Below are positions 1-58,966 of a stretch of 58,966 nt of DNA, in pieces. Location: contig PBMR01000012.1 in the NCBI GenBank assembly GCA_002722735.1, forward strand, positions 1 through 58,966, written 5' to 3'. The notes beneath the pieces are model-generated. The model made no database searches. It saw only the letters and a program-made list of their open reading frames with translations, and was not told where the DNA came from. Position numbers and translations under genes: made by a program. Position 1 is the first letter of the stretch. Every line of letters starts with the position of its first letter. This DNA comes from Methanobacteriota archaeon. Lineage in GTDB: Archaea; Thermoplasmatota; Poseidoniia; Poseidoniales; Thalassarchaeaceae.

Positions 1-1
1 C

Positions 2-1330
2 TGGTACAGGGGCGGCTGGACGCGCCCACCTAGCGGCAACGCCATCCCCCTAGGGACTAGGCGCTGGGTCGGCGTTGGAAAGATCACCCTATCGCCCAGC
101 GGCCCGGGTCCCCAGGACAGTTCCCGCCAACCCCAATCAGAACCCGCGGCGATTGAGATCAGGCTGGCGAGGTCATCGTTCAAGACCGACGAGCAGATCG
201 ACTTTACCTTCACCGCACCCGAGCTCCCTGATGACGCTTGGATCGGCATCGTTCCCGCCGAGATCCCTCATGGCGATGAGACCGTCAATGACCAGCACGA
301 GACTGCCTACAAGTACTTGGAAGGAAGGACCAGAGGGGGGTTCTCTCTGCCCAACCCCGGTCCAGGGCAATGGACCATACGCCTGAACGACACCGACGAC
401 AACGGACGCGAGATCGCCTACACCTCCTTCACCGTCATGGACTCGCCCCCTCCAGTCCAGGACGACCTGAGCACTGTCTTGTCTGAAATTGACGGCATTA
501 TCGCATCGCTCGAGGACAACGCGATGAGCGGGGAGATTTCCATGGCCGAAGCGAGGTCCTCAGCAGACTCAAAGTTCGAGGCTCGAATTGATGACCTGCC
601 CTCTTTCGCCCAGAACGCCGCCCGCAGCGTGTGGGATGCCAAGATGGACGTCTTCCAGATTCGCATCGAATCTCGGATGCCAAACACTGGGACGATTGCT
701 GCCGGCGCGGCGACAGCCGCTGTTGCAGCGGGGGTCGCAGCGGGGATACGAGGCAATGCCGGAGCAGCAACGCCCACTCCCGTCTCAGAACGCGAGTCCT
801 CTTCAGATTGGCACGACGACCATCATGTGGAAGTGACGCAGGATGTGGATCATCCCGAGAGGGTCCGGGCCCCCAACAGGGTCACCCTGCCTGATGAGTC
901 GGCAGAAGACATCACAACCCCTCCAGCACCCCAGCAGACCGCTGCAACTCCCCAGCCACCCGAATCCCCTACCGTGGCCGCCCCTCCCGTCGTACGAACA
1001 ACACCCACTCTCATCGAGGCTGCCGAGGCCTTCGCTGCGACGCGGATGCTCAGCGAGAGGAACCAGGTCAAGGAGTCGCATGAGGGCCATTCCCAAGAGG
1101 CCTCGATCAGGATCAGCTCAATCGAGAGGACCTTCGGAATCGGAATCTCTGACTCCTACAGGGGTGGCAGCACTCTGATTGCCGAGGCAGAGGGGGTCGG
1201 AGAGGTGGAGATCAGATTGCCTGCTGGTTCTGATACTAGTGAGTACCACGCCCGCTCTGAGGCCACTCTCACAGTCTTCATTGCGGACTGGAACGCAGTC
1301 AGAAAGAGACTAATCCTAGAGGCTCAGTGA
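2..1330 (+). CDS. 5'-truncated multi-domain protein, Ala/Gly-rich hydrophobic segment and C-terminal domain
   Basis: The reading frame is open from the left edge of the window, so the N-terminus lies outside; 442 residues are visible. The first part (residues about 50-140) contains a compact beta-rich domain with the motifs DAWIGIVPAEIPHGDE, YKYLEGRT and RLNDTDDNGREIAYTSFTV. I recognise this pattern from accessory domains attached to caspase-like or von Willebrand-type proteins. A helical segment follows (about 145-225), then an Ala/Gly-rich hydrophobic stretch near 230-250 that could be one membrane span. After that comes a Pro/Thr/Ala-rich linker and a C-terminal domain ending in TLTVFIADWNAVRKRLILEA. 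Its stop overlaps the convergent SDR gene by 7 bases. I do not assign a function. The frame is certain; the domain call is only a recollection of a family pattern. Confidence 0.75.
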   Translation, partial: WYRGGWTRPPSGNAIPLGTRRWVGVGKITLSPSGPGPQDSSRQPQSEPAAIEIRLARSSFKTDEQIDFTFTAPELPDDAWIGIVPAEIPHGDETVNDQHETAYKYLEGRTRGGFSLPNPGPGQWTIRLNDTDDNGREIAYTSFTVMDSPPPVQDDLSTVLSEIDGIIASLEDNAMSGEISMAEARSSADSKFEARIDDLPSFAQNAARSVWDAKMDVFQIRIESRMPNTGTIAAGAATAAVAAGVAAGIRGNAGAATPTPVSERESSSDWHDDHHVEVTQDVDHPERVRAPNRVTLPDESAEDITTPPAPQQTAATPQPPESPTVAAPPVVRTTPTLIEAAEAFAATRMLSERNQVKESHEGHSQEASIRISSIERTFGIGISDSYRGGSTLIAEAEGVGEVEIRLPAGSDTSEYHARSEATLTVFIADWNAVRKRLILEAQ

Positions 1331-2169
1331 CCGGCGGCCTCGAAGGCCTCGCCAATCATCTCCTCGAGGCTGATAGACGGCCTGAAGCCGCACCTGTCTT
1401 GGAGGAACCAAGCATCCACAATGCCCCACACCTCGCCACGATCGCTCTGGTTGAGCTCGATCTCGCACCCAGTCCTCTGGTGGAACGCCTCCGCCAGATC
1501 CGCCATCGCAATGGCCTTGCCCGCACCGACAGCGAAACTCTCTCTGGTCGGTGGCGGGTCGGAAAGGATGGCTTCGACCACTCGGACCACATCCTGTACG
1601 TGGACCATGTCCTTCACTTCGGCCCCATCCCCGGGGACGTTGATCCACCCCATCTTGCACTCCTCCGCCCAGCGGTGCAGGATGCCGTTGCCCGGAGGGC
1701 CCGAAAGTGGGACTCCTTGGACGTTTGAGGCGCGAATCACGCTTACCGGCCTATCGGCCTCGGCCCTCTCCAAGGCATTCTCCTCCACCCATAGCTGACC
1801 CTCTGCGGCGACATCCCGGGGTGCTAGCGTCGAGTCCAATCCATAGTATTCTTCACCGGGACGCCATTGAGGATGAACCCGTAGGGTTCCAAGGATTATG
1901 AGGTGAATCGAGCCGTGTCTGTCGACGGCGTCTAACACTGGTCTGGCGGATTCACGCATTTTGACATAGGCATCACGATCGTCGCGGGCAACAGAAGTGT
2001 CCACGGGCCTGGAGTTGATGTGAATCAGCGCTGTGCACGGGGTGATTAGCGCATCAAGGGCAGCCGAATCAAGCAACGCCTCATCGGGCACCAGAATCCC
2101 CGAGTCTCCGAGCATCTCCGAAATGTAGGGCGCCACGAAGGCGTCGGCTGACGTAATCGCTACCTTCAT
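1324..2169 (-). CDS. NAD(P)-dependent epimerase/dehydratase-like protein (extended SDR), degenerate
   Basis: This 281-residue protein has the overall plan of extended short-chain dehydrogenases (nucleotide-sugar epimerase type). It has an N-terminal beta-alpha-beta start (MKVAITSADAFVAPYI), a strand with HLIILGTLRV, the RASNVQGVPLSGPPGNGILHR region, and the late motif VPGDGAEVKDMVHVQDVVR that is usual for the family. It is odd in two ways. The glycine-rich dinucleotide loop (usual TGAxGFxG) reads TSADAFVA, and no clear YxxxK catalytic pair is visible near residues 115-145, where DVAAEGQLWVEE stands instead. It may therefore be a binding or regulatory SDR rather than an active enzyme. It converges on the upstream partial gene with a 7-base overlap. 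ATG start; divergent from gcvPA. Confidence 0.8.
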   Translation of the reverse strand: MKVAITSADAFVAPYISEMLGDSGILVPDEALLDSAALDALITPCTALIHINSRPVDTSVARDDRDAYVKMRESARPVLDAVDRHGSIHLIILGTLRVHPQWRPGEEYYGLDSTLAPRDVAAEGQLWVEENALERAEADRPVSVIRASNVQGVPLSGPPGNGILHRWAEECKMGWINVPGDGAEVKDMVHVQDVVRVVEAILSDPPPTRESFAVGAGKAIAMADLAEAFHQRTGCEIELNQSDRGEVWGIVDAWFLQDRCGFRPSISLEEMIGEAFEAAGH

Positions 2170-2282
2170 CGTGCAATCCTAGCCCCTCCGAGGTAATAAT
2201 AGTGTGTGGCCCAATGATTTAGCCGGTTCTGACAAACCATTGAAACACTACTGGATGCCAAGACTGCCAGAGGGACTGCGAA

Positions 2283-3653
2283 GTGGTGGACCAACTGCCC
2301 AATCTGGGACGCGAGCAGGAGATGCTCGAAGCCATGGGCCTGTCTTCTATGGACGACTTGTTCGCAGACATCCCACACGAGATTCGCCGCGCTGACCCCC
2401 TGCCCCTCCCGCCCCCCCAGTCGGAAGAGGAAATTTGGGCTGATGCGCAGAGGCTACTGGGGGCCAACTTCTCTCTCGACGACCGCCCTAGCTTCCTCTC
2501 AGCCGGCCTTGCAAGGAACTTCGTGCCCAGCATGGTCGGGATGCTAGCCACCCGTGGAGAGTTCCTGACCTCATACACCCCCTACCAACCAGAGGTTAGC
2601 CAAGGGATGCTTCAGGCGATGTGGGAGTTTCAGACCTTGGTCAGCGAGCTCGTGGCCCTTCCTGTCGCGAATGTCTCGATGTACGATGCCTCCACAGCCG
2701 CTGCCGAGGCCATCACCTGCGCTGTGAGGGTTCACAATAGGAAGGCAGAGCAGAGGAATACCGCCTATGTCTCCCAACTCGTCCCCCCTCACCGCCTATC
2801 CGTCATCAGGAACTATACCATCGGTGCAGGCATCGATCTCAGGATTCTCGAGCACGGACCTGACGGCCACATCGATCTCGAATCAGCCACGGCCGCTGCC
2901 GGGTGCTGCGCCGTCTATGTCGAGCAACCCAGCGCCTTGGGAATCCTGGATACCGGGCTGACCGATCTCAAGGACGTAGTAGGCGAGCAGACTGCCCTGA
3001 TCGTGGGCGTGGACGTCGTATCCCTCGGCATTGTCGAGCCCCCTGGAAATTGGGGGGCGGACATCGTCGTTGGCGAGGGCCAGCCGTTCGGCATCGGACC
3101 CACGGGAGGTGGGCCCATCTACGGGATATTCGCCTGCTCCGAGAAGTATTTGCGGCAGATGCCGGGGCGCATAGTCGGACAGTCTTGGGATGTCGATGGC
3201 AATCTCGCCTTTACCCTGACTCTTTCCACCCGCGAGCAGCACATCCGCCGCCACAAGGCCACCTCAAACATATGTTCCAATGAGACTCTGATTGCGCTGA
3301 TGGGGGCCATTCACATGGCACTGCTCGGACCGGAGGGGCTGGAACGGCTGGCACTCAGAGTCGCTGCATCCACCGAGGCGACCAAGCGAGCCCTCACCGC
3401 AATCGATGGTATCGAGTTGGTAGACTCTGGGGCCCACAACTTTCGGGAGTTCGCCTTACGCCTGCCGGGCGAGGCCACTGACGCGCTCAAGCACTTGGAT
3501 GGCCTAGGGGTCCTCGGAGGCCTCGACCTAGGGTCATGGTGGGCCTCGATGTCGAAGTGCATGCTCGTCGGTGTCGACGAGCGCACTAGCAAGGATGACA
3601 TCGAAGCCCTCGCCAAGGGCATGGCATCGTGGGTAAGGGGGACCCAGGCATGA
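2283..3653 (+). CDS. gcvPA: Glycine dehydrogenase (decarboxylating) subunit 1, P-protein alpha
   Basis: This is one half of the split P-protein of the glycine cleavage system. With GcvPB it decarboxylates glycine and passes the aminomethyl group to lipoyl GcvH. The family's N-terminal motif is clear (MLEAMGLSSMDDLFADIP), as are the substrate-region motifs SMYDAST, VDVVSLGIVEPPG, GEGQPFG and ATSNICSNE. At 456 residues it has normal length for the short alpha subunit, which lacks the PLP lysine. The start is GTG at 2283 (a second GTG follows directly). It places the conserved N-terminal motif at the usual distance, and an AGGGA Shine-Dalgarno-like box lies 7 bases upstream. Its TGA overlaps the ATG of gcvPB, so the two are translationally coupled. 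gcvT and gcvH are not in the window. Confidence 0.96.
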   Translation: MVDQLPNLGREQEMLEAMGLSSMDDLFADIPHEIRRADPLPLPPPQSEEEIWADAQRLLGANFSLDDRPSFLSAGLARNFVPSMVGMLATRGEFLTSYTPYQPEVSQGMLQAMWEFQTLVSELVALPVANVSMYDASTAAAEAITCAVRVHNRKAEQRNTAYVSQLVPPHRLSVIRNYTIGAGIDLRILEHGPDGHIDLESATAAAGCCAVYVEQPSALGILDTGLTDLKDVVGEQTALIVGVDVVSLGIVEPPGNWGADIVVGEGQPFGIGPTGGGPIYGIFACSEKYLRQMPGRIVGQSWDVDGNLAFTLTLSTREQHIRRHKATSNICSNETLIALMGAIHMALLGPEGLERLALRVAASTEATKRALTAIDGIELVDSGAHNFREFALRLPGEATDALKHLDGLGVLGGLDLGSWWASMSKCMLVGVDERTSKDDIEALAKGMASWVRGTQA

Positions 3654-5173
3654 GTGACCTCTTCTCCTTCAACGGTGCAGAGGGGGCAGGATGGTCCCAG
3701 CCCGAGCCGATGCTGGGGGATGATGCTGCGGGGCCCACAGTTCCAGAGGGGCTGGTCCGAAGCAGGCTGCCTGAATGGCCGCGGGCCAGCGAGCCCGAGC
3801 TCGTCAGGCACTACACATGGCTGTCAAACCGCAACTTCGGCATCGACACCGGCTTCTACCCTCTCGGCTCGTGCACGATGAAGCATAACCCACGCTTGAA
3901 CGAGAGGATCGTGCAACTACCAGGGATTGACAGGATCCACCCTCTTCAACCCGAACACCAAATCCAGGGCCTACTGGCCATCTTCTACGAGATGCAGGAG
4001 ATGTTGGCCACCTGCTCCGGCATGGACGTTGTGACATTGCAACCAGTCGCCGGGGCCCAGGGGGAGTTCGCCGCCATACGATGCATTCAGGAGTTCCACC
4101 ACGCCAACGGCGAGGACCATCGGGACAAGGTGATTGTGCCTGACTCGGCTCACGGCACGAACCCGGCCTCGGCCTCTATGTGCGGCTACGAGATAATCGA
4201 GATTCCCAGTGCCGATGACGGGAGGCTGGATCTGGATGCCCTTCGTGCTGCGGTCGGCGAGGACACGGCCGCGATGATGATTACCAACCCCTCTACGCTG
4301 GGCCTGTTCGAGATCGAGATCCTAGAGGCCACAAGAATCGTCCACGACTCAGGCGGGCAGATGTACTACGACGGTGCGAACTTCAACGCCATAATCGGCA
4401 AAACTGATCCGGGAAGGATGGGCTTCGATGCCGTCCACTACAACCTCCACAAGACCTTCGCCCAACCGCACGGGGGCGGCGGCCCAGGGAGCGGGCCGAT
4501 TGGGGTGAAGGGGCACCTAGCTCAATTCCTGCCATCCCCCATAGCCTCCCGCCGTGAGAGCTTGGACGACGACCCCAGGGGTGTTGGGGACGGGCACTGG
4601 TACTACTGGAGGGATGTCGGCGAATCGAGCATCGGCAAGGTGCAGCAGTGGCATGGCAATGCAGGCGCAGTGGTCAGGGCATGGGCCTTCTACAGGAGGT
4701 ACGGCAGCGATCTCGAGCGCATGAGCGAGCACGCCGTCCTCAACTCCAACTATCTAAGGTATGTGATAATGAACCCGGGACCAAAGACTTCCAAGGCGAT
4801 TCATGCTATGCCTGTTGAAGGTGCTCCCGCCGATCTCGTGATGCACGAGTTTACCCTCTCGCTGAGCCCCCTGAAAGAACTCAACGGGGTCACGGGAAAG
4901 GACGTCGCCAAGCGTCTGCTGGACTACGGTTACATGTCACCGACCCTTTACTTCCCCCAGATAGTGCCCGAGTGCCTCATGATCGAGCCCACCGAGACCG
5001 AATCGAAGGAGGTGCTGGATCGATTCGCCGCCGACTTTCACGCAATCCTCTCAGAGGATCCTGAGACCATCACAACCGCCCCTCACACCACTCCGGTGAA
5101 GCGTGTCGATGAGGTCTGGGCTGCAAGGAACCTCGTGCTGAGGCATCCCGGCCGCCTCACCGACTCCAACTAG
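3650..5173 (+). CDS. gcvPB: Glycine dehydrogenase (decarboxylating) subunit 2, P-protein beta
   Basis: This is the PLP-bearing half of the split glycine decarboxylase. The PLP lysine lies in NLHKTFAQPHGGGGPG (K268). Other family motifs are GFYPLGSCTMKHNPR near the N-terminus, DSAHGTNPASA, and PTLYFPQIVPECLMIEPTETE towards the C-terminus. Length is 507 residues from the ATG at 3650, which shares an ATGA overlap with the end of gcvPA. A GTG 21 bases upstream is in frame, but the coupled ATG is preferred because a G-rich ribosome-binding stretch (3631-3640) precedes it. It acts in the cytoplasm with GcvPA, GcvH, GcvT and lipoamide dehydrogenase. Serine hydroxymethyltransferase (glyA, 7824) lies nearby, so glycine/serine/one-carbon genes are clustered here. 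Confidence 0.96.
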   Translation: MSDLFSFNGAEGAGWSQPEPMLGDDAAGPTVPEGLVRSRLPEWPRASEPELVRHYTWLSNRNFGIDTGFYPLGSCTMKHNPRLNERIVQLPGIDRIHPLQPEHQIQGLLAIFYEMQEMLATCSGMDVVTLQPVAGAQGEFAAIRCIQEFHHANGEDHRDKVIVPDSAHGTNPASASMCGYEIIEIPSADDGRLDLDALRAAVGEDTAAMMITNPSTLGLFEIEILEATRIVHDSGGQMYYDGANFNAIIGKTDPGRMGFDAVHYNLHKTFAQPHGGGGPGSGPIGVKGHLAQFLPSPIASRRESLDDDPRGVGDGHWYYWRDVGESSIGKVQQWHGNAGAVVRAWAFYRRYGSDLERMSEHAVLNSNYLRYVIMNPGPKTSKAIHAMPVEGAPADLVMHEFTLSLSPLKELNGVTGKDVAKRLLDYGYMSPTLYFPQIVPECLMIEPTETESKEVLDRFAADFHAILSEDPETITTAPHTTPVKRVDEVWAARNLVLRHPGRLTDSN

Positions 5174-5191
5174 CGAAGCCAACAAGACTCC

Positions 5192-6058
5192 ATGGCCCCT
5201 GCGACAACCATGGAAGCGGGCTCGGACCAACACTGGCTCCTTGGCGAGCCCTCGTGGTGGAACGGGGAGGATTCGACACCCCCCGACTTCAGACCGGGCG
5301 AACTAGCCCCGCCTGAGTCATGGGTCAGTTCGACTCCTAGGATAGGTAATTTCGGATGGATCCGCCAGAGGTTCAGGCCACTGGCATGGCCTCTGCTCAG
5401 GCCGATGGCATGGTCGCCTGTGTTCCTCGTTGCAACCGCAATCCCGCTGGCCTTCCCCGGACTCACCTCCAACGACCAATACCTCGCAATACTGCTCTTC
5501 CTCGCAGCGTGGGCTCTCGTCTTCATCCCCTTGATCTTCGCGCGGAACGCCCAACCCATGTCCAACAATAGCATCCCCGCATTACCAGTGGACTGGCTCT
5601 CACTGGCGCTCGGGTCGACCTTGTTCCTCATGCACATCCCATTTGACCCAAGAATCGGCTGGGCCTCCTATGCCCTGTTCTGGATTGCCTACCTTCGTAC
5701 GGTCCTGAAGGTCCAGGATGTGATGGTGACACCTCCAGCGCGCCTCCTCCTTCCCATGGAAACCGAGGACTGGGACGGTGACTTTCCTGGCCCTTGGGAG
5801 ATTCTCTCTAAGCACTGGTCCAGAGATATCATCGCCAGAGCAGAATGCGATGGTGGCCACCTCGTGATCGCTGGCACTGCCAGAGGGGGCTCGGACTTCC
5901 TCTCGATGACCTTCGTTCATCACTCCGGCTTTGTCCAAGACCCCTTCCACGAGACCCTGTCGGACAATAGGGGGCTCATGGCCGTTCTCGCACAACCTCT
6001 TCCCATAACCGGAACGCAATGGCCGGAGAGGTTCATCGTACCCTCGGAGGAAGAGTGA
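5192..6058 (+). CDS. Predicted membrane protein, about four transmembrane segments
   Basis: I do not recognise a named family in this 288-residue protein. It has a soluble N-terminus of about 70 residues that is rich in Trp and Pro. Four hydrophobic segments follow at roughly 75-95, 98-119, 130-148 and 153-170 (for example YLAILLFLAAWALVFIPLIF). A soluble C-terminal domain of about 110 residues ends in VPSEEE. It starts 18 bases after gcvPB in the same direction and could be co-transcribed with it. No Shine-Dalgarno sequence is visible before the ATG at 5192, and an in-frame ATG at 5210 is an alternative. Its place between glycine-cleavage and purine genes gives no firm clue to its role. Confidence 0.8.
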   Translation: MAPATTMEAGSDQHWLLGEPSWWNGEDSTPPDFRPGELAPPESWVSSTPRIGNFGWIRQRFRPLAWPLLRPMAWSPVFLVATAIPLAFPGLTSNDQYLAILLFLAAWALVFIPLIFARNAQPMSNNSIPALPVDWLSLALGSTLFLMHIPFDPRIGWASYALFWIAYLRTVLKVQDVMVTPPARLLLPMETEDWDGDFPGPWEILSKHWSRDIIARAECDGGHLVIAGTARGGSDFLSMTFVHHSGFVQDPFHETLSDNRGLMAVLAQPLPITGTQWPERFIVPSEEE

Positions 6059-6106
6059 CAGGTTTGCGAACGGCATGCATTTGAACCGGGCATCACTCGA
6101 AGGCGT

Positions 6107-6580
6107 ATGGACGTCTGTGTGGTAATGGGTTCGAAGTCGGACATACCAGTTTGCGACAAGTGCACCTCCATCTTGGAGGAGTTCGACATAGACCATGAGG
6201 TTCGCGTGGCATCTGCGCACAGGGCCCCACGTTACCTCGAGGAGGTCGTATCGACGGCCATCGGTGAGGGCTGCAAGATTTTCATCGGCATCGCTGGTCT
6301 GTCTGCGGCACTCCCCGGCGTCATCGCTTCGATGACTTCGCTCCCAGTGATTGGCGTTCCAGTGGGCGGTAAGGTGCCATTGGATAGCCTGCTCTCCGTC
6401 ATCCAGATGCCTCCTGGCGTCCCTGTCGCTGCCGTAGGCGTCGACAGGGGGGACAACGCTGCCGTGCTCGCCGCCCAGATGCTTGCTATGGATGATGGGG
6501 GACTTGCCCAGCGAGTAGTGGACTGGCGAGCGGCTAGGACGGATGGCGTAATCGCTGACGATGAGTCGCTACGGAGGTGA
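6107..6580 (+). CDS. purE: N5-carboxyaminoimidazole ribonucleotide mutase (PurE)
   Basis: This is a purine biosynthesis enzyme that makes 4-carboxy-AIR. It carries the class signature MGSKSD (residues 7-12), the catalytic SAHR segment with H38, the GIAGLSAALPGVIAS loop, and PVIGVPVGGKVPLDSLLS with IQMPPGVPVAAV. All of these form the nucleotide site of the PurE octamer. At 157 residues it has normal length. The ATG at 6107 has GAAGG five bases upstream, and an AT-rich TATA-like stretch near 6077-6084 lies about 26 bases before the start. The end overlaps the next gene (GMP synthase ATPase subunit) by 20 bases, so the two purine genes form a coupled pair. Whether it works as a mutase with PurK or on bicarbonate-derived substrate cannot be told from this sequence. 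Confidence 0.96.
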   Translation: MDVCVVMGSKSDIPVCDKCTSILEEFDIDHEVRVASAHRAPRYLEEVVSTAIGEGCKIFIGIAGLSAALPGVIASMTSLPVIGVPVGGKVPLDSLLSVIQMPPGVPVAAVGVDRGDNAAVLAAQMLAMDDGGLAQRVVDWRAARTDGVIADDESLRR

Positions 6581-7529
6581 AGTCCTGCAGGCCCAGATGC
6601 TCGTCGATGAGGCAGTCGAGGCCCTACAGGCTCAGATTGACGATACCGCGATCATAGCCTGCTCAGGAGGCATCGACAGCACCGTGGCAGCCGTTCTGGC
6701 CCACAGTGCGGTCGGAAGCCTGCTGCACTGTGTCTACGTCGATACCGGACTGATGCGCAAGGACGAGTCCGAGGAGGTAGCCGGGATGTTCGGCGACTTG
6801 AGCATCGAACTCAAGGTGGTGGATGCATCCGAGAGGTTCTTTTCTCATCTTGAGGGGGTGACCGAGCCGGAGGAGAAGCGCATGGTGATCGGTGAGCAGT
6901 TCATCAGGGTCTTCGAGGAAGAGCAATCCACTTGTGGCGCCAAGTACCTTGTCCAAGGCACGATCGCACCAGACTGGATCGAATCCGGAGGCGGCGAGCG
7001 CGACGTCATCAAGTCTCATCACAACGTCGGTGGGCTTCCCGAGGACGTTGACTTGGTTATCGTAGAGCCGCTCAGGGAGCTCTACAAGGACGAGGTCCGT
7101 GAAATGGCTCGCCAGATTGGCATCTCCTCAAGCGAGCGTCAGCCATTCCCGGGCCCAGGCCTCGCGGTTCGTGTTCTCGGTGAGTTGACCCCGGACCGAG
7201 TCGAGGCATGCAGGCAGGCCTGCCACATCGTCGAGACTCACATACAAGGCGCCGTCGAGGAGGGGAGGTGCGATCTGCCGTGGCAGTACTTCGCAGCCCT
7301 CCTGCCGGTTCGAAGCGTCGGGGTGCATGGCGATGCGCGCGTCCACGGGGAGACTGTCGTCGTTCGTGCCGTGGCCAGCCTCGATGGAATGAGCGCTAGG
7401 TACTCGCCCATTCCCCACGATGTGCTGGCCGCAATCAGCACCGAGGTCACCAATACTCTCAAGGGCCAAGTCAACCGAGTTGTCTACGACATCACCCACA
7501 AGCCCCCCGGAACCATAGAATGGGAGTAA
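6561..7529 (+). CDS. guaAB: GMP synthase subunit B (ATP-pyrophosphatase)
   Basis: This is the ATP-pyrophosphatase half of an archaeal split GMP synthase, which aminates XMP to GMP using ammonia from a separate glutamine amidotransferase subunit. The PP-loop SGGIDST lies at residues 35-41. It also shows VDTGLMRKDE, YLVQGTIAPDWIES, the family motif PFPGPGLAVRVLGE, and the C-terminal XMP-binding dimerisation region ending in DITHKPPGTIEWE. At 322 residues it is about the usual length for this subunit. The ATG at 6561 lies inside purE, giving a 20-base overlap. The amidotransferase subunit is not in the window. A tRNA-Asn gene follows 40 bases downstream. Confidence 0.95.
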   Translation: MSRYGGEVLQAQMLVDEAVEALQAQIDDTAIIACSGGIDSTVAAVLAHSAVGSLLHCVYVDTGLMRKDESEEVAGMFGDLSIELKVVDASERFFSHLEGVTEPEEKRMVIGEQFIRVFEEEQSTCGAKYLVQGTIAPDWIESGGGERDVIKSHHNVGGLPEDVDLVIVEPLRELYKDEVREMARQIGISSSERQPFPGPGLAVRVLGELTPDRVEACRQACHIVETHIQGAVEEGRCDLPWQYFAALLPVRSVGVHGDARVHGETVVVRAVASLDGMSARYSPIPHDVLAAISTEVTNTLKGQVNRVVYDITHKPPGTIEWE

Positions 7530-7569
7530 TCCGATTCTTTGATGAAGGGGCGTACCAGCCGTGGGTCGG

Positions 7570-7645
7570 GCCGACATAGCTTAGTTGGTGGAGCGGTGGA
7601 CTGTTAATCCACAGGTCGCAGGTTCGAGTCCTGCTGTCGGCGCCA
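7570..7645 (+). tRNA. tRNA-Asn (GTT), 3' CCA encoded
   Basis: A full cloverleaf can be folded. The acceptor stem pairs GCCGACA (7570-7576) with TGTCGGC (7635-7641), followed by discriminator G and encoded CCA (7643-7645). The anticodon stem GTGGA/TCCAC encloses loop CTGTTAA with anticodon GTT. The T arm pairs GCAGG with CCTGC around TTCGAGT. There is no intron. It lies 40 bases after the GMP synthase subunit and is followed by the structured leader of glyA. Confidence 0.97.
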
Positions 7646-7823
7646 CATCATCCCTGCGTGCGAAAGCCGCAAGTGCCAGCACCGCTAGTGCTGATGGCAG
7701 ACCGAATCCCGGGGTGCCCCCGGGCTCGTGCTCCGGTTCCACTATGGGCCAAGGGCACCCTGCGCACAACGAACTCAGAACTTCATTCCCAACACTCATT
7801 TGCCCCCTCCCCCCGGCGGGGGC
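7646..7823 (+). promoter_or_regulatory. Structured leader between tRNA-Asn and glyA with competing hairpins
   Basis: This 178-base spacer is unusually rich in inverted repeats. CAGCAC (7677-7682) pairs with GTGCTG (7688-7693). CCCGGGG (7708-7714) pairs with CCCCGGG (7718-7724). The overlapping segment 7710-7719 can instead pair over ten bases, including one G-T wobble, with 7753-7762. These last two stems cannot form together. Just before the ATG, the G-run that would serve as ribosome-binding site (7818-7822) can pair with C-tracts at 7810-7814 or 7802-7807. The layout resembles a cis-acting RNA switch or an RNA tied to processing of the upstream tRNA, but the function is inferred. No known riboswitch class is recognised. 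Confidence 0.45.
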
Positions 7824-9104
7824 ATGAGTCACAGACAGACTGCAGACAGCGTCTTGGAGGCGGTCGAAGCATCGGGCAGGCATTACCGCGACGGCCTCCC
7901 GATGATTGCCAGCGAGAACATCCTCAGCCCCATGGTCAGGATGGCGTGCAACTCCGACCTGCACGGCCGATATGCCGAGGGGCTGCCCCGAAAGAGATAC
8001 TACCAGGGATGCGAGGACTTCGACACCATCGAGGAGATTGGTATTGCCAGTGCGAAGAGGGTCTTCAATTGCAGGTTCGCGAACATCCAATCGACTTCGG
8101 GGACGAACTCGAACATGGGTGCCCTGAAGGCCCTGTCCAAGCCGGGCGACTCGATCACCGCGGTCTCAACTGCTGACGGGGGGCATATCTCCCACGCCCG
8201 CATGGGGGCAGTGGGGCTCAGGGGGCTGGACCTCGTGACCTATCCATGGGATGTCAATCGGATGGAGCCGGACATCGATGCCGCTGCTGCGCTGATACGG
8301 GAAACGGAGCCCAGCATAGCCCTCTTCGGCCAATCCGTCTTCCTCTTCCCAACCCCCCTCGGCGAACTGTCCGACGCAGCTCATGAGGTCGGTGCCAAGG
8401 TGATGTTCGATGCCGCACACGTCATCGGACTCGTCGCAGGCGGACAGTTCCAGGATCCCCTGCACGAGGGTGCTGACGTAATGACCGGGAGCAGCCACAA
8501 GACATTCCCAGGGCCCCAAGGGGGGTTCGTACTGTCCGACTCAGAAGACGAGAAGCTCCACAGGAGGCTCAATAGTGGCATATTCCCGGGAGTCTGTTCC
8601 TCCTACCACCTGCATCATGTTGCGGGCAAGGTAGTGGCACTTTCTGAGTTCGAGGCCTTTGGGGACGAATACGCAGCGCACATCGTCTCCAATGCGAAGG
8701 CCCTCGGCGCAGCGCTCGCTGCCGAGGGATTCGATGTCCTAGCCGAAGAGCGAGGATACACGGCCAGCCACCAAGTCGTCACTCGTCATGGCGAGGTCGA
8801 TTCGGGCGCTGGAAGGGACGCAGCTGCCTCCCTCGAACAAGCCGGAATCATCACTAACATGAACATGCTACCTGGTGACACCAAGGCCTTGACTCCAAGC
8901 GGACTCAGGCTCGGGACCCCGGAACTGACTCGGGTCGGCATGGGCACGGATGAGATGCAGGACGTAGCCCGCTTCTTCGCGAGGGCCCTATTGGAGGGGG
9001 AGGACCCCCAGTCGGTCAGGCACGACGTCGCCGATTTCAAGGGTGAGTTCCAGACAGTGGGATACTGCTTCGAGCCCGGTTCTGCTTATCCGGGCCTCGA
9101 CTAG
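7824..9104 (+). CDS. glyA: Serine hydroxymethyltransferase
   Basis: This is a PLP enzyme interconverting serine and glycine with transfer of a one-carbon unit to a folate or pterin carrier. Recognisable motifs are LPMIASENILSP near the N-terminus, RYYQGCEDFDTIEE, NIQSTSGTNSNMGAL, FDAAHVIGL and the PLP-lysine motif TGSSHKTFPGPQGG (K226). Length is 426 residues from the ATG at 7824. That start puts the SENI motif at the usual distance and has a G-rich box directly upstream. An in-frame upstream ATG at 7728 would add a Pro/Gly-rich extension with no family similarity, so it is not used. The gene is preceded by a structured leader and lies near gcvPA/gcvPB, as expected for the glycine cleavage/SHMT pathway. 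Confidence 0.95.
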   Translation: MSHRQTADSVLEAVEASGRHYRDGLPMIASENILSPMVRMACNSDLHGRYAEGLPRKRYYQGCEDFDTIEEIGIASAKRVFNCRFANIQSTSGTNSNMGALKALSKPGDSITAVSTADGGHISHARMGAVGLRGLDLVTYPWDVNRMEPDIDAAAALIRETEPSIALFGQSVFLFPTPLGELSDAAHEVGAKVMFDAAHVIGLVAGGQFQDPLHEGADVMTGSSHKTFPGPQGGFVLSDSEDEKLHRRLNSGIFPGVCSSYHLHHVAGKVVALSEFEAFGDEYAAHIVSNAKALGAALAAEGFDVLAEERGYTASHQVVTRHGEVDSGAGRDAAASLEQAGIITNMNMLPGDTKALTPSGLRLGTPELTRVGMGTDEMQDVARFFARALLEGEDPQSVRHDVADFKGEFQTVGYCFEPGSAYPGLD

Positions 9105-9114
9105 CTATTGCGAA

Positions 9115-9122
9115 ACATATTC
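9115..9122 (+). promoter_or_regulatory. Possible TATA box for the TCAF/M60-like gene
   Basis: The AT-rich ACATATTC is centred about 28 bases before the GTG at 9147. This spacing is right for a leaderless archaeal transcript starting at or near that codon. Confidence 0.3.
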
Positions 9123-9146
9123 AATCGACGTCTCCCATTAGCGATT

Positions 9147-12100
9147 GTGCGCAAGGGCGCCTATTCGGCAATCGTGATGACTCTGCTCCTGCTTCTTCCT
9201 GGGTGCACGGGGATGCTTGGGAGCGATCCCGAGACAGTACCCGAAGTGGTCACGTGCGAGGGGGATCCAAGCCAGCCCGGGTGCTTCGAGGTGGTGATCA
9301 CCGAGGATGACTGCTCCTCGACGGAGGTGTTCACCGGAGAGCACTGCAGGCTGATGACTAGGCCAGAGATGCTCGATTTCGGAGAGAGCTCGATTACACT
9401 GATTGTCGGAAGCCAGATGCAGACACTCACACCAAGCTTCCACGGCGATGCCCCCGAGAGCTGGATAGTCAACCCGACTCTCCCCGCAGGAATCTCCCTG
9501 GACCCAGAATCCGGGATAATTTTCGGCACCCCAACCGCCGAGTCGCAAGGCCTCACTCACACGATCGTAGCGACAAACGCAGCGGGATCAGCCTCGGACA
9601 CCATCCAGATCACGGTTCTCCCCGTCGCACCTCTGTCGATCGCATACCCTGCCGAAGCCATCCACTGCACCGTGGGACAGGAATGCCCTCTGCAGGCCCC
9701 TGAGGTCATGGGGGGTACTCCAGTGGACTGGGTTGTAGAACCGCCCCTGCAAGAAGGGCTGGCTCTTGGGGACTCTGGATCGATCACGGGTGCCCCGACA
9801 TCAATCGGAGACTCGAACCACACCATCACCGCATCCAACGCCGGTGGTAGCGCATCCGACACACTGCGCATCATCACGCTCCACCAGTCCCCCCAGGCCA
9901 TCGACTACGGTTCGCAGTCGTTCACCCTCACATACGGTGAGCAGGCCTCCATCACGCCAGACACTTCGGGAGGACAACCGACGTCTTGGTCGATCGATCC
10001 TGAGCCCCCTGTGGGAATGGAGCTCAAGGAAGGCGGGGCCATCGAGGGCATCCCACTGCTAATCCAGGATTCGAAGGGCTACTCCATCACCGCCACCAAT
10101 ACCGGCGGCTCTGTGTCGACGACCATCACCATCGAAGTCAGAGACATTCCCGTCGAGGGCCTGGCCTACTCTCCCCACGAGTTCGAGCTCTCCCAAGGGG
10201 ATGCCATCGGGGCCATCCTGCCCCAGTGGGGTGGGGGCACACCCGTGTCTTGGGAGATCGATCCCCCTCTGCCCTTGGGTTTCCACTTCGACGCATCCAA
10301 TGGAACTCTCAGCGGAACCGCGCTTCACCTTCAGGGATGGGGGAGTCACACAATTTGGGCCAACAACACGGGGGGCAGTGATTCTACGCATATCAACTTT
10401 AGAATCATCAGCAGACCTCCCGCTGACATCACTTGGCCGGACGACGAGTTTGCGCTTGAGGCCAACCAGAGCGTACTCATCCCCGTCACAAACACAGGGC
10501 CGGAAATAAGCACGTGGGAAGTCAATCCACCTCTGCCCCCCGGACTCTCGCTCTTGTCAAATGGAACCATATGGGGAACGCCGGACGAACGCACTGACTG
10601 GACTCAGTACACCATCTGGGCCAATAACACCGGCGGCTCGGCCGGACAAAGCCTCTGGATGGCCGTCCACGACCTGTCTGCCGACCAGTCCGACCTGCTT
10701 CGCGGCATGGGTAACACGAACTGGGGGGGTTGGCCATCACCAGTACTGCCGATAGGGGAATGGGCCTTCCCCGTGGGTTTCACACAGGAGGGATACGGCT
10801 CCACTATCCCCGTCATTTCGGCCAGTCACGTCGGCCGGGGCAAGATGCTGGGGTACGGCCACGAGAGCTGGGTCGACGGCGCTGGGCCCAAGGAGACGTC
10901 ATTCTCGCTCCGAGCCGTCGAGTGGGTCTGCGGCGAGAACTCCGAGGTAGGGCTGGCCTACGGGGCCGGATATGACGGCTTCGAGGACGAGCTGGAGGAC
11001 GAGGGTCACACCGTCCACCCCTCCGTCACGCCTGACGACCTGTCGGGAATTGATTGCCTGCTCGATGAGTTCTGGAACGGCCACGATGATGCCGACAACC
11101 AGAATCTAATTGACTTCATGCTGTCCGGAGGCGGGCTGATAATGGGAGGCCATGCTTGGTACTGGTCCTACTCCAATAGTGATGTCTCCCATAACTACCC
11201 GGGCAACAAAATCGCCAAGACCACGGGTCTGTTCGTCTCCAATGCATGGGGTTACAACAACGTAGACTTCAGAGTAACTCCGCACGAACTGACTCGCCCG
11301 AAAGCGGCCATCGAGGCGATTCGAGCCGACCGAGTAGACAACCAGCCCCTATCCGCTGAAGACGCGGCGTTCGCCGGCAACTCCCTCTCGATTTGCACGG
11401 GGGTCGTCGCCTTGGACTTCCACGACTTCTGGAGCCCGTTGCGCGAAGTCTTCAACCAGACCGGCTGGACAATCATCGAGTATGGGACCCTGTGGGATGA
11501 TGTTGGCTACAACATGGGGGATGACCCCGTGGCCGATACCTTGCTGCGGATCGAGGCCGCACTGACCCAGGGCCTCCCTGCCAATGAGTTGCCAGCACAC
11601 CCCAGCCATGCGGAGTTCCCCGGCGAGGTCCCGGCTAACGCCACTAGGACTACTCGGGACGTAACCATCGATGGCAATCAGAGCGGGCTTCCCAGCAACT
11701 TCGGCTACTCCAGTGCACGTGCCCACTTGCGTATGACGACCGGCCTGTACGCAGCCCCGGGCGAGGTTGTCACCGTCACACTCCCCCTCGCTATCGTCGA
11801 CACGGGAACCTATGTGCTGGTCGGTGCCCACAGCGACAGCCTATGGGGTAAGAGCCAGTTGCACAGGCACCCGCAGATAGCCCGATGGTGGTACGTCGAC
11901 AGCACTACGATGGAGGTCGGAAACGCTTTCGGCGGGCCAATATACATCGCAATCCAAGCCGGCTCGACGCTAGGTGAATTCGATCTCACCATATCTAATG
12001 CAGTCAGGGCCCCGAGGTACATCCACGGCCAGACCGATGTCTTCCAGTGGCAGCAGCAGTACAGAAACGACCCAGCTCCCTGGGCTGAGATCGGCAGCAG

Positions 12101-13142
12101 CCAGTTCATCCTGACAGTGCCGAGTCACGAGATCAGGGAGTTGGACAACCCGCAGGAACTGATGGACTGGTGGGACGAGGCATTGGGGATGGAGCACGAG
12201 ATTTACGGCTACACCCCATGGCCGAGGGTCGAGAGAGCGGTCTTCGATGCCCAGATCTCAGCAGGCTGGATGCACTCCGGCTACCCCTTCATGGCGCACG
12301 ATCTGAGCGTCGCCGGCGTGGTCAACGTATCATACATGAGCGAGAACGGAGATTGGGGGATGTTCCACGAGCTCGGACACAACCACCAGTGGATGCCATC
12401 CACCCTGCCTGGAACGACTGAGACTGGTTGTAACTTCGCAAGCGTCTATCTAATGGAGGAGCTGGTCGATCCCCCGGAACTGCATCCAGCCGACCCCCCT
12501 CGATCCTATTTCGAGGACGGCTCGAACATCTCTAACTGGTCAGTCTGGACGGCACTGGAGACCTTCCTGATCATCAAGGAGGAATGGGGCTGGGAACCGA
12601 TAACTGAAGCCCTGGCAGTCTACTACACCCTGCCTGCAGCAGAAGTTCCTAACACCGATGAAGAAGAGTTCAATGCGTGGGTCATGCATCTATCGAATAC
12701 CACTGGTTACAATCTCGCCCCTTACCACGCTGCATGGGGCTTCCCGCTCTCTCAGGATACCTTCGACGCTCTGGAAGGTCTTCCAGTCTGGGTCGACGAC
12801 CCCCTGAGGGGCGAATACTACGCTTATCCGGCAATTCTCCGAGACCTCTTCTCTCCAGATCCGTCGGGGGCCAACTCGACCACCATATCATGGGAGACTT
12901 ACGATAACGGAACCAACATCACCCTCACGATTTACTATGGCACCAGCGATGGGGGGAATAGCCCCTCGGCATGGTCTAACAGCTTGGTGGTAGGGGGGGT
13001 CGAACTTGGCAATGAATCCCAGGCCATTACGGGCCTAGAATGCTGCGGGACGACCTACTATGCTCGCATCAAGGCCTCCAATAGCGACCGGTCGTCCTGG
13101 TTCGGCCCGATTTCGTGGTCTACTGACTACCTTCCAGACTGA
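9147..13142 (+). CDS. Secreted lipoprotein-like TCAF/M60-type metallopeptidase with Ig-like repeats
   Basis: This is a very large extracellular protein (about 1,331 residues). The N-terminus has a basic-hydrophobic signal ending in LLLLLPGC, which looks like a lipobox. About five putative Ig (He_PIG-type) repeats follow, each with the pattern WxVxPxLPxGxxLDxxxGxxxGTP and SxxxxTIxATNxxGSxS. A region like the GATase-like part of TRP channel-associated factors comes next (GRGKMLGYGHESW; SGGGLIMGGHAWYWSY; NYPGNKIAKTTGL). Then a peptidase M60 domain carries the zinc motif HELGH at H1074-H1078, followed by NHQW and an acidic segment. A fibronectin-like domain closes the protein. It probably degrades glycoproteins or proteins outside the cell. 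The GTG at 9147 fits a TATA box; TTG 9108 and ATG 9177 are alternatives. The end overlaps the convergent gene by 16 bases. Confidence 0.85.
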   Translation: MRKGAYSAIVMTLLLLLPGCTGMLGSDPETVPEVVTCEGDPSQPGCFEVVITEDDCSSTEVFTGEHCRLMTRPEMLDFGESSITLIVGSQMQTLTPSFHGDAPESWIVNPTLPAGISLDPESGIIFGTPTAESQGLTHTIVATNAAGSASDTIQITVLPVAPLSIAYPAEAIHCTVGQECPLQAPEVMGGTPVDWVVEPPLQEGLALGDSGSITGAPTSIGDSNHTITASNAGGSASDTLRIITLHQSPQAIDYGSQSFTLTYGEQASITPDTSGGQPTSWSIDPEPPVGMELKEGGAIEGIPLLIQDSKGYSITATNTGGSVSTTITIEVRDIPVEGLAYSPHEFELSQGDAIGAILPQWGGGTPVSWEIDPPLPLGFHFDASNGTLSGTALHLQGWGSHTIWANNTGGSDSTHINFRIISRPPADITWPDDEFALEANQSVLIPVTNTGPEISTWEVNPPLPPGLSLLSNGTIWGTPDERTDWTQYTIWANNTGGSAGQSLWMAVHDLSADQSDLLRGMGNTNWGGWPSPVLPIGEWAFPVGFTQEGYGSTIPVISASHVGRGKMLGYGHESWVDGAGPKETSFSLRAVEWVCGENSEVGLAYGAGYDGFEDELEDEGHTVHPSVTPDDLSGIDCLLDEFWNGHDDADNQNLIDFMLSGGGLIMGGHAWYWSYSNSDVSHNYPGNKIAKTTGLFVSNAWGYNNVDFRVTPHELTRPKAAIEAIRADRVDNQPLSAEDAAFAGNSLSICTGVVALDFHDFWSPLREVFNQTGWTIIEYGTLWDDVGYNMGDDPVADTLLRIEAALTQGLPANELPAHPSHAEFPGEVPANATRTTRDVTIDGNQSGLPSNFGYSSARAHLRMTTGLYAAPGEVVTVTLPLAIVDTGTYVLVGAHSDSLWGKSQLHRHPQIARWWYVDSTTMEVGNAFGGPIYIAIQAGSTLGEFDLTISNAVRAPRYIHGQTDVFQWQQQYRNDPAPWAEIGSSQFILTVPSHEIRELDNPQELMDWWDEALGMEHEIYGYTPWPRVERAVFDAQISAGWMHSGYPFMAHDLSVAGVVNVSYMSENGDWGMFHELGHNHQWMPSTLPGTTETGCNFASVYLMEELVDPPELHPADPPRSYFEDGSNISNWSVWTALETFLIIKEEWGWEPITEALAVYYTLPAAEVPNTDEEEFNAWVMHLSNTTGYNLAPYHAAWGFPLSQDTFDALEGLPVWVDDPLRGEYYAYPAILRDLFSPDPSGANSTTISWETYDNGTNITLTIYYGTSDGGNSPSAWSNSLVVGGVELGNESQAITGLECCGTTYYARIKASNSDRSSWFGPISWSTDYLPD

Positions 13143-14203
13143 CTCGTCCTGAGCAGTCTCTCCAAGGAATAACCAGGTATCGCCCTCTCATGGGCCATGG
13201 CTAGGGGTATCCACACCAGAGTATGGGATATCGTTACAGTGAATGCGGGGATCGGGCCGAGCCGCGGCTCTCCTTCCAAGGCCATCGCAACTAGCCCAAG
13301 GACTGCGAAGTGGGAGACGTAAATGGTCAGAGAGAGGCGTCCCGCTGGCTCTAGGAAATCCAACCTGCCCCCCATGGAGGGCTCGCCGCCTCCGGCCTCC
13401 GTTCCTTCCAGCAGCCTCATTGTCAGCATCACCATTGTACCAGATACCACGAGGAATGGCATGCTTGCTGGGAAGAAAGTCAGGACCGCCTCACCAGAGG
13501 TCAGGGCCCAAGCGACCTCCTCGACCACGGCTACCATCACCGTCACGGAAGTGGCTAGGAGGCCAATGGCGATATTGCGCTCCCTGATTCTAGGCTGCTT
13601 CCCGAGATCGTGAATTATCGTTCCCAGCAGAATGTAGAACATCCACGGGGCCGCAGGGTAGGTTCCGTTCCACAGCAGCCTTGCGACCCATTCTGTGGGA
13701 TTTCCGGAATCGACCCTATCGAACCACCCCAGGTCGGGACCCGCTGCATCCCCCAGTAGCAGCGGTGATGCTGCCATGGCCAGCATCAGAGCCGATCTCG
13801 GGACGATGCTCAGGCGGACGAGAAACGGTGCTAGCATCGCAGCGATAGCAAGGAGCGTCAGCACGCCGGGGGTGTGCCATTCGAACCTCCCCCCCCTCTC
13901 GACGTTCAGAAGCAGGTTCACGAGGAGCTGACACAGGGCAAGGACCGCCACCCTAGGCAGCAGCCACCCTACCCAGTCCGCCGGTGAATACCCCTCCTTG
14001 GAGCGGCGATGTGCACTGTGGTACATGCCCCATCCGGAGATGGTCACGAACATGGGGGCGGCCATTCCTCCGAAGGCGGCAGCGACGAAGGCCGCGGGAT
14101 GTCCCACCGTGACTCCTTCGGGGGGTACGATTGCCGCGGTATGGACCTCCACCATGCATAGTATGGCTATGCCTCGCATTCGGTCGATGTGCCCAAGCCT
14201 CAT
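13127..14203 (-). CDS. Multi-pass membrane acyltransferase-like protein (HGSNAT/DUF1624 type)
   Basis: This 358-residue protein has about ten hydrophobic segments. It opens with HIDRMRGIAILCMVEVHTAA, the hallmark start of membrane acyltransferases related to heparan-alpha-glucosaminide N-acetyltransferase and YeiB/DUF418 proteins (usually R-x-x-S-x-D-x-x-R-G). Further family-like points are GGMAAPMFVTISGWGMY in the second span and the late SLTIYVSHFAVLG segment. Such proteins move acyl groups across the membrane onto sugars; here the target might be envelope glycans, which is inference. It converges on the M60-type gene with a 16-base overlap and is followed upstream on the same strand by the CD36-like gene. 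ATG start at 14203. Confidence 0.75.
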   Translation of the reverse strand: MRLGHIDRMRGIAILCMVEVHTAAIVPPEGVTVGHPAAFVAAAFGGMAAPMFVTISGWGMYHSAHRRSKEGYSPADWVGWLLPRVAVLALCQLLVNLLLNVERGGRFEWHTPGVLTLLAIAAMLAPFLVRLSIVPRSALMLAMAASPLLLGDAAGPDLGWFDRVDSGNPTEWVARLLWNGTYPAAPWMFYILLGTIIHDLGKQPRIRERNIAIGLLATSVTVMVAVVEEVAWALTSGEAVLTFFPASMPFLVVSGTMVMLTMRLLEGTEAGGGEPSMGGRLDFLEPAGRLSLTIYVSHFAVLGLVAMALEGEPRLGPIPAFTVTISHTLVWIPLAMAHERAIPGYSLERLLRTSQSGR

Positions 14204-14268
14204 CCCATCATCTCCGTGACTCTCGATATGGGGCTCACCTCTTCATCAGATTGGGTGATTGCTGGGGA

Positions 14269-14286
14269 GGACATGACCCCATGTCC
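14269..14286. repeat. Perfect inverted repeat (7-bp stem, 4-base loop)
   Basis: GGACATG (14269-14275) and CATGTCC (14280-14286) flank ACCC. It lies 66-83 bases upstream of the acyltransferase ATG and 44-61 bases past the stop of the CD36-like gene on the same strand. There is no T-run after it, so a simple terminator is unlikely. An operator or an RNA hairpin is possible. Confidence 0.5.
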
Positions 14287-14329
14287 GGATGCCTAGGTTC
14301 AATCCTTCGTGGAAAATCCCATCTCGCGC

Positions 14330-17107
14330 TCACTCGGCCTCGTCGGCATTAGGTAGGGCTCCCTCGAGCATCTCCCGGCCCCCATATGCAATCAGTCCAA
14401 TTGCGGTGACGTAGAGCAAGGCAATCACGTAGGTCAGGTAAGATAGGGGGGCTCCCGCGTCACCTCCGAAATTGGTCCAGCCCATTGGGCCCATATTGTC
14501 GGAAACGCTGCCTCTGAATGATGCAGCGGTCTCGTCGTCTAGTTCGGAGAAGGAGCGAATCTCGAACACCGGATGCGTGTCAATCGAACCCTCGCTGAAG
14601 TCAGGGTTCATACTTCCAGGGCCTCGCAGGTCATAGTGGAAGGCAGCGAGGACATCACCATACATCACCACACCAGAGACCTTCTCGACACGCATCGTAA
14701 TGTCCGCGGAAAAATATACTGGAAGGGCACCTGGCAGGACGTCGACGTATGTCCGAGAGCCAATCAGCTTGGCCTGAATCTGATGCTCCGCTGGATCTAG
14801 GGCCAAGTGGTGCTCAACCATTTCTATGCCCTTGAACGTGACATCCCCGACGACAGTGGACTCAGCGATCGCATAGCCCACCGCGTTCAGCCTGAATGGG
14901 GAGCTTGCGTCATTGACCAACGGAGCCGACTTGCCGCCGATGGCACCAGCAACCACTGTGTTCGTGTTGCCTACGTGGTCGGAGAGCAGGCCGTAGGTGG
15001 CTTCCTCGTTGTGAGGGGCTCGCCACGGCAGGTGCTCGGTGAGGCCGTAGGTCTCGTTGGCCTCGCACTCGACATTGTACTCGGCATTGCCGCCGGCATC
15101 CATCTTGAAGTCACACAGGCCGTCCCCATCAGAGTTGATGTAGCCCTGAGAAACACTCTGGCCGATGGTGTCGCCCCCGGTGCTCATGACGTAGACAGAG
15201 AAATCCCCCGTGCTGACAGAATCAGAGCCGAAATACGTCTCATTCGTCTCAAGGCTAACCCAGCCCACGTTCATGTTTGAGATGTCCCCGTAGACGACAT
15301 CTGCGACGATAGGATCCCTCCATCCGTAGAGCCAGTTGCTTACCGGCTGCGTGGTGTATGCAGAGCCTCCGTACTGGAAGCCCAGCAGGGCGCCGATAAC
15401 CTGCTCGAACATGAAGTCCCTAACCCAGCTTCGCAGGGCTGCTGCCTCAGACTCGGAGATATCATAGGCGGCTGCAACGAATGCATCGTCCCATGGCACT
15501 ACTTCCCCCCCCGTCTCAAAATCCGACTGATCCTCGTTCATCGGCATCGTCGTACCTGCGAGTTCGTTGTACATGAAGACGCTAGCGAAGTCCCCGGTGA
15601 GGGCATAGTCTGAGGTGTAGAGGATTTCTCTAGTCTTCTCGATGCTGATGTCGATTGATCCCTCGAATTCAGCACGGTTCAATCCAATCAATAGATATCC
15701 ACCTGCAATTGGCTCCACGCCTCCGAAGGAGGTCTCCCACCATAGTTGAGCGTTAATCGTCCCAGAGCCACCGACCAGAATCATCGGGAACTCGGCGGGA
15801 GTCCCGAGCATGCCTATCCAAGCTCCAGCCCAGTTGGCCAGACTCAGCAACTGGACTAGCCCGATGTTGTATGATATCATAGTCCCGAAGGAATCGGCCT
15901 GTGCACCTAGTAGGAACAGGGCCACCCCATCCAAGGGAATCCCGTTGAAGTCCACAGTGGTCAGCAGCCCCGCTCCCAGGCCGGTTTCGGGATCGATCCC
16001 GAACATCAGGTAATCTAGGACTTCGGGGCTTGCGATGTCGACACCGCTGACCTCGTCTAGGCGCTGCCTGAGGTCGTCGACGGTCGTCAGGTCGGCACCG
16101 CCGCCGTGCTCTAGGAACTCGGCGCCGGCCAAGGCATATACTGCCCAATCAATGTGAGTAAGCGTAGCAGCGTCAGCGCTGCTGTACCCGAGCAGCGCTG
16201 CTCGGGTCGCCGTGGTGGCCTCGCTCGGCTCACCCATCCCGGCAATCAGCATCGGTCCGATGTCACAGGTAAGGGCGATGCAGATGCCGGTCGACGGATC
16301 GGCCGCATCGAACATGATGCTCTGGGCAGCGACCGAGAAGTCTGGGCTCGCATCGCTCGCGCCACTTTGGGCGAGCCAGCCGTCGTAGGCCCCGTCGAGG
16401 ACCGCCGCTGGAGCCATCGAATCAGCAACCTCCGCGGAGACGTTCATCGCAGCCTGAATCTGTGCGGACGCGCTCGAGACCGATTCCGCTATGTCCCCGG
16501 CAGCCCAGATGCTCGGTGCCTTGTTCTGCAGTTCATTCTCCATCATAGCATTGGCGAATCCGGCCTTGGCGAAGGTCTCGCCGTAGGTGATTCCCGTAGC
16601 GAGACCCGCTATCCTCTGGGTGTTCCACAGGATGTTCACGTTCGTGATCTCGGTATCGCCAGAGACAGAGGCCACCTCCGTCCCGTCCTCGTCCGTCCAC
16701 ATGCAGTTCTCGCACCACTCGAAACTGTCGTACTCCGAGTAGGTGACCGTACCGGCTGTCTCGTTGAATTCGAGTACCTCCCTTGTGGTCGTGACCTCGT
16801 AGATGAAGGGCCCCATCTTCTCGAAGGCTTGAGATGGATCATCGGAGGAAAGTGCTGTCTCGTCCGTTATCGAGTAAGCGAAGTAAACCCTTTCACCCGT
16901 TGAAACAGACCAGTTGCTAGGGTACGCATTTCCATCTTCGTCTTCCCAGTAGGCATCGAAGTCCGCCTGCTCGTCCATAGATTCGGTGACCTGTTCCTCC
17001 ACCACCCCCTCGATGAGTCCGTCGACGAACCCCGTCACAGCGAGTCCTAAGTTCACTAGCAGGAGCAGAGCTCCGATTCCTATCGCAATTGTCGGTTTGT
17101 TGTCCAC
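14330..17107 (-). CDS. CD36/LIMP-2-like membrane protein
   Basis: Of about 925 residues, a transmembrane segment lies near the N-terminus (residues about 5-30) and another at the C-terminus (about 885-910), with a large outer domain between. This is the two-ended topology of CD36 scavenger receptors. After the first span comes EEQV, then VYFAYSITDE, DPSQAFEKMGPFIYEVT and GTVTYSEYDSFEW, matching in order the family's start (short acidic/basic stem, 'GPY-Y-' strand, 'F' strand). Before the last span, TYVDVLPGALPVYFSADITM, HPVFEIRSFSELDDETAASF follow the family's late order. The middle is about twice as long as in animal CD36 (roughly 470 residues), so there is an insertion. The GTG at 17107 puts the first span at the N-terminus and has GAGGGTG upstream; in-frame starts at 17215 and 17239 are alternatives. 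The function is unknown; lipid or particle binding is inferred. Confidence 0.7.
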   Translation of the reverse strand: MDNKPTIAIGIGALLLLVNLGLAVTGFVDGLIEGVVEEQVTESMDEQADFDAYWEDEDGNAYPSNWSVSTGERVYFAYSITDETALSSDDPSQAFEKMGPFIYEVTTTREVLEFNETAGTVTYSEYDSFEWCENCMWTDEDGTEVASVSGDTEITNVNILWNTQRIAGLATGITYGETFAKAGFANAMMENELQNKAPSIWAAGDIAESVSSASAQIQAAMNVSAEVADSMAPAAVLDGAYDGWLAQSGASDASPDFSVAAQSIMFDAADPSTGICIALTCDIGPMLIAGMGEPSEATTATRAALLGYSSADAATLTHIDWAVYALAGAEFLEHGGGADLTTVDDLRQRLDEVSGVDIASPEVLDYLMFGIDPETGLGAGLLTTVDFNGIPLDGVALFLLGAQADSFGTMISYNIGLVQLLSLANWAGAWIGMLGTPAEFPMILVGGSGTINAQLWWETSFGGVEPIAGGYLLIGLNRAEFEGSIDISIEKTREILYTSDYALTGDFASVFMYNELAGTTMPMNEDQSDFETGGEVVPWDDAFVAAAYDISESEAAALRSWVRDFMFEQVIGALLGFQYGGSAYTTQPVSNWLYGWRDPIVADVVYGDISNMNVGWVSLETNETYFGSDSVSTGDFSVYVMSTGGDTIGQSVSQGYINSDGDGLCDFKMDAGGNAEYNVECEANETYGLTEHLPWRAPHNEEATYGLLSDHVGNTNTVVAGAIGGKSAPLVNDASSPFRLNAVGYAIAESTVVGDVTFKGIEMVEHHLALDPAEHQIQAKLIGSRTYVDVLPGALPVYFSADITMRVEKVSGVVMYGDVLAAFHYDLRGPGSMNPDFSEGSIDTHPVFEIRSFSELDDETAASFRGSVSDNMGPMGWTNFGGDAGAPLSYLTYVIALLYVTAIGLIAYGGREMLEGALPNADEAE

Positions 17108-17241
17108 GGTTACACCCTCTAAGTGCACGAGTGGGCGCCCGACATTAAGCGTTGCACTCGTGAGAAGACCAATGTGCCCAAGGAGTGAGTCTCGCTGGAT
17201 TTCGATAAGGTTCATGTCACCTTGCACATGGGGGGGCACAC

Positions 17242-17318
17242 GGACCCGTAGCTCAGTTGGTTAGAGCGCTCGGCTCATAACCGAGTGGTCATCGGTTCAA
17301 ATCCGGTCGGGTCCACCA
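17242..17318 (+). tRNA. tRNA-Met (CAT), 3' CCA encoded
   Basis: The acceptor stem GGACCCG (17242-17248) pairs with CGGGTCC (17308-17314), followed by discriminator A and encoded CCA. The anticodon arm CTCGG/CCGAG holds loop CTCATAA with CAT. The T arm ATCGG/CCGGT encloses TTCAAAT. The G-C run typical of initiator anticodon stems is absent, so this is probably the elongator form, although tRNA-Ile2 (modified CAT) cannot be excluded by eye. Confidence 0.93.
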
Positions 17319-17369
17319 AGTCACTCTACCCTGATTTCGACTCATCCCGCGTCCGGCCCGGGCGAAGCC

Positions 17370-17377
17370 TCAAATAC
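17370..17377 (+). promoter_or_regulatory. TATA box with purine-rich BRE for the 17400 gene
   Basis: TCAAATAC is preceded by the purine-rich GCGAAGCC and is centred 26 bases before the ATG at 17400. This is the classic archaeal spacing for a leaderless transcript. Confidence 0.45.
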
Positions 17378-17399
17378 GTTCTAAGTGGGGCATTTTGCG

Positions 17400-18335
17400 A
17401 TGAGCGCGTCCTTCAGAGTGCCTCTGATGATCATGGCCGTCTACTTCCTGAGCCTCTGGGGCGGGGTGGCGGCAGTTCAGGCCCAGACTTCACCGGACGT
17501 GTCGTTGACTTGCGATCAACCGCAGCCGATTGACGTCTATCCCGGTGCCACGCGGACTACCATAATCTACTGCACCCTGACCAACCCAACGACACTTTCT
17601 GAGAAGGTCGAGTTGACCTACCAGTCTGGAGTCATCGCGGTGGCAGGGCCCGGCTCAGCGACAGTCCCCCCCGGAGACACCTCCTTCCAGGTCTCGGCCC
17701 GAGCCGACCTGAGGATGCCTGAGGGCCAGCAGGTCGTCACCATAACAGGCACCGTCACTCAGTGGGGGGGCACCCCTGTGAGCGGCGTCTCCTCACCGAC
17801 CGAGGCGAAGGTAATGACCGTCTTTAAGCAGTTCAGCCGACTCAGGGTAGGCTCGGAGCTGGCCTTCCTGCAGTTGCGCCCCAAGGTGGACTACACCCTG
17901 ATTTTCGATGTCTACAACGACGGAAACGCTAGGGACAAGTTCAACGTGGAGATCCAGAACTACGACGAGTTGAACGACGAGGGCTTCCAGTTGAGCCTGC
18001 CCTTGGTCTCGCAGGAAATCGATTCGCTAGCACCACCTGAGAAGTTCCGAGTCCAGATGAGGACCCCGAAGAATCAGGGTTGGACTGACCAGTACTACTC
18101 GCTTCAGTTCAAGGCGACCTCCGAGTACTCGGTGCGCACGGAGGGGATTCCCAACTACCAGATCCAGGTCATGACCATCTACATCCGCGGGGTCTACCTC
18201 CCGGGATTCGAGTTGGTTGGTACGATGATGATGGCGGCCCTTGCTGGTGCTGCCGTCGGGAGGGGGGCCCGGGATGATGGTCCCCGAGTCGACCACGAGG
18301 GCAATGTCGAGCCCCTAGGCGCCCGGTTGTTCTAG
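17400..18335 (+). CDS. Secreted, C-terminally anchored protein with CARDB/NEW3-like domains
   Basis: This 311-residue protein has a clear signal peptide (about residues 1-28, hydrophobic core MIMAVYFLSLWGGVAAV). Two beta-sandwich regions follow, and one hydrophobic span near the C-terminus (FELVGTMMMAALAGAAV) precedes a short charged tail. The middle carries the NEW3/CARDB style pattern of archaeal surface proteins (YTLIFDVYNDGNARDKFNVEI; FRVQMRTPKNQGWTDQYYSL). It is probably a cell-surface protein facing outward. The ATG at 17400 is chosen because a TATA box stands 26 bases upstream; a GTG at 17385 is also in frame. It is preceded by tRNA-Met. No enzyme function is visible. Confidence 0.8.
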   Translation: MSASFRVPLMIMAVYFLSLWGGVAAVQAQTSPDVSLTCDQPQPIDVYPGATRTTIIYCTLTNPTTLSEKVELTYQSGVIAVAGPGSATVPPGDTSFQVSARADLRMPEGQQVVTITGTVTQWGGTPVSGVSSPTEAKVMTVFKQFSRLRVGSELAFLQLRPKVDYTLIFDVYNDGNARDKFNVEIQNYDELNDEGFQLSLPLVSQEIDSLAPPEKFRVQMRTPKNQGWTDQYYSLQFKATSEYSVRTEGIPNYQIQVMTIYIRGVYLPGFELVGTMMMAALAGAAVGRGARDDGPRVDHEGNVEPLGARLF

Positions 18336-18448
18336 CGAACCCGACAGCCTCGTGCAACCAGTAGGCAACGGATTGATAACTGCCAGTCGTGACGTTCTCT
18401 CGGAAACTGGGTGGTTTGGTGAGTAACGGAGGACTCCTCGAGAAGGCG

Positions 18449-19624
18449 ATGTCGCAACAGCCGGAGCAGGAATACTCCGAAGTCATTGAAGCTGAGATTA
18501 CCTCGCCCCCCATGTCCCCGGTGACTCCCTCGAATGGGCCTATAAACCCACTATTTGTTGGGATCGGACTTGGAGTTCTGGGCTTTTTACTATCTTGGAT
18601 TTTTGCCTTGCCAAGCATACAGAGCGACTACGCCTTCGCCGGGCTGATTCCAGTAGCCATTCTGGGCGGGTCATTCTACGTAGTTTGGAATTCGATTGAT
18701 CGAAAAATGGTGGGGGTGCTCGCCGTAGTTTACCTGCTGATGGCAACCAGTCCCTTCATTGCTAGCAGTGTGTCTACCTCTTCAATTACGATTGCCGAGA
18801 GTACCCTTTCGTCCGACTCGACAGAAATTACTCTGAAGGTCAGGCAATCCGGGGGCTTCATGTCTCCCTCAATTGATTCTGCCGATGTTTCGATATCATT
18901 TGACGGGAGCGAGGTTTGGTCTCAAACTACGAGCTTTGCCATAGACAGGGAGGATGGCTATGGCAAGTACGGACAGTATACTCTGACCGTGTCGGATTTC
19001 TATTTGGGAAACGCCGTTAGTGGCCAAGACTATGTTGTCACTGTAATAGCGGGGGGTTCTGAGGATAGCCACACGCTGGAATCATCCCTGCTGATTAGGA
19101 CGGTTGATGATGCGCAAAACGAGGCCAATGGCTACATGGGAACCGGTGCTGACTGCGAAAGTAATACGGAGACTTGTGTAATAGGGATCATCCTAACATC
19201 ATGGATTGGACATCAGGCGGTTGGGAATAACAAGCCAGGTGGGATGCCATTTGCCAACTACAATGTAACAGCCACATTGATGGAGGGCAGTGAAGTTGCA
19301 GTCCAGTACCCCCTCATAACGATTCAAAATGGCCGGGCATCGTGGGATGATTCCAATGGGGATTACGGTTCTGGATCCGCCATTGTGGGGGATTACGGGT
19401 CCGACTTGCCAATGGACGGTTCACTTTCTGCTCCGGAGTTCGAACGCATGTACATACCTACAGATGACTTCCAGTCAGCAGGCGAATACGGCTGTTACTC
19501 ATTCGTTGTCGAAGTTTCTCAGTCCGCACCTTGGACCGCCCCCTCAGTTGTAACTGATACTACGTATTATGAGTATGACAAGACCGGTGACACAGAGTCT
19601 TGGGACTTGGTTAACAGCTGCTGA
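18449..19624 (+). CDS. Membrane protein with three N-terminal spans and an outer domain, AT-richer than neighbours
   Basis: I do not recognise a family in this protein of about 391 residues. After an acidic N-terminal tail, three hydrophobic segments follow (INPLFVGIGLGVLGFLLSW; YAFAGLIPVAILGGSFYVVW; VGVLAVVYLLMATSPFIASS). A beta-rich domain of about 250 residues lies beyond them, probably outside the cell, with paired Cys in GADCESNTETC and YGCYSF. Codons are visibly richer in A and T than in the genes on either side, for example in the stretch at 18541-18620, so recent acquisition or low expression is possible. The ATG at 18449 has GAAGGCG directly upstream; GTG at 18389 and 18419 are alternatives. 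Its end lies five bases from the convergent ABC ATPase gene. Confidence 0.75.
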   Translation: MSQQPEQEYSEVIEAEITSPPMSPVTPSNGPINPLFVGIGLGVLGFLLSWIFALPSIQSDYAFAGLIPVAILGGSFYVVWNSIDRKMVGVLAVVYLLMATSPFIASSVSTSSITIAESTLSSDSTEITLKVRQSGGFMSPSIDSADVSISFDGSEVWSQTTSFAIDREDGYGKYGQYTLTVSDFYLGNAVSGQDYVVTVIAGGSEDSHTLESSLLIRTVDDAQNEANGYMGTGADCESNTETCVIGIILTSWIGHQAVGNNKPGGMPFANYNVTATLMEGSEVAVQYPLITIQNGRASWDDSNGDYGSGSAIVGDYGSDLPMDGSLSAPEFERMYIPTDDFQSAGEYGCYSFVVEVSQSAPWTAPSVVTDTTYYEYDKTGDTESWDLVNSC

Positions 19625-19628
19625 GTGA

Positions 19629-20366
19629 TTAGTCGTTGATGCTCGAGAGAAACCTCTGCATCCGCTCGGTCTTCGGCTCGTCGATAATCGATGACGGACC
19701 CTCCTCGGCCACCACCCCTTCATCCATGTAGACGACTCGGTCTGCAACGTCCCTTGCGAATCCTATCTCGTGAGTCACCACCACCATCGTCATCCCCTCG
19801 TCTGAGAGGCCTCGGATGGTCTCAAGGACCGAGCCGATGAGCTCGGGATCCAGGGCGCTGGTAGGCTCGTCGAACAGCATCACCTCTGGCCTCATCGCCA
19901 GTGCGCGGGCTATTGCGACCCTCTGCTTCTGGCCCCCTGAGAGGTTGCCGGGATAGGCATCAATCCTATCCATCATATCGACTCTGCTCAGCACCCCCTT
20001 GGCCACTTCGTTAGCCTCGTCCCTGCTCATGCCCCTGACGTGGATCAGACCCAGTGTGATATTGTCTATGACCTTGAGGTGGGCGAACAACTCGAACGAC
20101 TGGAAGACCATGCCGATCCTCGACCTGACGTCGTTGATATTGGCTGCCGGGGTGTTGATCCGTTCCCCCTTGAGTCGGACGATTCCCTGGGTAGGCTCGA
20201 TGAGTCGGTTGATACAACGCAGCACGGTGGATTTGCCACTACCGGAGGAGCCGATTATCGCTACAGACTCGCCCTCGCTAACCTCGAGCGAGATGCCACG
20301 GACTGCATGGACCCCACCGGCATAGGTCTTGTGCATTCCCTCCAGGCTAAGGACTACGTCCGGCAT
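19629..20366 (-). CDS. glnQ: Polar amino-acid ABC transporter ATP-binding protein
   Basis: This is the cytoplasmic ATPase of an amino-acid uptake ABC transporter (GlnQ/HisP type), 245 residues. Walker A is GSSGSGKST (39-47). The signature is LSGGQKQR, followed directly by VAIARALAMRPEVMLFDEPTSALDPE (Walker B and D-loop), and the H-loop is VVVTHEIGF. All catalytic residues are present. The ATG follows the TGA of the permease gene with no gap (TGAATG), so the two are coupled, and the pair is transcribed leftward. No substrate-binding protein gene is found beside it, which is unusual for this class. The specific amino acid cannot be inferred. Confidence 0.95.
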   Translation of the reverse strand: MPDVVLSLEGMHKTYAGGVHAVRGISLEVSEGESVAIIGSSGSGKSTVLRCINRLIEPTQGIVRLKGERINTPAANINDVRSRIGMVFQSFELFAHLKVIDNITLGLIHVRGMSRDEANEVAKGVLSRVDMMDRIDAYPGNLSGGQKQRVAIARALAMRPEVMLFDEPTSALDPELIGSVLETIRGLSDEGMTMVVVTHEIGFARDVADRVVYMDEGVVAEEGPSSIIDEPKTERMQRFLSSIND

Positions 20367-22598
20367 TCATGCACCCCCAGAGATTCCGAGCCCCGGTATC
20401 CTCGTTTTGTTCTCGAGGTACCTGAGCAGTAGTGCTAGCGTCCATGTGACGATGAAGTAGGAGATCATGACCATCCCCCATGTCCAGAATATCTGGAATG
20501 TCACGGCGATAATCAGCTTGCCCTGTCTAGTGAGTTCCGCATATCCTATCACCATGGCAAGAGACGAGTTCAGGACGAGATTCACCATCTCATTGCCCAG
20601 TGGGGGTATGCAGATTCGAATTGCCTGCGGCATGATCACGAGCCTCATGGTCTGCATGTAGTTCAGTCCGATGCTCCTGCCCGCCTCCATCTGCCCAGAG
20701 GGAATGGCCGCTATCGCTCCTCGAATGGTCTCGCACTGGTAGGCTCCAGAATTCAGCCCCAGTGCGAAGATCGCGCTGATATAGGCTCTGTCTGCGAGGA
20801 TCCCATCCCTCAAGAAGTTGGAGATGAGGTTGTCCGAGCCCCCAATCATCTCGAGCCCCGGCCCCTGAATCATCTTGCCCAGTTGCAGCCCGAAGTGGAT
20901 GAACATGAACTGGACTATCAGGGGCGTGTTGCGGAAGAAGTCGGTGTACAGCGTCGCGATCACGTTCAGGGGTCTCGCACCCCAAGGATTCAGTGAGACT
21001 GTCCAGCCAAGATTCGACAGTCGCACTTCCTTGATGGAGAAGTCTCCGTTGCAGGAAATGAATAGCAGCCCCAAAAGCGTCAATGCCGCCCCAATCAGAA
21101 TCGATGCAAAGGCACCGGGGTCGCCAACGGGCACGTAGATGTGCTCCCAACCATCCAGATTGAGGGCTCTGACGTCATCGATAATGGCGTAGAATGACCA
21201 GACCCCAACTGACAACATTACCAGTCCGATGAATTTGACCGCAGGGGTGTTGATTGGCCTCGTGGCAGAAATCTCAGTTGACTTGGCACGCAATGAATCC
21301 ACATTCGCACCCAGATTTCCGAATGAAAGTACATTGGCCAATGTCGCAAGTGGAATGACCAACTGGTACCGATTGATCTGTGCGACATCTCTCAGGGTCG
21401 AGGGCGATGTCTTCAACATGGAGAGAATCACTCCAACGGAGAACCCCAAGGCTATCCCGAACAGTACGATCTTGATGGTGGCGAATAGGCCGTCGATCAG
21501 CATCCCCTTGGAGTAGTCGACGAACTGCCCAAAGTCGCCGAAGTCGATTACTTGGAATCCAACCGCCTCTTCCTCGCCCGAGTTATCAGTCCACAATATC
21601 GAGCCCCCCTGAGCGATGGCAACCCCATTGAAACCGTCAATCATCGCCACGCCGTTGAAATTGATATCGTTCGAGATCGGGATCATCTGCTTGCTTACGA
21701 TATTCCCACCGTCCTTGCTCAGAGACAGATACCCATTGGGCCCCGTGAAGATGATCTTGTAGGTCGATAGCACCTCCATGGAGTTCAACTCCACTCCCAG
21801 AGAGGTGCTTCTACCGTGCGATTCGATCTCGACCAGGCTCCAGACGAAGCCCACTGCTACGCTACCCTCCCTGGAGGACCTCAGGATGTGCCCCTCGTCT
21901 GTAATGGCATAGGCGCGAATGGTGCTGAAGTAGTCGATTGATACTATGCTATCCGAACTCACCTGGCTTGGCGCATCCCTGTAGTCCCACACCACGCCCC
22001 CGTCCGTGGATGCGAGGATCGTCCCGCCATCCCCTGAGATGAGGCCATTGTTTGAATCTAGGAAGGAGACACTGAGCAAATCGTCCCCCACTCCGATGGA
22101 ACGGTCATGCCATGCGTCGCCATCGTACTGCCAGATCGCACCAGCAGGACCTACTGCCACCAGCGACACGTTGCTAGTCAGAGCGATGCCCGAGACTCCC
22201 GTCTTCGTTGGGATGGAGACGTCTTCCCATACCCCTCCGCCCTCATTCATCAGCAGGACGGTCCCGTCGCCCCCAGCCACTGCAAGGGCTCCGAAGGCAG
22301 AGTCGGAGGTGATCAGGTCCGAGCTGGTCGGTGAGTCGAAGGACTGCCAGGTCAGCCCACCATCGCCGCTGCTCAGTATCGTCCCGCTTGAGCCGAAGGC
22401 CCAGAACGCCTCGGCGTGAACCTCGGCGGTTAGGAGGTCTGACTCCGTTCCGCTTTCGATTTCGTCCCACCCGCTAATGTACGACTGTGCAGTCGCTCCT
22501 CCAGTAGCTAGAATGAGTGCGAGAAGGGTCAGGGATACGCCCCATTCGATGCGCTTGGGGACAGAACGATGCCGTTTCAGAGAGGTTCCTGTCAACAT
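20367..22598 (-). CDS. Amino-acid ABC transporter permease fused to an extracellular Ycf48/BNR-like beta-propeller
   Basis: This 743-residue protein has two clear parts. The N-terminus has a signal-type segment (20-38). Repeats of about 45 residues follow, with BNR motifs such as GTILSSGDGGLTWQSF (72-87) and GTILASTDGGVVWDYR (192-207), plus weaker copies near 285-300 and 330-340; together they resemble a Ycf48-type propeller. From about 365 it becomes a HisM/GlnP-type permease: GLFATIKIVLFGIALGFSVG, YTDFFRNTPLIVQFMFIHFG (551-570), and an EAA loop EAGRSIGLNYMQTMRLVIMP (639-657). An insert of about 150 residues with two extra spans splits the usual first-span and FFRNTP regions. The propeller could act as a tethered receptor or sensor, since no binding protein is adjacent (inference). 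The ATPase gene follows directly. Confidence 0.88.
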   Translation of the reverse strand: MLTGTSLKRHRSVPKRIEWGVSLTLLALILATGGATAQSYISGWDEIESGTESDLLTAEVHAEAFWAFGSSGTILSSGDGGLTWQSFDSPTSSDLITSDSAFGALAVAGGDGTVLLMNEGGGVWEDVSIPTKTGVSGIALTSNVSLVAVGPAGAIWQYDGDAWHDRSIGVGDDLLSVSFLDSNNGLISGDGGTILASTDGGVVWDYRDAPSQVSSDSIVSIDYFSTIRAYAITDEGHILRSSREGSVAVGFVWSLVEIESHGRSTSLGVELNSMEVLSTYKIIFTGPNGYLSLSKDGGNIVSKQMIPISNDINFNGVAMIDGFNGVAIAQGGSILWTDNSGEEEAVGFQVIDFGDFGQFVDYSKGMLIDGLFATIKIVLFGIALGFSVGVILSMLKTSPSTLRDVAQINRYQLVIPLATLANVLSFGNLGANVDSLRAKSTEISATRPINTPAVKFIGLVMLSVGVWSFYAIIDDVRALNLDGWEHIYVPVGDPGAFASILIGAALTLLGLLFISCNGDFSIKEVRLSNLGWTVSLNPWGARPLNVIATLYTDFFRNTPLIVQFMFIHFGLQLGKMIQGPGLEMIGGSDNLISNFLRDGILADRAYISAIFALGLNSGAYQCETIRGAIAAIPSGQMEAGRSIGLNYMQTMRLVIMPQAIRICIPPLGNEMVNLVLNSSLAMVIGYAELTRQGKLIIAVTFQIFWTWGMVMISYFIVTWTLALLLRYLENKTRIPGLGISGGA

Positions 22599-22625
22599 TG
22601 CCCTCCGATAGTCGTTGCGTCCGGA

Positions 22626-22634
22626 GGATATAGT
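22626..22634 (-). promoter_or_regulatory. TATA box for the ABC transporter operon
   Basis: Read on the minus strand this is ACTATATCC, centred about 32 bases before the permease ATG at 22598. A GGAGGG ribosome-binding site lies next to that ATG. Confidence 0.45.
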
Positions 22635-22693
22635 CTAGCCGACATCCGTCAGCTATTGAAATCCGCTAATTAACTATCGGTAATGTTCATCGT

Positions 22694-22699
22694 GGAGGT
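22694..22699 (+). promoter_or_regulatory. Shine-Dalgarno GGAGGT deciding the purC start
   Basis: A perfect GGAGGT stands 7 bases before the ATG at 22707. It argues against the earlier in-frame ATG at 22683, which has no such site. Confidence 0.6.
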
Positions 22700-22706
22700 C
22701 TCGCCG

Positions 22707-23627
22707 ATGTGCAATATGGCTGACATGCTCTACCACGGCAAGGTCAAGCAGGTCTGGAGCACCGAAGACCCAGATATCATCGAATTCAGGTACACTGACC
22801 AGATTTCGGTCTTCGACCAGGTGATACCCAGCCTGATTCCGAGGAAGGGCGAGTCACTAAACAGGGCATCCTGCCATTGGTTCGATCTGGTCGAGCAGGA
22901 GGGGATATGCCAGACCCATGTCATCGAGATGAGTGCTCCAGACAGGATTCTAGCTAGGAGATTCGATGTTATTCGGGAACCTGGCGCCATCCCCAAGGAC
23001 GCGCAGAACTTCTTCATCCCCCTCGAGGTGATCTGCCGGCACTATCTGGCTGGCACTGCTTGGCGACGCTACCAACGGGGGGAGGTGTCCGCCGAGGACC
23101 TCGGGTTCGAGGCAGGAGGGGCACTCTCCGAGGGCGTCAAGCTGCCGGAGCCCTTCCTCGAGGTCTCTACCAAGTTCGAGACCTTCGATCGCAACCTGGA
23201 CCGAGCAGAGGCGCTGGAGATCTCCAATTTGGAGCCCGAGGAGCTCGATGCGATACTAGGAATCGTACTGGAGGTGGATGGGGTGATCGAGCGAGAGACC
23301 TCCAAGAGGGGCCTCATTCACGTGGACGGCAAAAAGGAATTCGCATTGGGCCCGGAGAGGGTTCCTGTGCTGATAGACTCCTTCGGGACCCTCGACGAGG
23401 ATCGGTGGTGGGATGCCGAATCGTACGCCAACGGTGATATTGTCCAGCTCTCGAAGGAGTCGGTGCGACAGCACTACATCGAGACTGGCCACCACGCGGC
23501 TCTCTACGAGGCTAGGCAGTCAGGGGCACCCGAACCCCCAATCCCGACCCTCCCCGATGACATCATTTCGAGTACTGCCGAGCTCTACGCATCTATGTTC
23601 GAGCGCCTGACCGGAGAGGATCTCTGA
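22707..23627 (+). CDS. purC: Phosphoribosylaminoimidazole-succinocarboxamide synthase
   Basis: PurC joins CAIR and aspartate with ATP to make SAICAR in purine synthesis. The N-terminal ATP-binding hallmark LYHGKVKQVW is near the start, followed by FRYTDQISVFDQVIPSLIPRKG, RRFDVI, PLEVICRHYLAGTAWRRY, the KLPEPFLEVSTKFE segment and the late LIDSFGTLDEDRWW. At 306 residues it resembles the longer PurC type. The start at 22707 is supported by the GGAGGT seven bases upstream and by the distance to the hallmark motif. It is divergent from the ABC transporter operon. The next gene, an aminotransferase, starts 10 bases after its stop, so the two may share a transcript. Confidence 0.95.
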   Translation: MCNMADMLYHGKVKQVWSTEDPDIIEFRYTDQISVFDQVIPSLIPRKGESLNRASCHWFDLVEQEGICQTHVIEMSAPDRILARRFDVIREPGAIPKDAQNFFIPLEVICRHYLAGTAWRRYQRGEVSAEDLGFEAGGALSEGVKLPEPFLEVSTKFETFDRNLDRAEALEISNLEPEELDAILGIVLEVDGVIERETSKRGLIHVDGKKEFALGPERVPVLIDSFGTLDEDRWWDAESYANGDIVQLSKESVRQHYIETGHHAALYEARQSGAPEPPIPTLPDDIISSTAELYASMFERLTGEDL

Positions 23628-23637
23628 GGTTCTGTTG

Positions 23638-24546
23638 ATGGGCACGCATGAGTACGAGAACGACCCGAGAAACGAAAACGTCCTGATTTCGATAAACGGT
23701 GAGATGTTCCCCAGAGGCGATGCCAAGGTCTCTGTTTTCGACTCGGGCTTCCTGTTGGGGGATGGGGTATGGGAGTCATTCAGGCTCCACAACGGGACAT
23801 TGGTCTTCCTGGAAGATCACTTGGACAGGTTGTTCCACGGCGCAGATGCACTCTCCATGGATCCGGGTAGGTCTAGAGGGGAGATATCGAATGAGATCAT
23901 GAGAGTCGTGCAGGCCAACGGCATGCATGACGAGGTGCATTTGCGACTAATCCTCTCAAGAGGATTGAAGCCAACTCCATATCAAGCACCATGGGTTATT
24001 TCCAGCCCCCCCACCATGGTTATCATTCCCGAGTACAAGAGGGCCAACCCTCAACGTGCTGTGGACGGAATCAGCCTCGTGACCGTCGATATCAGAAGGG
24101 GCAGCTCGGAGGTTCAGGATCCCCGGATAAACAGCTTGTCCAAACACAATTGCATCGCCGCATGCATTGACGCAGCCTCGAAGGGCGGGGAAGAGGGCCT
24201 GATGCTCGATCCCCACGGATTCGTCTCGACCTGCAACTCAACTCACTTCTTCATGGTCAAGGACGGTGAGGTTTGGACCTCGACGGGGGAGTTCTGCTTG
24301 GACGGGATAACCCGCAGGAAGGTTCTCGGACTATGCCAGGAAAACGGAATCCCCTCCTATGAGCGCAACTTCGATTTATCGGATGTCCGTTCCGCGGACG
24401 AGGCCTTCGTCACAGGCACCTTCGCTGGCCTGACTCCGGTGGTGTCATTCGACGGTGAACCCATGAGTGATGGCAGCAGGGGGCCTTTGTGCGAGCGCCT
24501 GCAGGGCTTGTACATCGATCTAGTAGAGGGGGAATGTGGTGACTGA
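23638..24546 (+). CDS. PLP fold-type IV aminotransferase (BCAT/D-amino-acid aminotransferase-like)
   Basis: This 302-residue protein belongs to the branched-chain aminotransferase/aminodeoxychorismate lyase family. It has the family start (VLISINGEMFPRGDAKVSVFDSG; FLLGDGVWES), the arginine-bearing FLEDHLDRL, and the PLP lysine K169 in INSLSKHNCIAA. The loop that normally holds the PLP-pyridine glutamate (G-x-V-x-E-x-x-x-x-N) reads GFVSTCNSTHF here, so Glu is replaced by Thr and Asn by His. The late FVTGTFAGLTPV segment is typical of the family. The ATG at 23638 has GAGGT upstream; a TTG directly before it is not needed. The stop overlaps the start of the sulfotransferase-like gene, so the two are coupled. 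The substrate is unknown. Confidence 0.88.
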   Translation: MGTHEYENDPRNENVLISINGEMFPRGDAKVSVFDSGFLLGDGVWESFRLHNGTLVFLEDHLDRLFHGADALSMDPGRSRGEISNEIMRVVQANGMHDEVHLRLILSRGLKPTPYQAPWVISSPPTMVIIPEYKRANPQRAVDGISLVTVDIRRGSSEVQDPRINSLSKHNCIAACIDAASKGGEEGLMLDPHGFVSTCNSTHFFMVKDGEVWTSTGEFCLDGITRRKVLGLCQENGIPSYERNFDLSDVRSADEAFVTGTFAGLTPVVSFDGEPMSDGSRGPLCERLQGLYIDLVEGECGD

Positions 24547-25273
24547 GGGAATTAGGGTCGCAATGTGGTCCGGGCCCCGGAACATCTCCACGGCGATGAT
24601 GTACTCATTCGACAACAGGCCAGACTGCTTTGCCACAGACGAGCCACTATACGCGAACTACCTTCTCTCCACCAAAACGACTCACCCCGATGCTGACGAG
24701 GTCATCGACCATTACGATACCAATCTTGAATCCTTAATCAACCACCTGACTGGCCCCATTCCCAATGGGATGCCGATCTGGTACCAGAAGCACATGTGCC
24801 AGCACATAGCGGGGGGCGCGAACCTTGATTGGCTGGACGACCTGATTAATTGCTTCCTCATCAGAGATCCTAGGGAGGTCCTGCTCTCCCTCACGAGCAT
24901 TACTGACGTAGTCAACCTCTGGGTCATGGGGCTGCCCCAGCAAATGAGGATTCTGAGCCACGTGGTTGAGACCACAGGGAAGGAGCCCCCCATAATGGAT
25001 GCGCATGATGTCCTGGAGAACCCTGTTGGAATGCTGTCAGCACTGTGCGAGCGACTCGAAATCGAGTATTTGGACGATATGACCTCATGGGAGTCCGGAC
25101 CGAGGGATTGCGATGGCATCTGGGCGAGGCACTGGTATGATTCGGTCTGGAAATCCACCGGATTCTCCTCTCCCATGGCTCGGGAGGGTCGGTTGAGGCC
25201 AGAGCACGCTATCGTGCTGGAAGAGGCAAAGCCCCTGTACGACGAACTTTGGAGCAGGAGGCTCCGGATCTAG
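24536..25273 (+). CDS. Sulfotransferase-like P-loop protein paired with the aminotransferase
   Basis: This 245-residue protein has the sulfotransferase-family P-loop substitute VAMWSGPRNISTAMMYSF at the N-terminus (PAPS phosphosulfate loop type). DEPLYANYL follows, and a second motif CFLIRDPREVLLSL holds the Arg/Ser region that binds the 3'-phosphate in sulfotransferases. The C-terminus has WESGPRDCDGIWARHWYDSV followed by WKSTGFSSP. This exact order recalls the N-terminal half of plant 'branched-chain aminotransferase-like' fusion proteins, whose other half is a class-IV aminotransferase like the gene just upstream. The GTG start at 24536 lies inside the upstream gene (11-base overlap). Its end shares CTAG with the convergent gene. 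Whether it truly transfers sulfate is not known. Confidence 0.82.
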   Translation: MVTEGIRVAMWSGPRNISTAMMYSFDNRPDCFATDEPLYANYLLSTKTTHPDADEVIDHYDTNLESLINHLTGPIPNGMPIWYQKHMCQHIAGGANLDWLDDLINCFLIRDPREVLLSLTSITDVVNLWVMGLPQQMRILSHVVETTGKEPPIMDAHDVLENPVGMLSALCERLEIEYLDDMTSWESGPRDCDGIWARHWYDSVWKSTGFSSPMAREGRLRPEHAIVLEEAKPLYDELWSRRLRI

Positions 25274-25914
25274 GAGTGCCGACGCATCAGCAGCCCACAA
25301 CCCCTCCTCCTAGCCGACCTCAGAATCACCAGCAGGTGCCTGAAGGCGTCTTGGACGCCACCATCGTTCGGCTCGTCGGAAGCCACCGACCAAGCGCCGC
25401 GCTCGATCTCCTTCCTGAGTTCGGGAACCTCTCCTTCATCGATCCACCCCAGTAGTTCTATCCCGCCAGCCCCTGTGCTGAATTCAGGCTCACCTAAGGA
25501 TTCCTCGTGCAGGCCTCGCCCCAGCTTCTCGAGCAACCGGTGCAGACAGAGCGACCCATCTCCCTCCTTGGTATATGTGAGCAGGTACTCTATCGCGTTC
25601 CCGTCCTCGCTGGGAAACCTCCCGAGGCGCTCTCTGGAATGCCCCGAATCAAGCGGCATTGGTGCCCGCCCCCCCTCCTGCCAGTCCATCAATGACAGCA
25701 TGAGCATGGTAGCCGGGTCCAAGGGGGTTTCCACCCCCTCGCTCAGCGAAGGGAGCCCCAGATTTCCCCCTACAATACCAATCAAATCCCCATGGTTTCC
25801 ATTCATTGAGGACTTTATCGCCGGAATGAGATCCAGTGGATCGCCCCTCGTGGGATCGAAAGTGTGGAAAGGGGTCGGGGGGACATAACTGCTCAAGTAC
25901 GCGCCCCCGTTCAT
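25270..25914 (-). CDS. Uncharacterised cytoplasmic protein coupled to the giant surface protein
   Basis: This 214-residue protein shows no signal peptide, membrane span or known motif. Its N-terminus (PPTPFHTFDPTRGDPLDLIPAIKSS) is followed by an acidic-helical middle and an Arg-rich tail (RSARRRGCGLLMRRHS). The ATG overlaps the TGA of the 1,895-residue surface protein (ATGA, 25911-25914), so translation is almost certainly coupled and the two proteins may be made in fixed ratio. Its stop overlaps that of the sulfotransferase gene in a shared CTAG. The tight coupling suggests a role related to the surface protein, for example assembly or regulation, but this is inference. Confidence 0.72.
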   Translation of the reverse strand: MNGGAYLSSYVPPTPFHTFDPTRGDPLDLIPAIKSSMNGNHGDLIGIVGGNLGLPSLSEGVETPLDPATMLMLSLMDWQEGGRAPMPLDSGHSRERLGRFPSEDGNAIEYLLTYTKEGDGSLCLHRLLEKLGRGLHEESLGEPEFSTGAGGIELLGWIDEGEVPELRKEIERGAWSVASDEPNDGGVQDAFRHLLVILRSARRRGCGLLMRRHS

Positions 25915-28900
25915 CCTCTGTCGAGGATTCTTCTCATCCTCATCTCGAACTCGTCAACTGGTTCGACGTCCTCATCGGATTCAGGAACCTCGTCCTCGCC
26001 CCCTTCCTCGTCCTCCTCGTTGGGCTCCTCCTCCGTCTTCTCTTCGGTCTCGACCCGCATCTGGGTCATCTTCTCCTCCACTGCAGTCCGAGTTATGGCC
26101 ATGAGCCTCTCACGTTCCCTGTAGTTGCTGACTATCCAAGCAAGACCGGCATAGACTCCGATTACTAGGAGGGCTGCTAGGGCACCGGTATCCATATCGT
26201 CGAGCCCTTGATCGATGACGGACGCGCCACTGAGCACTATCCTAGCCTCGTCATCCATGGGGTCCAAGTCAACGTCCCACGGGAACGCACATCCGATCTC
26301 GACGATAGCCTCAGTACCATCGATCACATCCGGTCTGTCTAGGCCAGGGGTGGGGACGTACACCGTGGTCATGTCGATAACGTGCTCGGAGTAATGGCTA
26401 CCGGCAGTGAGGGAAATCGTGCAGTCCGCGCCGGCCAGAAGATTCTCGTTCACGCGCTTGGTGAGCACCTTGATCTTCTGGTCGGTGCCTCGGCCCTCCA
26501 TCTCCAGTCCCACCAAGCCGACGTTCCAATCGCTCCTCCTGATATCGAAGGTCTTGTGGGTGCTGCCCACCTCCCTGCCCTTGGCATCGAGGAGCTTGAT
26601 GGTGAGGACCCTCTTTCCCGGTTCAGGCTGCCAGTCTTCGGCACTCAGGTTGATTGTCCTCCCAGTGGAGTTCGCCGTGAGGGAATCAGAGAATGAGTCT
26701 ATCATCGCCCCCTCGTCATCAATCAAGAGCACTGAGAAGCCGAATTGCTCGCTACCGTTACCAATCGAGCACGTTGTGAAGATGAGGGGGATGTCCCCGT
26801 CGATTGAGCACAATACCGGCCTCTCACTCGCCTCGAAGGCATTCAACACGTAAGGCAGGGATGTGTCCTGCTCGACGGTGATTTCGCCCGAACCGCTGGA
26901 AACCACAGGAAGCAGCCACCCCATCTGACTCCACGTGAGCGTCCCGGAGTGCGAGTCGACCACCGTAGACGAAGAGTCGGTTCCGTGAATTTCAATGATG
27001 GCCTCGTCCCCTTCAAGTGCATTGATGTATGGCGAACTAGACCATGAGTGGGAGGTCTGAAATGTGTCGAGCATCACCTCTTGTTGGTCACCAGCCAGGT
27101 CCTGAGCCAGGATTCTAATCGTCTTCACATCGCCATCCCAGCCTTCCGATGGGATTACTTCTATCGGCACGCCCCTGACTTCTCCCACACCGAGAACAAC
27201 CTCGGTACTGCCGGCGACGGCCCAACCCTCGGGCAGGCTCAGTACCTGCAGTGAGATTGTCGTAGGCGCGTTTCCGAGGTTCTGCACCGTGACTTGTGGA
27301 TGCCCCCCCTGTCTTGAGATGACCCAGGGCCCCTCTCCATCCATGACAAAGTCGTAGGTGATAGCGACCCTCAGAGGAAGCGTGACCTCGGCAAGTCCAC
27401 TGGAATCTCCCTCCCTTACTCGGATGTGGAGCTCAACTGACTTGCCATGCAAGGCTGAATCAGGGGGTGTGATGTTCAGCAGCAGGGGGCTTGTGTCACC
27501 GGGCGATATGGTCGGCAGGCCTCCCAGTGTATCGATATCCCATCCACTTTCCCCCGTCACGTACATGGAAGCGAAGGGTTGGCTGGGCGCGTTGCCCATT
27601 TGCACCAGGGTCAACTCGATCTGAGATCCCTCCGGGTCTATTTCCAAATCAGCGTCGTTTGCGATTACCCCCCAACTGGGTATGTGCAGGGCTTCCAAGG
27701 CGAAAGAGAAAACCACCACAGATTGATCACGGGCAAACCCATTCACTGTGACGATTAACTTCGAACCATTCCAAGCATCTGGCGAAGCGGTCGCAGTTAC
27801 GTTCAGCATCGTAGACTGGTTAACCCCTACCTCTAGGGCCGATGAGCCAGAGGCATTCCAACCAGAGGACTCGTCGCCTGGCATCCTGGAGATCTCGGTC
27901 TGAACCTCCAAGTCCAGGTCATCGGCCAAATTGCCCAAGTTCGTGGCGTTTACCGGGATAGTGACTGTCTGTCCGGGTACCAGCAAGAAGGTCGATCCGT
28001 TTACGTCCTTTCCATTAAGAGATGTTACGAAGTCCCAATGGTGGTCCTGCCTGACCTCGAACTCCACCACCTCGGAGTCAGTGACGCTTTCATTGCCTAT
28101 GGAGGTCATGGTGAACTGCACACCTATCGGGACTCTGGCTGGGGTGGTGTTGGGGAATGTGATGCTGAGGGGAACGGTCTGGAGGCTGCCAGCACTCAGC
28201 GAAGTAGGATTGCTTGTGAATGAGACTACAACCCCGGGATCGGATGTGATATTGTCATCAAGCAGGATGGAATAGGAGAGTAAATACGAATCCTGGCCGT
28301 TTCCAAGGTTCTCCAGTCTGAGAATCGTCAAGGAAGGCTCATCGACATCGATGACAAACGGCTGCGAAATCGGCGAAGTTACCAGCATGCCGGCCCGGTG
28401 AATTTGCATTACCTCCAGCGAGAGCCTTAGCGGGAATGCGGAGCCTGAGCCCACCTCGTTCTCAAATGCGTGGAATCCCGGGGGAGCATCAGCGGGCAGG
28501 TCCAGAGACAGCGAGCCCGAAGTCCTCGTTCCAGGGGTTCCCGATAGGGCGATTGAATCTCCAGCAATGGACAGTTGACCCCCTCCCCCCCAAGTCCAGC
28601 CACCAATCCCCATCCCCGTCCCGGAGAGGGACCAAGTCAGGTTGTCAGAATCCATTGGTAGGTCGGCAGTCACATTCCAAACGAGTCCGTCAGAGGGGAC
28701 CGACCTGAGGTGGGAGGGTTCGAGGACGACGCCGGAGGCGACGAATACCAAGGAAACTTCGCTGCACTCCTGTTCCTCACCCGCTCCAACGCACATTGTC
28801 AGGGGGGTGCTCACACTATCGCCGTGAGTGGCCTCGGAGGGGACATGGAGCCTAGATGTCATCTCCCTCTGCTCACCCGGACCCAGGGTGAGTGCACTGA

Positions 28901-31598
28901 CCTCGCTCCCATCGGAGTCGTACATCATCAAATCGGAGCCCCAGTCGGTACCGTCCCAAGAGATGGCAATCTGCGTCTCGGCCGCGTTGCCTACGTTCTC
29001 CACAATCAGCCAAGCCCTAGCGTCTTCGCCGATTAGCCCGAATCCAGTGCTGGTGGAAGTTCCGTCTGGTCCTCGGATGGATAGCCCCCGTGTCCTATTG
29101 GCCTCGAGGGGGAGGGTCGACGAAACGCTGACGTTGTGGTCGTCATCCAGGGAAATTGTCAGACCCAGGTGACCTGAGTCCGATCCCAAGGCGTCGTCGG
29201 GTGCGTTAACCCTGAGGTTCGGGGACCAATACCCGTCGACACCAATCTCGACACTGCTGATGCCACCCGGGGTCTCATCGACCCAGCTCCAGCCCGCAGG
29301 GAGATTGGAGTCATCCACTCCAAGGCTCCAGATGCCTGACAGCCTTCCGGTTGATCTTATGTTGATGGGGGCGACCTCACTGCTCCCTGGATCAACTCTC
29401 AAGGGATCGGTTGGCATTTCGAAGGAGGCATTGTACGGGGGGACGATTGAGAGGGTCTTGATCTGCAAGTCGTTGTCGAATCTAGTCTGTGTCAGGTTCC
29501 CATATGGGTCGAGGATCAACTCAAAGATGTGATCCCCGAGAGCCCCACTCCACTCCACGCTGAACGAGGCGAAAGACCCCGGGCCACTGGGGTCGACCGG
29601 TTCGAGGTTTGCGATGCCTTCCCTGCCAATCTCTATTCCATCAGCATAGAGCACCGCGTCTGTGATTTCATTCGTGTCTGCCGTCCCGGCGTTCTCCAAG
29701 AATGCCGTGACGGTGACCTGCTCCCCTGGATCAGGAGCGCTCGGGTTGAACTCGATGCCCCTTCCATCTGTAAGGGGCCTCACGTCGGGTCTTGCTACCG
29801 AGACGACCATGCTAGCAATGACGAGGTCAAGAGTGGCATCGCCATCCATGTCAGCTAGCGATGGAGACGACCAAGTTCTGTGATCCAGCTCCAACTCATC
29901 CGACCAAGCCGCGTTTACCCCCAAGGACGTACCAGAGGCTCCATCGAAGGCCCATAGCGAGCGTCCGAAGGCCACGAGGAGCTCGGGGGCATCCTCCCCA
30001 TCGATATCCATCCACGAAGCAGCGGCAACGGCAATCTCGTCGTTGGGATTGCCGCTGCTTTGCTCCAAATCCCTGTTCCAAGCCTCATCCGGGGTATCGC
30101 CCCCAACGTCGTGGCAGCCCGTTTGGCCGTGCCGTGCACCCATTGTTCCCTGCCACCAAGTTACCCAACAGACCCTGTCGTGCTCTCCATCCCCATCCGT
30201 GTCGATGGCCGTAGGTGGTGCATCAGCGAATCCGTTGGATGCTTCGAAACTCCAGAGTTCGCCACCATCGTCAATCTCGATCCCCCTGAATTCAGCACCA
30301 TCCACAGCACTTGAGCCATCAGCGTCAGAGGGAATGGTGACGATCATCTCCGGGTCCGAGTCAGAATCGAGATTAGCAATCACGGGGCCAGGAAGCCTGA
30401 CATGGGGTGCGTTGGTGTCTCCGTCGAGGTTGTCCAAGGACAGTCCACCGTCCCAACTGGAATCGCCCGTTGAGGAATCGATCTTCCAAACCCACATGCC
30501 CCCGTTATTCGCCTCAATGGTAGTGAGCAGAACATATCCCGTGGAGTCATCGACTTGGGCAAACGCAGGGTCGGAGGGATGGCTGCCTTTGTCTAGAGTC
30601 ACCTCCCATAGGGTGCTGGGTGTACCATTGATCTGTAGGGGGAAGGCCAGAACGATGGGGTCTTCCGAGACTTCGTCCAAGACGGCGAGGACCAGTTCTG
30701 CATCCCCATCCAGGTCCAAGTCTGCTAGAAGAGGCTGGGTCGTGGGCTTGTGCCCCCCCAGCAGGCTGCTGGTGTACGGCCCCTCGTCACTGCTGATCTT
30801 CTTACTCTCATCGCTCCACGTCCAGAGCAATTCTTCCGAGTGGCTGCTGTAAGACCAACCCGTGACCGAGCAGGACAAGCGAGGCGACCAAGCGTCGACG
30901 AATAGGGTTCCTACCGCATCATAGGCAACCAGTATCTCAGGCCTGCCGTCATCGTCAATGTCCACTATTACCGGCGCTGCCTTCACGACCTCGGTCGAAC
31001 CGAGGTCGACCTGCCATGCTAGATCGGCATCCTCACCCTCAATAACCCTAAGCATGCTGTGTTGTGAGCCCGAGACTTCAACGGTCTGAACTAGCACTGA
31101 GAAAAGTGAGTCCCGGCCACACCTGTCTTCAGCCCCTTCGTCTACCTCAATCGACCCGCTTAGATCAGCGATCGGAGTGCCTAGGGAGTCCGTTCCAATC
31201 GAATAAGACCCGTATGCCCAGTTGACTGAGGGATCGATGATGGACATCAGGACTGAGGTGTTCGAGGGCGAACCGAAGCCAGCCCCTCCCTCGGGACCAT
31301 GGATAGGGGTGTCAGCAACCCTGGAGCCAGTTCTCCCGAATTGCGGCCAGGGTTGCCCCCCATCTAGCCATACTTCCTCAGTTCCACCGTTCGTGTGCTC
31401 GGCCTTGGCTCTGGCATCGCTCAGGACAGTTTCGTAGTCAAACTGATTCAGCACCGGCCCCAGCGTCATGGCCAGCAGGAGTGTGACAGCGACAAAACAC
31501 ACTTGCTTGTCGCGAAAGCCCCTGAGCGATGCAGCCGCTACCATCAGACTGAGAGATGCGATTCCGAGTCCACTTGAACATTCGCACCAAACTCTCAT
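25911..31598 (-). CDS. Giant cell-surface protein with FG-GAP-like repeats, CARDB/NEW3 domains and C-terminal anchor
   Basis: This 1,895-residue secreted protein has an N-terminal hydrophobic export signal (about 30-50). The first third (about 190-620) carries at least six FG-GAP/VCBS-type repeats with Ca-binding cores such as VDIDDDGRPEILVAY, ADLDLDGDAELVLAVLDE and ADMDGDATLDLVIASM, an integrin-like propeller. A CARDB domain follows (VTVTAFLENAGTADTNEI; DNDLQIKTLSIV). Repeated NEW3-type beta-sandwiches of roughly 120-150 residues each then recur with phrases like NLGNAPTTISLQVLSLPEGW. Near the end one membrane span (ALAALLVIGVYAGLAWIVSN) precedes a strongly acidic tail of about 80 residues that would be cytoplasmic. 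It is probably an adhesin or S-layer-associated protein. The ATG at 31598 is used; internal starts at 31544 or 31502 are possible. Confidence 0.88.
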   Translation of the reverse strand: MRVWCECSSGLGIASLSLMVAAASLRGFRDKQVCFVAVTLLLAMTLGPVLNQFDYETVLSDARAKAEHTNGGTEEVWLDGGQPWPQFGRTGSRVADTPIHGPEGGAGFGSPSNTSVLMSIIDPSVNWAYGSYSIGTDSLGTPIADLSGSIEVDEGAEDRCGRDSLFSVLVQTVEVSGSQHSMLRVIEGEDADLAWQVDLGSTEVVKAAPVIVDIDDDGRPEILVAYDAVGTLFVDAWSPRLSCSVTGWSYSSHSEELLWTWSDESKKISSDEGPYTSSLLGGHKPTTQPLLADLDLDGDAELVLAVLDEVSEDPIVLAFPLQINGTPSTLWEVTLDKGSHPSDPAFAQVDDSTGYVLLTTIEANNGGMWVWKIDSSTGDSSWDGGLSLDNLDGDTNAPHVRLPGPVIANLDSDSDPEMIVTIPSDADGSSAVDGAEFRGIEIDDGGELWSFEASNGFADAPPTAIDTDGDGEHDRVCWVTWWQGTMGARHGQTGCHDVGGDTPDEAWNRDLEQSSGNPNDEIAVAAASWMDIDGEDAPELLVAFGRSLWAFDGASGTSLGVNAAWSDELELDHRTWSSPSLADMDGDATLDLVIASMVVSVARPDVRPLTDGRGIEFNPSAPDPGEQVTVTAFLENAGTADTNEITDAVLYADGIEIGREGIANLEPVDPSGPGSFASFSVEWSGALGDHIFELILDPYGNLTQTRFDNDLQIKTLSIVPPYNASFEMPTDPLRVDPGSSEVAPINIRSTGRLSGIWSLGVDDSNLPAGWSWVDETPGGISSVEIGVDGYWSPNLRVNAPDDALGSDSGHLGLTISLDDDHNVSVSSTLPLEANRTRGLSIRGPDGTSTSTGFGLIGEDARAWLIVENVGNAAETQIAISWDGTDWGSDLMMYDSDGSEVSALTLGPGEQREMTSRLHVPSEATHGDSVSTPLTMCVGAGEEQECSEVSLVFVASGVVLEPSHLRSVPSDGLVWNVTADLPMDSDNLTWSLSGTGMGIGGWTWGGGGQLSIAGDSIALSGTPGTRTSGSLSLDLPADAPPGFHAFENEVGSGSAFPLRLSLEVMQIHRAGMLVTSPISQPFVIDVDEPSLTILRLENLGNGQDSYLLSYSILLDDNITSDPGVVVSFTSNPTSLSAGSLQTVPLSITFPNTTPARVPIGVQFTMTSIGNESVTDSEVVEFEVRQDHHWDFVTSLNGKDVNGSTFLLVPGQTVTIPVNATNLGNLADDLDLEVQTEISRMPGDESSGWNASGSSALEVGVNQSTMLNVTATASPDAWNGSKLIVTVNGFARDQSVVVFSFALEALHIPSWGVIANDADLEIDPEGSQIELTLVQMGNAPSQPFASMYVTGESGWDIDTLGGLPTISPGDTSPLLLNITPPDSALHGKSVELHIRVREGDSSGLAEVTLPLRVAITYDFVMDGEGPWVISRQGGHPQVTVQNLGNAPTTISLQVLSLPEGWAVAGSTEVVLGVGEVRGVPIEVIPSEGWDGDVKTIRILAQDLAGDQQEVMLDTFQTSHSWSSSPYINALEGDEAIIEIHGTDSSSTVVDSHSGTLTWSQMGWLLPVVSSGSGEITVEQDTSLPYVLNAFEASERPVLCSIDGDIPLIFTTCSIGNGSEQFGFSVLLIDDEGAMIDSFSDSLTANSTGRTINLSAEDWQPEPGKRVLTIKLLDAKGREVGSTHKTFDIRRSDWNVGLVGLEMEGRGTDQKIKVLTKRVNENLLAGADCTISLTAGSHYSEHVIDMTTVYVPTPGLDRPDVIDGTEAIVEIGCAFPWDVDLDPMDDEARIVLSGASVIDQGLDDMDTGALAALLVIGVYAGLAWIVSNYRERERLMAITRTAVEEKMTQMRVETEEKTEEEPNEEDEEGGEDEVPESDEDVEPVDEFEMRMRRILDRG

Positions 31599-31655
31599 TC
31601 AGACCTACGGTCTGACAGCATCCGGAGATTGCCGGGACCGTTTCCGCTCCGTTGC

Positions 31656-31664
31656 GCTTATACA
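31656..31664. promoter_or_regulatory. TATA-like element in the divergent spacer before rpo7
   Basis: GCTTATACA lies in the 184-base spacer between the giant surface-protein gene and rpo7. On the minus strand it stands about 60 bases from the surface-protein ATG; on the plus strand about 120 bases from rpo7. It could serve either gene. Nothing else with coding character is seen in the spacer. Confidence 0.35.
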
Positions 31665-31782
31665 GGGTGGGCCGGTCGCCGGGTCGCACGGACCTCTCCT
31701 CCAGAGGCATGGCCGATGAGGGACGGGAGGCGACTCCCACCTCCGTCCGGCTTCGGGAAGGCCCGTTATGGAAGGAATTGGA

Positions 31783-32331
31783 ATGTACACCCTTGAGACA
31801 AGAGAGGATACCATCCGCATCCCTGCAGAGTACATCAGGAGGGGGCGCAGACTGGAGGACCACATCGATGAGCTCGCCCACGACGCATTCGAATGCCGCT
31901 TCGACGAGAATGAAAAGTTCACTCTGCTGACCTTCGATCACGAGGCCGTTGGCAGGGGTAAGATCATCCACGGTGATGGCGCCATTTACCAGAACGTCCG
32001 CTTCAAGGCCCTGGTCTTCACGATGGAGAGCAACGAAGTCGTTGACGGCGCGGTCTCCGAGGTCTCCGAATACGGCGCCTTCGTGCGGATCGGCCCCATG
32101 GAGGCCTTGTTGCACAAGTCCCAGATTCTCGACGAGCCAATCCAGGTCAACCTGGGCATCAAGAGGATAGAGGGCTCGCAAAGTGGCAGGGCTCTCGAAG
32201 AGGGCTCGTTCGTCCGCTCCAGGATAGTATCCAAATCCATCAATCACAATGATCCGCGTTCCAGCAAGATCGGCCTTAACTGCAAGATGGATGGTCTGGG
32301 CTCTTTCGAGTGGATTGGGGAGGCTGATTGA
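31783..32331 (+). CDS. rpoE1: DNA-directed RNA polymerase subunit Rpo7 (RpoE')
   Basis: This is the archaeal counterpart of eukaryotic Rpb7, part of the stalk of RNA polymerase. The N-terminal half starts MYTLETREDTIRIPAEYI, the usual opening of the family. The C-terminal half is an S1 domain (VDGAVSEVSEYGAFVRIGPM; RSRIVSKSINHNDPRSSKIG). It is 182 residues from the ATG at 31783, chosen over the in-frame ATG at 31768 because family members begin at this point and an AAGGA box sits six bases upstream. Spt4 follows with one base between, then S24e and S27ae, the well-conserved archaeal order. Confidence 0.96.
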   Translation: MYTLETREDTIRIPAEYIRRGRRLEDHIDELAHDAFECRFDENEKFTLLTFDHEAVGRGKIIHGDGAIYQNVRFKALVFTMESNEVVDGAVSEVSEYGAFVRIGPMEALLHKSQILDEPIQVNLGIKRIEGSQSGRALEEGSFVRSRIVSKSINHNDPRSSKIGLNCKMDGLGSFEWIGEAD

Positions 32332-32332
32332 A

Positions 32333-32551
32333 TTGGCGCGGCAGCCCTTCGCCTGTGGTGAGTGCAATAGGATTCTCCCAGAGCCCGATAAGAAGTCCGA
32401 GCCCCCTCAGTGCGCTCACTGCCCAAATGCCCCTGTCACTACGGACTGGCAGGGATTCGTCGTGATTCTGCATCCCGAAAGATCAGAGGTCGCGAAGCGG
32501 CTGAATATCTCTCACCCAGGAAGCTATGCGCTGAAGGTCAACATTCGATGA
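32333..32551 (+). CDS. spt4: Transcription elongation factor Spt4 (RpoE'')
   Basis: This small zinc protein of 72 residues pairs with Spt5 to keep RNA polymerase processive. It has two Cys pairs (FACGEC and PPQCAHCPN) that hold one zinc, and the family's conserved WQGFVVILHPERSEVAKRL and PGSYALKV. The start is TTG at 32333, one base after the rpo7 stop, with GGGGAGG nine bases upstream. The frame extends further upstream to an ATG at 32249 inside rpo7, but this would add residues not seen in the family. Low confidence remains only for the exact start. Confidence 0.9.
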   Translation: MARQPFACGECNRILPEPDKKSEPPQCAHCPNAPVTTDWQGFVVILHPERSEVAKRLNISHPGSYALKVNIR

Positions 32552-32560
32552 GGTGGTTGA

Positions 32561-32929
32561 ATGGAAGTCATCGAAAGGAAAGAGAACCCTATGCTTGATC
32601 GCGTCGAGCTGCAATTCCGTTGGGATCACCCCGACTCCCCCACACCCTCGCTAACCCAGATGGTGGAGGCCACTGCCAAGGCCGAACCCGGCTCCAAGAA
32701 GAATCTGATCTTCGTCAAGAACGTCAATACCAGATTCGGCATGGCGCGCACCTCCGGCGTCGCCATCGTGTATGGGTCAGAGGAATCCGCCTCCATCGAG
32801 CCGAGATACGTGGTCGAGCGCCACAAGGCCGCAGCCAATTCCGAACCAGAGGCTGCTGTAAAGCCCCCTGAGCCCCCGGCCAAGCCTCCCGAGGCTGAGA
32901 ATCAGGACGAGGAAGGGGGTGGTGATTGA
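32561..32929 (+). CDS. rps24e: 30S ribosomal protein S24e
   Basis: This is a small-subunit ribosomal protein of the archaeal/eukaryotic type. Typical features are MEVIERKENPMLDRVELQF at the start, the NLIFVKNVNTRFGMARTSGV core and AIVYGSEESA with the Tyr/Glu-rich end of the conserved domain. The last 30 or so residues are a Pro/Glu/Ala-rich extension (EAAVKPPEPPAKPPEAENQDEE) longer than in most archaea. Length is 122 residues. It begins 9 bases after spt4 and its TGA overlaps the ATG of S27ae by one base. Confidence 0.95.
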   Translation: MEVIERKENPMLDRVELQFRWDHPDSPTPSLTQMVEATAKAEPGSKKNLIFVKNVNTRFGMARTSGVAIVYGSEESASIEPRYVVERHKAAANSEPEAAVKPPEPPAKPPEAENQDEEGGGD

Positions 32930-33105
32930 TGGGAGATGGTCCGAATCCCAATGGCAAGCACTCGAAGTACGCGGTCGAGGATGGCGAACTGGTTCGCAAG
33001 GGAGAGATTTGCCCCACCTGCGGTCCGGGTGTGTTCCTGGGAATCCACAGCGATCGGAAGGTTTGTGGGAAGTGCGGCCACTCCGTCAAGACACAAACTG
33101 ACTAA
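32929..33105 (+). CDS. rps27ae: 30S ribosomal protein S27ae
   Basis: A 58-residue zinc-ribbon ribosomal protein. It shows HSKYAVEDGELVRKG followed by CPTCGPGVFLGIHSDRKVCG and KCGH, that is, two CxxC pairs in the usual spacing. The sequence and its position directly after S24e (one-base overlap) are the standard archaeal arrangement. It is short enough to be missed by gene callers with a 60-residue limit. Its TAA overlaps the stop of the convergent propeller gene (CTAA, 33102-33105). In many archaea Kae1/Bud32 follows; here it does not. Confidence 0.95.
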   Translation: MGDGPNPNGKHSKYAVEDGELVRKGEICPTCGPGVFLGIHSDRKVCGKCGHSVKTQTD

Positions 33106-34064
33106 GCCGAGTAATCGCTCCACTCGCCATCGTTCGTCATCACCCTTCCATCGAGGATGGCAACCCCCACCTCATCCCTGGGCACGGTGAAGACACGTCC
33201 TCCAGAGAGCCTCCCGTCATGCCTCCATCCTGTCCACTTCCACTCTCCCCCGTCGTACTGGGCATCGAAAACAGGACCCCTGGTTTGGAGCACCTCAGGA
33301 TTGTCGTCAACACCACCAAGGAGGACGATCGTGCCCCCATGCAACATCAACAGCCAACCACCGCCCTTCGCATAGATCGCATTCGAGATCTTGTCATCCA
33401 ACTCGAGCACCTTCAGGCGCAGCAATGACCCATCACAGGGATCTAGTACCGCTACTCCGCCTGCTTGGGACCAGACCGCTATTCCATCTGGGCACTCGAC
33501 GATGGAAATCAGTCGGTCTTGCACCCCAAGGAGGGATATCTCGGGCCAAACTGGGCGTTGAGCTCGCCAGATCTCCCTTGCCTCCGAGTCGACCATGTAG
33601 ATCCCTCCCCCCAAGGTCGAGAAGACGATGTTATCCCCAGCGCGACCAATCGCCATTGGTTCCGCGTCTAGAATCCTGTGCCAGATTGCTCCAGCAGGCT
33701 GAATGCCACTGCCTGCGAGGGACGAAAGTCTGAGGTCAACCCTGCATGGCCCGTCAATCCAATCTCCTTCGAGCGGCAGTGCGGCCATCCTCGCTTCGTG
33801 GAACTCCCTCTCTACCCAGAAGCCGACCCATCTGTCTGCAAGGGTCACTCCTTCCATTATTGGTGCTGGGAAGGGCCTCCTGACGAGGCCCATAGGCCGA
33901 CCCGTAGGTCCCAGTTTGACCATCTCTCCCTGAGTGCCTACGGCCACGTGCACCTGCCCCCCCCTGTCAATTCTGCAGGGCGGGAAGCCAAGCCCCTCCC
34001 GGTCCACGTAACGAGACCCTCGTGGAGGCTTTGAAGGTGTGCCTAGGGATAATGAAGGGGTCAT
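33102..34064 (-). CDS. Predicted beta-propeller protein (PQQ/WD-like repeats)
   Basis: About 320 residues with no signal peptide or membrane span. Repeating four-stranded units are suggested by recurring motifs such as HVAVGTQGEMVKLGPTG, VFSTLGGGIYMVDSEAREIW, GIAVWSQAGGVAVLDPCDG, GGWLLMLHGGTIVLLGG and VFTVPRDEVGVAILDGRV. This pattern is typical of propellers of the PQQ/quinoprotein or WD type. A catalytic site is not visible, so a scaffold role is more likely. The start is uncertain. ATG 34064 leaves 14 bases to the divergent dtdA start, and a GTG at 34007 would give more room. Its stop overlaps S27ae. Confidence 0.65.
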   Translation of the reverse strand: MTPSLSLGTPSKPPRGSRYVDREGLGFPPCRIDRGGQVHVAVGTQGEMVKLGPTGRPMGLVRRPFPAPIMEGVTLADRWVGFWVEREFHEARMAALPLEGDWIDGPCRVDLRLSSLAGSGIQPAGAIWHRILDAEPMAIGRAGDNIVFSTLGGGIYMVDSEAREIWRAQRPVWPEISLLGVQDRLISIVECPDGIAVWSQAGGVAVLDPCDGSLLRLKVLELDDKISNAIYAKGGGWLLMLHGGTIVLLGGVDDNPEVLQTRGPVFDAQYDGGEWKWTGWRHDGRLSGGRVFTVPRDEVGVAILDGRVMTNDGEWSDYSA

Positions 34065-34078
34065 CACTGTCACGGTCC

Positions 34079-35014
34079 ATGGGCACGTTGTTGCTGTCTT
34101 CCCGAGAGGACATAGCTTCAATGAGCCTTCTCGTGGCGGTGAGGGAACTGGGAGGGTGGGGACAGCCCGAGCAATTGCCTCATGGTACCGTTTTCAGGCA
34201 CAATCGTCGTGATGTAGACCTCCTTCTAATCGATGAACTCCACATTTACGCTGATGACATCGATGCTGCCCACGAATCACTCACTGGCTCCGATGTTTCC
34301 GAGGTCTTGGTACTATCGAGGCATGTCTCAGTCAGCAAGACCCCCTCCCTAACTCTACACGCCATAGGGGTCCCGGGAGAAACCCCCCACGGAGACCGAG
34401 GGCAAGCGGGGGGCATCAAAGGAAGAATCGTACCCCCTTCTCCCAGGTTTGGGGCTCTATTCAGAACCATGTCTGCCTTAGCAGTCGACCGGGGGCTGGA
34501 TGAGAAGTACGATCTGACCATGGAGACAACTCACCATGGTCCTGTGCTCACTAGCCCAACCCTCTACATTGAGATAGGCTCGACTCCCGATCAGTGGGGC
34601 GATGAACGAGCCGCTAAGGTCTGGGCAGACACTCTTTCGACATGCCTCGGTCTTTCAGGAAGCAATCAAGTGGGATCGTGGAAAGGGAGTGGAGACGTGA
34701 TGATTGGGCTCGGCGGAGGCCACTATGCCCCTCGACACAGGTCCGTAATTTCCCAGTCGGACGTGTGGGTCGGACATCTTCTAGCCAATTACGCGCTCTC
34801 TTTCGACGAGCAGACAATGGAAGAAGGACTGCCCCATGGCTCGTGGAGGCACGCCGTCACCATGGCCATAGAGTCAACGAGGATTGCATTTCCCGGTGGT
34901 AGCGTGTTTGCTCATCTGGATAGAAAGTCGTTCAAGGGGTGGCAGAGGCAGGCGCTCGCATCCCTTCTCTCCGAATTCGATGTTCCCCTCCGTCGGGGGA
35001 AGCAGATTCTTTGA
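34079..35014 (+). CDS. dtdA: D-aminoacyl-tRNA deacylase, DtdA (GEK1) type
   Basis: This enzyme hydrolyses D-aminoacyl-tRNAs and so protects translation; this form is found in archaea and plants. The start MGTLLLSSREDIASMSL matches the family opening. It has the LSRHVSVSKTPSLTLHAIG region, the conserved TMETTHHGPVLTSPTLYIEI with two His, and the hallmark GLGGGHYAPRH. It is 311 residues from the ATG at 34079. An in-frame upstream ATG at 34022 would overlap the divergent gene and add residues that do not look like the family. The downstream proline dehydrogenase starts 43 bases after its stop. Confidence 0.92.
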   Translation: MGTLLLSSREDIASMSLLVAVRELGGWGQPEQLPHGTVFRHNRRDVDLLLIDELHIYADDIDAAHESLTGSDVSEVLVLSRHVSVSKTPSLTLHAIGVPGETPHGDRGQAGGIKGRIVPPSPRFGALFRTMSALAVDRGLDEKYDLTMETTHHGPVLTSPTLYIEIGSTPDQWGDERAAKVWADTLSTCLGLSGSNQVGSWKGSGDVMIGLGGGHYAPRHRSVISQSDVWVGHLLANYALSFDEQTMEEGLPHGSWRHAVTMAIESTRIAFPGGSVFAHLDRKSFKGWQRQALASLLSEFDVPLRRGKQIL

Positions 35015-35057
35015 ACCCCGCAATCGTCAAGTCTCTCCTCGCCCTGTCAGTCTTTGG

Positions 35058-36032
35058 ATGGGACTCATTGGCAGCTCGATCGTCAGACTGCTACCACTCG
35101 CGCCAAGGTTCGTAGTACGTTGGGTTGCAAACCGCTATGTGGCCGGTGAAACCCTCGACCATGCCCTGAGTGTGATAAGGGAAATTGACTCACAGGGAGC
35201 ATGCTTCACTGTCGATGTATTGGGGGAGGAGATCAGTTCCCTTGACGAGACACACTTCTTCATCCGCGAGTACGAAGCCGTCTTAGATGCCATTGCCGAC
35301 CATAATATTGATGCTAATATCTCAATCAAACCCACTGCTTTCGGTTTGCTAGTTGACCTAGGGGCGGCGCTCGACAATATCGAGGGAATCATACGCAAGG
35401 CCTCTGAGCACGATATTTTCGTCCGCCTCGACATGGAGGACAGCAGGGTCACCCAAGCCACCATTGACGTCCTCCACTCCATGCACGAACGCGGCCTCTC
35501 AAACGTCGGAGTAGCCATTCAGGGTAGGCTGCATCGAACGTTGGACGATATTTCGACCATCACTGCTTCACTTGGTCCGGATGCCGACCTAAGGGTGTGC
35601 AAGGGGATTTACCTAGAGCCGTCCGACATATCTCAAACTGATTACAAGAGTATTGTCAAGGCCACCAACGATGCCATTGACGCGGCAATTGAAGGCGGCG
35701 CCTACGTTGCAATCGCCTCTCATGACGACCCAGTGATCGAACATTCCTTACAGTCCGTTTCCTCAGCCGGCATGGGCCCGGGAATCGATGACCCTCGCCC
35801 GAATGCCCCCACTAGGGGGGCCGGTAAGGGCCCTGGTTACGAGTTCCAGTTCCTCCTCGGGGTCCGGGGAGACGTGAGAAGATCCCTGGCAAAGAAGGGT
35901 CACAGGACTCGAGTGTACCTTCCCTATGGGGTTCGCTGGTACGAGTACAGCATGCGCAGGCTGAGGGAGAATCCCGAGGTTGCAATCCACATCACCAAGG
36001 CCCTGTTATTGCCATGGAAAAATCGAAGATAG
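35058..36032 (+). CDS. Proline dehydrogenase (PRODH domain)
   Basis: This is an FAD-dependent enzyme oxidising proline to pyrroline-5-carboxylate, the first step of proline breakdown. The barrel motifs are present: FTVDVLGEEISSLDE, NISIKPTAFGLLVD, VRLDMEDSRVTQATIDVL, GVAIQGRLHRTLDDI, LRVCKGIYLEP, YVAIASHDDPVIEHSL, the FQFLLGVRGD segment and the C-terminal hallmark VYLPYGVRWYEYSMRRLREN. Length is 324 residues from the ATG at 35058; the frame opens earlier (34884) but that region overlaps dtdA and has no family similarity. There is no P5C dehydrogenase in the window. It abuts the convergent zinc-finger gene (stops at 36032/36033). Confidence 0.93.
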   Translation: MGLIGSSIVRLLPLAPRFVVRWVANRYVAGETLDHALSVIREIDSQGACFTVDVLGEEISSLDETHFFIREYEAVLDAIADHNIDANISIKPTAFGLLVDLGAALDNIEGIIRKASEHDIFVRLDMEDSRVTQATIDVLHSMHERGLSNVGVAIQGRLHRTLDDISTITASLGPDADLRVCKGIYLEPSDISQTDYKSIVKATNDAIDAAIEGGAYVAIASHDDPVIEHSLQSVSSAGMGPGIDDPRPNAPTRGAGKGPGYEFQFLLGVRGDVRRSLAKKGHRTRVYLPYGVRWYEYSMRRLRENPEVAIHITKALLLPWKNRR

Positions 36033-36629
36033 TCACCACTCGGGGGGCTGCAAGTAGATTCTGCGAACCTCGCCAGCCATCCTGCTGCCCGTCAGTGTTC
36101 GACCCCTCCCAGTGTGTAGTCCCCTTATCCTCCAATTCTTTCCATCAACGTCCATTATCGAGCCGCAAGAGAAGACTTTGTCTGGCTCGCACTCTATTTT
36201 TGTTGACTTACTGACTTCTCCGTGGTTCATAGTAATCCGAACAATTGACCTATCTGTCCTCGTAGCCCACATGGAATTGATCTCAATGGCCCCAAGGCTC
36301 GTCGCTGGCCTTGAGTGCGAGTCATCAATCCTGGTGACGCACCAAGTCATCTCGTCGTGCTCAAACAGGTCCCCAACGGCTATCGTCTCGTCGTCATCGA
36401 CTTCAATTGCTGCAGACACGCTCCCTCTGCCATCCGATAGCGTTGCCTTGATTCGGACGGCCCGTGGTGGTCTAATCTGCAAGGTATGGACATGCCCACA
36501 GTCCAAGCATCTCACTAGGAAGTCATCCCCTTCCCCCCTCTGGCTCCTCCTCATGACATCATGCTCGGATTGCCCCAAGCACTCAGGACAAATCGCAATC
36601 GTCTCTACCGGGGAATCCTCGTCCTGCAC
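36033..36629 (-). CDS. HVO_0476-like zinc-finger protein
   Basis: This 198-residue protein has an N-terminal zinc ribbon with two CxxC pairs (ICPECLG and VRCLDCGHVHT). A beta-rich domain follows (VRIKATLSDGRGSVSAAIEV, TIAVGDLFEHDEMTWCVTRI, NSMWATRTDRSIVRITM), the layout of the archaeal HVO_0476 zinc-finger family. Its role is not established; nucleic acid or protein binding is likely. The start is GTG at 36629, one base after the stop of the subtilase gene, so it lies last in a leftward operon of three. It converges with proline dehydrogenase without a gap. Confidence 0.8.
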   Translation of the reverse strand: MQDEDSPVETIAICPECLGQSEHDVMRRSQRGEGDDFLVRCLDCGHVHTLQIRPPRAVRIKATLSDGRGSVSAAIEVDDDETIAVGDLFEHDEMTWCVTRIDDSHSRPATSLGAIEINSMWATRTDRSIVRITMNHGEVSKSTKIECEPDKVFSCGSIMDVDGKNWRIRGLHTGRGRTLTGSRMAGEVRRIYLQPPEW

Positions 36630-36630
36630 G

Positions 36631-37953
36631 TCACGGCCGGGAAATGCTAGCGACTTGAATCCATCCTAGGGTGGATGATTGAAGGGAGACGCGCATGAGA
36701 GCCGCTCGTGAACCGGAGGAAGGGGGCGACGAGTCAGCATCCATGCGAGCATCTCCTGCTCGTGAATTGTCCCCGGAGACGTCTGCTACCTGCCCTCCCA
36801 TTGAGCTAATGAGGTGGTCGACTCTCAAGTGGCCATAGCCATAGTAGTCGTCGTGCTCCGACTGCCCCTCCTTCATCTGCGAGTTCTCCTTGATCATCGA
36901 CTTGACGTTCTGAATGGCCGTCCTGCCCGAGGACTCCCCCCTCTGCAATTCGGTATTGTGCTCCAGAAGCAGGGCAATCGCACCGCTCATCCATGCCGTC
37001 GCAGCCGAAGTTCCGCTTGACCATCCCCACCAAGCTTCGTTGCCGACCCCAGTGGCCATCAGGACGGGAACCTCGTGCCCCGGGGCAACGACCTCTGGCT
37101 TCATGTCGGGATCCTCCCGGGGTAGAATTGGATTTGGCCAGAGTCTACCATTGTTGTCCCCTTTGGAACTCCCAACCCAAATCCCACCATCTCTGGTGAT
37201 CCCACCAACGCAGATTACGTCCTCCACCGATCCGGGAGATTCGACGTCTCCATCGTCGTCCTGACCGTCATTACCGGCCGCTGCAATCACAAAAACACCG
37301 TTGTCGAGCGCATCCTCCACTGACTGCTCTAGCGAATCTGTGGTGAAGAACCCAGAACCGACCCCCTGATCCCCCCCAAGGCTGAGTGAGATTATGTCGG
37401 CCCCTTCCTCGACGCACCAGTCGACCGATTCAGAGACGTATTGGTCACTACCCACTCCCTCCTCGTCAATGGCCTTAGCGACTAGCAATCCGACCCCCCT
37501 CGCCCCTCCTTCGAAACTGCCGTCGGCCACTATAATTCCTGCCATCGCGGTACCGTGCCCCTCATCATCGTAGGGTTCTGCTGCTTGGTTGACAGCGTCT
37601 CTCCAACCGAGCAGTACGATGTGATTCAGATCCGGGTGGCCTAGATCTATTCCTGAGTCAACGATGCACATCACAACCCCTCTGCCATCGAGGCCGCCGG
37701 CATCGTTCATTCCCGTCAACTCACGATACTCGTCTTCCCAGGCTAGCAAGGCTGCAGGAGGGCCCCCTAGAACTGTTCCATCAGATTCTGTCCAGAGGTA
37801 CAGGATTCCTATGGCGGAAGCGAGCAACAGGACAAGAGCCACGCTGACAACTATCACCGTTCCTAGCGCATCGTCCATAACGAGGCGGGGATGGTCCCAC
37901 TCGGAAGCATCCTGTGCCTCATTGACATCGAGGCCTTCGTCCTGTCCCCCCAT
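36631..37953 (-). CDS. Membrane-anchored subtilisin-like serine protease (S8)
   Basis: This 440-residue protease has one transmembrane segment near the N-terminus (about 31-54, VIVVSVALVLLLASAIGILYL). Most of the protein follows outside the membrane. The catalytic triad is complete: D99 in MCIVDSGIDLGHPDL, H133 in EGHGTAMAGI and S316 in GTSAATAWMSGA, with the oxyanion N228 in AAAGNDG. There is little space for a classic inhibitor prodomain between the membrane span and the catalytic domain (about 40 residues). A Ser/Asp-rich tail of about 60 residues ends the protein. The ATG at 37953 with GGAAGGAGAG in front is chosen over TTG 37965. It lies between a membrane zinc-ribbon gene and a zinc-finger gene in one operon. 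Confidence 0.92.
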   Translation of the reverse strand: MGGQDEGLDVNEAQDASEWDHPRLVMDDALGTVIVVSVALVLLLASAIGILYLWTESDGTVLGGPPAALLAWEDEYRELTGMNDAGGLDGRGVVMCIVDSGIDLGHPDLNHIVLLGWRDAVNQAAEPYDDEGHGTAMAGIIVADGSFEGGARGVGLLVAKAIDEEGVGSDQYVSESVDWCVEEGADIISLSLGGDQGVGSGFFTTDSLEQSVEDALDNGVFVIAAAGNDGQDDDGDVESPGSVEDVICVGGITRDGGIWVGSSKGDNNGRLWPNPILPREDPDMKPEVVAPGHEVPVLMATGVGNEAWWGWSSGTSAATAWMSGAIALLLEHNTELQRGESSGRTAIQNVKSMIKENSQMKEGQSEHDDYYGYGHLRVDHLISSMGGQVADVSGDNSRAGDARMDADSSPPSSGSRAALMRVSLQSSTLGWIQVASISRP

Positions 37954-38016
37954 CTCTCCTTCCAACAGAATCTCCCTACTTTGAATTCCTTCGATAGAGG
38001 CGCCGATAGTCGAACT

Positions 38017-39174
38017 TCACCACGCTTCGACTCTGCCAAAGTGACTCCCTGCGGGCGTGCTCGAACCGCAATTGGCACAGATGACTCTAGTTGGAATCCT
38101 CGTTTCGCATTTGTCACAGCTAGCTCCCGGTTGACCCACGCCTATGCAATCCCCTATGGAACATGGTACTTGGACTCCACTTTTGGCCGATCGAATTGCA
38201 GCCGTCTCCTGATTGCAAACCGGGCACCTTCCCTGCTCATCGCCAATCTTAACCACACTCTCTCCAGCCACTTCCCTCGCCCTGAACGTCTGAATCCTAT
38301 CCTCGGCACCGCCCAGCATGAACTGTGGGAACCAGAGGATGTTAAGGAATACAATCACGGAAAGTATGCCTGTCAGGGCGTATGTGCCCACTAGTGGGTA
38401 GCTGAGATCCAAATCGCCAGGACTAGGTGAGATTGCGTGTGACCCAGACCAAGAGCTGATGTTCAATAGCACCATCCAAAATGCCAAGGCGGTGCTCCAA
38501 GCCTTGAGGCTATGATCTTTCCAAGCTCTCTGGAAGACTCTTGGATCGGGGTGCGAATGCCGTTCTTGAACGTGTATGTCCCGGGTTTCCACAACAGCCC
38601 GATGGACGACGAAGACCGCTAGGAAGAGTAGGACTAGGTTCACGGTGATGACCCAAACCCACTGTGCTGCTTCGGCACCAAATGGGAAGTCTGGGGACTC
38701 AGCGTGAGCCTTGAGATAACCCGCTTGCACGAAAATCACCCCAATCAGCAGATATGCCATATTCTCCCTCATTATCGGGTATCTCATCCACAACATCGAA
38801 ATCACCCCAACCCAGCAGATGATAGATAGGAGGGCGAGGATGAGGGTGAGGTCCCCCATGTGCAGGAAGCCACTGTCTTGGCCGAAGATTCCAGATCTGT
38901 TGTAGTCACCTCCACCTGAGAGCTCACCTATGCCAAGATCCCATGCGCCAAGCACATAACCGAGGATTGCGATTACGAGCATCACCGACTCGGTGGTGCT
39001 CCAGTACCTACGCGAAAGGCTGGCATGGTAGGCGCACTCGGTCACAAGCCCGTCCAGGGGGCTCAGTCTGGCACTGAGTTTCGAGAGTGTTGGGTTGCGT
39101 GGGTAGTCACTCAACCTGGGCATATCGTGAGGCGGTGCCGGAACACCCGACTCCCCCCCTACCTCCTCCTGCAT
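38017..39174 (-). CDS. Membrane protein with about six spans and a C-terminal double zinc ribbon
   Basis: This is a protein of about 386 residues. After a soluble N-terminus of about 65 residues come about six hydrophobic spans (for example ESVMLVIAILGYVLGAWDLG, LTLILALLSIICWVGVISML, WVWVITVNLVLLFLAVFVVH, YALTGILSVIVFLNILWFPQ). The cytoplasmic tail contains zinc-ribbon Cys pairs (CPVC; CSIGDC; CDKCETRI; ICANCGSS). I do not recognise the family. The ATG at 39174 keeps the gene clear of tRNA-Ser; longer in-frame starts would run into that tRNA. It is the first gene of a leftward operon with the subtilase (64 bases between stop and next start), so a link with membrane proteolysis is possible (inference). 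Confidence 0.72.
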   Translation of the reverse strand: MQEEVGGESGVPAPPHDMPRLSDYPRNPTLSKLSARLSPLDGLVTECAYHASLSRRYWSTTESVMLVIAILGYVLGAWDLGIGELSGGGDYNRSGIFGQDSGFLHMGDLTLILALLSIICWVGVISMLWMRYPIMRENMAYLLIGVIFVQAGYLKAHAESPDFPFGAEAAQWVWVITVNLVLLFLAVFVVHRAVVETRDIHVQERHSHPDPRVFQRAWKDHSLKAWSTALAFWMVLLNISSWSGSHAISPSPGDLDLSYPLVGTYALTGILSVIVFLNILWFPQFMLGGAEDRIQTFRAREVAGESVVKIGDEQGRCPVCNQETAAIRSAKSGVQVPCSIGDCIGVGQPGASCDKCETRIPTRVICANCGSSTPAGSHFGRVEAW

Positions 39175-39251
39175 GCCGCTTGAGGGACAAGCACACCGAA
39201 TAAGTCCCGCGCCGACGAGATTCACCATACGTCGTAACTCTGGGATAATTG

Positions 39252-39338
39252 TGGCGCCGAGGGCGAGATTTGAACTCGCGCGGGAAAGATCCCACGGGCT
39301 TTCCAGGCCCGCGCAATACCGGGCTATGCGACCTCGGC
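39252..39338 (-). tRNA. tRNA-Ser (GGA), 3' CCA encoded
   Basis: On the minus strand the acceptor GCCGAGG (39338-39332) pairs with CCTCGGC (39262-39256), then discriminator G and CCA. The anticodon loop CTGGAAA gives GGA. A long variable arm (TGGGATCTTTCCC) marks it as a class II tRNA, consistent with serine. Confidence 0.95.
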
Positions 39339-39445
39339 TCGGTGAGCCCAACCGCCTCCCTGTTTTCACCATGACGTTCGCGACACAGAAATGGATGGCG
39401 AACACCCGCCACGATTATACAGGCCACGCCGGACAGCGCTGCGCC

Positions 39446-39520
39446 GCCACTGTGGCTTAGAGGTATAGCGTCGCCTTGGTAAGGCGAAGGTCGGGGGTTC
39501 GATTCCCCCCAGTGGCTCCA
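39446..39520 (+). tRNA. tRNA-Thr (GGT), 3' CCA encoded
   Basis: Acceptor GCCACTG (39446-39452) pairs with CAGTGGC (39510-39516), followed by discriminator T and CCA. The anticodon stem TCGCC/GGCGA holds loop TTGGTAA with GGT. The T arm GGGGG/CCCCC encloses TTCGATT. It is divergent from tRNA-Ser, 107 bases apart. Confidence 0.95.
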
Positions 39521-39550
39521 CCGCCCTCTTGGCCCTCTTCCATTGGACAG

Positions 39551-39559
39551 ATTGATAAC
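39551..39559 (+). promoter_or_regulatory. TATA box for the 2,415-residue surface protein
   Basis: ATTGATAAC is centred about 27 bases before the ATG at 39583. This suggests a leaderless transcript just after tRNA-Thr. Confidence 0.4.
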
Positions 39560-39582
39560 CCAACCAAGCGCCACCACGCGTT

Positions 39583-42500
39583 ATGCCTACCAACCGCAGC
39601 AGACTCGCCGGAGTACTAGCCCTCCTGATGATCTTGACTCCCCTCACCAGTGCTGACGTATCTCCCTGGGCTGGCCCCGATGTAGTCAGTAGTGATGGGG
39701 ACGCTACGGTTGTGACGGCTTTCAGGCTTCCAGGAAACTCGACGGTCATGGATGGCTGGCTCCACGTAACAAATACCCCTCTGGCGACCTCAACTGACTC
39801 GGGCATCGTGTGGGACGAGATAGATTTGGACTCAGGCTACATGCTGGGATCCGAGTTGAACAGCGACGGGCACCTAATGCTTCAGGACGATGGCACACGC
39901 TCGAACGTCAGCGACTTCAACGTCGGCGAAATCCAAGTCACTCTGAACTCCGCATACAAATACTCCCCGGGATGGAGGCATGTGTTCGTCAAAGCCGAGG
40001 TGGCTAATCTCTCTGCCTGTGGTGGGGATCATGGCACTTATCTCAGCCATGGATTCGACGATGACTTCGATCAGTCCCTAGACGCGGAAGAGACTGTTGA
40101 AACCCTATACTACTGCGATACCTTCGCCAATGGGGATTCCGTCACATCCCTGACAATCAATAGTTCAGGGGACGGCTACGCCGTAGGAAACCTGTCCGGA
40201 CAACCAGCACAAGGTGACAATGGTTCTGGATTCTCCGGGTCCTACATCATCAGCTCGGGAATAGAGAGCATCACCGTCGATGATGGGGGCACTAACTACG
40301 ACATCAACGACACAATGGTGATTCAATGCCAGACGCCCTGTGGATCCGGTGCTGCTGCATCGATTGCCTCAGTGGACAGCAACGGCACGATCCTTTCGAT
40401 CTCCGTGGACGACTCCGGATCGGGATACACCCCCGACAACAATATCGGCATTGGGTTCCAGCAAGGTTCCTCTGGCCACGGCGCATCTCTCTCCGAGCAA
40501 CTCGGATCGTCCGGCCCCATACACTCGGCCGAGATATCCGACGGGGGCAGTAACTACACGTCTCCCCCGACAATCGTCATCAGTGACTCAAGTGGCTCGG
40601 GAGGCCTGATTACAGCAACTTTGGGTGCTCATTACGAGTATAATGTCGACGTAACCTCCGTTGCTGCTGGGGGGGATTGCCCGGAAGCGGGGTACGAGGT
40701 CACTTCCGGCCTCGATGTGGACGGAAATCGGAACCTCGACGCCTCTGAGATTGAGGAGACCCTCTACCTTTGCCACCAATCGAAGATCTGGCAAGCGACC
40801 ACCTTCTCTGATCTCAACGGCTCGATCTATGGGGACGAGCAGACGCTGGCGCATGGGGTTGTGCCCTCTTCTGCCCACCAGGGCGTCGTCGCAGCCGGGA
40901 CCTTTCCCGGCAGCCCTGTCCCAGCGGGAACCGAGAGTTACTTGCTCATCCCTTCCGTCTCAGTCCCTAGGTCCGAGTACATCAACGGGTACACCCTAAA
41001 ATTCCATCACTGGTACCATTTGGACAGCAACGCCTCCGGCGGGGGCGACGGGGCCTGGGTGGAGTACAGAACCGAGTCCCAGGGGGAGTGGGGCAACTGG
41101 ACCTACATCGAGCCAGAGGGGGGCTATCCGAGCACGATGTCCACAGACGCTCCCACGCCCAACGGCGCCACCACCCCCGTCCCGGTATTCGCCTCCCCAA
41201 CTTACAGCGGTTGGGTGGAGAGTAACGTCTCCCTCTCGTCCATCGGAGGGATTGAGGACGCTGACGAACTGCAGTTCAGGTTCCAGATATGGACTCACCC
41301 GAATGCCTCCAATGAGAGGCCCGGTTGGTTCCTTGACAACATCAGGTTCAACAACGATGGGGTCTATGTCGGTGTCTGGCACCACGGCTGCTACACACTG
41401 ACGGCCCCGTCATGCCAGTACAGTTCCGATGCCTACGGGTCACTGGAGCGCACCATCGACCTCAGCGGGACCAACTCCACCTCGAAGATAGAGGTCGACA
41501 TGGAGTGGGACCTCGAGGGATCGTCCTATGACAACGCATGCGTGGAACTCTCGCTGGGTAGCGGGTGGGCGGACATCTCGTCGTCGACCAGCGACACGAC
41601 CGCAGACTGCTCTGCGAGGTCCGGCCCAATCCCCGGCAACGGGTACACCGCAGCCAACGGGGTGTCCTACACCGACCAGAGCTACGACTTCAGAACAGTC
41701 TCCATGGACATTCCGAGCGGCTTCCAGGACCAGTCCTCCGTTGACTTCAGAATAGTGGTTGACACAAATGCCTGCTGCACGGGCTATGGGGGCAGCTACC
41801 CATCAGATAACAGGGAGGGCCTGACGTTGTCAGAGATCCGAGTCGTTGACCACAACGGCAACGTGCTCTTCATCGACGGGATCGACAACTCCTCGACAAT
41901 GAGTCACTCGGGGCTGCCCGATGCCCAAGGAAGCCCCTCTCCAGATGACTGGGGCTTCTTCACCTTGCTGAAAGGGCAACAGAGCAGTTCGAGAAACTTC
42001 GAGGATGCCAACGCGAACGCACCAACCGTCAGCGACGCTGACGGTTGGTCCCGAGCCACCACGATGAACTCAGGCTCTTGCACCGATGACAAGTGCAAGT
42101 TCACGCTCAATCGGGTGACACAGAACTCTGGCCCTCCCTCCACGTCCTCCTTCCCATACGCCTACGGGATCGGGTTCTCGGGAAACTACCAGTCTTACAT
42201 CACCGAGGCTAGGCTAATCTCCCCCTGGTACGACATCTCCGCGAATGGCACATCCTACCTCACCTTCGACCACTGGTCCTGCTCGGAGGTCAGCTGGGAC
42301 GGGGGTGCCGTCTTCATCAAGGTCAACAACGGCTCCTGGCAGCACTTCGACCCGGGAAACTGGTACACTAGCAACATCTACACCGGAGCGGGCCACAACC
42401 TCGCCGGCAAGAGTGCCTTCGGTACCGACCACTGCACTGGCACTGCATCCAGCGGGACATGGACCTCGAACAGCGACATGACCAACATGGTCGCAAGCCT

Positions 42501-45500
42501 GGCAAACTACAGGAACGACTCTGTCAGATTCAAGTTCGCGTTCGGCTCCGACGCAATCTGGAGCCTGGCTGGCTGGTTCATCGACAACGCCGGAGTGAGG
42601 ATCGCGAACTACGGCGAGATGGGTCACTGGCTGAGTCCCCCCATACCAATCAGCAGTGCCTCGAAGTTCAACCTCGGATTCATCGATATCGACGCGGAGA
42701 TGGTCGATGGTGCTTGGATACGCGGAAGCATCCTCGAGTCAGACACGGGCAATGCTATCCCTGGATTCTCAAACCTCTCCTTCCCAATCAGCCTTGCCGG
42801 GATTGATGCTCAGGCCAATCCCGACATCAGGCTGAAGATTCACATGATGACCGACGATCCCGAGGTCTCGCCCCTCCTCAGGCAGGTCTACATCGGCGGC
42901 GATAGGATTCTGAGTGCTGGCTCGGGATACAACGGCTGGGACTACAGCTCTGGTATCGAGGTCATCGACGATCTCCTCAATGCCACTGTGATTTCTGGCA
43001 CTATCGTATCGGACTACACTCACTCCTCGCGCCCGATAAAGAGCGTGACCATCAAGGGGAACATTTCCAGTGGTGTGGTCGTAACCATTACAGACGCGCA
43101 GGGAAACTCACTCGGCTCGACCTCCAGACTTGGGACCATAGAGTTCAGTACCCCGCAGACCGGCTACGGAGCTTCGGTCTCCCTCCCCACCAATGGCTGG
43201 ATCGACGTTCTCCGGATCTCTTCCAAATTCGCTGATCCCGCCTCAAATCCATCGATAGACATCCTCAATGACGGATCCTCGGAGTGGGGCTTCCCCCTCA
43301 ATGACGGCTACGGGCACTTTGGATGGCAATCGTTGTTCTCGACCCCTGACAATCAACATGCGAGAAGCATTACCCTCGATCTTGATGGTTCCAACTCCGA
43401 GACTCTCTTCGTTAGGATCCCGGATTCGGCCTCCGTGACGTCGGGCCTCATCACAATCTCCCCCGATGCGGATGGTTTCGAGGCCCCCGTATTTCTGTCA
43501 GTCGCAGGCTCATCCGTCACCGGAGGCAGTGGGAATTCGCCCTTCTTAAGCCAGCTGAGCCAAGGCCAGATATCCGGAATAGGTCTCATGAGCGCCTCAC
43601 ACACCGATTCGGATACAGGCAGACAGTGGCTTGAGGTTCCAATCGAGGTCAGTTCAGGATCAGCGCAGACCGTCTCCCTAACCAGCATGGGAATCGGCTA
43701 CCTGATCTTCGAGAACGTGTCCGGACTGGGCCCCTCAATCGCCTCCTACCACGAAACCCATACCAGCGATGACCCGCCGCCAGAGGAGTTGGCTATTCCC
43801 CTCAGCGTCACCTCTGACTATGGATCCATCACCATAGACGGCTCGGTGATATATGATTACATGATCGTGAATCGGGAATTCTCCGTGCCGAATACCCTCT
43901 ACCCCGACGGCGAGATGATTGAGATAGTGACCAGCCACCACCACCTATACGGCAATGCGAACATCGCGGACATCTCCCTCACCGGCACCGCCTCGGACGG
44001 AAACTCTCTGTCCTTCCATGTTCAGAACACTGCCGATGGACTGTGGGGCTCGGGGATTCTCTTCTCGCAATCTTCGGGCAGCGAATTGGCCCCACTGGAT
44101 GAGGGAATGAGCTTCATCGAGGAGTCGACCCACAGTGACGGCTACACCGACATCGTGGTGCATTGGTTCTTCGAAGTGGGATGGAATTGGGACGATGTCG
44201 ATACCATCTTCTGGCAGGCTAGGGCTTACGACGATACGGGGGAGACCTTCAGGACTGCGTCCGCCCGAAGCGGCGAATCCGGTAAAAACGCCATCGAGAA
44301 CGACCTGCAGATCGACTCCTTCACAGTCAGGGACCAGCAGGGCAGACTCATTTCAAACATCTACGACACGGTTTTCTACCCATTCCATATTCTTGAGGGG
44401 GGCGAGTTGAACATCAGCGGAACCGTCAGATTCCAGGATTCCACTGACACTCGTCCGGGCGCATCTGACTACTCCGTGGCCTTGAACCTCTCTAGCAGCG
44501 TCTATTTCCTGCAAAGTGGCGATGACGGCACATTCTCAGGAGTTGTGACCTCTCCTTCCGGTATCAGCGACATGCTCCTCTCGCCCATCATGATCTCAGT
44601 GGGCCCGCAGGGAGCCTCCGGAGCGCAGGATGTCACGGGAATGCCTCCATCGATCGAGGTTGCCGTCGACACCAGCCCCCCTGTAGCCGGTCCACTAGAG
44701 GTCAATACACCCGTTGGGCTTCAGAATGTGGATGGGATGGTCGTTGACCCAACAACACCATTCTCCCCCTACATCACCATATCGGAGTACGAGGCGAGGG
44801 GAGAGTTACTGACTCTGAGGTACTGGAGGACCGGCGTCGATGATTCCAATGACGACGACATCCCTGATGAGGAAGAGTACCAGTCACAAGACATGATCCT
44901 GAGTGCGGGCCTGACCGGCCAACAGCAGGTCCATTTCTCTGGCATCGACGTCTCTGCCCTCAACAACGAGCCCATATACCTCTACATCGAAGGCACGGAC
45001 TGGGCCGGCCTCAGCTTCCAGGATGGTGGCACTGGGGGTGGATTCGGTGCCCAAAACGCCTGGGCTAGGGTCGAGGTGGCAGTCGACGAGCCCACTGAGT
45101 TTGCGGGAATCGGAATCGGAACGGGCTCAGGTGCGAACTCGGCCTTCGACCTTGACAGGTTGACTCAGGACAGCATAGACTACTATCTTGTTCCCGGGAA
45201 AATTCACACCTTCTCCGTCAGGATAGACGAGCCAAACGGCTTCCACACCATCGACAACATCACCGTGATGCTGTGCGGATACGGGGAGAATCTCGGGATG
45301 CTCTCCTACGCCCCATACTCCGAGACACTATGGAGTCCCGATGACAGCATGCTCACTCCCATTAGCGCACAGACCGAGCAGGTCGCGGGCTCCGTGACCG
45401 AGTTGCAACTTGGCTTCATACTGTCGTGGGACTTCCCATTTACCGTCGATGACTATGACTGCAAGCCCAGGGTTACCGTGGAGGACAACCTCGTGTCGAT

Positions 45501-46830
45501 CGAGTCCGATGTTCTGAGTTCACTCGCTTGGCGCCTCGACAACCAACTCAGCGCCGTTCCAGAAAGTGCCGAGGACCTCACGTCCCCGATAGTCGAGACC
45601 ATTGGGACTTCCCTCTACTTGGGACAAGGTGATGAGTTCTCATTCACTGGAGCGGTCTACCATGTGGGTTCGGGACTTAGGCTGGAGGAGGTGCCTTCCG
45701 ATCTTACAGTTCAGATCGCTATGGTTTACGGGACTGAGAATAGGGTTTCCTACGCTGAGGTCCAATCCAATGGCTCCTTCACCGCATCAATGCTACTTCC
45801 CGAAAGACCCCCACTGAATCCCACGATGACTCTGACAACCTCATTGTTGAACACACCCGGAGAATCCACCTCGGTCGACAACTCAGATGCATCACTAACG
45901 GTGGATACGGCCTCTCCAACCGCGTTGTTCAACGTAGCTGAGTATCCAGACTCCTCCCTCACCATTATCGAGACGCACGAGATTGACGACATTCCGGTCA
46001 CGGTGACTATCCTCGAGGAAATTGGGATGATTGACGGCCCATTGCAGGTCTCCTGGGAGTTCCAGAGGGGCGGTCAGTTGATTGCAGGAACTGAGAGTAC
46101 AGGGGAGCTTTCCTGGATTTCGAGCAGCGATGGAAAGCATGTGTACCGGAGCCAAATGGACTTCTCACCCAACGTTGAGATGCAATTTGAGAACGGCGAC
46201 AGGATCGCCTTCTGGATTACCTCCACGGACAAGGCAGGGAACCCCGTCATCGGACTTGGGGGCCCTGACTCGCCTAGGATGCCTACGCTCAGAGTAGTCG
46301 AGTTCCTCGGCCAGTACACGAGGGAGGTGGTAACTCCGACCAAGACGCCGTACGTCGGGGAGGTCCTGACGATCGTGACCTACTGGGAGAACCCGGGAAA
46401 GCTGGATGGGGCCATTGAAGTTGGCTTGTACGAGCAGACGACGGATGGGGGTTGGCAACCAACTAGATCCACTATGCTCTACGGAGACGTCGAAATCTAC
46501 CTTCCCCCCGAGAGCTCAAGCATCAAGGCGCAGTTCGAGTACGAGACTTGGCAGGAGGGACAACCCCTCCTCGTTCTCGTGGTGAATGGGGACTTCGAAA
46601 ATGCCAATTACGTGAATGTCGAAATCACGGGAATTATCGTCGAGAGTACAGCCACTGTAGACCAAGGAGGTAGTATCGGGTCGTTTTGGATTATCGGGGG
46701 CCTGTTGCTCATCATCTCCTTGATGGCCCTAGCTTTCTACATCATCCAGAGTCGTGGGGAGGACTACTACTATGACGACGAGGATTGGGACTACGGCGAC
46801 GAGGGTGACGACGAAAGCGAACAGACTTAG
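39583..46830 (+). CDS. Giant cell-surface protein with repeat domains and C-terminal anchor
   Basis: This 2,415-residue protein has a clear signal peptide (GVLALLMILTPLTSA) and one membrane span near the C-terminus (FWIIGGLLLIISLMALAFYI), followed by an acidic Tyr/Asp/Glu tail. Near residues 145-180 and 365-395 are two copies of a short Cys-bounded repeat of the form CxxxGxxxxxGxDxDxxxxLDAxExxxTLYxC, like the DUF7151-type module. Between them are about four short repeats with the phrase dSGSGYT or DGGSNYT followed by hydrophobic strands. The remaining 2,000 residues are beta-sandwich domains rich in Asn, Ser, Gly and Thr, several with the lectin-like 'FRFQIWTH...GWFLDNIRF' or 'GWFIDNAGVRI' motif. 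An adhesin, matrix or carbohydrate-binding role is likely but not proved. The leaderless ATG at 39583 follows a TATA box. Confidence 0.9.
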   Translation: MPTNRSRLAGVLALLMILTPLTSADVSPWAGPDVVSSDGDATVVTAFRLPGNSTVMDGWLHVTNTPLATSTDSGIVWDEIDLDSGYMLGSELNSDGHLMLQDDGTRSNVSDFNVGEIQVTLNSAYKYSPGWRHVFVKAEVANLSACGGDHGTYLSHGFDDDFDQSLDAEETVETLYYCDTFANGDSVTSLTINSSGDGYAVGNLSGQPAQGDNGSGFSGSYIISSGIESITVDDGGTNYDINDTMVIQCQTPCGSGAAASIASVDSNGTILSISVDDSGSGYTPDNNIGIGFQQGSSGHGASLSEQLGSSGPIHSAEISDGGSNYTSPPTIVISDSSGSGGLITATLGAHYEYNVDVTSVAAGGDCPEAGYEVTSGLDVDGNRNLDASEIEETLYLCHQSKIWQATTFSDLNGSIYGDEQTLAHGVVPSSAHQGVVAAGTFPGSPVPAGTESYLLIPSVSVPRSEYINGYTLKFHHWYHLDSNASGGGDGAWVEYRTESQGEWGNWTYIEPEGGYPSTMSTDAPTPNGATTPVPVFASPTYSGWVESNVSLSSIGGIEDADELQFRFQIWTHPNASNERPGWFLDNIRFNNDGVYVGVWHHGCYTLTAPSCQYSSDAYGSLERTIDLSGTNSTSKIEVDMEWDLEGSSYDNACVELSLGSGWADISSSTSDTTADCSARSGPIPGNGYTAANGVSYTDQSYDFRTVSMDIPSGFQDQSSVDFRIVVDTNACCTGYGGSYPSDNREGLTLSEIRVVDHNGNVLFIDGIDNSSTMSHSGLPDAQGSPSPDDWGFFTLLKGQQSSSRNFEDANANAPTVSDADGWSRATTMNSGSCTDDKCKFTLNRVTQNSGPPSTSSFPYAYGIGFSGNYQSYITEARLISPWYDISANGTSYLTFDHWSCSEVSWDGGAVFIKVNNGSWQHFDPGNWYTSNIYTGAGHNLAGKSAFGTDHCTGTASSGTWTSNSDMTNMVASLANYRNDSVRFKFAFGSDAIWSLAGWFIDNAGVRIANYGEMGHWLSPPIPISSASKFNLGFIDIDAEMVDGAWIRGSILESDTGNAIPGFSNLSFPISLAGIDAQANPDIRLKIHMMTDDPEVSPLLRQVYIGGDRILSAGSGYNGWDYSSGIEVIDDLLNATVISGTIVSDYTHSSRPIKSVTIKGNISSGVVVTITDAQGNSLGSTSRLGTIEFSTPQTGYGASVSLPTNGWIDVLRISSKFADPASNPSIDILNDGSSEWGFPLNDGYGHFGWQSLFSTPDNQHARSITLDLDGSNSETLFVRIPDSASVTSGLITISPDADGFEAPVFLSVAGSSVTGGSGNSPFLSQLSQGQISGIGLMSASHTDSDTGRQWLEVPIEVSSGSAQTVSLTSMGIGYLIFENVSGLGPSIASYHETHTSDDPPPEELAIPLSVTSDYGSITIDGSVIYDYMIVNREFSVPNTLYPDGEMIEIVTSHHHLYGNANIADISLTGTASDGNSLSFHVQNTADGLWGSGILFSQSSGSELAPLDEGMSFIEESTHSDGYTDIVVHWFFEVGWNWDDVDTIFWQARAYDDTGETFRTASARSGESGKNAIENDLQIDSFTVRDQQGRLISNIYDTVFYPFHILEGGELNISGTVRFQDSTDTRPGASDYSVALNLSSSVYFLQSGDDGTFSGVVTSPSGISDMLLSPIMISVGPQGASGAQDVTGMPPSIEVAVDTSPPVAGPLEVNTPVGLQNVDGMVVDPTTPFSPYITISEYEARGELLTLRYWRTGVDDSNDDDIPDEEEYQSQDMILSAGLTGQQQVHFSGIDVSALNNEPIYLYIEGTDWAGLSFQDGGTGGGFGAQNAWARVEVAVDEPTEFAGIGIGTGSGANSAFDLDRLTQDSIDYYLVPGKIHTFSVRIDEPNGFHTIDNITVMLCGYGENLGMLSYAPYSETLWSPDDSMLTPISAQTEQVAGSVTELQLGFILSWDFPFTVDDYDCKPRVTVEDNLVSIESDVLSSLAWRLDNQLSAVPESAEDLTSPIVETIGTSLYLGQGDEFSFTGAVYHVGSGLRLEEVPSDLTVQIAMVYGTENRVSYAEVQSNGSFTASMLLPERPPLNPTMTLTTSLLNTPGESTSVDNSDASLTVDTASPTALFNVAEYPDSSLTIIETHEIDDIPVTVTILEEIGMIDGPLQVSWEFQRGGQLIAGTESTGELSWISSSDGKHVYRSQMDFSPNVEMQFENGDRIAFWITSTDKAGNPVIGLGGPDSPRMPTLRVVEFLGQYTREVVTPTKTPYVGEVLTIVTYWENPGKLDGAIEVGLYEQTTDGGWQPTRSTMLYGDVEIYLPPESSSIKAQFEYETWQEGQPLLVLVVNGDFENANYVNVEITGIIVESTATVDQGGSIGSFWIIGGLLLIISLMALAFYIIQSRGEDYYYDDEDWDYGDEGDDESEQT

Positions 46831-46888
46831 CCCCGACCCGTTATCGAACTGAAATAAGTCGCTTCTAGCACTGGGCCGCGCCTCTCTT

Positions 46889-46897
46889 GTTTATAGG
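46889..46897 (+). promoter_or_regulatory. TATA box upstream of the 57-residue coiled-coil gene
   Basis: GTTTATAGG predicts a transcript start near 46919, about 20 bases before the small gene's ATG at 46939. Confidence 0.45.
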
Positions 46898-46938
46898 CCA
46901 CAGATATCGCCTGATTGCTGGGGAAGTGATTCCTCGGG

Positions 46939-47112
46939 ATGGGGTGCGCAGTGTCGGAGATTGCAAAGGTAGAGGAATTGCGGCTGGAGTTGGAGGAGTT
47001 GAGGGTGCTGGTGAACACCCTTCTGACAATAATTATGGAAGAGGCTGATGGCATTCATTCCGGTACGGCACCATCGGTTCCCGGACACCCAAAGCGCGGC
47101 TATTCGATGTGA
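46939..47112 (+). CDS. Small acidic coiled-coil protein (57 residues)
   Basis: The ORF codes for MGCAVSEIAKVEELRLELEE followed by LRVLVNTLLTIIMEEADG and a flexible tail. Residues about 6-38 form a strong heptad-type helix with Leu/Val at a and d positions. Support for its being real: a good TATA box at 46889-46897; a stop that directly abuts the stop of the convergent glycosylase gene (47112/47113), as is common for real genes in this window; and a heptad pattern too regular for chance. A GTG at 46951 is an alternative start. The function is unknown; a small oligomer or a partner protein is plausible. It is shorter than common gene-calling cut-offs. Confidence 0.6.
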   Translation: MGCAVSEIAKVEELRLELEELRVLVNTLLTIIMEEADGIHSGTAPSVPGHPKRGYSM

Positions 47113-47760
47113 TCAGTACCGCACAGGCTCGGGGTCACTGCTTCTCCAGAGGTACCATGTCGCCACGGTCCTGTAGGGCTTCCATGGCCCTGCAATAACC
47201 ATCAGTTCAGACTCCGACAGTGCGTTGCCCTGGTTGTAGTGACGTTCGATGGATCTGATAATCCCGATGTCAGAGACGGGAAAAACATCCGGCCTGAGCA
47301 GGGAGAATATCATTATCATCTCGGCAGTCCAAACCCCAACCCCTCTCAATGACACCAATTTTCTGGTCACTTCCTCGTCACTGAGTCCACTCCATTCGAT
47401 ATAACCGAAGCCCGCCTGCCAGGACTCTGCGATTCCTGCAATATACTCGGACTTCCTCCCTGAGAGCCCGCAAGCAAGCAAGTCCTCGTGATTCACTCCT
47501 TGGATGCTTTCCGGTCTCACGGGCCCAAGGAGGCCCTCGAGCCTCCTCCAAATCGAGTCCGCAGCCCTCGATGAGATCTGCTGACCGACGATCGATCTTA
47601 CGAGGGTGAGGAAGACATTACCCCTCGATGACAGGGGGGGCCCCTCATTACCCTCGATCAGACGAGACAGTACCCTGTCCACCTCAGATAGGTGTTCCTT
47701 CCCCCCCTCCCAGTAATCCGGACATTGCATCCCTAAGTTCACACATCTCGATACCCCCAT
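47113..47760 (-). CDS. DNA-3-methyladenine glycosylase (AlkA-type, HhH-GPD)
   Basis: This is a base-excision repair enzyme removing alkylated bases. The HhH-GPD core is clear: FLTLVRSIVGQQISSRAAD at the start of the domain, the helix-hairpin-helix LVSLRGVGVWTAEMIMIF (136-153) and the catalytic aspartate D164 in VFPVSDIGI. At 215 residues it is the compact form, lacking the N-terminal beta domain of E. coli AlkA. The ATG at 47760 is used; the ATG at 47730 (MQCPDYWEGG) is equally close to the family start. No iron-sulfur Cys cluster is visible, so it is not a Nth/MutY type. It is convergent with the small coiled-coil gene. Confidence 0.88.
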   Translation of the reverse strand: MGVSRCVNLGMQCPDYWEGGKEHLSEVDRVLSRLIEGNEGPPLSSRGNVFLTLVRSIVGQQISSRAADSIWRRLEGLLGPVRPESIQGVNHEDLLACGLSGRKSEYIAGIAESWQAGFGYIEWSGLSDEEVTRKLVSLRGVGVWTAEMIMIFSLLRPDVFPVSDIGIIRSIERHYNQGNALSESELMVIAGPWKPYRTVATWYLWRSSDPEPVRY

Positions 47761-47791
47761 AGTTCAAGACTTCTGGCTTTGTCCCGTCGCC

Positions 47792-48355
47792 GTGGACCTG
47801 AAGGGAATGAGCATTGAACAGTGGCTATTTGCCGGTGCTGCAGCTACCACCGTTGCCTTCTTCCTCCTTGCCGTCTATTCTCCTGGAACCTTCGAACCTG
47901 ACCCCGATTGGAGCGCCTCAGACGGCTGTATTGGGGGCTTGGAACACGACGACTCCGGGATTTCCCATCACTACCACTCGACACTGAAGATGTCCGTGGA
48001 TGATCAGCATTACGCAATTCCTCCCAATACCGGGATTGACCAAGCGGGTTGCAGAGAGGGAATGAGATGGATACATGTGCACAATTCAGCGGATACCGGA
48101 TTTACCACCCTGCACATCGAGACGTCCGAGAGGCTCAACGTTCCGCTGGGCTCTTTCTTCGAGATTTGGGGGAGGGAAGGTGGGCCCGGGATGACCGTTG
48201 ACCGGAACTTCGACATCAATCGCAACGGCATCTCCGATTGGGACGAGTATGAGATTACCATGCTTGTCAACGGCGATGAGAGCACGAATTACGAGTCCTT
48301 CATAATGGAGGAGGATCGGACGGACCAGATCGAACTAATATTCACATCGAAGTGA
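47792..48355 (+). CDS. Membrane-anchored His-rich secreted protein with an EF-hand-like insert
   Basis: This 187-residue protein has an N-terminal membrane segment (FAGAAATTVAFFLLAVY) with the rest outside. The outer domain shows HHYHSTLKMSVDDQHYAIPP, then WIHVHNSADTGFTTLHIE and LGSFFEIWG. I recall this order of His clusters, an 'IPxNxGI' phrase, a 'WxHxH' phrase and an 'FFxIWG' phrase from an unnamed conserved family of secreted proteins; the clustered His residues suggest metal binding. The segment DINRNGISDWDEYE looks like a Ca-binding loop. The GTG at 47792 or the ATG at 47807 may be the start. It abuts the convergent rtcB gene (48355/48356). Confidence 0.75.
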   Translation: MDLKGMSIEQWLFAGAAATTVAFFLLAVYSPGTFEPDPDWSASDGCIGGLEHDDSGISHHYHSTLKMSVDDQHYAIPPNTGIDQAGCREGMRWIHVHNSADTGFTTLHIETSERLNVPLGSFFEIWGREGGPGMTVDRNFDINRNGISDWDEYEITMLVNGDESTNYESFIMEEDRTDQIELIFTSK

Positions 48356-49825
48356 TCAGCCTTTGATTACCGCGAATGGCCTGAGTCTGGCTACGGGACG
48401 CGCCAGCCCTGCATCGCCGGTCAGGCCGATAACCTCATCCACGTCCTTGTATGCCTCAGGAGCCTCCTCCGAGAGCATCCCAGGGGTCTTGGCACGGACG
48501 TACACCCCCTCTCCCTCGAGCCTCTCGACGAGTGACCGCGCATCGACGACCTTGCGAGCCGCAGTTCGCGACAATCTCCTACCTGCTCCATGGCATGAGG
48601 AGGAGAAGGCGTCGTTACTCCCCTCCTTGGGACCTGCGAGGACCCACGAGGCGGTGCCCATGTCACCCGGGACAAGGACAGGCTGACCTACTCCGGAGAA
48701 GCGGGATGCCAGCTCGGGATGATCTCCACCGAGGGCCCGCGTAGCTCCCTTCCTGTGCACGCAACACTTGCAGTTGGAACCATGGACGCGGTGCTCCTCG
48801 ACTTTGGCAATATTGTGACTGACGTCGTAAATCACCTCCAGGTCCCCATCCGCGCCAGCGATGCCTCTCAGGGTCTCGCGCAACCTCTGGGTGAGTGCCG
48901 ATCGGTTCGCGAAGGCGAAGTTTCCCGCTGCCCGCATGGCATCCAGATACGACTCCCCCTCCCTGCTGTGTATGGGTGCCGACGCCAGTTGCCGGTCAGC
49001 GGTTCGGAATCCCCATTCCTCACAGAACCAACCATCATCTGAACGCTCGTATCTCGACTCTATTGTCGAAACATGCTCCGAGCATACTTGGTGCCCCAGT
49101 CCTCTAGAGCCAGTGTGTATCATCGCTGTGACCTGGCCCTCCCGAAGGCCGAAGGCCGAGGCGGCGGCGGCGTCCACCACCCTGTCAACTATCTGGAGTT
49201 CAAGGAAGTGGTTTCCGGATCCAAGTGTTCCCAGTGACGTTGAACCACGCTTCTCGGCACGCGCTCCAACCTCGTGGTTTTTACTGTCGAGCCTGCCGTT
49301 AGACTCGATTGCCGAGAGGTCCCTAGCCTCCCCCCATCCCAGTTCTACTGCGGCTTTGGCACCCTCAGAGAGAACCGACTCCATATTGGTTGGGTCAAGG
49401 TGAATCCCACCCTTGCGTGTAGCACCGGCTGGAATGCTGCGTGATAGGGAAGATGCGAGGTTTTTACCATCTATTTCTGACGCCTCTATGTCAACAGCAC
49501 AAAGACGGACTCCGCAATTGATGTCGAAACCCACGCCACCGGGAGATATCGCCCCACCCTGATCGCCTTGTTCTATTCCCGTGGCGACCACCCCACCGAT
49601 TGGGAAGCCGTATCCAAAGTGCCAGTCAGCCATGGCCCAGGCCTCGCCTACTATGCCTGGGATAGAAGCCGTGTTGACGAGTTGGCCCGGCGAGCGATCA
49701 TCAGAGTGGCTTTCTAAATGCTGCTCGTCAGCAATCAGAATGGCATCGGTGAGCATCGAGCCATGTCGCTTTATTCGCATGCGAGCAGGGCCTGCTGACT
49801 CGAGGTGGTCTCTCCATCCAGTCAT
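48356..49825 (-). CDS. rtcB: tRNA-splicing ligase RtcB
   Basis: This GTP- and Mn-dependent RNA ligase joins tRNA exons after intron removal and repairs RNA. The core motifs are complete: PGGVGFDINCGVRL, GTLGSGNHFLELQ, MIHTGSRGLGHQV, YDVSHNIAKVE, CVHRKGATRA, PVLVPGDMGTASWVL and the histidine guanylylation motif SSCHGAGRRLSR. Length is 489 residues from the ATG at 49825; a GTG at 49876 is in frame but has no family-like sequence. Its partner archease is found about 7.5 kb away (57290). The gene is divergent from alaS with about 100 bases between the starts. Confidence 0.96.
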   Translation of the reverse strand: MTGWRDHLESAGPARMRIKRHGSMLTDAILIADEQHLESHSDDRSPGQLVNTASIPGIVGEAWAMADWHFGYGFPIGGVVATGIEQGDQGGAISPGGVGFDINCGVRLCAVDIEASEIDGKNLASSLSRSIPAGATRKGGIHLDPTNMESVLSEGAKAAVELGWGEARDLSAIESNGRLDSKNHEVGARAEKRGSTSLGTLGSGNHFLELQIVDRVVDAAAASAFGLREGQVTAMIHTGSRGLGHQVCSEHVSTIESRYERSDDGWFCEEWGFRTADRQLASAPIHSREGESYLDAMRAAGNFAFANRSALTQRLRETLRGIAGADGDLEVIYDVSHNIAKVEEHRVHGSNCKCCVHRKGATRALGGDHPELASRFSGVGQPVLVPGDMGTASWVLAGPKEGSNDAFSSSCHGAGRRLSRTAARKVVDARSLVERLEGEGVYVRAKTPGMLSEEAPEAYKDVDEVIGLTGDAGLARPVARLRPFAVIKG

Positions 49826-49928
49826 TTCGTCTTTAGTGGCAGACCTTCTCCTTTGAACGCACCGGGCCGCTTTCACGCATCGACTTCAAGACCGAACGAC
49901 CGATGGCAGAAGTACAGAGGTCGTTTGA

Positions 49929-52802
49929 GTGACGTTCGGCGAAATTCACATCCCCTTCTGGGAGGAGTCCGGGCATGTATGCAAGACCTGTAGGGTAACC
50001 GGAGCCCGTTTCTGGACCAGGGATGAGTCCCGCACGACTTGCGGCGATTCTACCTCGGATCCCTACACCTTCATCGGCAATCCGGTCATAGAGGGATTCC
50101 CGATGCGGGGAAGGGCCCTCAAGGACGCCATGAGGGAGGCCTTCCTCTGCTTCTTCGACAAGCACGGCCACACTCGTGTCGACCCATACCCAATCGTTGC
50201 CCGCTGGCGTGACGACATCCACCTGACAATCGCTAGCATTGCCGACTTCCAGCCCCATGTCACCAGCGGCCTAGTGCCTCCTCCTGCAAATCCCCTGGGA
50301 ATTAGCCAGCCGTGCATCAGGCTGACCGATGTAGCTGCAGTCGGTCGCTCTGGGCGACACCTGTCGACATTCGAGATGATGGCCCATCATGCTTTCAACA
50401 GGCCAAGGGACGGCGATGTCGTCTATTGGATCGACCAGTGCGTACGCTATTGCGACGAGATGCTAGTCGAGTCATTCGGCATTAGTCCTAGGGACCTGAC
50501 CTACGTCGAGAACCCATGGTCCGGAGGTGGCAATGCCGGACCGGCTTTGGAGGTGATAGTGGCCGGGCTCGAACTGGCCACTCTGGTCTTCATGAACCTC
50601 GAGGAGGATGAGGATGGTGACGTCGAAATCAAGGGTTTGAGGTACAAGGAGATGGACCTGCAGATAATTGACACAGGATACGGCCTCGAGAGGTTCTGCT
50701 GGGCGGCGGCTGGCACCCCGACAATCTACGAGGCAATCTACCCCGAGTCAGTGGCATGGCTCAAGGAGATTAGCGGCTTTGACTCTATGCTCTCATCCTT
50801 GGGTATCGGAGTCGATATCGACTCCTTGCTCGGAGAGCTTTCGAGACTTGCTGGGATACTCAACATAGATGTCGGCACAGATGCGGACGCCCTATACGAC
50901 GAGCTTATCAGTAGGCTGTCCGAGACAGGAATGGATCTTTCTGTAGACGAGTTGAAACGGGTCACTGACCCACTCTCCTCGATTTATGCAATCCCCGATC
51001 ACATGCATGCGCTGTGCAACATGCTTGGTGACGGCTTGGTACCCAGTAACTCCAAGGCCGGCTACCTCGCACGGATGCTTGCTCGCCGCGTCTGTCGGAT
51101 GAAGGACGGCATAGGGGCCTCGGCAAGCCTTGCCGAATTGGCCTCCCGCCATATCGATGCCCATCTCGACATGGGTTCGTTCATGCAGACTCGCGAGGGT
51201 GTGCTAAGGATTCTGGAACTTGAGGAGACGCGATATTACGGCATGCTGAGGAAGGGCGAGGCAGCTGTGCGCACCGCTCTCAAGTCGCTTCCGAAGGATG
51301 CTGCTGAGGTACCCGACGAAACACTGTTCCGCCTTGCTGAAGAGAGGGGCCTCAATCCCGATATGGTCGTCTCGATAGCACACGGACTCGGCTGGCATTC
51401 ATTGTTCGTCCGCGTGGGTTTCGCAGCGGATTTGGCTGCCCGCAATGCCCAGTTGACGAAGGCTGCGGCTAGGAGGGAGACCAGAGAGCGCGTTTTCAAT
51501 CTCACAGGGCTGCCGGCGACCTCACCCGATTACTATGCCGACACCAATGCCACTGAGTTCACAGCCGAGGTTTTACTTTGTACCTCACTTTCGCGCGATG
51601 CAGTAGAGTTGCTGAATCTCTCTAGCGAGGTACGTGGCGTACCTACGCACGCGGTCATTCTCGATCGTACTCTGTTTTATCCCGAGGGCGGTGGACAATT
51701 GGGCGACCAAGGCATACTGACTCAGAACGGCTCGGTCGCAGATGTGGTTGACACCCGAGTCGAGAACGGCGTGATAATTCACCTCACCCAGTCTCCTCTG
51801 GAGAGTGGCCCCCTTAGTGGGATTGTGGATTGGGAGCGCCGCAGGCAACTGATGGACCATCACACGGCAATCCATATTGTCGGCGGATCTGCTAGGGAGG
51901 TTCTGGGACCTCATGTGTGGCAGGCCGGGTCCAACAAGGGCGCTCGCTACGCTAGGCTGGATATCACTCACCATTCCAGGCTCAGTAGGGGTGATCTTGA
52001 CACAATCGAGGACAGGGCCAACGAAATCGTCGAGGCCAACCCACCAATCGAGAAACTGGCTATGGACAGGGCGGAAGCAGATTCTACATTTGGCTTCGGA
52101 ATATATCAGGGCGGCCCTCCCAAGCATGCCCAGATTCGAATCATCAAGATTGGAGACTACGACATCCAAGCCTGTGGGGGCACGCATCACGACGAGGCCG
52201 GCTCTGTTGGGGAGTTGCGCATCATTCGGGCGAGTCAAGTCCAAGACGGGGTGGAGCGTCTGCAGGTCGTGGCAGGTGAGACCGCGCGCGAGCACGCAAG
52301 GCGACAGGAGCGCCTGCTCAGCGAGGCAGCGGAGACTCTGGGGGTGCAGCCGGACGACCTGCCGCGTACCGTATCGCGCTTCTTCGAAGAGTGGAAGTCG
52401 CAACAGAAGAGGATTGAGTCACTTGAGGTCGAGATCGTAAGATTGCGAACCGGTGGTGGTGGCGATTCATCGGTTGAGAAGGACGGTGTCAGGTATGTGG
52501 TAATGGAATCGGGCGGAGATGCCAAGCAGATGATGGCGATGCTGGGAGAGCTGACACGTGACGCTTCGACGCCCACACTTGCAGTACTGGGAAGCCGTGA
52601 AGGCGGTGGAACACTCCTCGTCGCTTCTACTGAGGGGAGCGTCGCAGCAGAGAGGCACAACGCCGTGGACATCCTCGATGAAATTGCCAGTCACATCGGA
52701 GGGGGGGGTGGCGGCAGGCCCACCATCGCTCAGGGGGGTGGCTCCAAGCCCGAAGGCATTCCCGATGCTCTGGATGCTGCACGCTCCTTACTCGGGATTT
52801 GA
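49929..52802 (+). CDS. alaS: Alanyl-tRNA synthetase, archaeal type
   Basis: This enzyme charges tRNA-Ala. The archaeal N-terminal zinc region is visible (CKTCRVTGARFWTRDESRTT, then CGD), followed by the class II catalytic motifs (VARWRDDIHLTIASI; NPLGISQPCIRLTDV; RHLSTFEMMAHHAFN). Next come the tRNA-recognition helices and the editing domain with HHTAIHI and CGGTHH. The C-terminal coiled coil and DHHA1 domain end in GRPTIAQGGGSKPEG. Length is 957 residues. The start is GTG at 49929; an in-frame stop directly before it makes this the earliest possible start. It is followed by an aminotransferase gene 60 bases later on the same strand. Confidence 0.97.
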   Translation: MTFGEIHIPFWEESGHVCKTCRVTGARFWTRDESRTTCGDSTSDPYTFIGNPVIEGFPMRGRALKDAMREAFLCFFDKHGHTRVDPYPIVARWRDDIHLTIASIADFQPHVTSGLVPPPANPLGISQPCIRLTDVAAVGRSGRHLSTFEMMAHHAFNRPRDGDVVYWIDQCVRYCDEMLVESFGISPRDLTYVENPWSGGGNAGPALEVIVAGLELATLVFMNLEEDEDGDVEIKGLRYKEMDLQIIDTGYGLERFCWAAAGTPTIYEAIYPESVAWLKEISGFDSMLSSLGIGVDIDSLLGELSRLAGILNIDVGTDADALYDELISRLSETGMDLSVDELKRVTDPLSSIYAIPDHMHALCNMLGDGLVPSNSKAGYLARMLARRVCRMKDGIGASASLAELASRHIDAHLDMGSFMQTREGVLRILELEETRYYGMLRKGEAAVRTALKSLPKDAAEVPDETLFRLAEERGLNPDMVVSIAHGLGWHSLFVRVGFAADLAARNAQLTKAAARRETRERVFNLTGLPATSPDYYADTNATEFTAEVLLCTSLSRDAVELLNLSSEVRGVPTHAVILDRTLFYPEGGGQLGDQGILTQNGSVADVVDTRVENGVIIHLTQSPLESGPLSGIVDWERRRQLMDHHTAIHIVGGSAREVLGPHVWQAGSNKGARYARLDITHHSRLSRGDLDTIEDRANEIVEANPPIEKLAMDRAEADSTFGFGIYQGGPPKHAQIRIIKIGDYDIQACGGTHHDEAGSVGELRIIRASQVQDGVERLQVVAGETAREHARRQERLLSEAAETLGVQPDDLPRTVSRFFEEWKSQQKRIESLEVEIVRLRTGGGGDSSVEKDGVRYVVMESGGDAKQMMAMLGELTRDASTPTLAVLGSREGGGTLLVASTEGSVAAERHNAVDILDEIASHIGGGGGGRPTIAQGGGSKPEGIPDALDAARSLLGI

Positions 52803-52862
52803 GCAATCCCCATCCGTCGAATTGATGGCAGAGCCTCATCACGCTCGTACGTGGTCGAACAG

Positions 52863-54053
52863 ATGGACGTCGCCTCTCGTGCCGCCGCAATAGAGTACGC
52901 CATCCGCGATGTTGTCGTTCCTGCGGTAGAGCTCGAGGCCCAGGGCCACGCGGTAATTCGCCTCAACATTGGTGATCCCCTGGCCTACGAGGGACTGCCC
53001 ACGCCTAACCATATGGTGGCCGCTTTCAAGGCCGCTTTGGATCGTCAGGACAATGGATACAGCCCGTCCTACGGAATACCTGAGCTGCGCACTGCGATCG
53101 CTTCCAGCGAGAGCTCGAAAGGATGGGGCTGCTCTGCTGGAGACGTATATGTGACGCATGGGGTGACCGAAGCCCTGCAGATAATCTTCGCCGCCTTCCT
53201 TGAAGAGGGGGACACGGTCCTCGCACCCGGACCGCATTACCCCCCCTACATGGCCTACCCACAGATGTATGGGGGCTCCACGACTGAGTATCGCTTGGAC
53301 TCGGCTAGGGGGTGGCGCATCGACCTCGATGACATCCGCTCGAAGATGAACGATAGCGTGCGCCTCCTAGTTCTAATCAACCCTAACAACCCCACTGGTA
53401 ACGTCGCCACCCCGAACGAGGTCGACGCACTCATAGAAATCGCGAGGTCATGGCCAAAGTGCGCAATCATCGCCGACGAGATTTACGACGGGCTGGATTT
53501 CACCGGACACCATTGCTCGGTGGCCTCGCGCTCGGGAGAGGTTCCAGTTATCACACTGAACGGAGTCTCCAAGGTCTATTTCGCACCTGGTTGGAGGGTT
53601 GGATACATGGCTTGGCACGACCCGCTTGGCAGGATGGAACCAGTTCGTGATGGTGTGGAGCGGCTACTGCGCAGCCGTCTCTGTGCCTCTACTCCTGCTC
53701 AGTATGGATTCCTAGCAGGCCTTGCCGGCGAGACGGGCTGGATGGGGGGGCACCGCGCTAGGATCCAAGAGAGAATGGGATACTGCTTGAATCGAATTGA
53801 GGCTATCGATGGGATAGATTGTGAAGCTCCGGGGGGTGCCTTCTACCTATTCGTGAGAATAGCCGACCCCGAGATGGCAGCCGATGACAAGAGATTCGTA
53901 CTGGATCTTCTGCATCAGCACCATGTGCTTCTGGTACACGGATCGGGCTTTTCTCCAGAGTTTGGGCAGGGTCACTTCAGGATGGTCTGCCTGCCGCCCA
54001 CAGAGATTCTCGCTGAGGCATTCGACCGCATCGAGTCATTCCTGCGAAGCTGA
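52863..54053 (+). CDS. Class I/II PLP aminotransferase (alanine/aspartate type)
   Basis: This 396-residue fold-type I aminotransferase resembles archaeal alanine aminotransferases. It shows IRLNIGDPLAYEGLPTP, GYSPSYGIPELRTAIA, VTHGVTEALQIIFAAF, the substrate loop INPNNPTGN, ADEIYDGLDF and the PLP-lysine motif LNGVSKVYFAPGWRVGY with K237. The C-terminus has GGAFYLFVRI and GQGHFRMVCLPP with the substrate-binding Arg. All catalytic residues are present. The ATG at 52863 is preferred over the GTG at 52851. Alanine or a related amino acid is the likely substrate, which with alaS upstream makes an alanine-themed pair. This is inference. Confidence 0.92.
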   Translation: MDVASRAAAIEYAIRDVVVPAVELEAQGHAVIRLNIGDPLAYEGLPTPNHMVAAFKAALDRQDNGYSPSYGIPELRTAIASSESSKGWGCSAGDVYVTHGVTEALQIIFAAFLEEGDTVLAPGPHYPPYMAYPQMYGGSTTEYRLDSARGWRIDLDDIRSKMNDSVRLLVLINPNNPTGNVATPNEVDALIEIARSWPKCAIIADEIYDGLDFTGHHCSVASRSGEVPVITLNGVSKVYFAPGWRVGYMAWHDPLGRMEPVRDGVERLLRSRLCASTPAQYGFLAGLAGETGWMGGHRARIQERMGYCLNRIEAIDGIDCEAPGGAFYLFVRIADPEMAADDKRFVLDLLHQHHVLLVHGSGFSPEFGQGHFRMVCLPPTEILAEAFDRIESFLRS

Positions 54054-54101
54054 GGATATGTGCCTTTCACCCTCTTTGGGCCCGGACAAGCGCCATGAAT
54101 C

Positions 54102-54108
54102 ATTATAG
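54102..54108 (+). promoter_or_regulatory. TATA box for the thrombospondin-type repeat protein
   Basis: ATTATAG predicts a transcript start near 54131, about 26 bases before the ATG at 54157. A GAGGGCGGGG ribosome-binding stretch lies between. Confidence 0.45.
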
Positions 54109-54156
54109 CCGAACTCAAATTCCATAGCACGCCCTCTATGAGGGCGGGGCGCTATC

Positions 54157-57100
54157 ATGGCACTTAGTCACAATCAGTATGCCGTTGCCGCAATCGTCGC
54201 GACGCTCTGCCTCGCAGGCCTCTACACCGTTGTCGGTGCGGGCCTCTCCAGCACTGATTCTGGAGGCTTCGAATCGGCAATTGGGGATATCGACCCCTCT
54301 CAGGACGGGGCCCCCAAGGAGTGTCCGCCAGACATCCCCACAGTCGGCTGCGATTGGGATGGGGATGGCATTTCAGATAGGATGGAGCAGACGCTGTATG
54401 GGACTGACTGGAGAGAAGAAGATACCGACGGCGATGGGCTCTCTGATGGTTGGGAGATAGAGAATGGCCTCGACCCGCTGGACACGGGCGAGCCCTGCAT
54501 CTCCCTCGGAGTCGGCCTTACCGAGATCGAGTGCAACCCCGTCCCGAACAGCCAGGTCGATACGGAGTTGGAGACAGGCGAGCAGAACGAGACCTTCCCG
54601 AACCCCGACAACGGTCCGTTGGGTGATCCCGATAGGGACGGTCTGACAAATATCGACGAAGCCGAGCTTGGCACCAACCCCAAGCTCAAGGACACGGATG
54701 GCGACGGCCTCAATGACCGCTGGGAGTCCCGATTCACTCACGAGGTCACAACGCCCTCGGGTATTGTCACGCTTCTGGATCCATTGGATGGCAACTGGAA
54801 CTGCCCCCTCCTCACGCCCGAGAAGTCAGCAGAGATCGAGCAGGATTTGGGAAAGAAGCTGTGGGAGGAGCTTGGCACCCAGTTCGGGCATTCCTGCGAC
54901 GCCATCTTGGATCTCGAGCAGCCCGAGCCGGACACTTTGAGGAACTTCATCGAGGAGCGCTACGACACCAATCCGCTCGCCGAGGATAGTGACAACGACC
55001 TCGTTGCCGACCGCTACGAGATAGCATACGGCTCAGTTGATTTGGGAATCCATTGTGGCGTTCCGGTTTTCGGTACCCTAACCATCCAGGCCCCATTCAC
55101 GAGCGTGATGTCGGGTCCGGGGGATCTCACGTGGTTCGAGCAGGACATGGACAACGACGGACGACTCAATGGGCCCGGAGATTGGGACTCCGATGGCGAC
55201 GGGATGCCCGACGGCTTCGAGTACTGCTACAACTCACTTCTCAATCCCGCAAACTCCACGGATGCCTACGGTGATAACGACGACGACGGACTCAACAATG
55301 TCCAGGAATTCGAGGTCTCCTATGCATGGGGCGCCTCCAACTTCACCGACCCCCTAGACTGGGACACTGACAACGACGGCATGCCCGATGGATGGGAGTA
55401 CCTCAACGGAATCCATCCCAATGATGGGAGCAACGCAGACGAGGATCCGGATTTCGATGGTTATGACGCTGATGGGGATGGGGGTGTCAGGTACAAGGAC
55501 ATGATTGGAGTCACAACGATTCACACGATCAACGTCAATCCTGGCGATTTCGTTCAGGTCAACAAGACCATTCTTTGGGTTAGGACGGTAGTTGATAGCA
55601 ACTACGTCAACATCCCCGTCAAGACTGAAACCCCCGGCTGGGTATATCACATCAATGTGGAGGTTGGAGATGAGGTCACTAGTCGCCTCCAGGATCTTGT
55701 CACGGTGGTCGAGCAGCATGAGCGATTCACTAATCTAGATGAGTACAATGCCAGAGACAGGGACGGTGACGGCATCATCGATGGACGTTCCACCGACCCA
55801 CTCGTTGCCGACACCGACGCAGACGGGCTAATCGATGGAATTGAGGTAATTGGATGGAAGATCCGGATAGTCGACTTTGGCGTGAGACAGGTCATCGTCA
55901 GGAGCGATCCCGGTGTCTTCGATACCGATAAGGATGGGCTTTCTGACTCCCAGGAGTACTACGAGACCTTCACAAACGCTACCGATAAGGACACTGACAA
56001 CGACGGGCTCGAGGATTACAGGGAGGCGATTGACGGCCATCCATGGGTCGTCAACGGCACAACCACCTACTACTTCACCAACGCTTCCGCCTTCGACACC
56101 GACAACGATGGCCTCGAGGACGGCGAAGAGGTCATCGATGGTGCAGACGAGTACGTCACCCATGCCAACAACGCCGATACCGACAACGATGGCCTCAATG
56201 ATGGTGGAGAGGTCCTCTATGTGCCAAGGCCATGGCAAGGGGCTACCAACCCGCTAATCAACGACACAGATGAGGACGGACAGCCCGATGGCTGGGAGAT
56301 GCAGGTCATGTCGATTCAACAGAACACCAATAGCCACAGCCTATGGATCAGCACTACGAACTGGCTGCCACCGGGATGCGACTCGATGATCAATTGCGGA
56401 CTGGGGCCCGGTGGGTGGATCTGGACGAATTATGTCTCCGGCTTCTCCACCTCGGGCGACAGGAACGACGACGGTGTGATGGACCCGCAGTACTTCCTCC
56501 ACGAGATGAACCTCTCGGGATTCACCATCCCAGAGAGTGGGAGATGGGCTCTCAATCCGTCTTTCGGCTCACTGCCCGATTCGCTCTACGATATCGACAA
56601 CGATTCCTTGCAGAATTCCCTGGAGGCCCCTAATCGCTGGGATACCAATCCAGTGGACGACGACTCCGATGGAGACCTGTTGCCTGATGGGTGGGAGGTC
56701 GAGTATTCGGAGGAGGCACTCAAACTTGGCCTCGTCGATAACAACACTCTGGACGCGCTCGGATCCAGAGGTCCGATGGACCCCAGGATGCCTGACTCTG
56801 ATCTCAATGGCGTTAAGGACGGTCATGAGGATCTCGACAGCGACGGGCTCAACCGAACGGTGCTACTGTACAGGTACTGTCCCGGTTGGGACAACCCACA
56901 GGACTTCGAGTGCCACATCGACCCACTCGGCTCCGGTGCTTCGTTCTACAATGACCTGGCGAACTACACCAACTTCGAGGAGTACCAAAATGGGACCAAC
57001 CCAATAATCAACGACACCGATGGGGACAGGTGGAACGACGGCTCCGAGGTTTTCCACCAGGATCAGGACAACGATGACATGTGGTCGGGATGGGAGTACT

Positions 57101-57252
57101 ACTTCGAATTCGATCCGTACGATGCCTCCGACGCATTGATCGACTCCGACGGTGACGGCTACGTCAATAAGTGTGAGAACAGGTGGAACACAAATCCGAA
57201 GGATCCGACCAGCTTCCCATCTCAGGGGGAGCTCTGCAACAACTTCGACTGA
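54157..57252 (+). CDS. Secreted protein with thrombospondin type-3 / Ca-binding repeats
   Basis: This 1,031-residue protein has an N-terminal signal or anchor (VAAIVATLCLAGLYTVVGA). More than a dozen short Ca-binding repeats of the form D-x-D-x-D-G-x-x-D follow (DTDGDGLSDGWE, DTDADGLIDGIE, DTDNDGLEDGEE, DTDEDGQPDGWEM), interspersed with longer loops, several holding Cys pairs. The repeats resemble thrombospondin type-3 modules of bacterial and archaeal adhesins and cellulosome-like proteins. There is no C-terminal membrane span. It would sit outside the cell and fold only with calcium. Its end is 38 bases from the archease start. The gene is preceded by a TATA box. Confidence 0.88.
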   Translation: MALSHNQYAVAAIVATLCLAGLYTVVGAGLSSTDSGGFESAIGDIDPSQDGAPKECPPDIPTVGCDWDGDGISDRMEQTLYGTDWREEDTDGDGLSDGWEIENGLDPLDTGEPCISLGVGLTEIECNPVPNSQVDTELETGEQNETFPNPDNGPLGDPDRDGLTNIDEAELGTNPKLKDTDGDGLNDRWESRFTHEVTTPSGIVTLLDPLDGNWNCPLLTPEKSAEIEQDLGKKLWEELGTQFGHSCDAILDLEQPEPDTLRNFIEERYDTNPLAEDSDNDLVADRYEIAYGSVDLGIHCGVPVFGTLTIQAPFTSVMSGPGDLTWFEQDMDNDGRLNGPGDWDSDGDGMPDGFEYCYNSLLNPANSTDAYGDNDDDGLNNVQEFEVSYAWGASNFTDPLDWDTDNDGMPDGWEYLNGIHPNDGSNADEDPDFDGYDADGDGGVRYKDMIGVTTIHTINVNPGDFVQVNKTILWVRTVVDSNYVNIPVKTETPGWVYHINVEVGDEVTSRLQDLVTVVEQHERFTNLDEYNARDRDGDGIIDGRSTDPLVADTDADGLIDGIEVIGWKIRIVDFGVRQVIVRSDPGVFDTDKDGLSDSQEYYETFTNATDKDTDNDGLEDYREAIDGHPWVVNGTTTYYFTNASAFDTDNDGLEDGEEVIDGADEYVTHANNADTDNDGLNDGGEVLYVPRPWQGATNPLINDTDEDGQPDGWEMQVMSIQQNTNSHSLWISTTNWLPPGCDSMINCGLGPGGWIWTNYVSGFSTSGDRNDDGVMDPQYFLHEMNLSGFTIPESGRWALNPSFGSLPDSLYDIDNDSLQNSLEAPNRWDTNPVDDDSDGDLLPDGWEVEYSEEALKLGLVDNNTLDALGSRGPMDPRMPDSDLNGVKDGHEDLDSDGLNRTVLLYRYCPGWDNPQDFECHIDPLGSGASFYNDLANYTNFEEYQNGTNPIINDTDGDRWNDGSEVFHQDQDNDDMWSGWEYYFEFDPYDASDALIDSDGDGYVNKCENRWNTNPKDPTSFPSQGELCNNFD

Positions 57253-57289
57253 CCGCGCCCTTCTTCCGCTCGCCTATCGTCGAGGGGGC

Positions 57290-57766
57290 GTGTCATGGTG
57301 GCTTCTGCCTACTACCGCTGATGTCGGCATCAGGGCCTTCTCGGCCGATGCAGCCGGTGCCTTGGCAGAGGCCGCTTTGGGGCTACAGGCAGTACAGGCT
57401 CCCGGAAGCACCCTCGCTGATTTGTCCGACCCCATGGTCTCTACGGCCGAGTGGGAGGTGGAGGTTCCCAATGGGGATCTCGAGAGGGGCCTCGTTCGCT
57501 GGTTGGAGGAGGTACTCTATAAGGGGGGTTCTGAAGGTCAGTGGCTGGTCGATGCATCAATCAGCATCGCGGATGGGGCCATCCGAGCTAGGGTGTCATG
57601 GACCGATTCAAAAAATGTCGATCTGGTCATTGAGGTCAAGGCAATCACCCTCCACGAACTCGTTCTCCGAGAGGTGACGCTCGGCGAGGTTGTGGTGGGT
57701 GTGGAGCCCGAAATCCCGTCCTTCGAGGGACCTGGATGGATGGCTCAGGTAATCCTCGACGTCTAG
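57290..57766 (+). CDS. Archease
   Basis: This is a small partner of RtcB that helps its guanylylation and allows multiple turnover. The family signature TADVGIRAFSADAAGALAEA is near the N-terminus with D11. The middle has DLERGLVRWLEEVLYK, then VKAITLHELVLREV, and the C-terminus ends in AQVILDV, the usual archease end. Length is 158 residues. The start is GTG at 57290, with GAGGGGG directly upstream; the frame opens earlier inside the preceding gene, but that part has no family similarity. The usual archease His just before TADVG is replaced by Pro-Thr-Thr here. rtcB is in the same window, on the other strand. Confidence 0.92.
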   Translation: MSWWLLPTTADVGIRAFSADAAGALAEAALGLQAVQAPGSTLADLSDPMVSTAEWEVEVPNGDLERGLVRWLEEVLYKGGSEGQWLVDASISIADGAIRARVSWTDSKNVDLVIEVKAITLHELVLREVTLGEVVVGVEPEIPSFEGPGWMAQVILDV

Positions 57767-57773
57767 CCCAATG

Positions 57774-58826
57774 CTAGTCTTCGACGTTAAATCTCTGGTA
57801 GACCTCATTGGTCGTCATGCTAACTCTGATGAATGTCGTGCACTTGGGCAGGTCCTTGATTCTACGAGCCCCAACGTAGGAGCAGGCTGAGCGAAGCCCA
57901 CCCAGTATAGACTGGACAGTGGTCTCCAGAGATCCCCTGTAGGGTACTCTGACTTCCTTTCCCTCTGGAGCTCGATGATCGGCGACCCCCCCATAGTGGT
58001 GTTCCATGGCCCTGGCCGAGGACATACCGTGGAACGACTTGTACGCCTTCCCTGCTTCATCTTCGAAGGTATCGCCACCCGATTCGTCGTGTCCCGCTAG
58101 CATCCCTCCTAACATGACGAAATCAGCACCTGCAGCAAAGGCCTTGGCTACATCGCCAGGCGAGGAACATCCGCCGTCGGACATGACATGCCCATTCAGG
58201 CCATGTGCCGCGTCAGCGCACTCGGAGATTGCAGATAGCTGGGGGTAGCCTACACCCGCGATCTTCCTTGTCGTGCATACTGAGCCTGGCCCAATTCCCA
58301 CCTTGACTACGTCAGCCCCAGCGAGGATGAGGGCCTCGGTCATCTCCCTAGTCGCGACATTGCCCGCGATCACAATCCTATCGGGAAATACCTCACGTAC
58401 GCGTTTGACGAACTGTAGGAAGACCTCGCGGTAGCCGTTGGCTACGTCTATGCAGATCATCTTGATCCCATCATTTGTCGCCATCTTCCTCTCGAGCAGT
58501 TCGAAGCTATCATCGGTGGACCCGCAGGTTACGGGAGTGAACTCGGGATCAACCCCGTCTTCCCAGGCCTCCGAGAACTCCCTAGTGGAGTAGAACTTCT
58601 GGGCGCACGTCAGCATCCCGTGCCCCTGCAGCACCTTGGACACCGAAAAAAGGCCGGTCGTGTCCATGTTTGCGGCCACGATGGGCACCCCTGTCCATCC
58701 CTGGCCTGTGTGACGGAAGCGGAAATCTCGATTCAGGTTCACATCGGATCTAGAGACAAGCGTGCTACGCTTGGGCCTAATCAGTACATCATCGAAGGTT
58801 AGCTTCACATCGTGCTCTAGTCGCAT
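57774..58826 (-). CDS. guaC: GMP reductase (IMPDH/GMPR family)
   Basis: This enzyme converts GMP to IMP and ammonia with NADPH, balancing purine pools. The N-terminus [20 protein letters not shown] is typical of GMP reductase. The barrel carries [40 protein letters not shown] and the catalytic cysteine C184 in [14 protein letters not shown]. Late motifs are [20 protein letters not shown] and [19 protein letters not shown]. Length is 350 residues with no CBS domains, which fits GMP reductase rather than IMP dehydrogenase. ATG at 58826; a TATA-like GTCATAAG is centred about 33 bases upstream on this strand. It is convergent with archease, 7 bases apart. Confidence 0.93.
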
Positions 58827-58855
58827 TGAGGCCTTACTTCTCCAACGAACCCGTG

Positions 58856-58863
58856 CTTATGAC
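58856..58863 (-). promoter_or_regulatory. Possible TATA box for guaC
   Basis: Read on the minus strand this is GTCATAAG, about 33 bases before the guaC ATG. It lies between guaC and tRNA-Glu. Confidence 0.35.
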
Positions 58864-58897
58864 TTTTCTCAAACTCGTCAGAATCCGATTAAGCGCG

Positions 58898-58966
58898 TGG
58901 TGCTCGTGCCGGGATTTGAACCCGGGTCGACGGATCGAGAGTCCGTCATGATGGACCGAACTACAC
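58898..58966 (-). tRNA. tRNA-Glu (CTC), 5' end cut by the window edge
   Basis: Minus-strand tRNA with encoded CCA (58900-58898), discriminator A and acceptor half CACGAGC. Only the last three bases of the 5' acceptor half (GTG) are inside the window. The anticodon stem ACGGA/TCCGT holds loop CTCTCGA with anticodon CTC. The T arm CCGGG/CCCGG encloses TTCAAAT. Confidence 0.92.

Follow-up and report, generated by a model that had tools for sequence, protein, structure and literature searches.

The window analyzed here (the whole stretch of 58,966 nucleotides, which is contig C12 in a genome of 1.4 Mb listed as 80 percent complete) encodes on its minus strand, at 14330..17107, a protein of the CD36/LIMP-2 superfamily that most likely works as a membrane-anchored lipid conduit. 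We give this reading a probability of about 0.6; the lipid ligand, the tunnel and the direction of transfer are the parts of it that we infer. That the open reading frame is CD36/LIMP-2-like, as a sequence-only reading of the DNA had proposed, is confirmed, and its classification as a divergent archaeal member of the superfamily is supported by sequence homology together with the predicted fold.

The gene and its membrane anchors

The gene is an open frame of 925 codons plus a stop codon and has a GTG start. A further in-frame GTG lies upstream of 17107, at position 17239. Because the frame of one relative (L007) begins at the earliest two residues ahead of the residue of 17107 (MDNQQ...) and cannot begin further upstream, GTG 17107 is the likely start codon. 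All five peptides quoted in the sequence-only reading are found in this translation. The nearest named relative, from Candidatus Thalassarchaeaceae (order Candidatus Poseidoniales), is 89 percent identical over the whole protein, and the window probably comes from the same group. Directly upstream of the gene, on the opposite strand, is a tRNA-Met (cat) gene (17242-17318, plus strand).

The membrane topology with one anchor at each end, which had been claimed from the translation, holds: there is a hydrophobic span at either end of the protein (Kyte-Doolittle maxima 2.35 and 2.0), and in 40 of 43 relatives the maxima at both ends are at least 1.6. The N-terminal membrane helix (residues 4-24; 17036..17098, minus strand) is placed by hydropathy and is also a helix in the predicted model, with low confidence there; the C-terminal one (residues 886-916; 14360..14452, minus strand) is placed by model and hydropathy.

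Sequence homology to CD36 and LIMP-2

Residues 78-168 (16604..16876, minus strand) match positions 57-134 of the 463-position Pfam CD36 profile (PF01130) at 31.1 bits, above the gathering cut-off of 26.5 bits; the profile comparison proposed as a check of the family assignment therefore came out in its favor. A DNA-level search with the same profile found the same place at 24.5 bits, slightly below the cut-off. When this search was applied to 14 control genomes at E up to 10, two of them (B. subtilis and T. maritima) gave matches, none over the cut-off. Every one of the 43 relatives in the alignment matches CD36 with an E value no higher than 0.01 (lowest 1.6e-20), and scores reach 73.5 bits. 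Most of these matches involve only the N-terminal part of the profile, to about position 134. In the genome search, later parts were over the cut-off in three cases (positions 147-253 in G027, 160-253 in G126 and 159-257 in G095), and G093 matches positions 371-443 at E 0.009, which is below it.

Single sequences do less well against the PDB than the family does. A phmmer search with the window protein alone, run to E 10, did not find CD36, and a stronger relative alone reached the CD36 family at E 0.38 only. The family profile returned nine sequences at E up to 10, the best eight of which are CD36 or LIMP-2 (2.1e-5 to 9.1e-5), and with a second family alignment as profile the best eight of 11 are CD36/LIMP-2, from 7.1e-7. 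Three segments are colinear with LIMP-2 (profile 34-128 with LIMP-2 6-97, 554-656 with 127-218, and 787-817 with 379-409), and only the first is significant by itself. The sequence-only reading had also likened a late block before the last membrane span to CD36/LIMP-2. Here the predicted fold and the colinear order agree with it, whereas the Pfam match in the window protein does not extend to this block and the segment 787-817 is not significant alone.

Predicted fold and domain anatomy

An AlphaFold2 model of the window protein, built with 43 sequences, has a mean pLDDT of 78.9 and a pTM of 0.71; for a 725-residue relative from genus g20 (L082, 29 sequences) the values are 80.6 and 0.73. In Foldseek searches with the window model, ranks 1-13 are all CD36/LIMP-2 (E 7.8e-5 to 5.6e-3, target TM 0.36-0.40), ranks 14-17 are mycobacterial LmcA (E 8.4e-3 to 3.4e-2), and the following match has E 1.1. 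With the L082 model, LIMP-2/CD36 again fills ranks 1-13 (best E 3.1e-11 with TM 0.65; target TM up to 0.66) and LmcA ranks 14-17. Identity to CD36/LIMP-2 in the structural alignments of the two models is 9 to 13 percent. The best solved matches are thus the ones that had been anticipated, and the models predict for the outer part an asymmetric CD36-type beta-barrel ectodomain.

In the model the first beta block comprises residues 53-157 (16637..16951, minus strand), with an invariant GP pair at 99-100, and the second residues 584-855 (14543..15358, minus strand). The motif WLYGWRDP in the second block (residues 592-599; 15311..15334, minus strand) aligns with LLWGYRDP of CD36. Between the blocks, model and profile alignment place a large, mostly helical domain (residues 161-579; 15371..16627, minus strand) that replaces the CD36 apex bundle. 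It is inserted just before the helix leading to the LLWGYRDP motif: archaeal profile positions 118-543 face CD36 114-141, and 128-554 face LIMP-2 97-127, so that about 400 residues stand against about 30 in CD36/LIMP-2. The protein had been described as about twice as long as its animal counterparts, with an insertion to account for it. At 925 residues, compared with 472 for the CD36 chain 5lgd, the first statement is accurate; the second needs to be made more precise, since the additional residues form a single large helical domain where CD36 has its apex. In the model the apical helices that had been proposed as a check are present, as a stretch far exceeding a three-helix bundle. In L082 the helical stretch (residues 146-412) is about a third shorter than in the window protein.

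With CD36, SR-B1 and LIMP-2 the archaeal protein has in common two terminal membrane spans, GP(F/Y)xY and LxGxxD motifs, the predicted beta-barrel fold and the colinear order of segments; it differs in being prokaryotic, in its far larger apex, and in lacking Lys164 and the disulfide pattern. Lys164 of CD36, which we take to have a fatty-acid role, has no lysine at the aligned position in the archaeal profile consensus. For the cysteines, the comparison was made with the CD36 positions that presumably form the three ectodomain disulfides. In the alignment of 43 relatives there are no conserved cysteine columns matching the three CD36-type disulfides of metazoan class B receptors, and columns aligned to window residues 690-850 have cysteine in at most 11 of 43. 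The conserved cysteines of the archaeal family are at residues 132/135, 276/281 and 665/681, in 23 to 35 of the 43. A 2023 study reports three disulfide pairs in the ectodomain, treats the CD36 ectodomain apex as its evolutionarily labile part, and infers an SR-B protein for the last eukaryotic ancestor; neither 'archaea' nor 'prokaryot' occurs in its main text (PMC10715195).

An apex of about 400 residues raises the alternative of a protein that acts chiefly at the surface as an adhesin or receptor for particles, its helical apex binding particles or glycans and its barrel serving only as a scaffold. The same-strand run that the gene shares with alpha-mannosidase, mannitol dehydrogenase and sugar kinase genes in genera g21 and g17 could be read in the same way. 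However, the helical domain is conserved nearly as well as the beta blocks (mean majority share over 43 relatives 0.46-0.53 versus 0.48-0.58), as an adhesive tip would rarely be, and the g20 proteins manage with a shorter one. We consider this alternative improbable and keep the conduit as the preferred reading.

Distribution and family tree

A match to the window protein is found in 167 of 193 Poseidoniales genomes and in 18 of 21 genera, those without one being g8, g16 and g18. In a sample of the phylum, 104 of 389 genomes match the CD36 profile, 89 of them over the cut-off; among the matches listed, all but one are from Poseidoniales, and that one scores 13.8 bits, below the cut-off. At E 0.01 the profile matches a single one of the 14 control genomes (T. 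maritima, below the cut-off) and none over it. Coverage beyond Thermoplasmatota consisted of these controls and one contig scan that reached close relatives only.

Is the resemblance to CD36 a product of chance, convergence or eukaryotic contamination? The failure of phmmer with the window protein and the weak result with the stronger relative would be in keeping with this, as would the matches below the cut-off in T. maritima and in one genome outside the order. Yet the profile and fold searches arrive at the same family, and on this agreement, with all 43 relatives matching CD36, we reject a chance match. The count over the cut-off is 89 of 389 in the phylum versus 0 of 14 in the controls, with the one listed outsider below it. 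A eukaryotic contaminant is rejected because the gene occurs in 167 of the 193 genomes and its neighborhoods are conserved. Taken as a whole, this explanation is hardly credible, and common descent with CD36/LIMP-2 is the reading that we retain.

Other sources were considered as well. An apparent bacterial copy (L003, PBPC01000098.1, labeled Gemmatimonadetes) lies on a misbinned contig that is apparently Poseidoniales DNA, because it has the gene order of the window: a protein like that encoded at window 7728-9104, an M60 peptidase, an acyltransferase and the CD36-like protein. A viral origin was set aside, the L082 model finding nothing at E 0.001 or better in a viral fold library, and in plasmids there was no tblastn match at E 0.01.

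In the family tree, which has 50 rows (two genes appear twice), is rooted only at the midpoint and is silent on eukaryotes, two label changes suffice for the families f1 and f2. Genus g4, of f1, has an f1-type copy and a second one, transcribed divergently, that clusters with sequences of f2; this second copy is compatible with an ancient duplication or with transfer from one family to the other. In one locus (L076 3547-6236, minus strand) the CD36-like gene is in two overlapping frames of 578 and 331 residues; the genome is listed as one contig.

Probable relationship to mycobacterial LmcA/PgfA

The sequence-only reading had described the family as mainly eukaryotic. The fold is not restricted to eukaryotes, however: according to reports of 2022, LmcA/PgfA of mycobacteria has the CD36 fold as well (PMC8972800, PMC9678360). 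The LmcA/PgfA family is reported to be exclusive to actinobacteria (PMC9678360), and the apex of LmcA to be a single helix with no three-helix bundle (PMC8972800).

Five of the 43 relatives match the corresponding Pfam family (PF11271, PorA/DUF3068) with E values no higher than 0.01; the lowest is 8.9e-5, and all five are under the cut-off. In the four of these five that were seen singly the match lies near the C terminus, with a best score of 22.4 bits versus a cut-off of 29.5. In a search of 115 genomes, PF11271 matched 20 with E values up to 1, in no case reaching the gathering score; the six best matches are all on open frames that also match PF01130. Three of the 14 controls match PF11271 (S. 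elongatus, D. chartae and C. glutamicum), one of them over the cut-off. L082 matches the NCBIfam PgfA model at E 0.0086, far under its cut-off. Since these matches combine with the LmcA ranks in Foldseek, a common superfamily with LmcA/PgfA is likely, on predicted folds and weak sequence evidence. The archaeal family nevertheless differs from LmcA/PgfA (MSMEG_0317; 'Porin PorA') in that LmcA has one helix at its apex and the archaeal proteins are below the PF11271 cut-off.

Gene neighborhoods

In the window the gene for a membrane acyltransferase (Acyl_transf_3; 13127..14203, minus strand) lies downstream, 126 bases from the CD36-like stop codon. It is a conserved neighbor, and the association is one of position. 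A further match of this protein is to the catalytic model of HGSNAT (E 1.1e-12). Beyond it, on the plus strand, 9108-13142 encodes a large M60-like peptidase (E 9.2e-55) that carries Ig-like He_PIG repeats and whose cluster occurs in 12 of the 41 loci compared. The neighbors also include an amino acid type ABC transporter; at 20367-22598 (minus strand) a BPD_transp_1 ABC permease domain stands behind a YCF48-like beta-propeller match (PSII_BNR), an unusual-looking fusion.

There are 21 f1 loci of the same type as the window, L084-L103 plus the window itself. Seventeen of them contain the acyltransferase, and in 20 a 316-residue protein with no known Pfam family is encoded upstream, sometimes with intervening genes. 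In nine of the 21, the CD36-like gene lies between genes for a TctA-family protein and for a PLD/lamin-tail protein; the domain names of neighbor clusters come from one scanned member each. L086 2177-5221 (minus strand), beside the CD36-like gene, encodes such a protein with phospholipase-D-like and lamin-tail domains. In genera g21 and g17 (L064 1-10001, L065, L066) the CD36-like gene is inside a same-strand run, which in L064 contains genes for a GH38 alpha-mannosidase, a mannitol dehydrogenase, an FGGY kinase and an epimerase.

Genus g20 has a different arrangement. In four of four genomes the CD36-like gene is followed by a LolD-like ATPase gene and then by a LolC/E-like permease gene; in two of them (G146 and G172) the available locus ends inside the permease. 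In the two loci read fully the trio is on one strand with gaps of at most 16 bases, counted by first possible starts, and in L083 the ATPase frame opens within the 3' end of the CD36-like gene. Among NCBIfam models, LolD scores best for the ATPase; for the permease lolCE does so in L082 and ADOP, with lolCE second, in L083, all below cut-off. Against the PDB, the best match of the L082 permease is LolC (E 7e-8), and that of the ATPase is OpuCA, LolD chains coming lower down. The arrangement thus resembles LolCDE/MacB-type ABC systems and their lipoprotein carriers in that genes for a LolD-like ATPase and a LolC/E-like permease adjoin the CD36-like gene. It differs from them in that the NCBIfam LolD and LolCE cut-offs are not reached and the CD36-like protein has a membrane anchor at either end. 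LolA is absent from the best 50 of 135 Foldseek rows for L082, and LprG appears at E 2.6 and weaker.

A related alternative is that the protein serves envelope lipid or lipoprotein export and not uptake, lipids being handed outward from an ABC or RND exporter. The model for this is PgfA, which is reported to interact with MmpL3 and to bind a trehalose monomycolate analogue (PMC9678360). Besides the adjacent trio in g20, the PF11271 matches among the relatives and their coincidence with PF01130 frames would agree with export, as would the MMPL and FtsX proteins encoded in the genome of the window. However, the MMPL and FtsX genes are on other contigs than the CD36-like gene, and no genome reached the PF11271 cut-off. 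The window gene has an acyltransferase, an M60 peptidase and an amino acid type ABC transporter for neighbors, and the permease match is confined to g20 among the loci compared, many of which have short flanks. The ABC transporter of the window is not supported as a partner of the CD36-like protein, the matches to the g20 ATPase in eight f1 loci being just 31 to 34 percent identical. We regard a role restricted to export as rather unlikely, if less so than the adhesin, and return to a conduit for which the direction is left wider.

Proposed function and significance

The support for a lipid conduit is anatomical, to which is added the adjoining LolCDE-like ABC transporter in all four g20 genomes. 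The protein has a membrane anchor at each end and, in the models, a CD36-type barrel topped by the helical domain of some 400 residues. The helical apex would capture a hydrophobic ligand, the barrel would carry it toward the outer face of the membrane or away from it, and transporters or enzymes would take over there; for the transporters we infer a partnership with ABC or RND systems. Such a role would be in line with that of CD36 as a fatty-acid transporter (PMC8972800) with the crystallization of LIMP-2 with cholesterol and phosphatidylcholine (PMC5712522), and with the trehalose monomycolate analogue reported to be bound by PgfA (PMC9678360). Points against it are that Lys164 and the CD36 disulfides are not kept and that the target TM of the window model is low (0.40).

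Fatty acid degradation genes are reported in all Poseidoniales genera (PMC6461757), with several families lacking some of the steps (PMC6336850). A link between this pathway and the CD36-like gene by phylogenetic profile was considered and dropped, acyl-CoA dehydrogenase matches being found in all 193 Poseidoniales genomes regardless of the CD36-like gene. Presence of the gene does not track fatty acid breakdown, because the eight listed genomes of g8 lack it and all eight have an acyl-CoA dehydrogenase match.

Among the open-licence papers listed we found no description of an archaeal CD36 protein. Public databases may already label these proteins, many of which pass the Pfam cut-off, and LmcA/PgfA, a bacterial structural relative known since 2022, limits how new the family is. 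The predicted folds suggest that the CD36/LIMP-2 lipid-handling family extends beyond eukaryotes. A bolder proposal, which we advance tentatively as a minority view, is that the CD36 fold is older than eukaryotes and that the Poseidoniales branch joins LmcA/PgfA to CD36/LIMP-2, all of them being transporter-coupled lipid conduits; scavenger receptors would then descend from a prokaryotic envelope-lipid protein.

With this finding, one of the most abundant archaeal groups of the surface ocean has a CD36-family protein. The archaeal family is a possible middle ground, at the sequence level, between the isolated bacterial LmcA/PgfA and the eukaryotic receptors, and it opens the question of how scavenger receptors arose to testing. 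In addition, it provides a candidate for the movement of lipids across or along the envelope of these uncultured, reportedly fatty-acid-degrading archaea.
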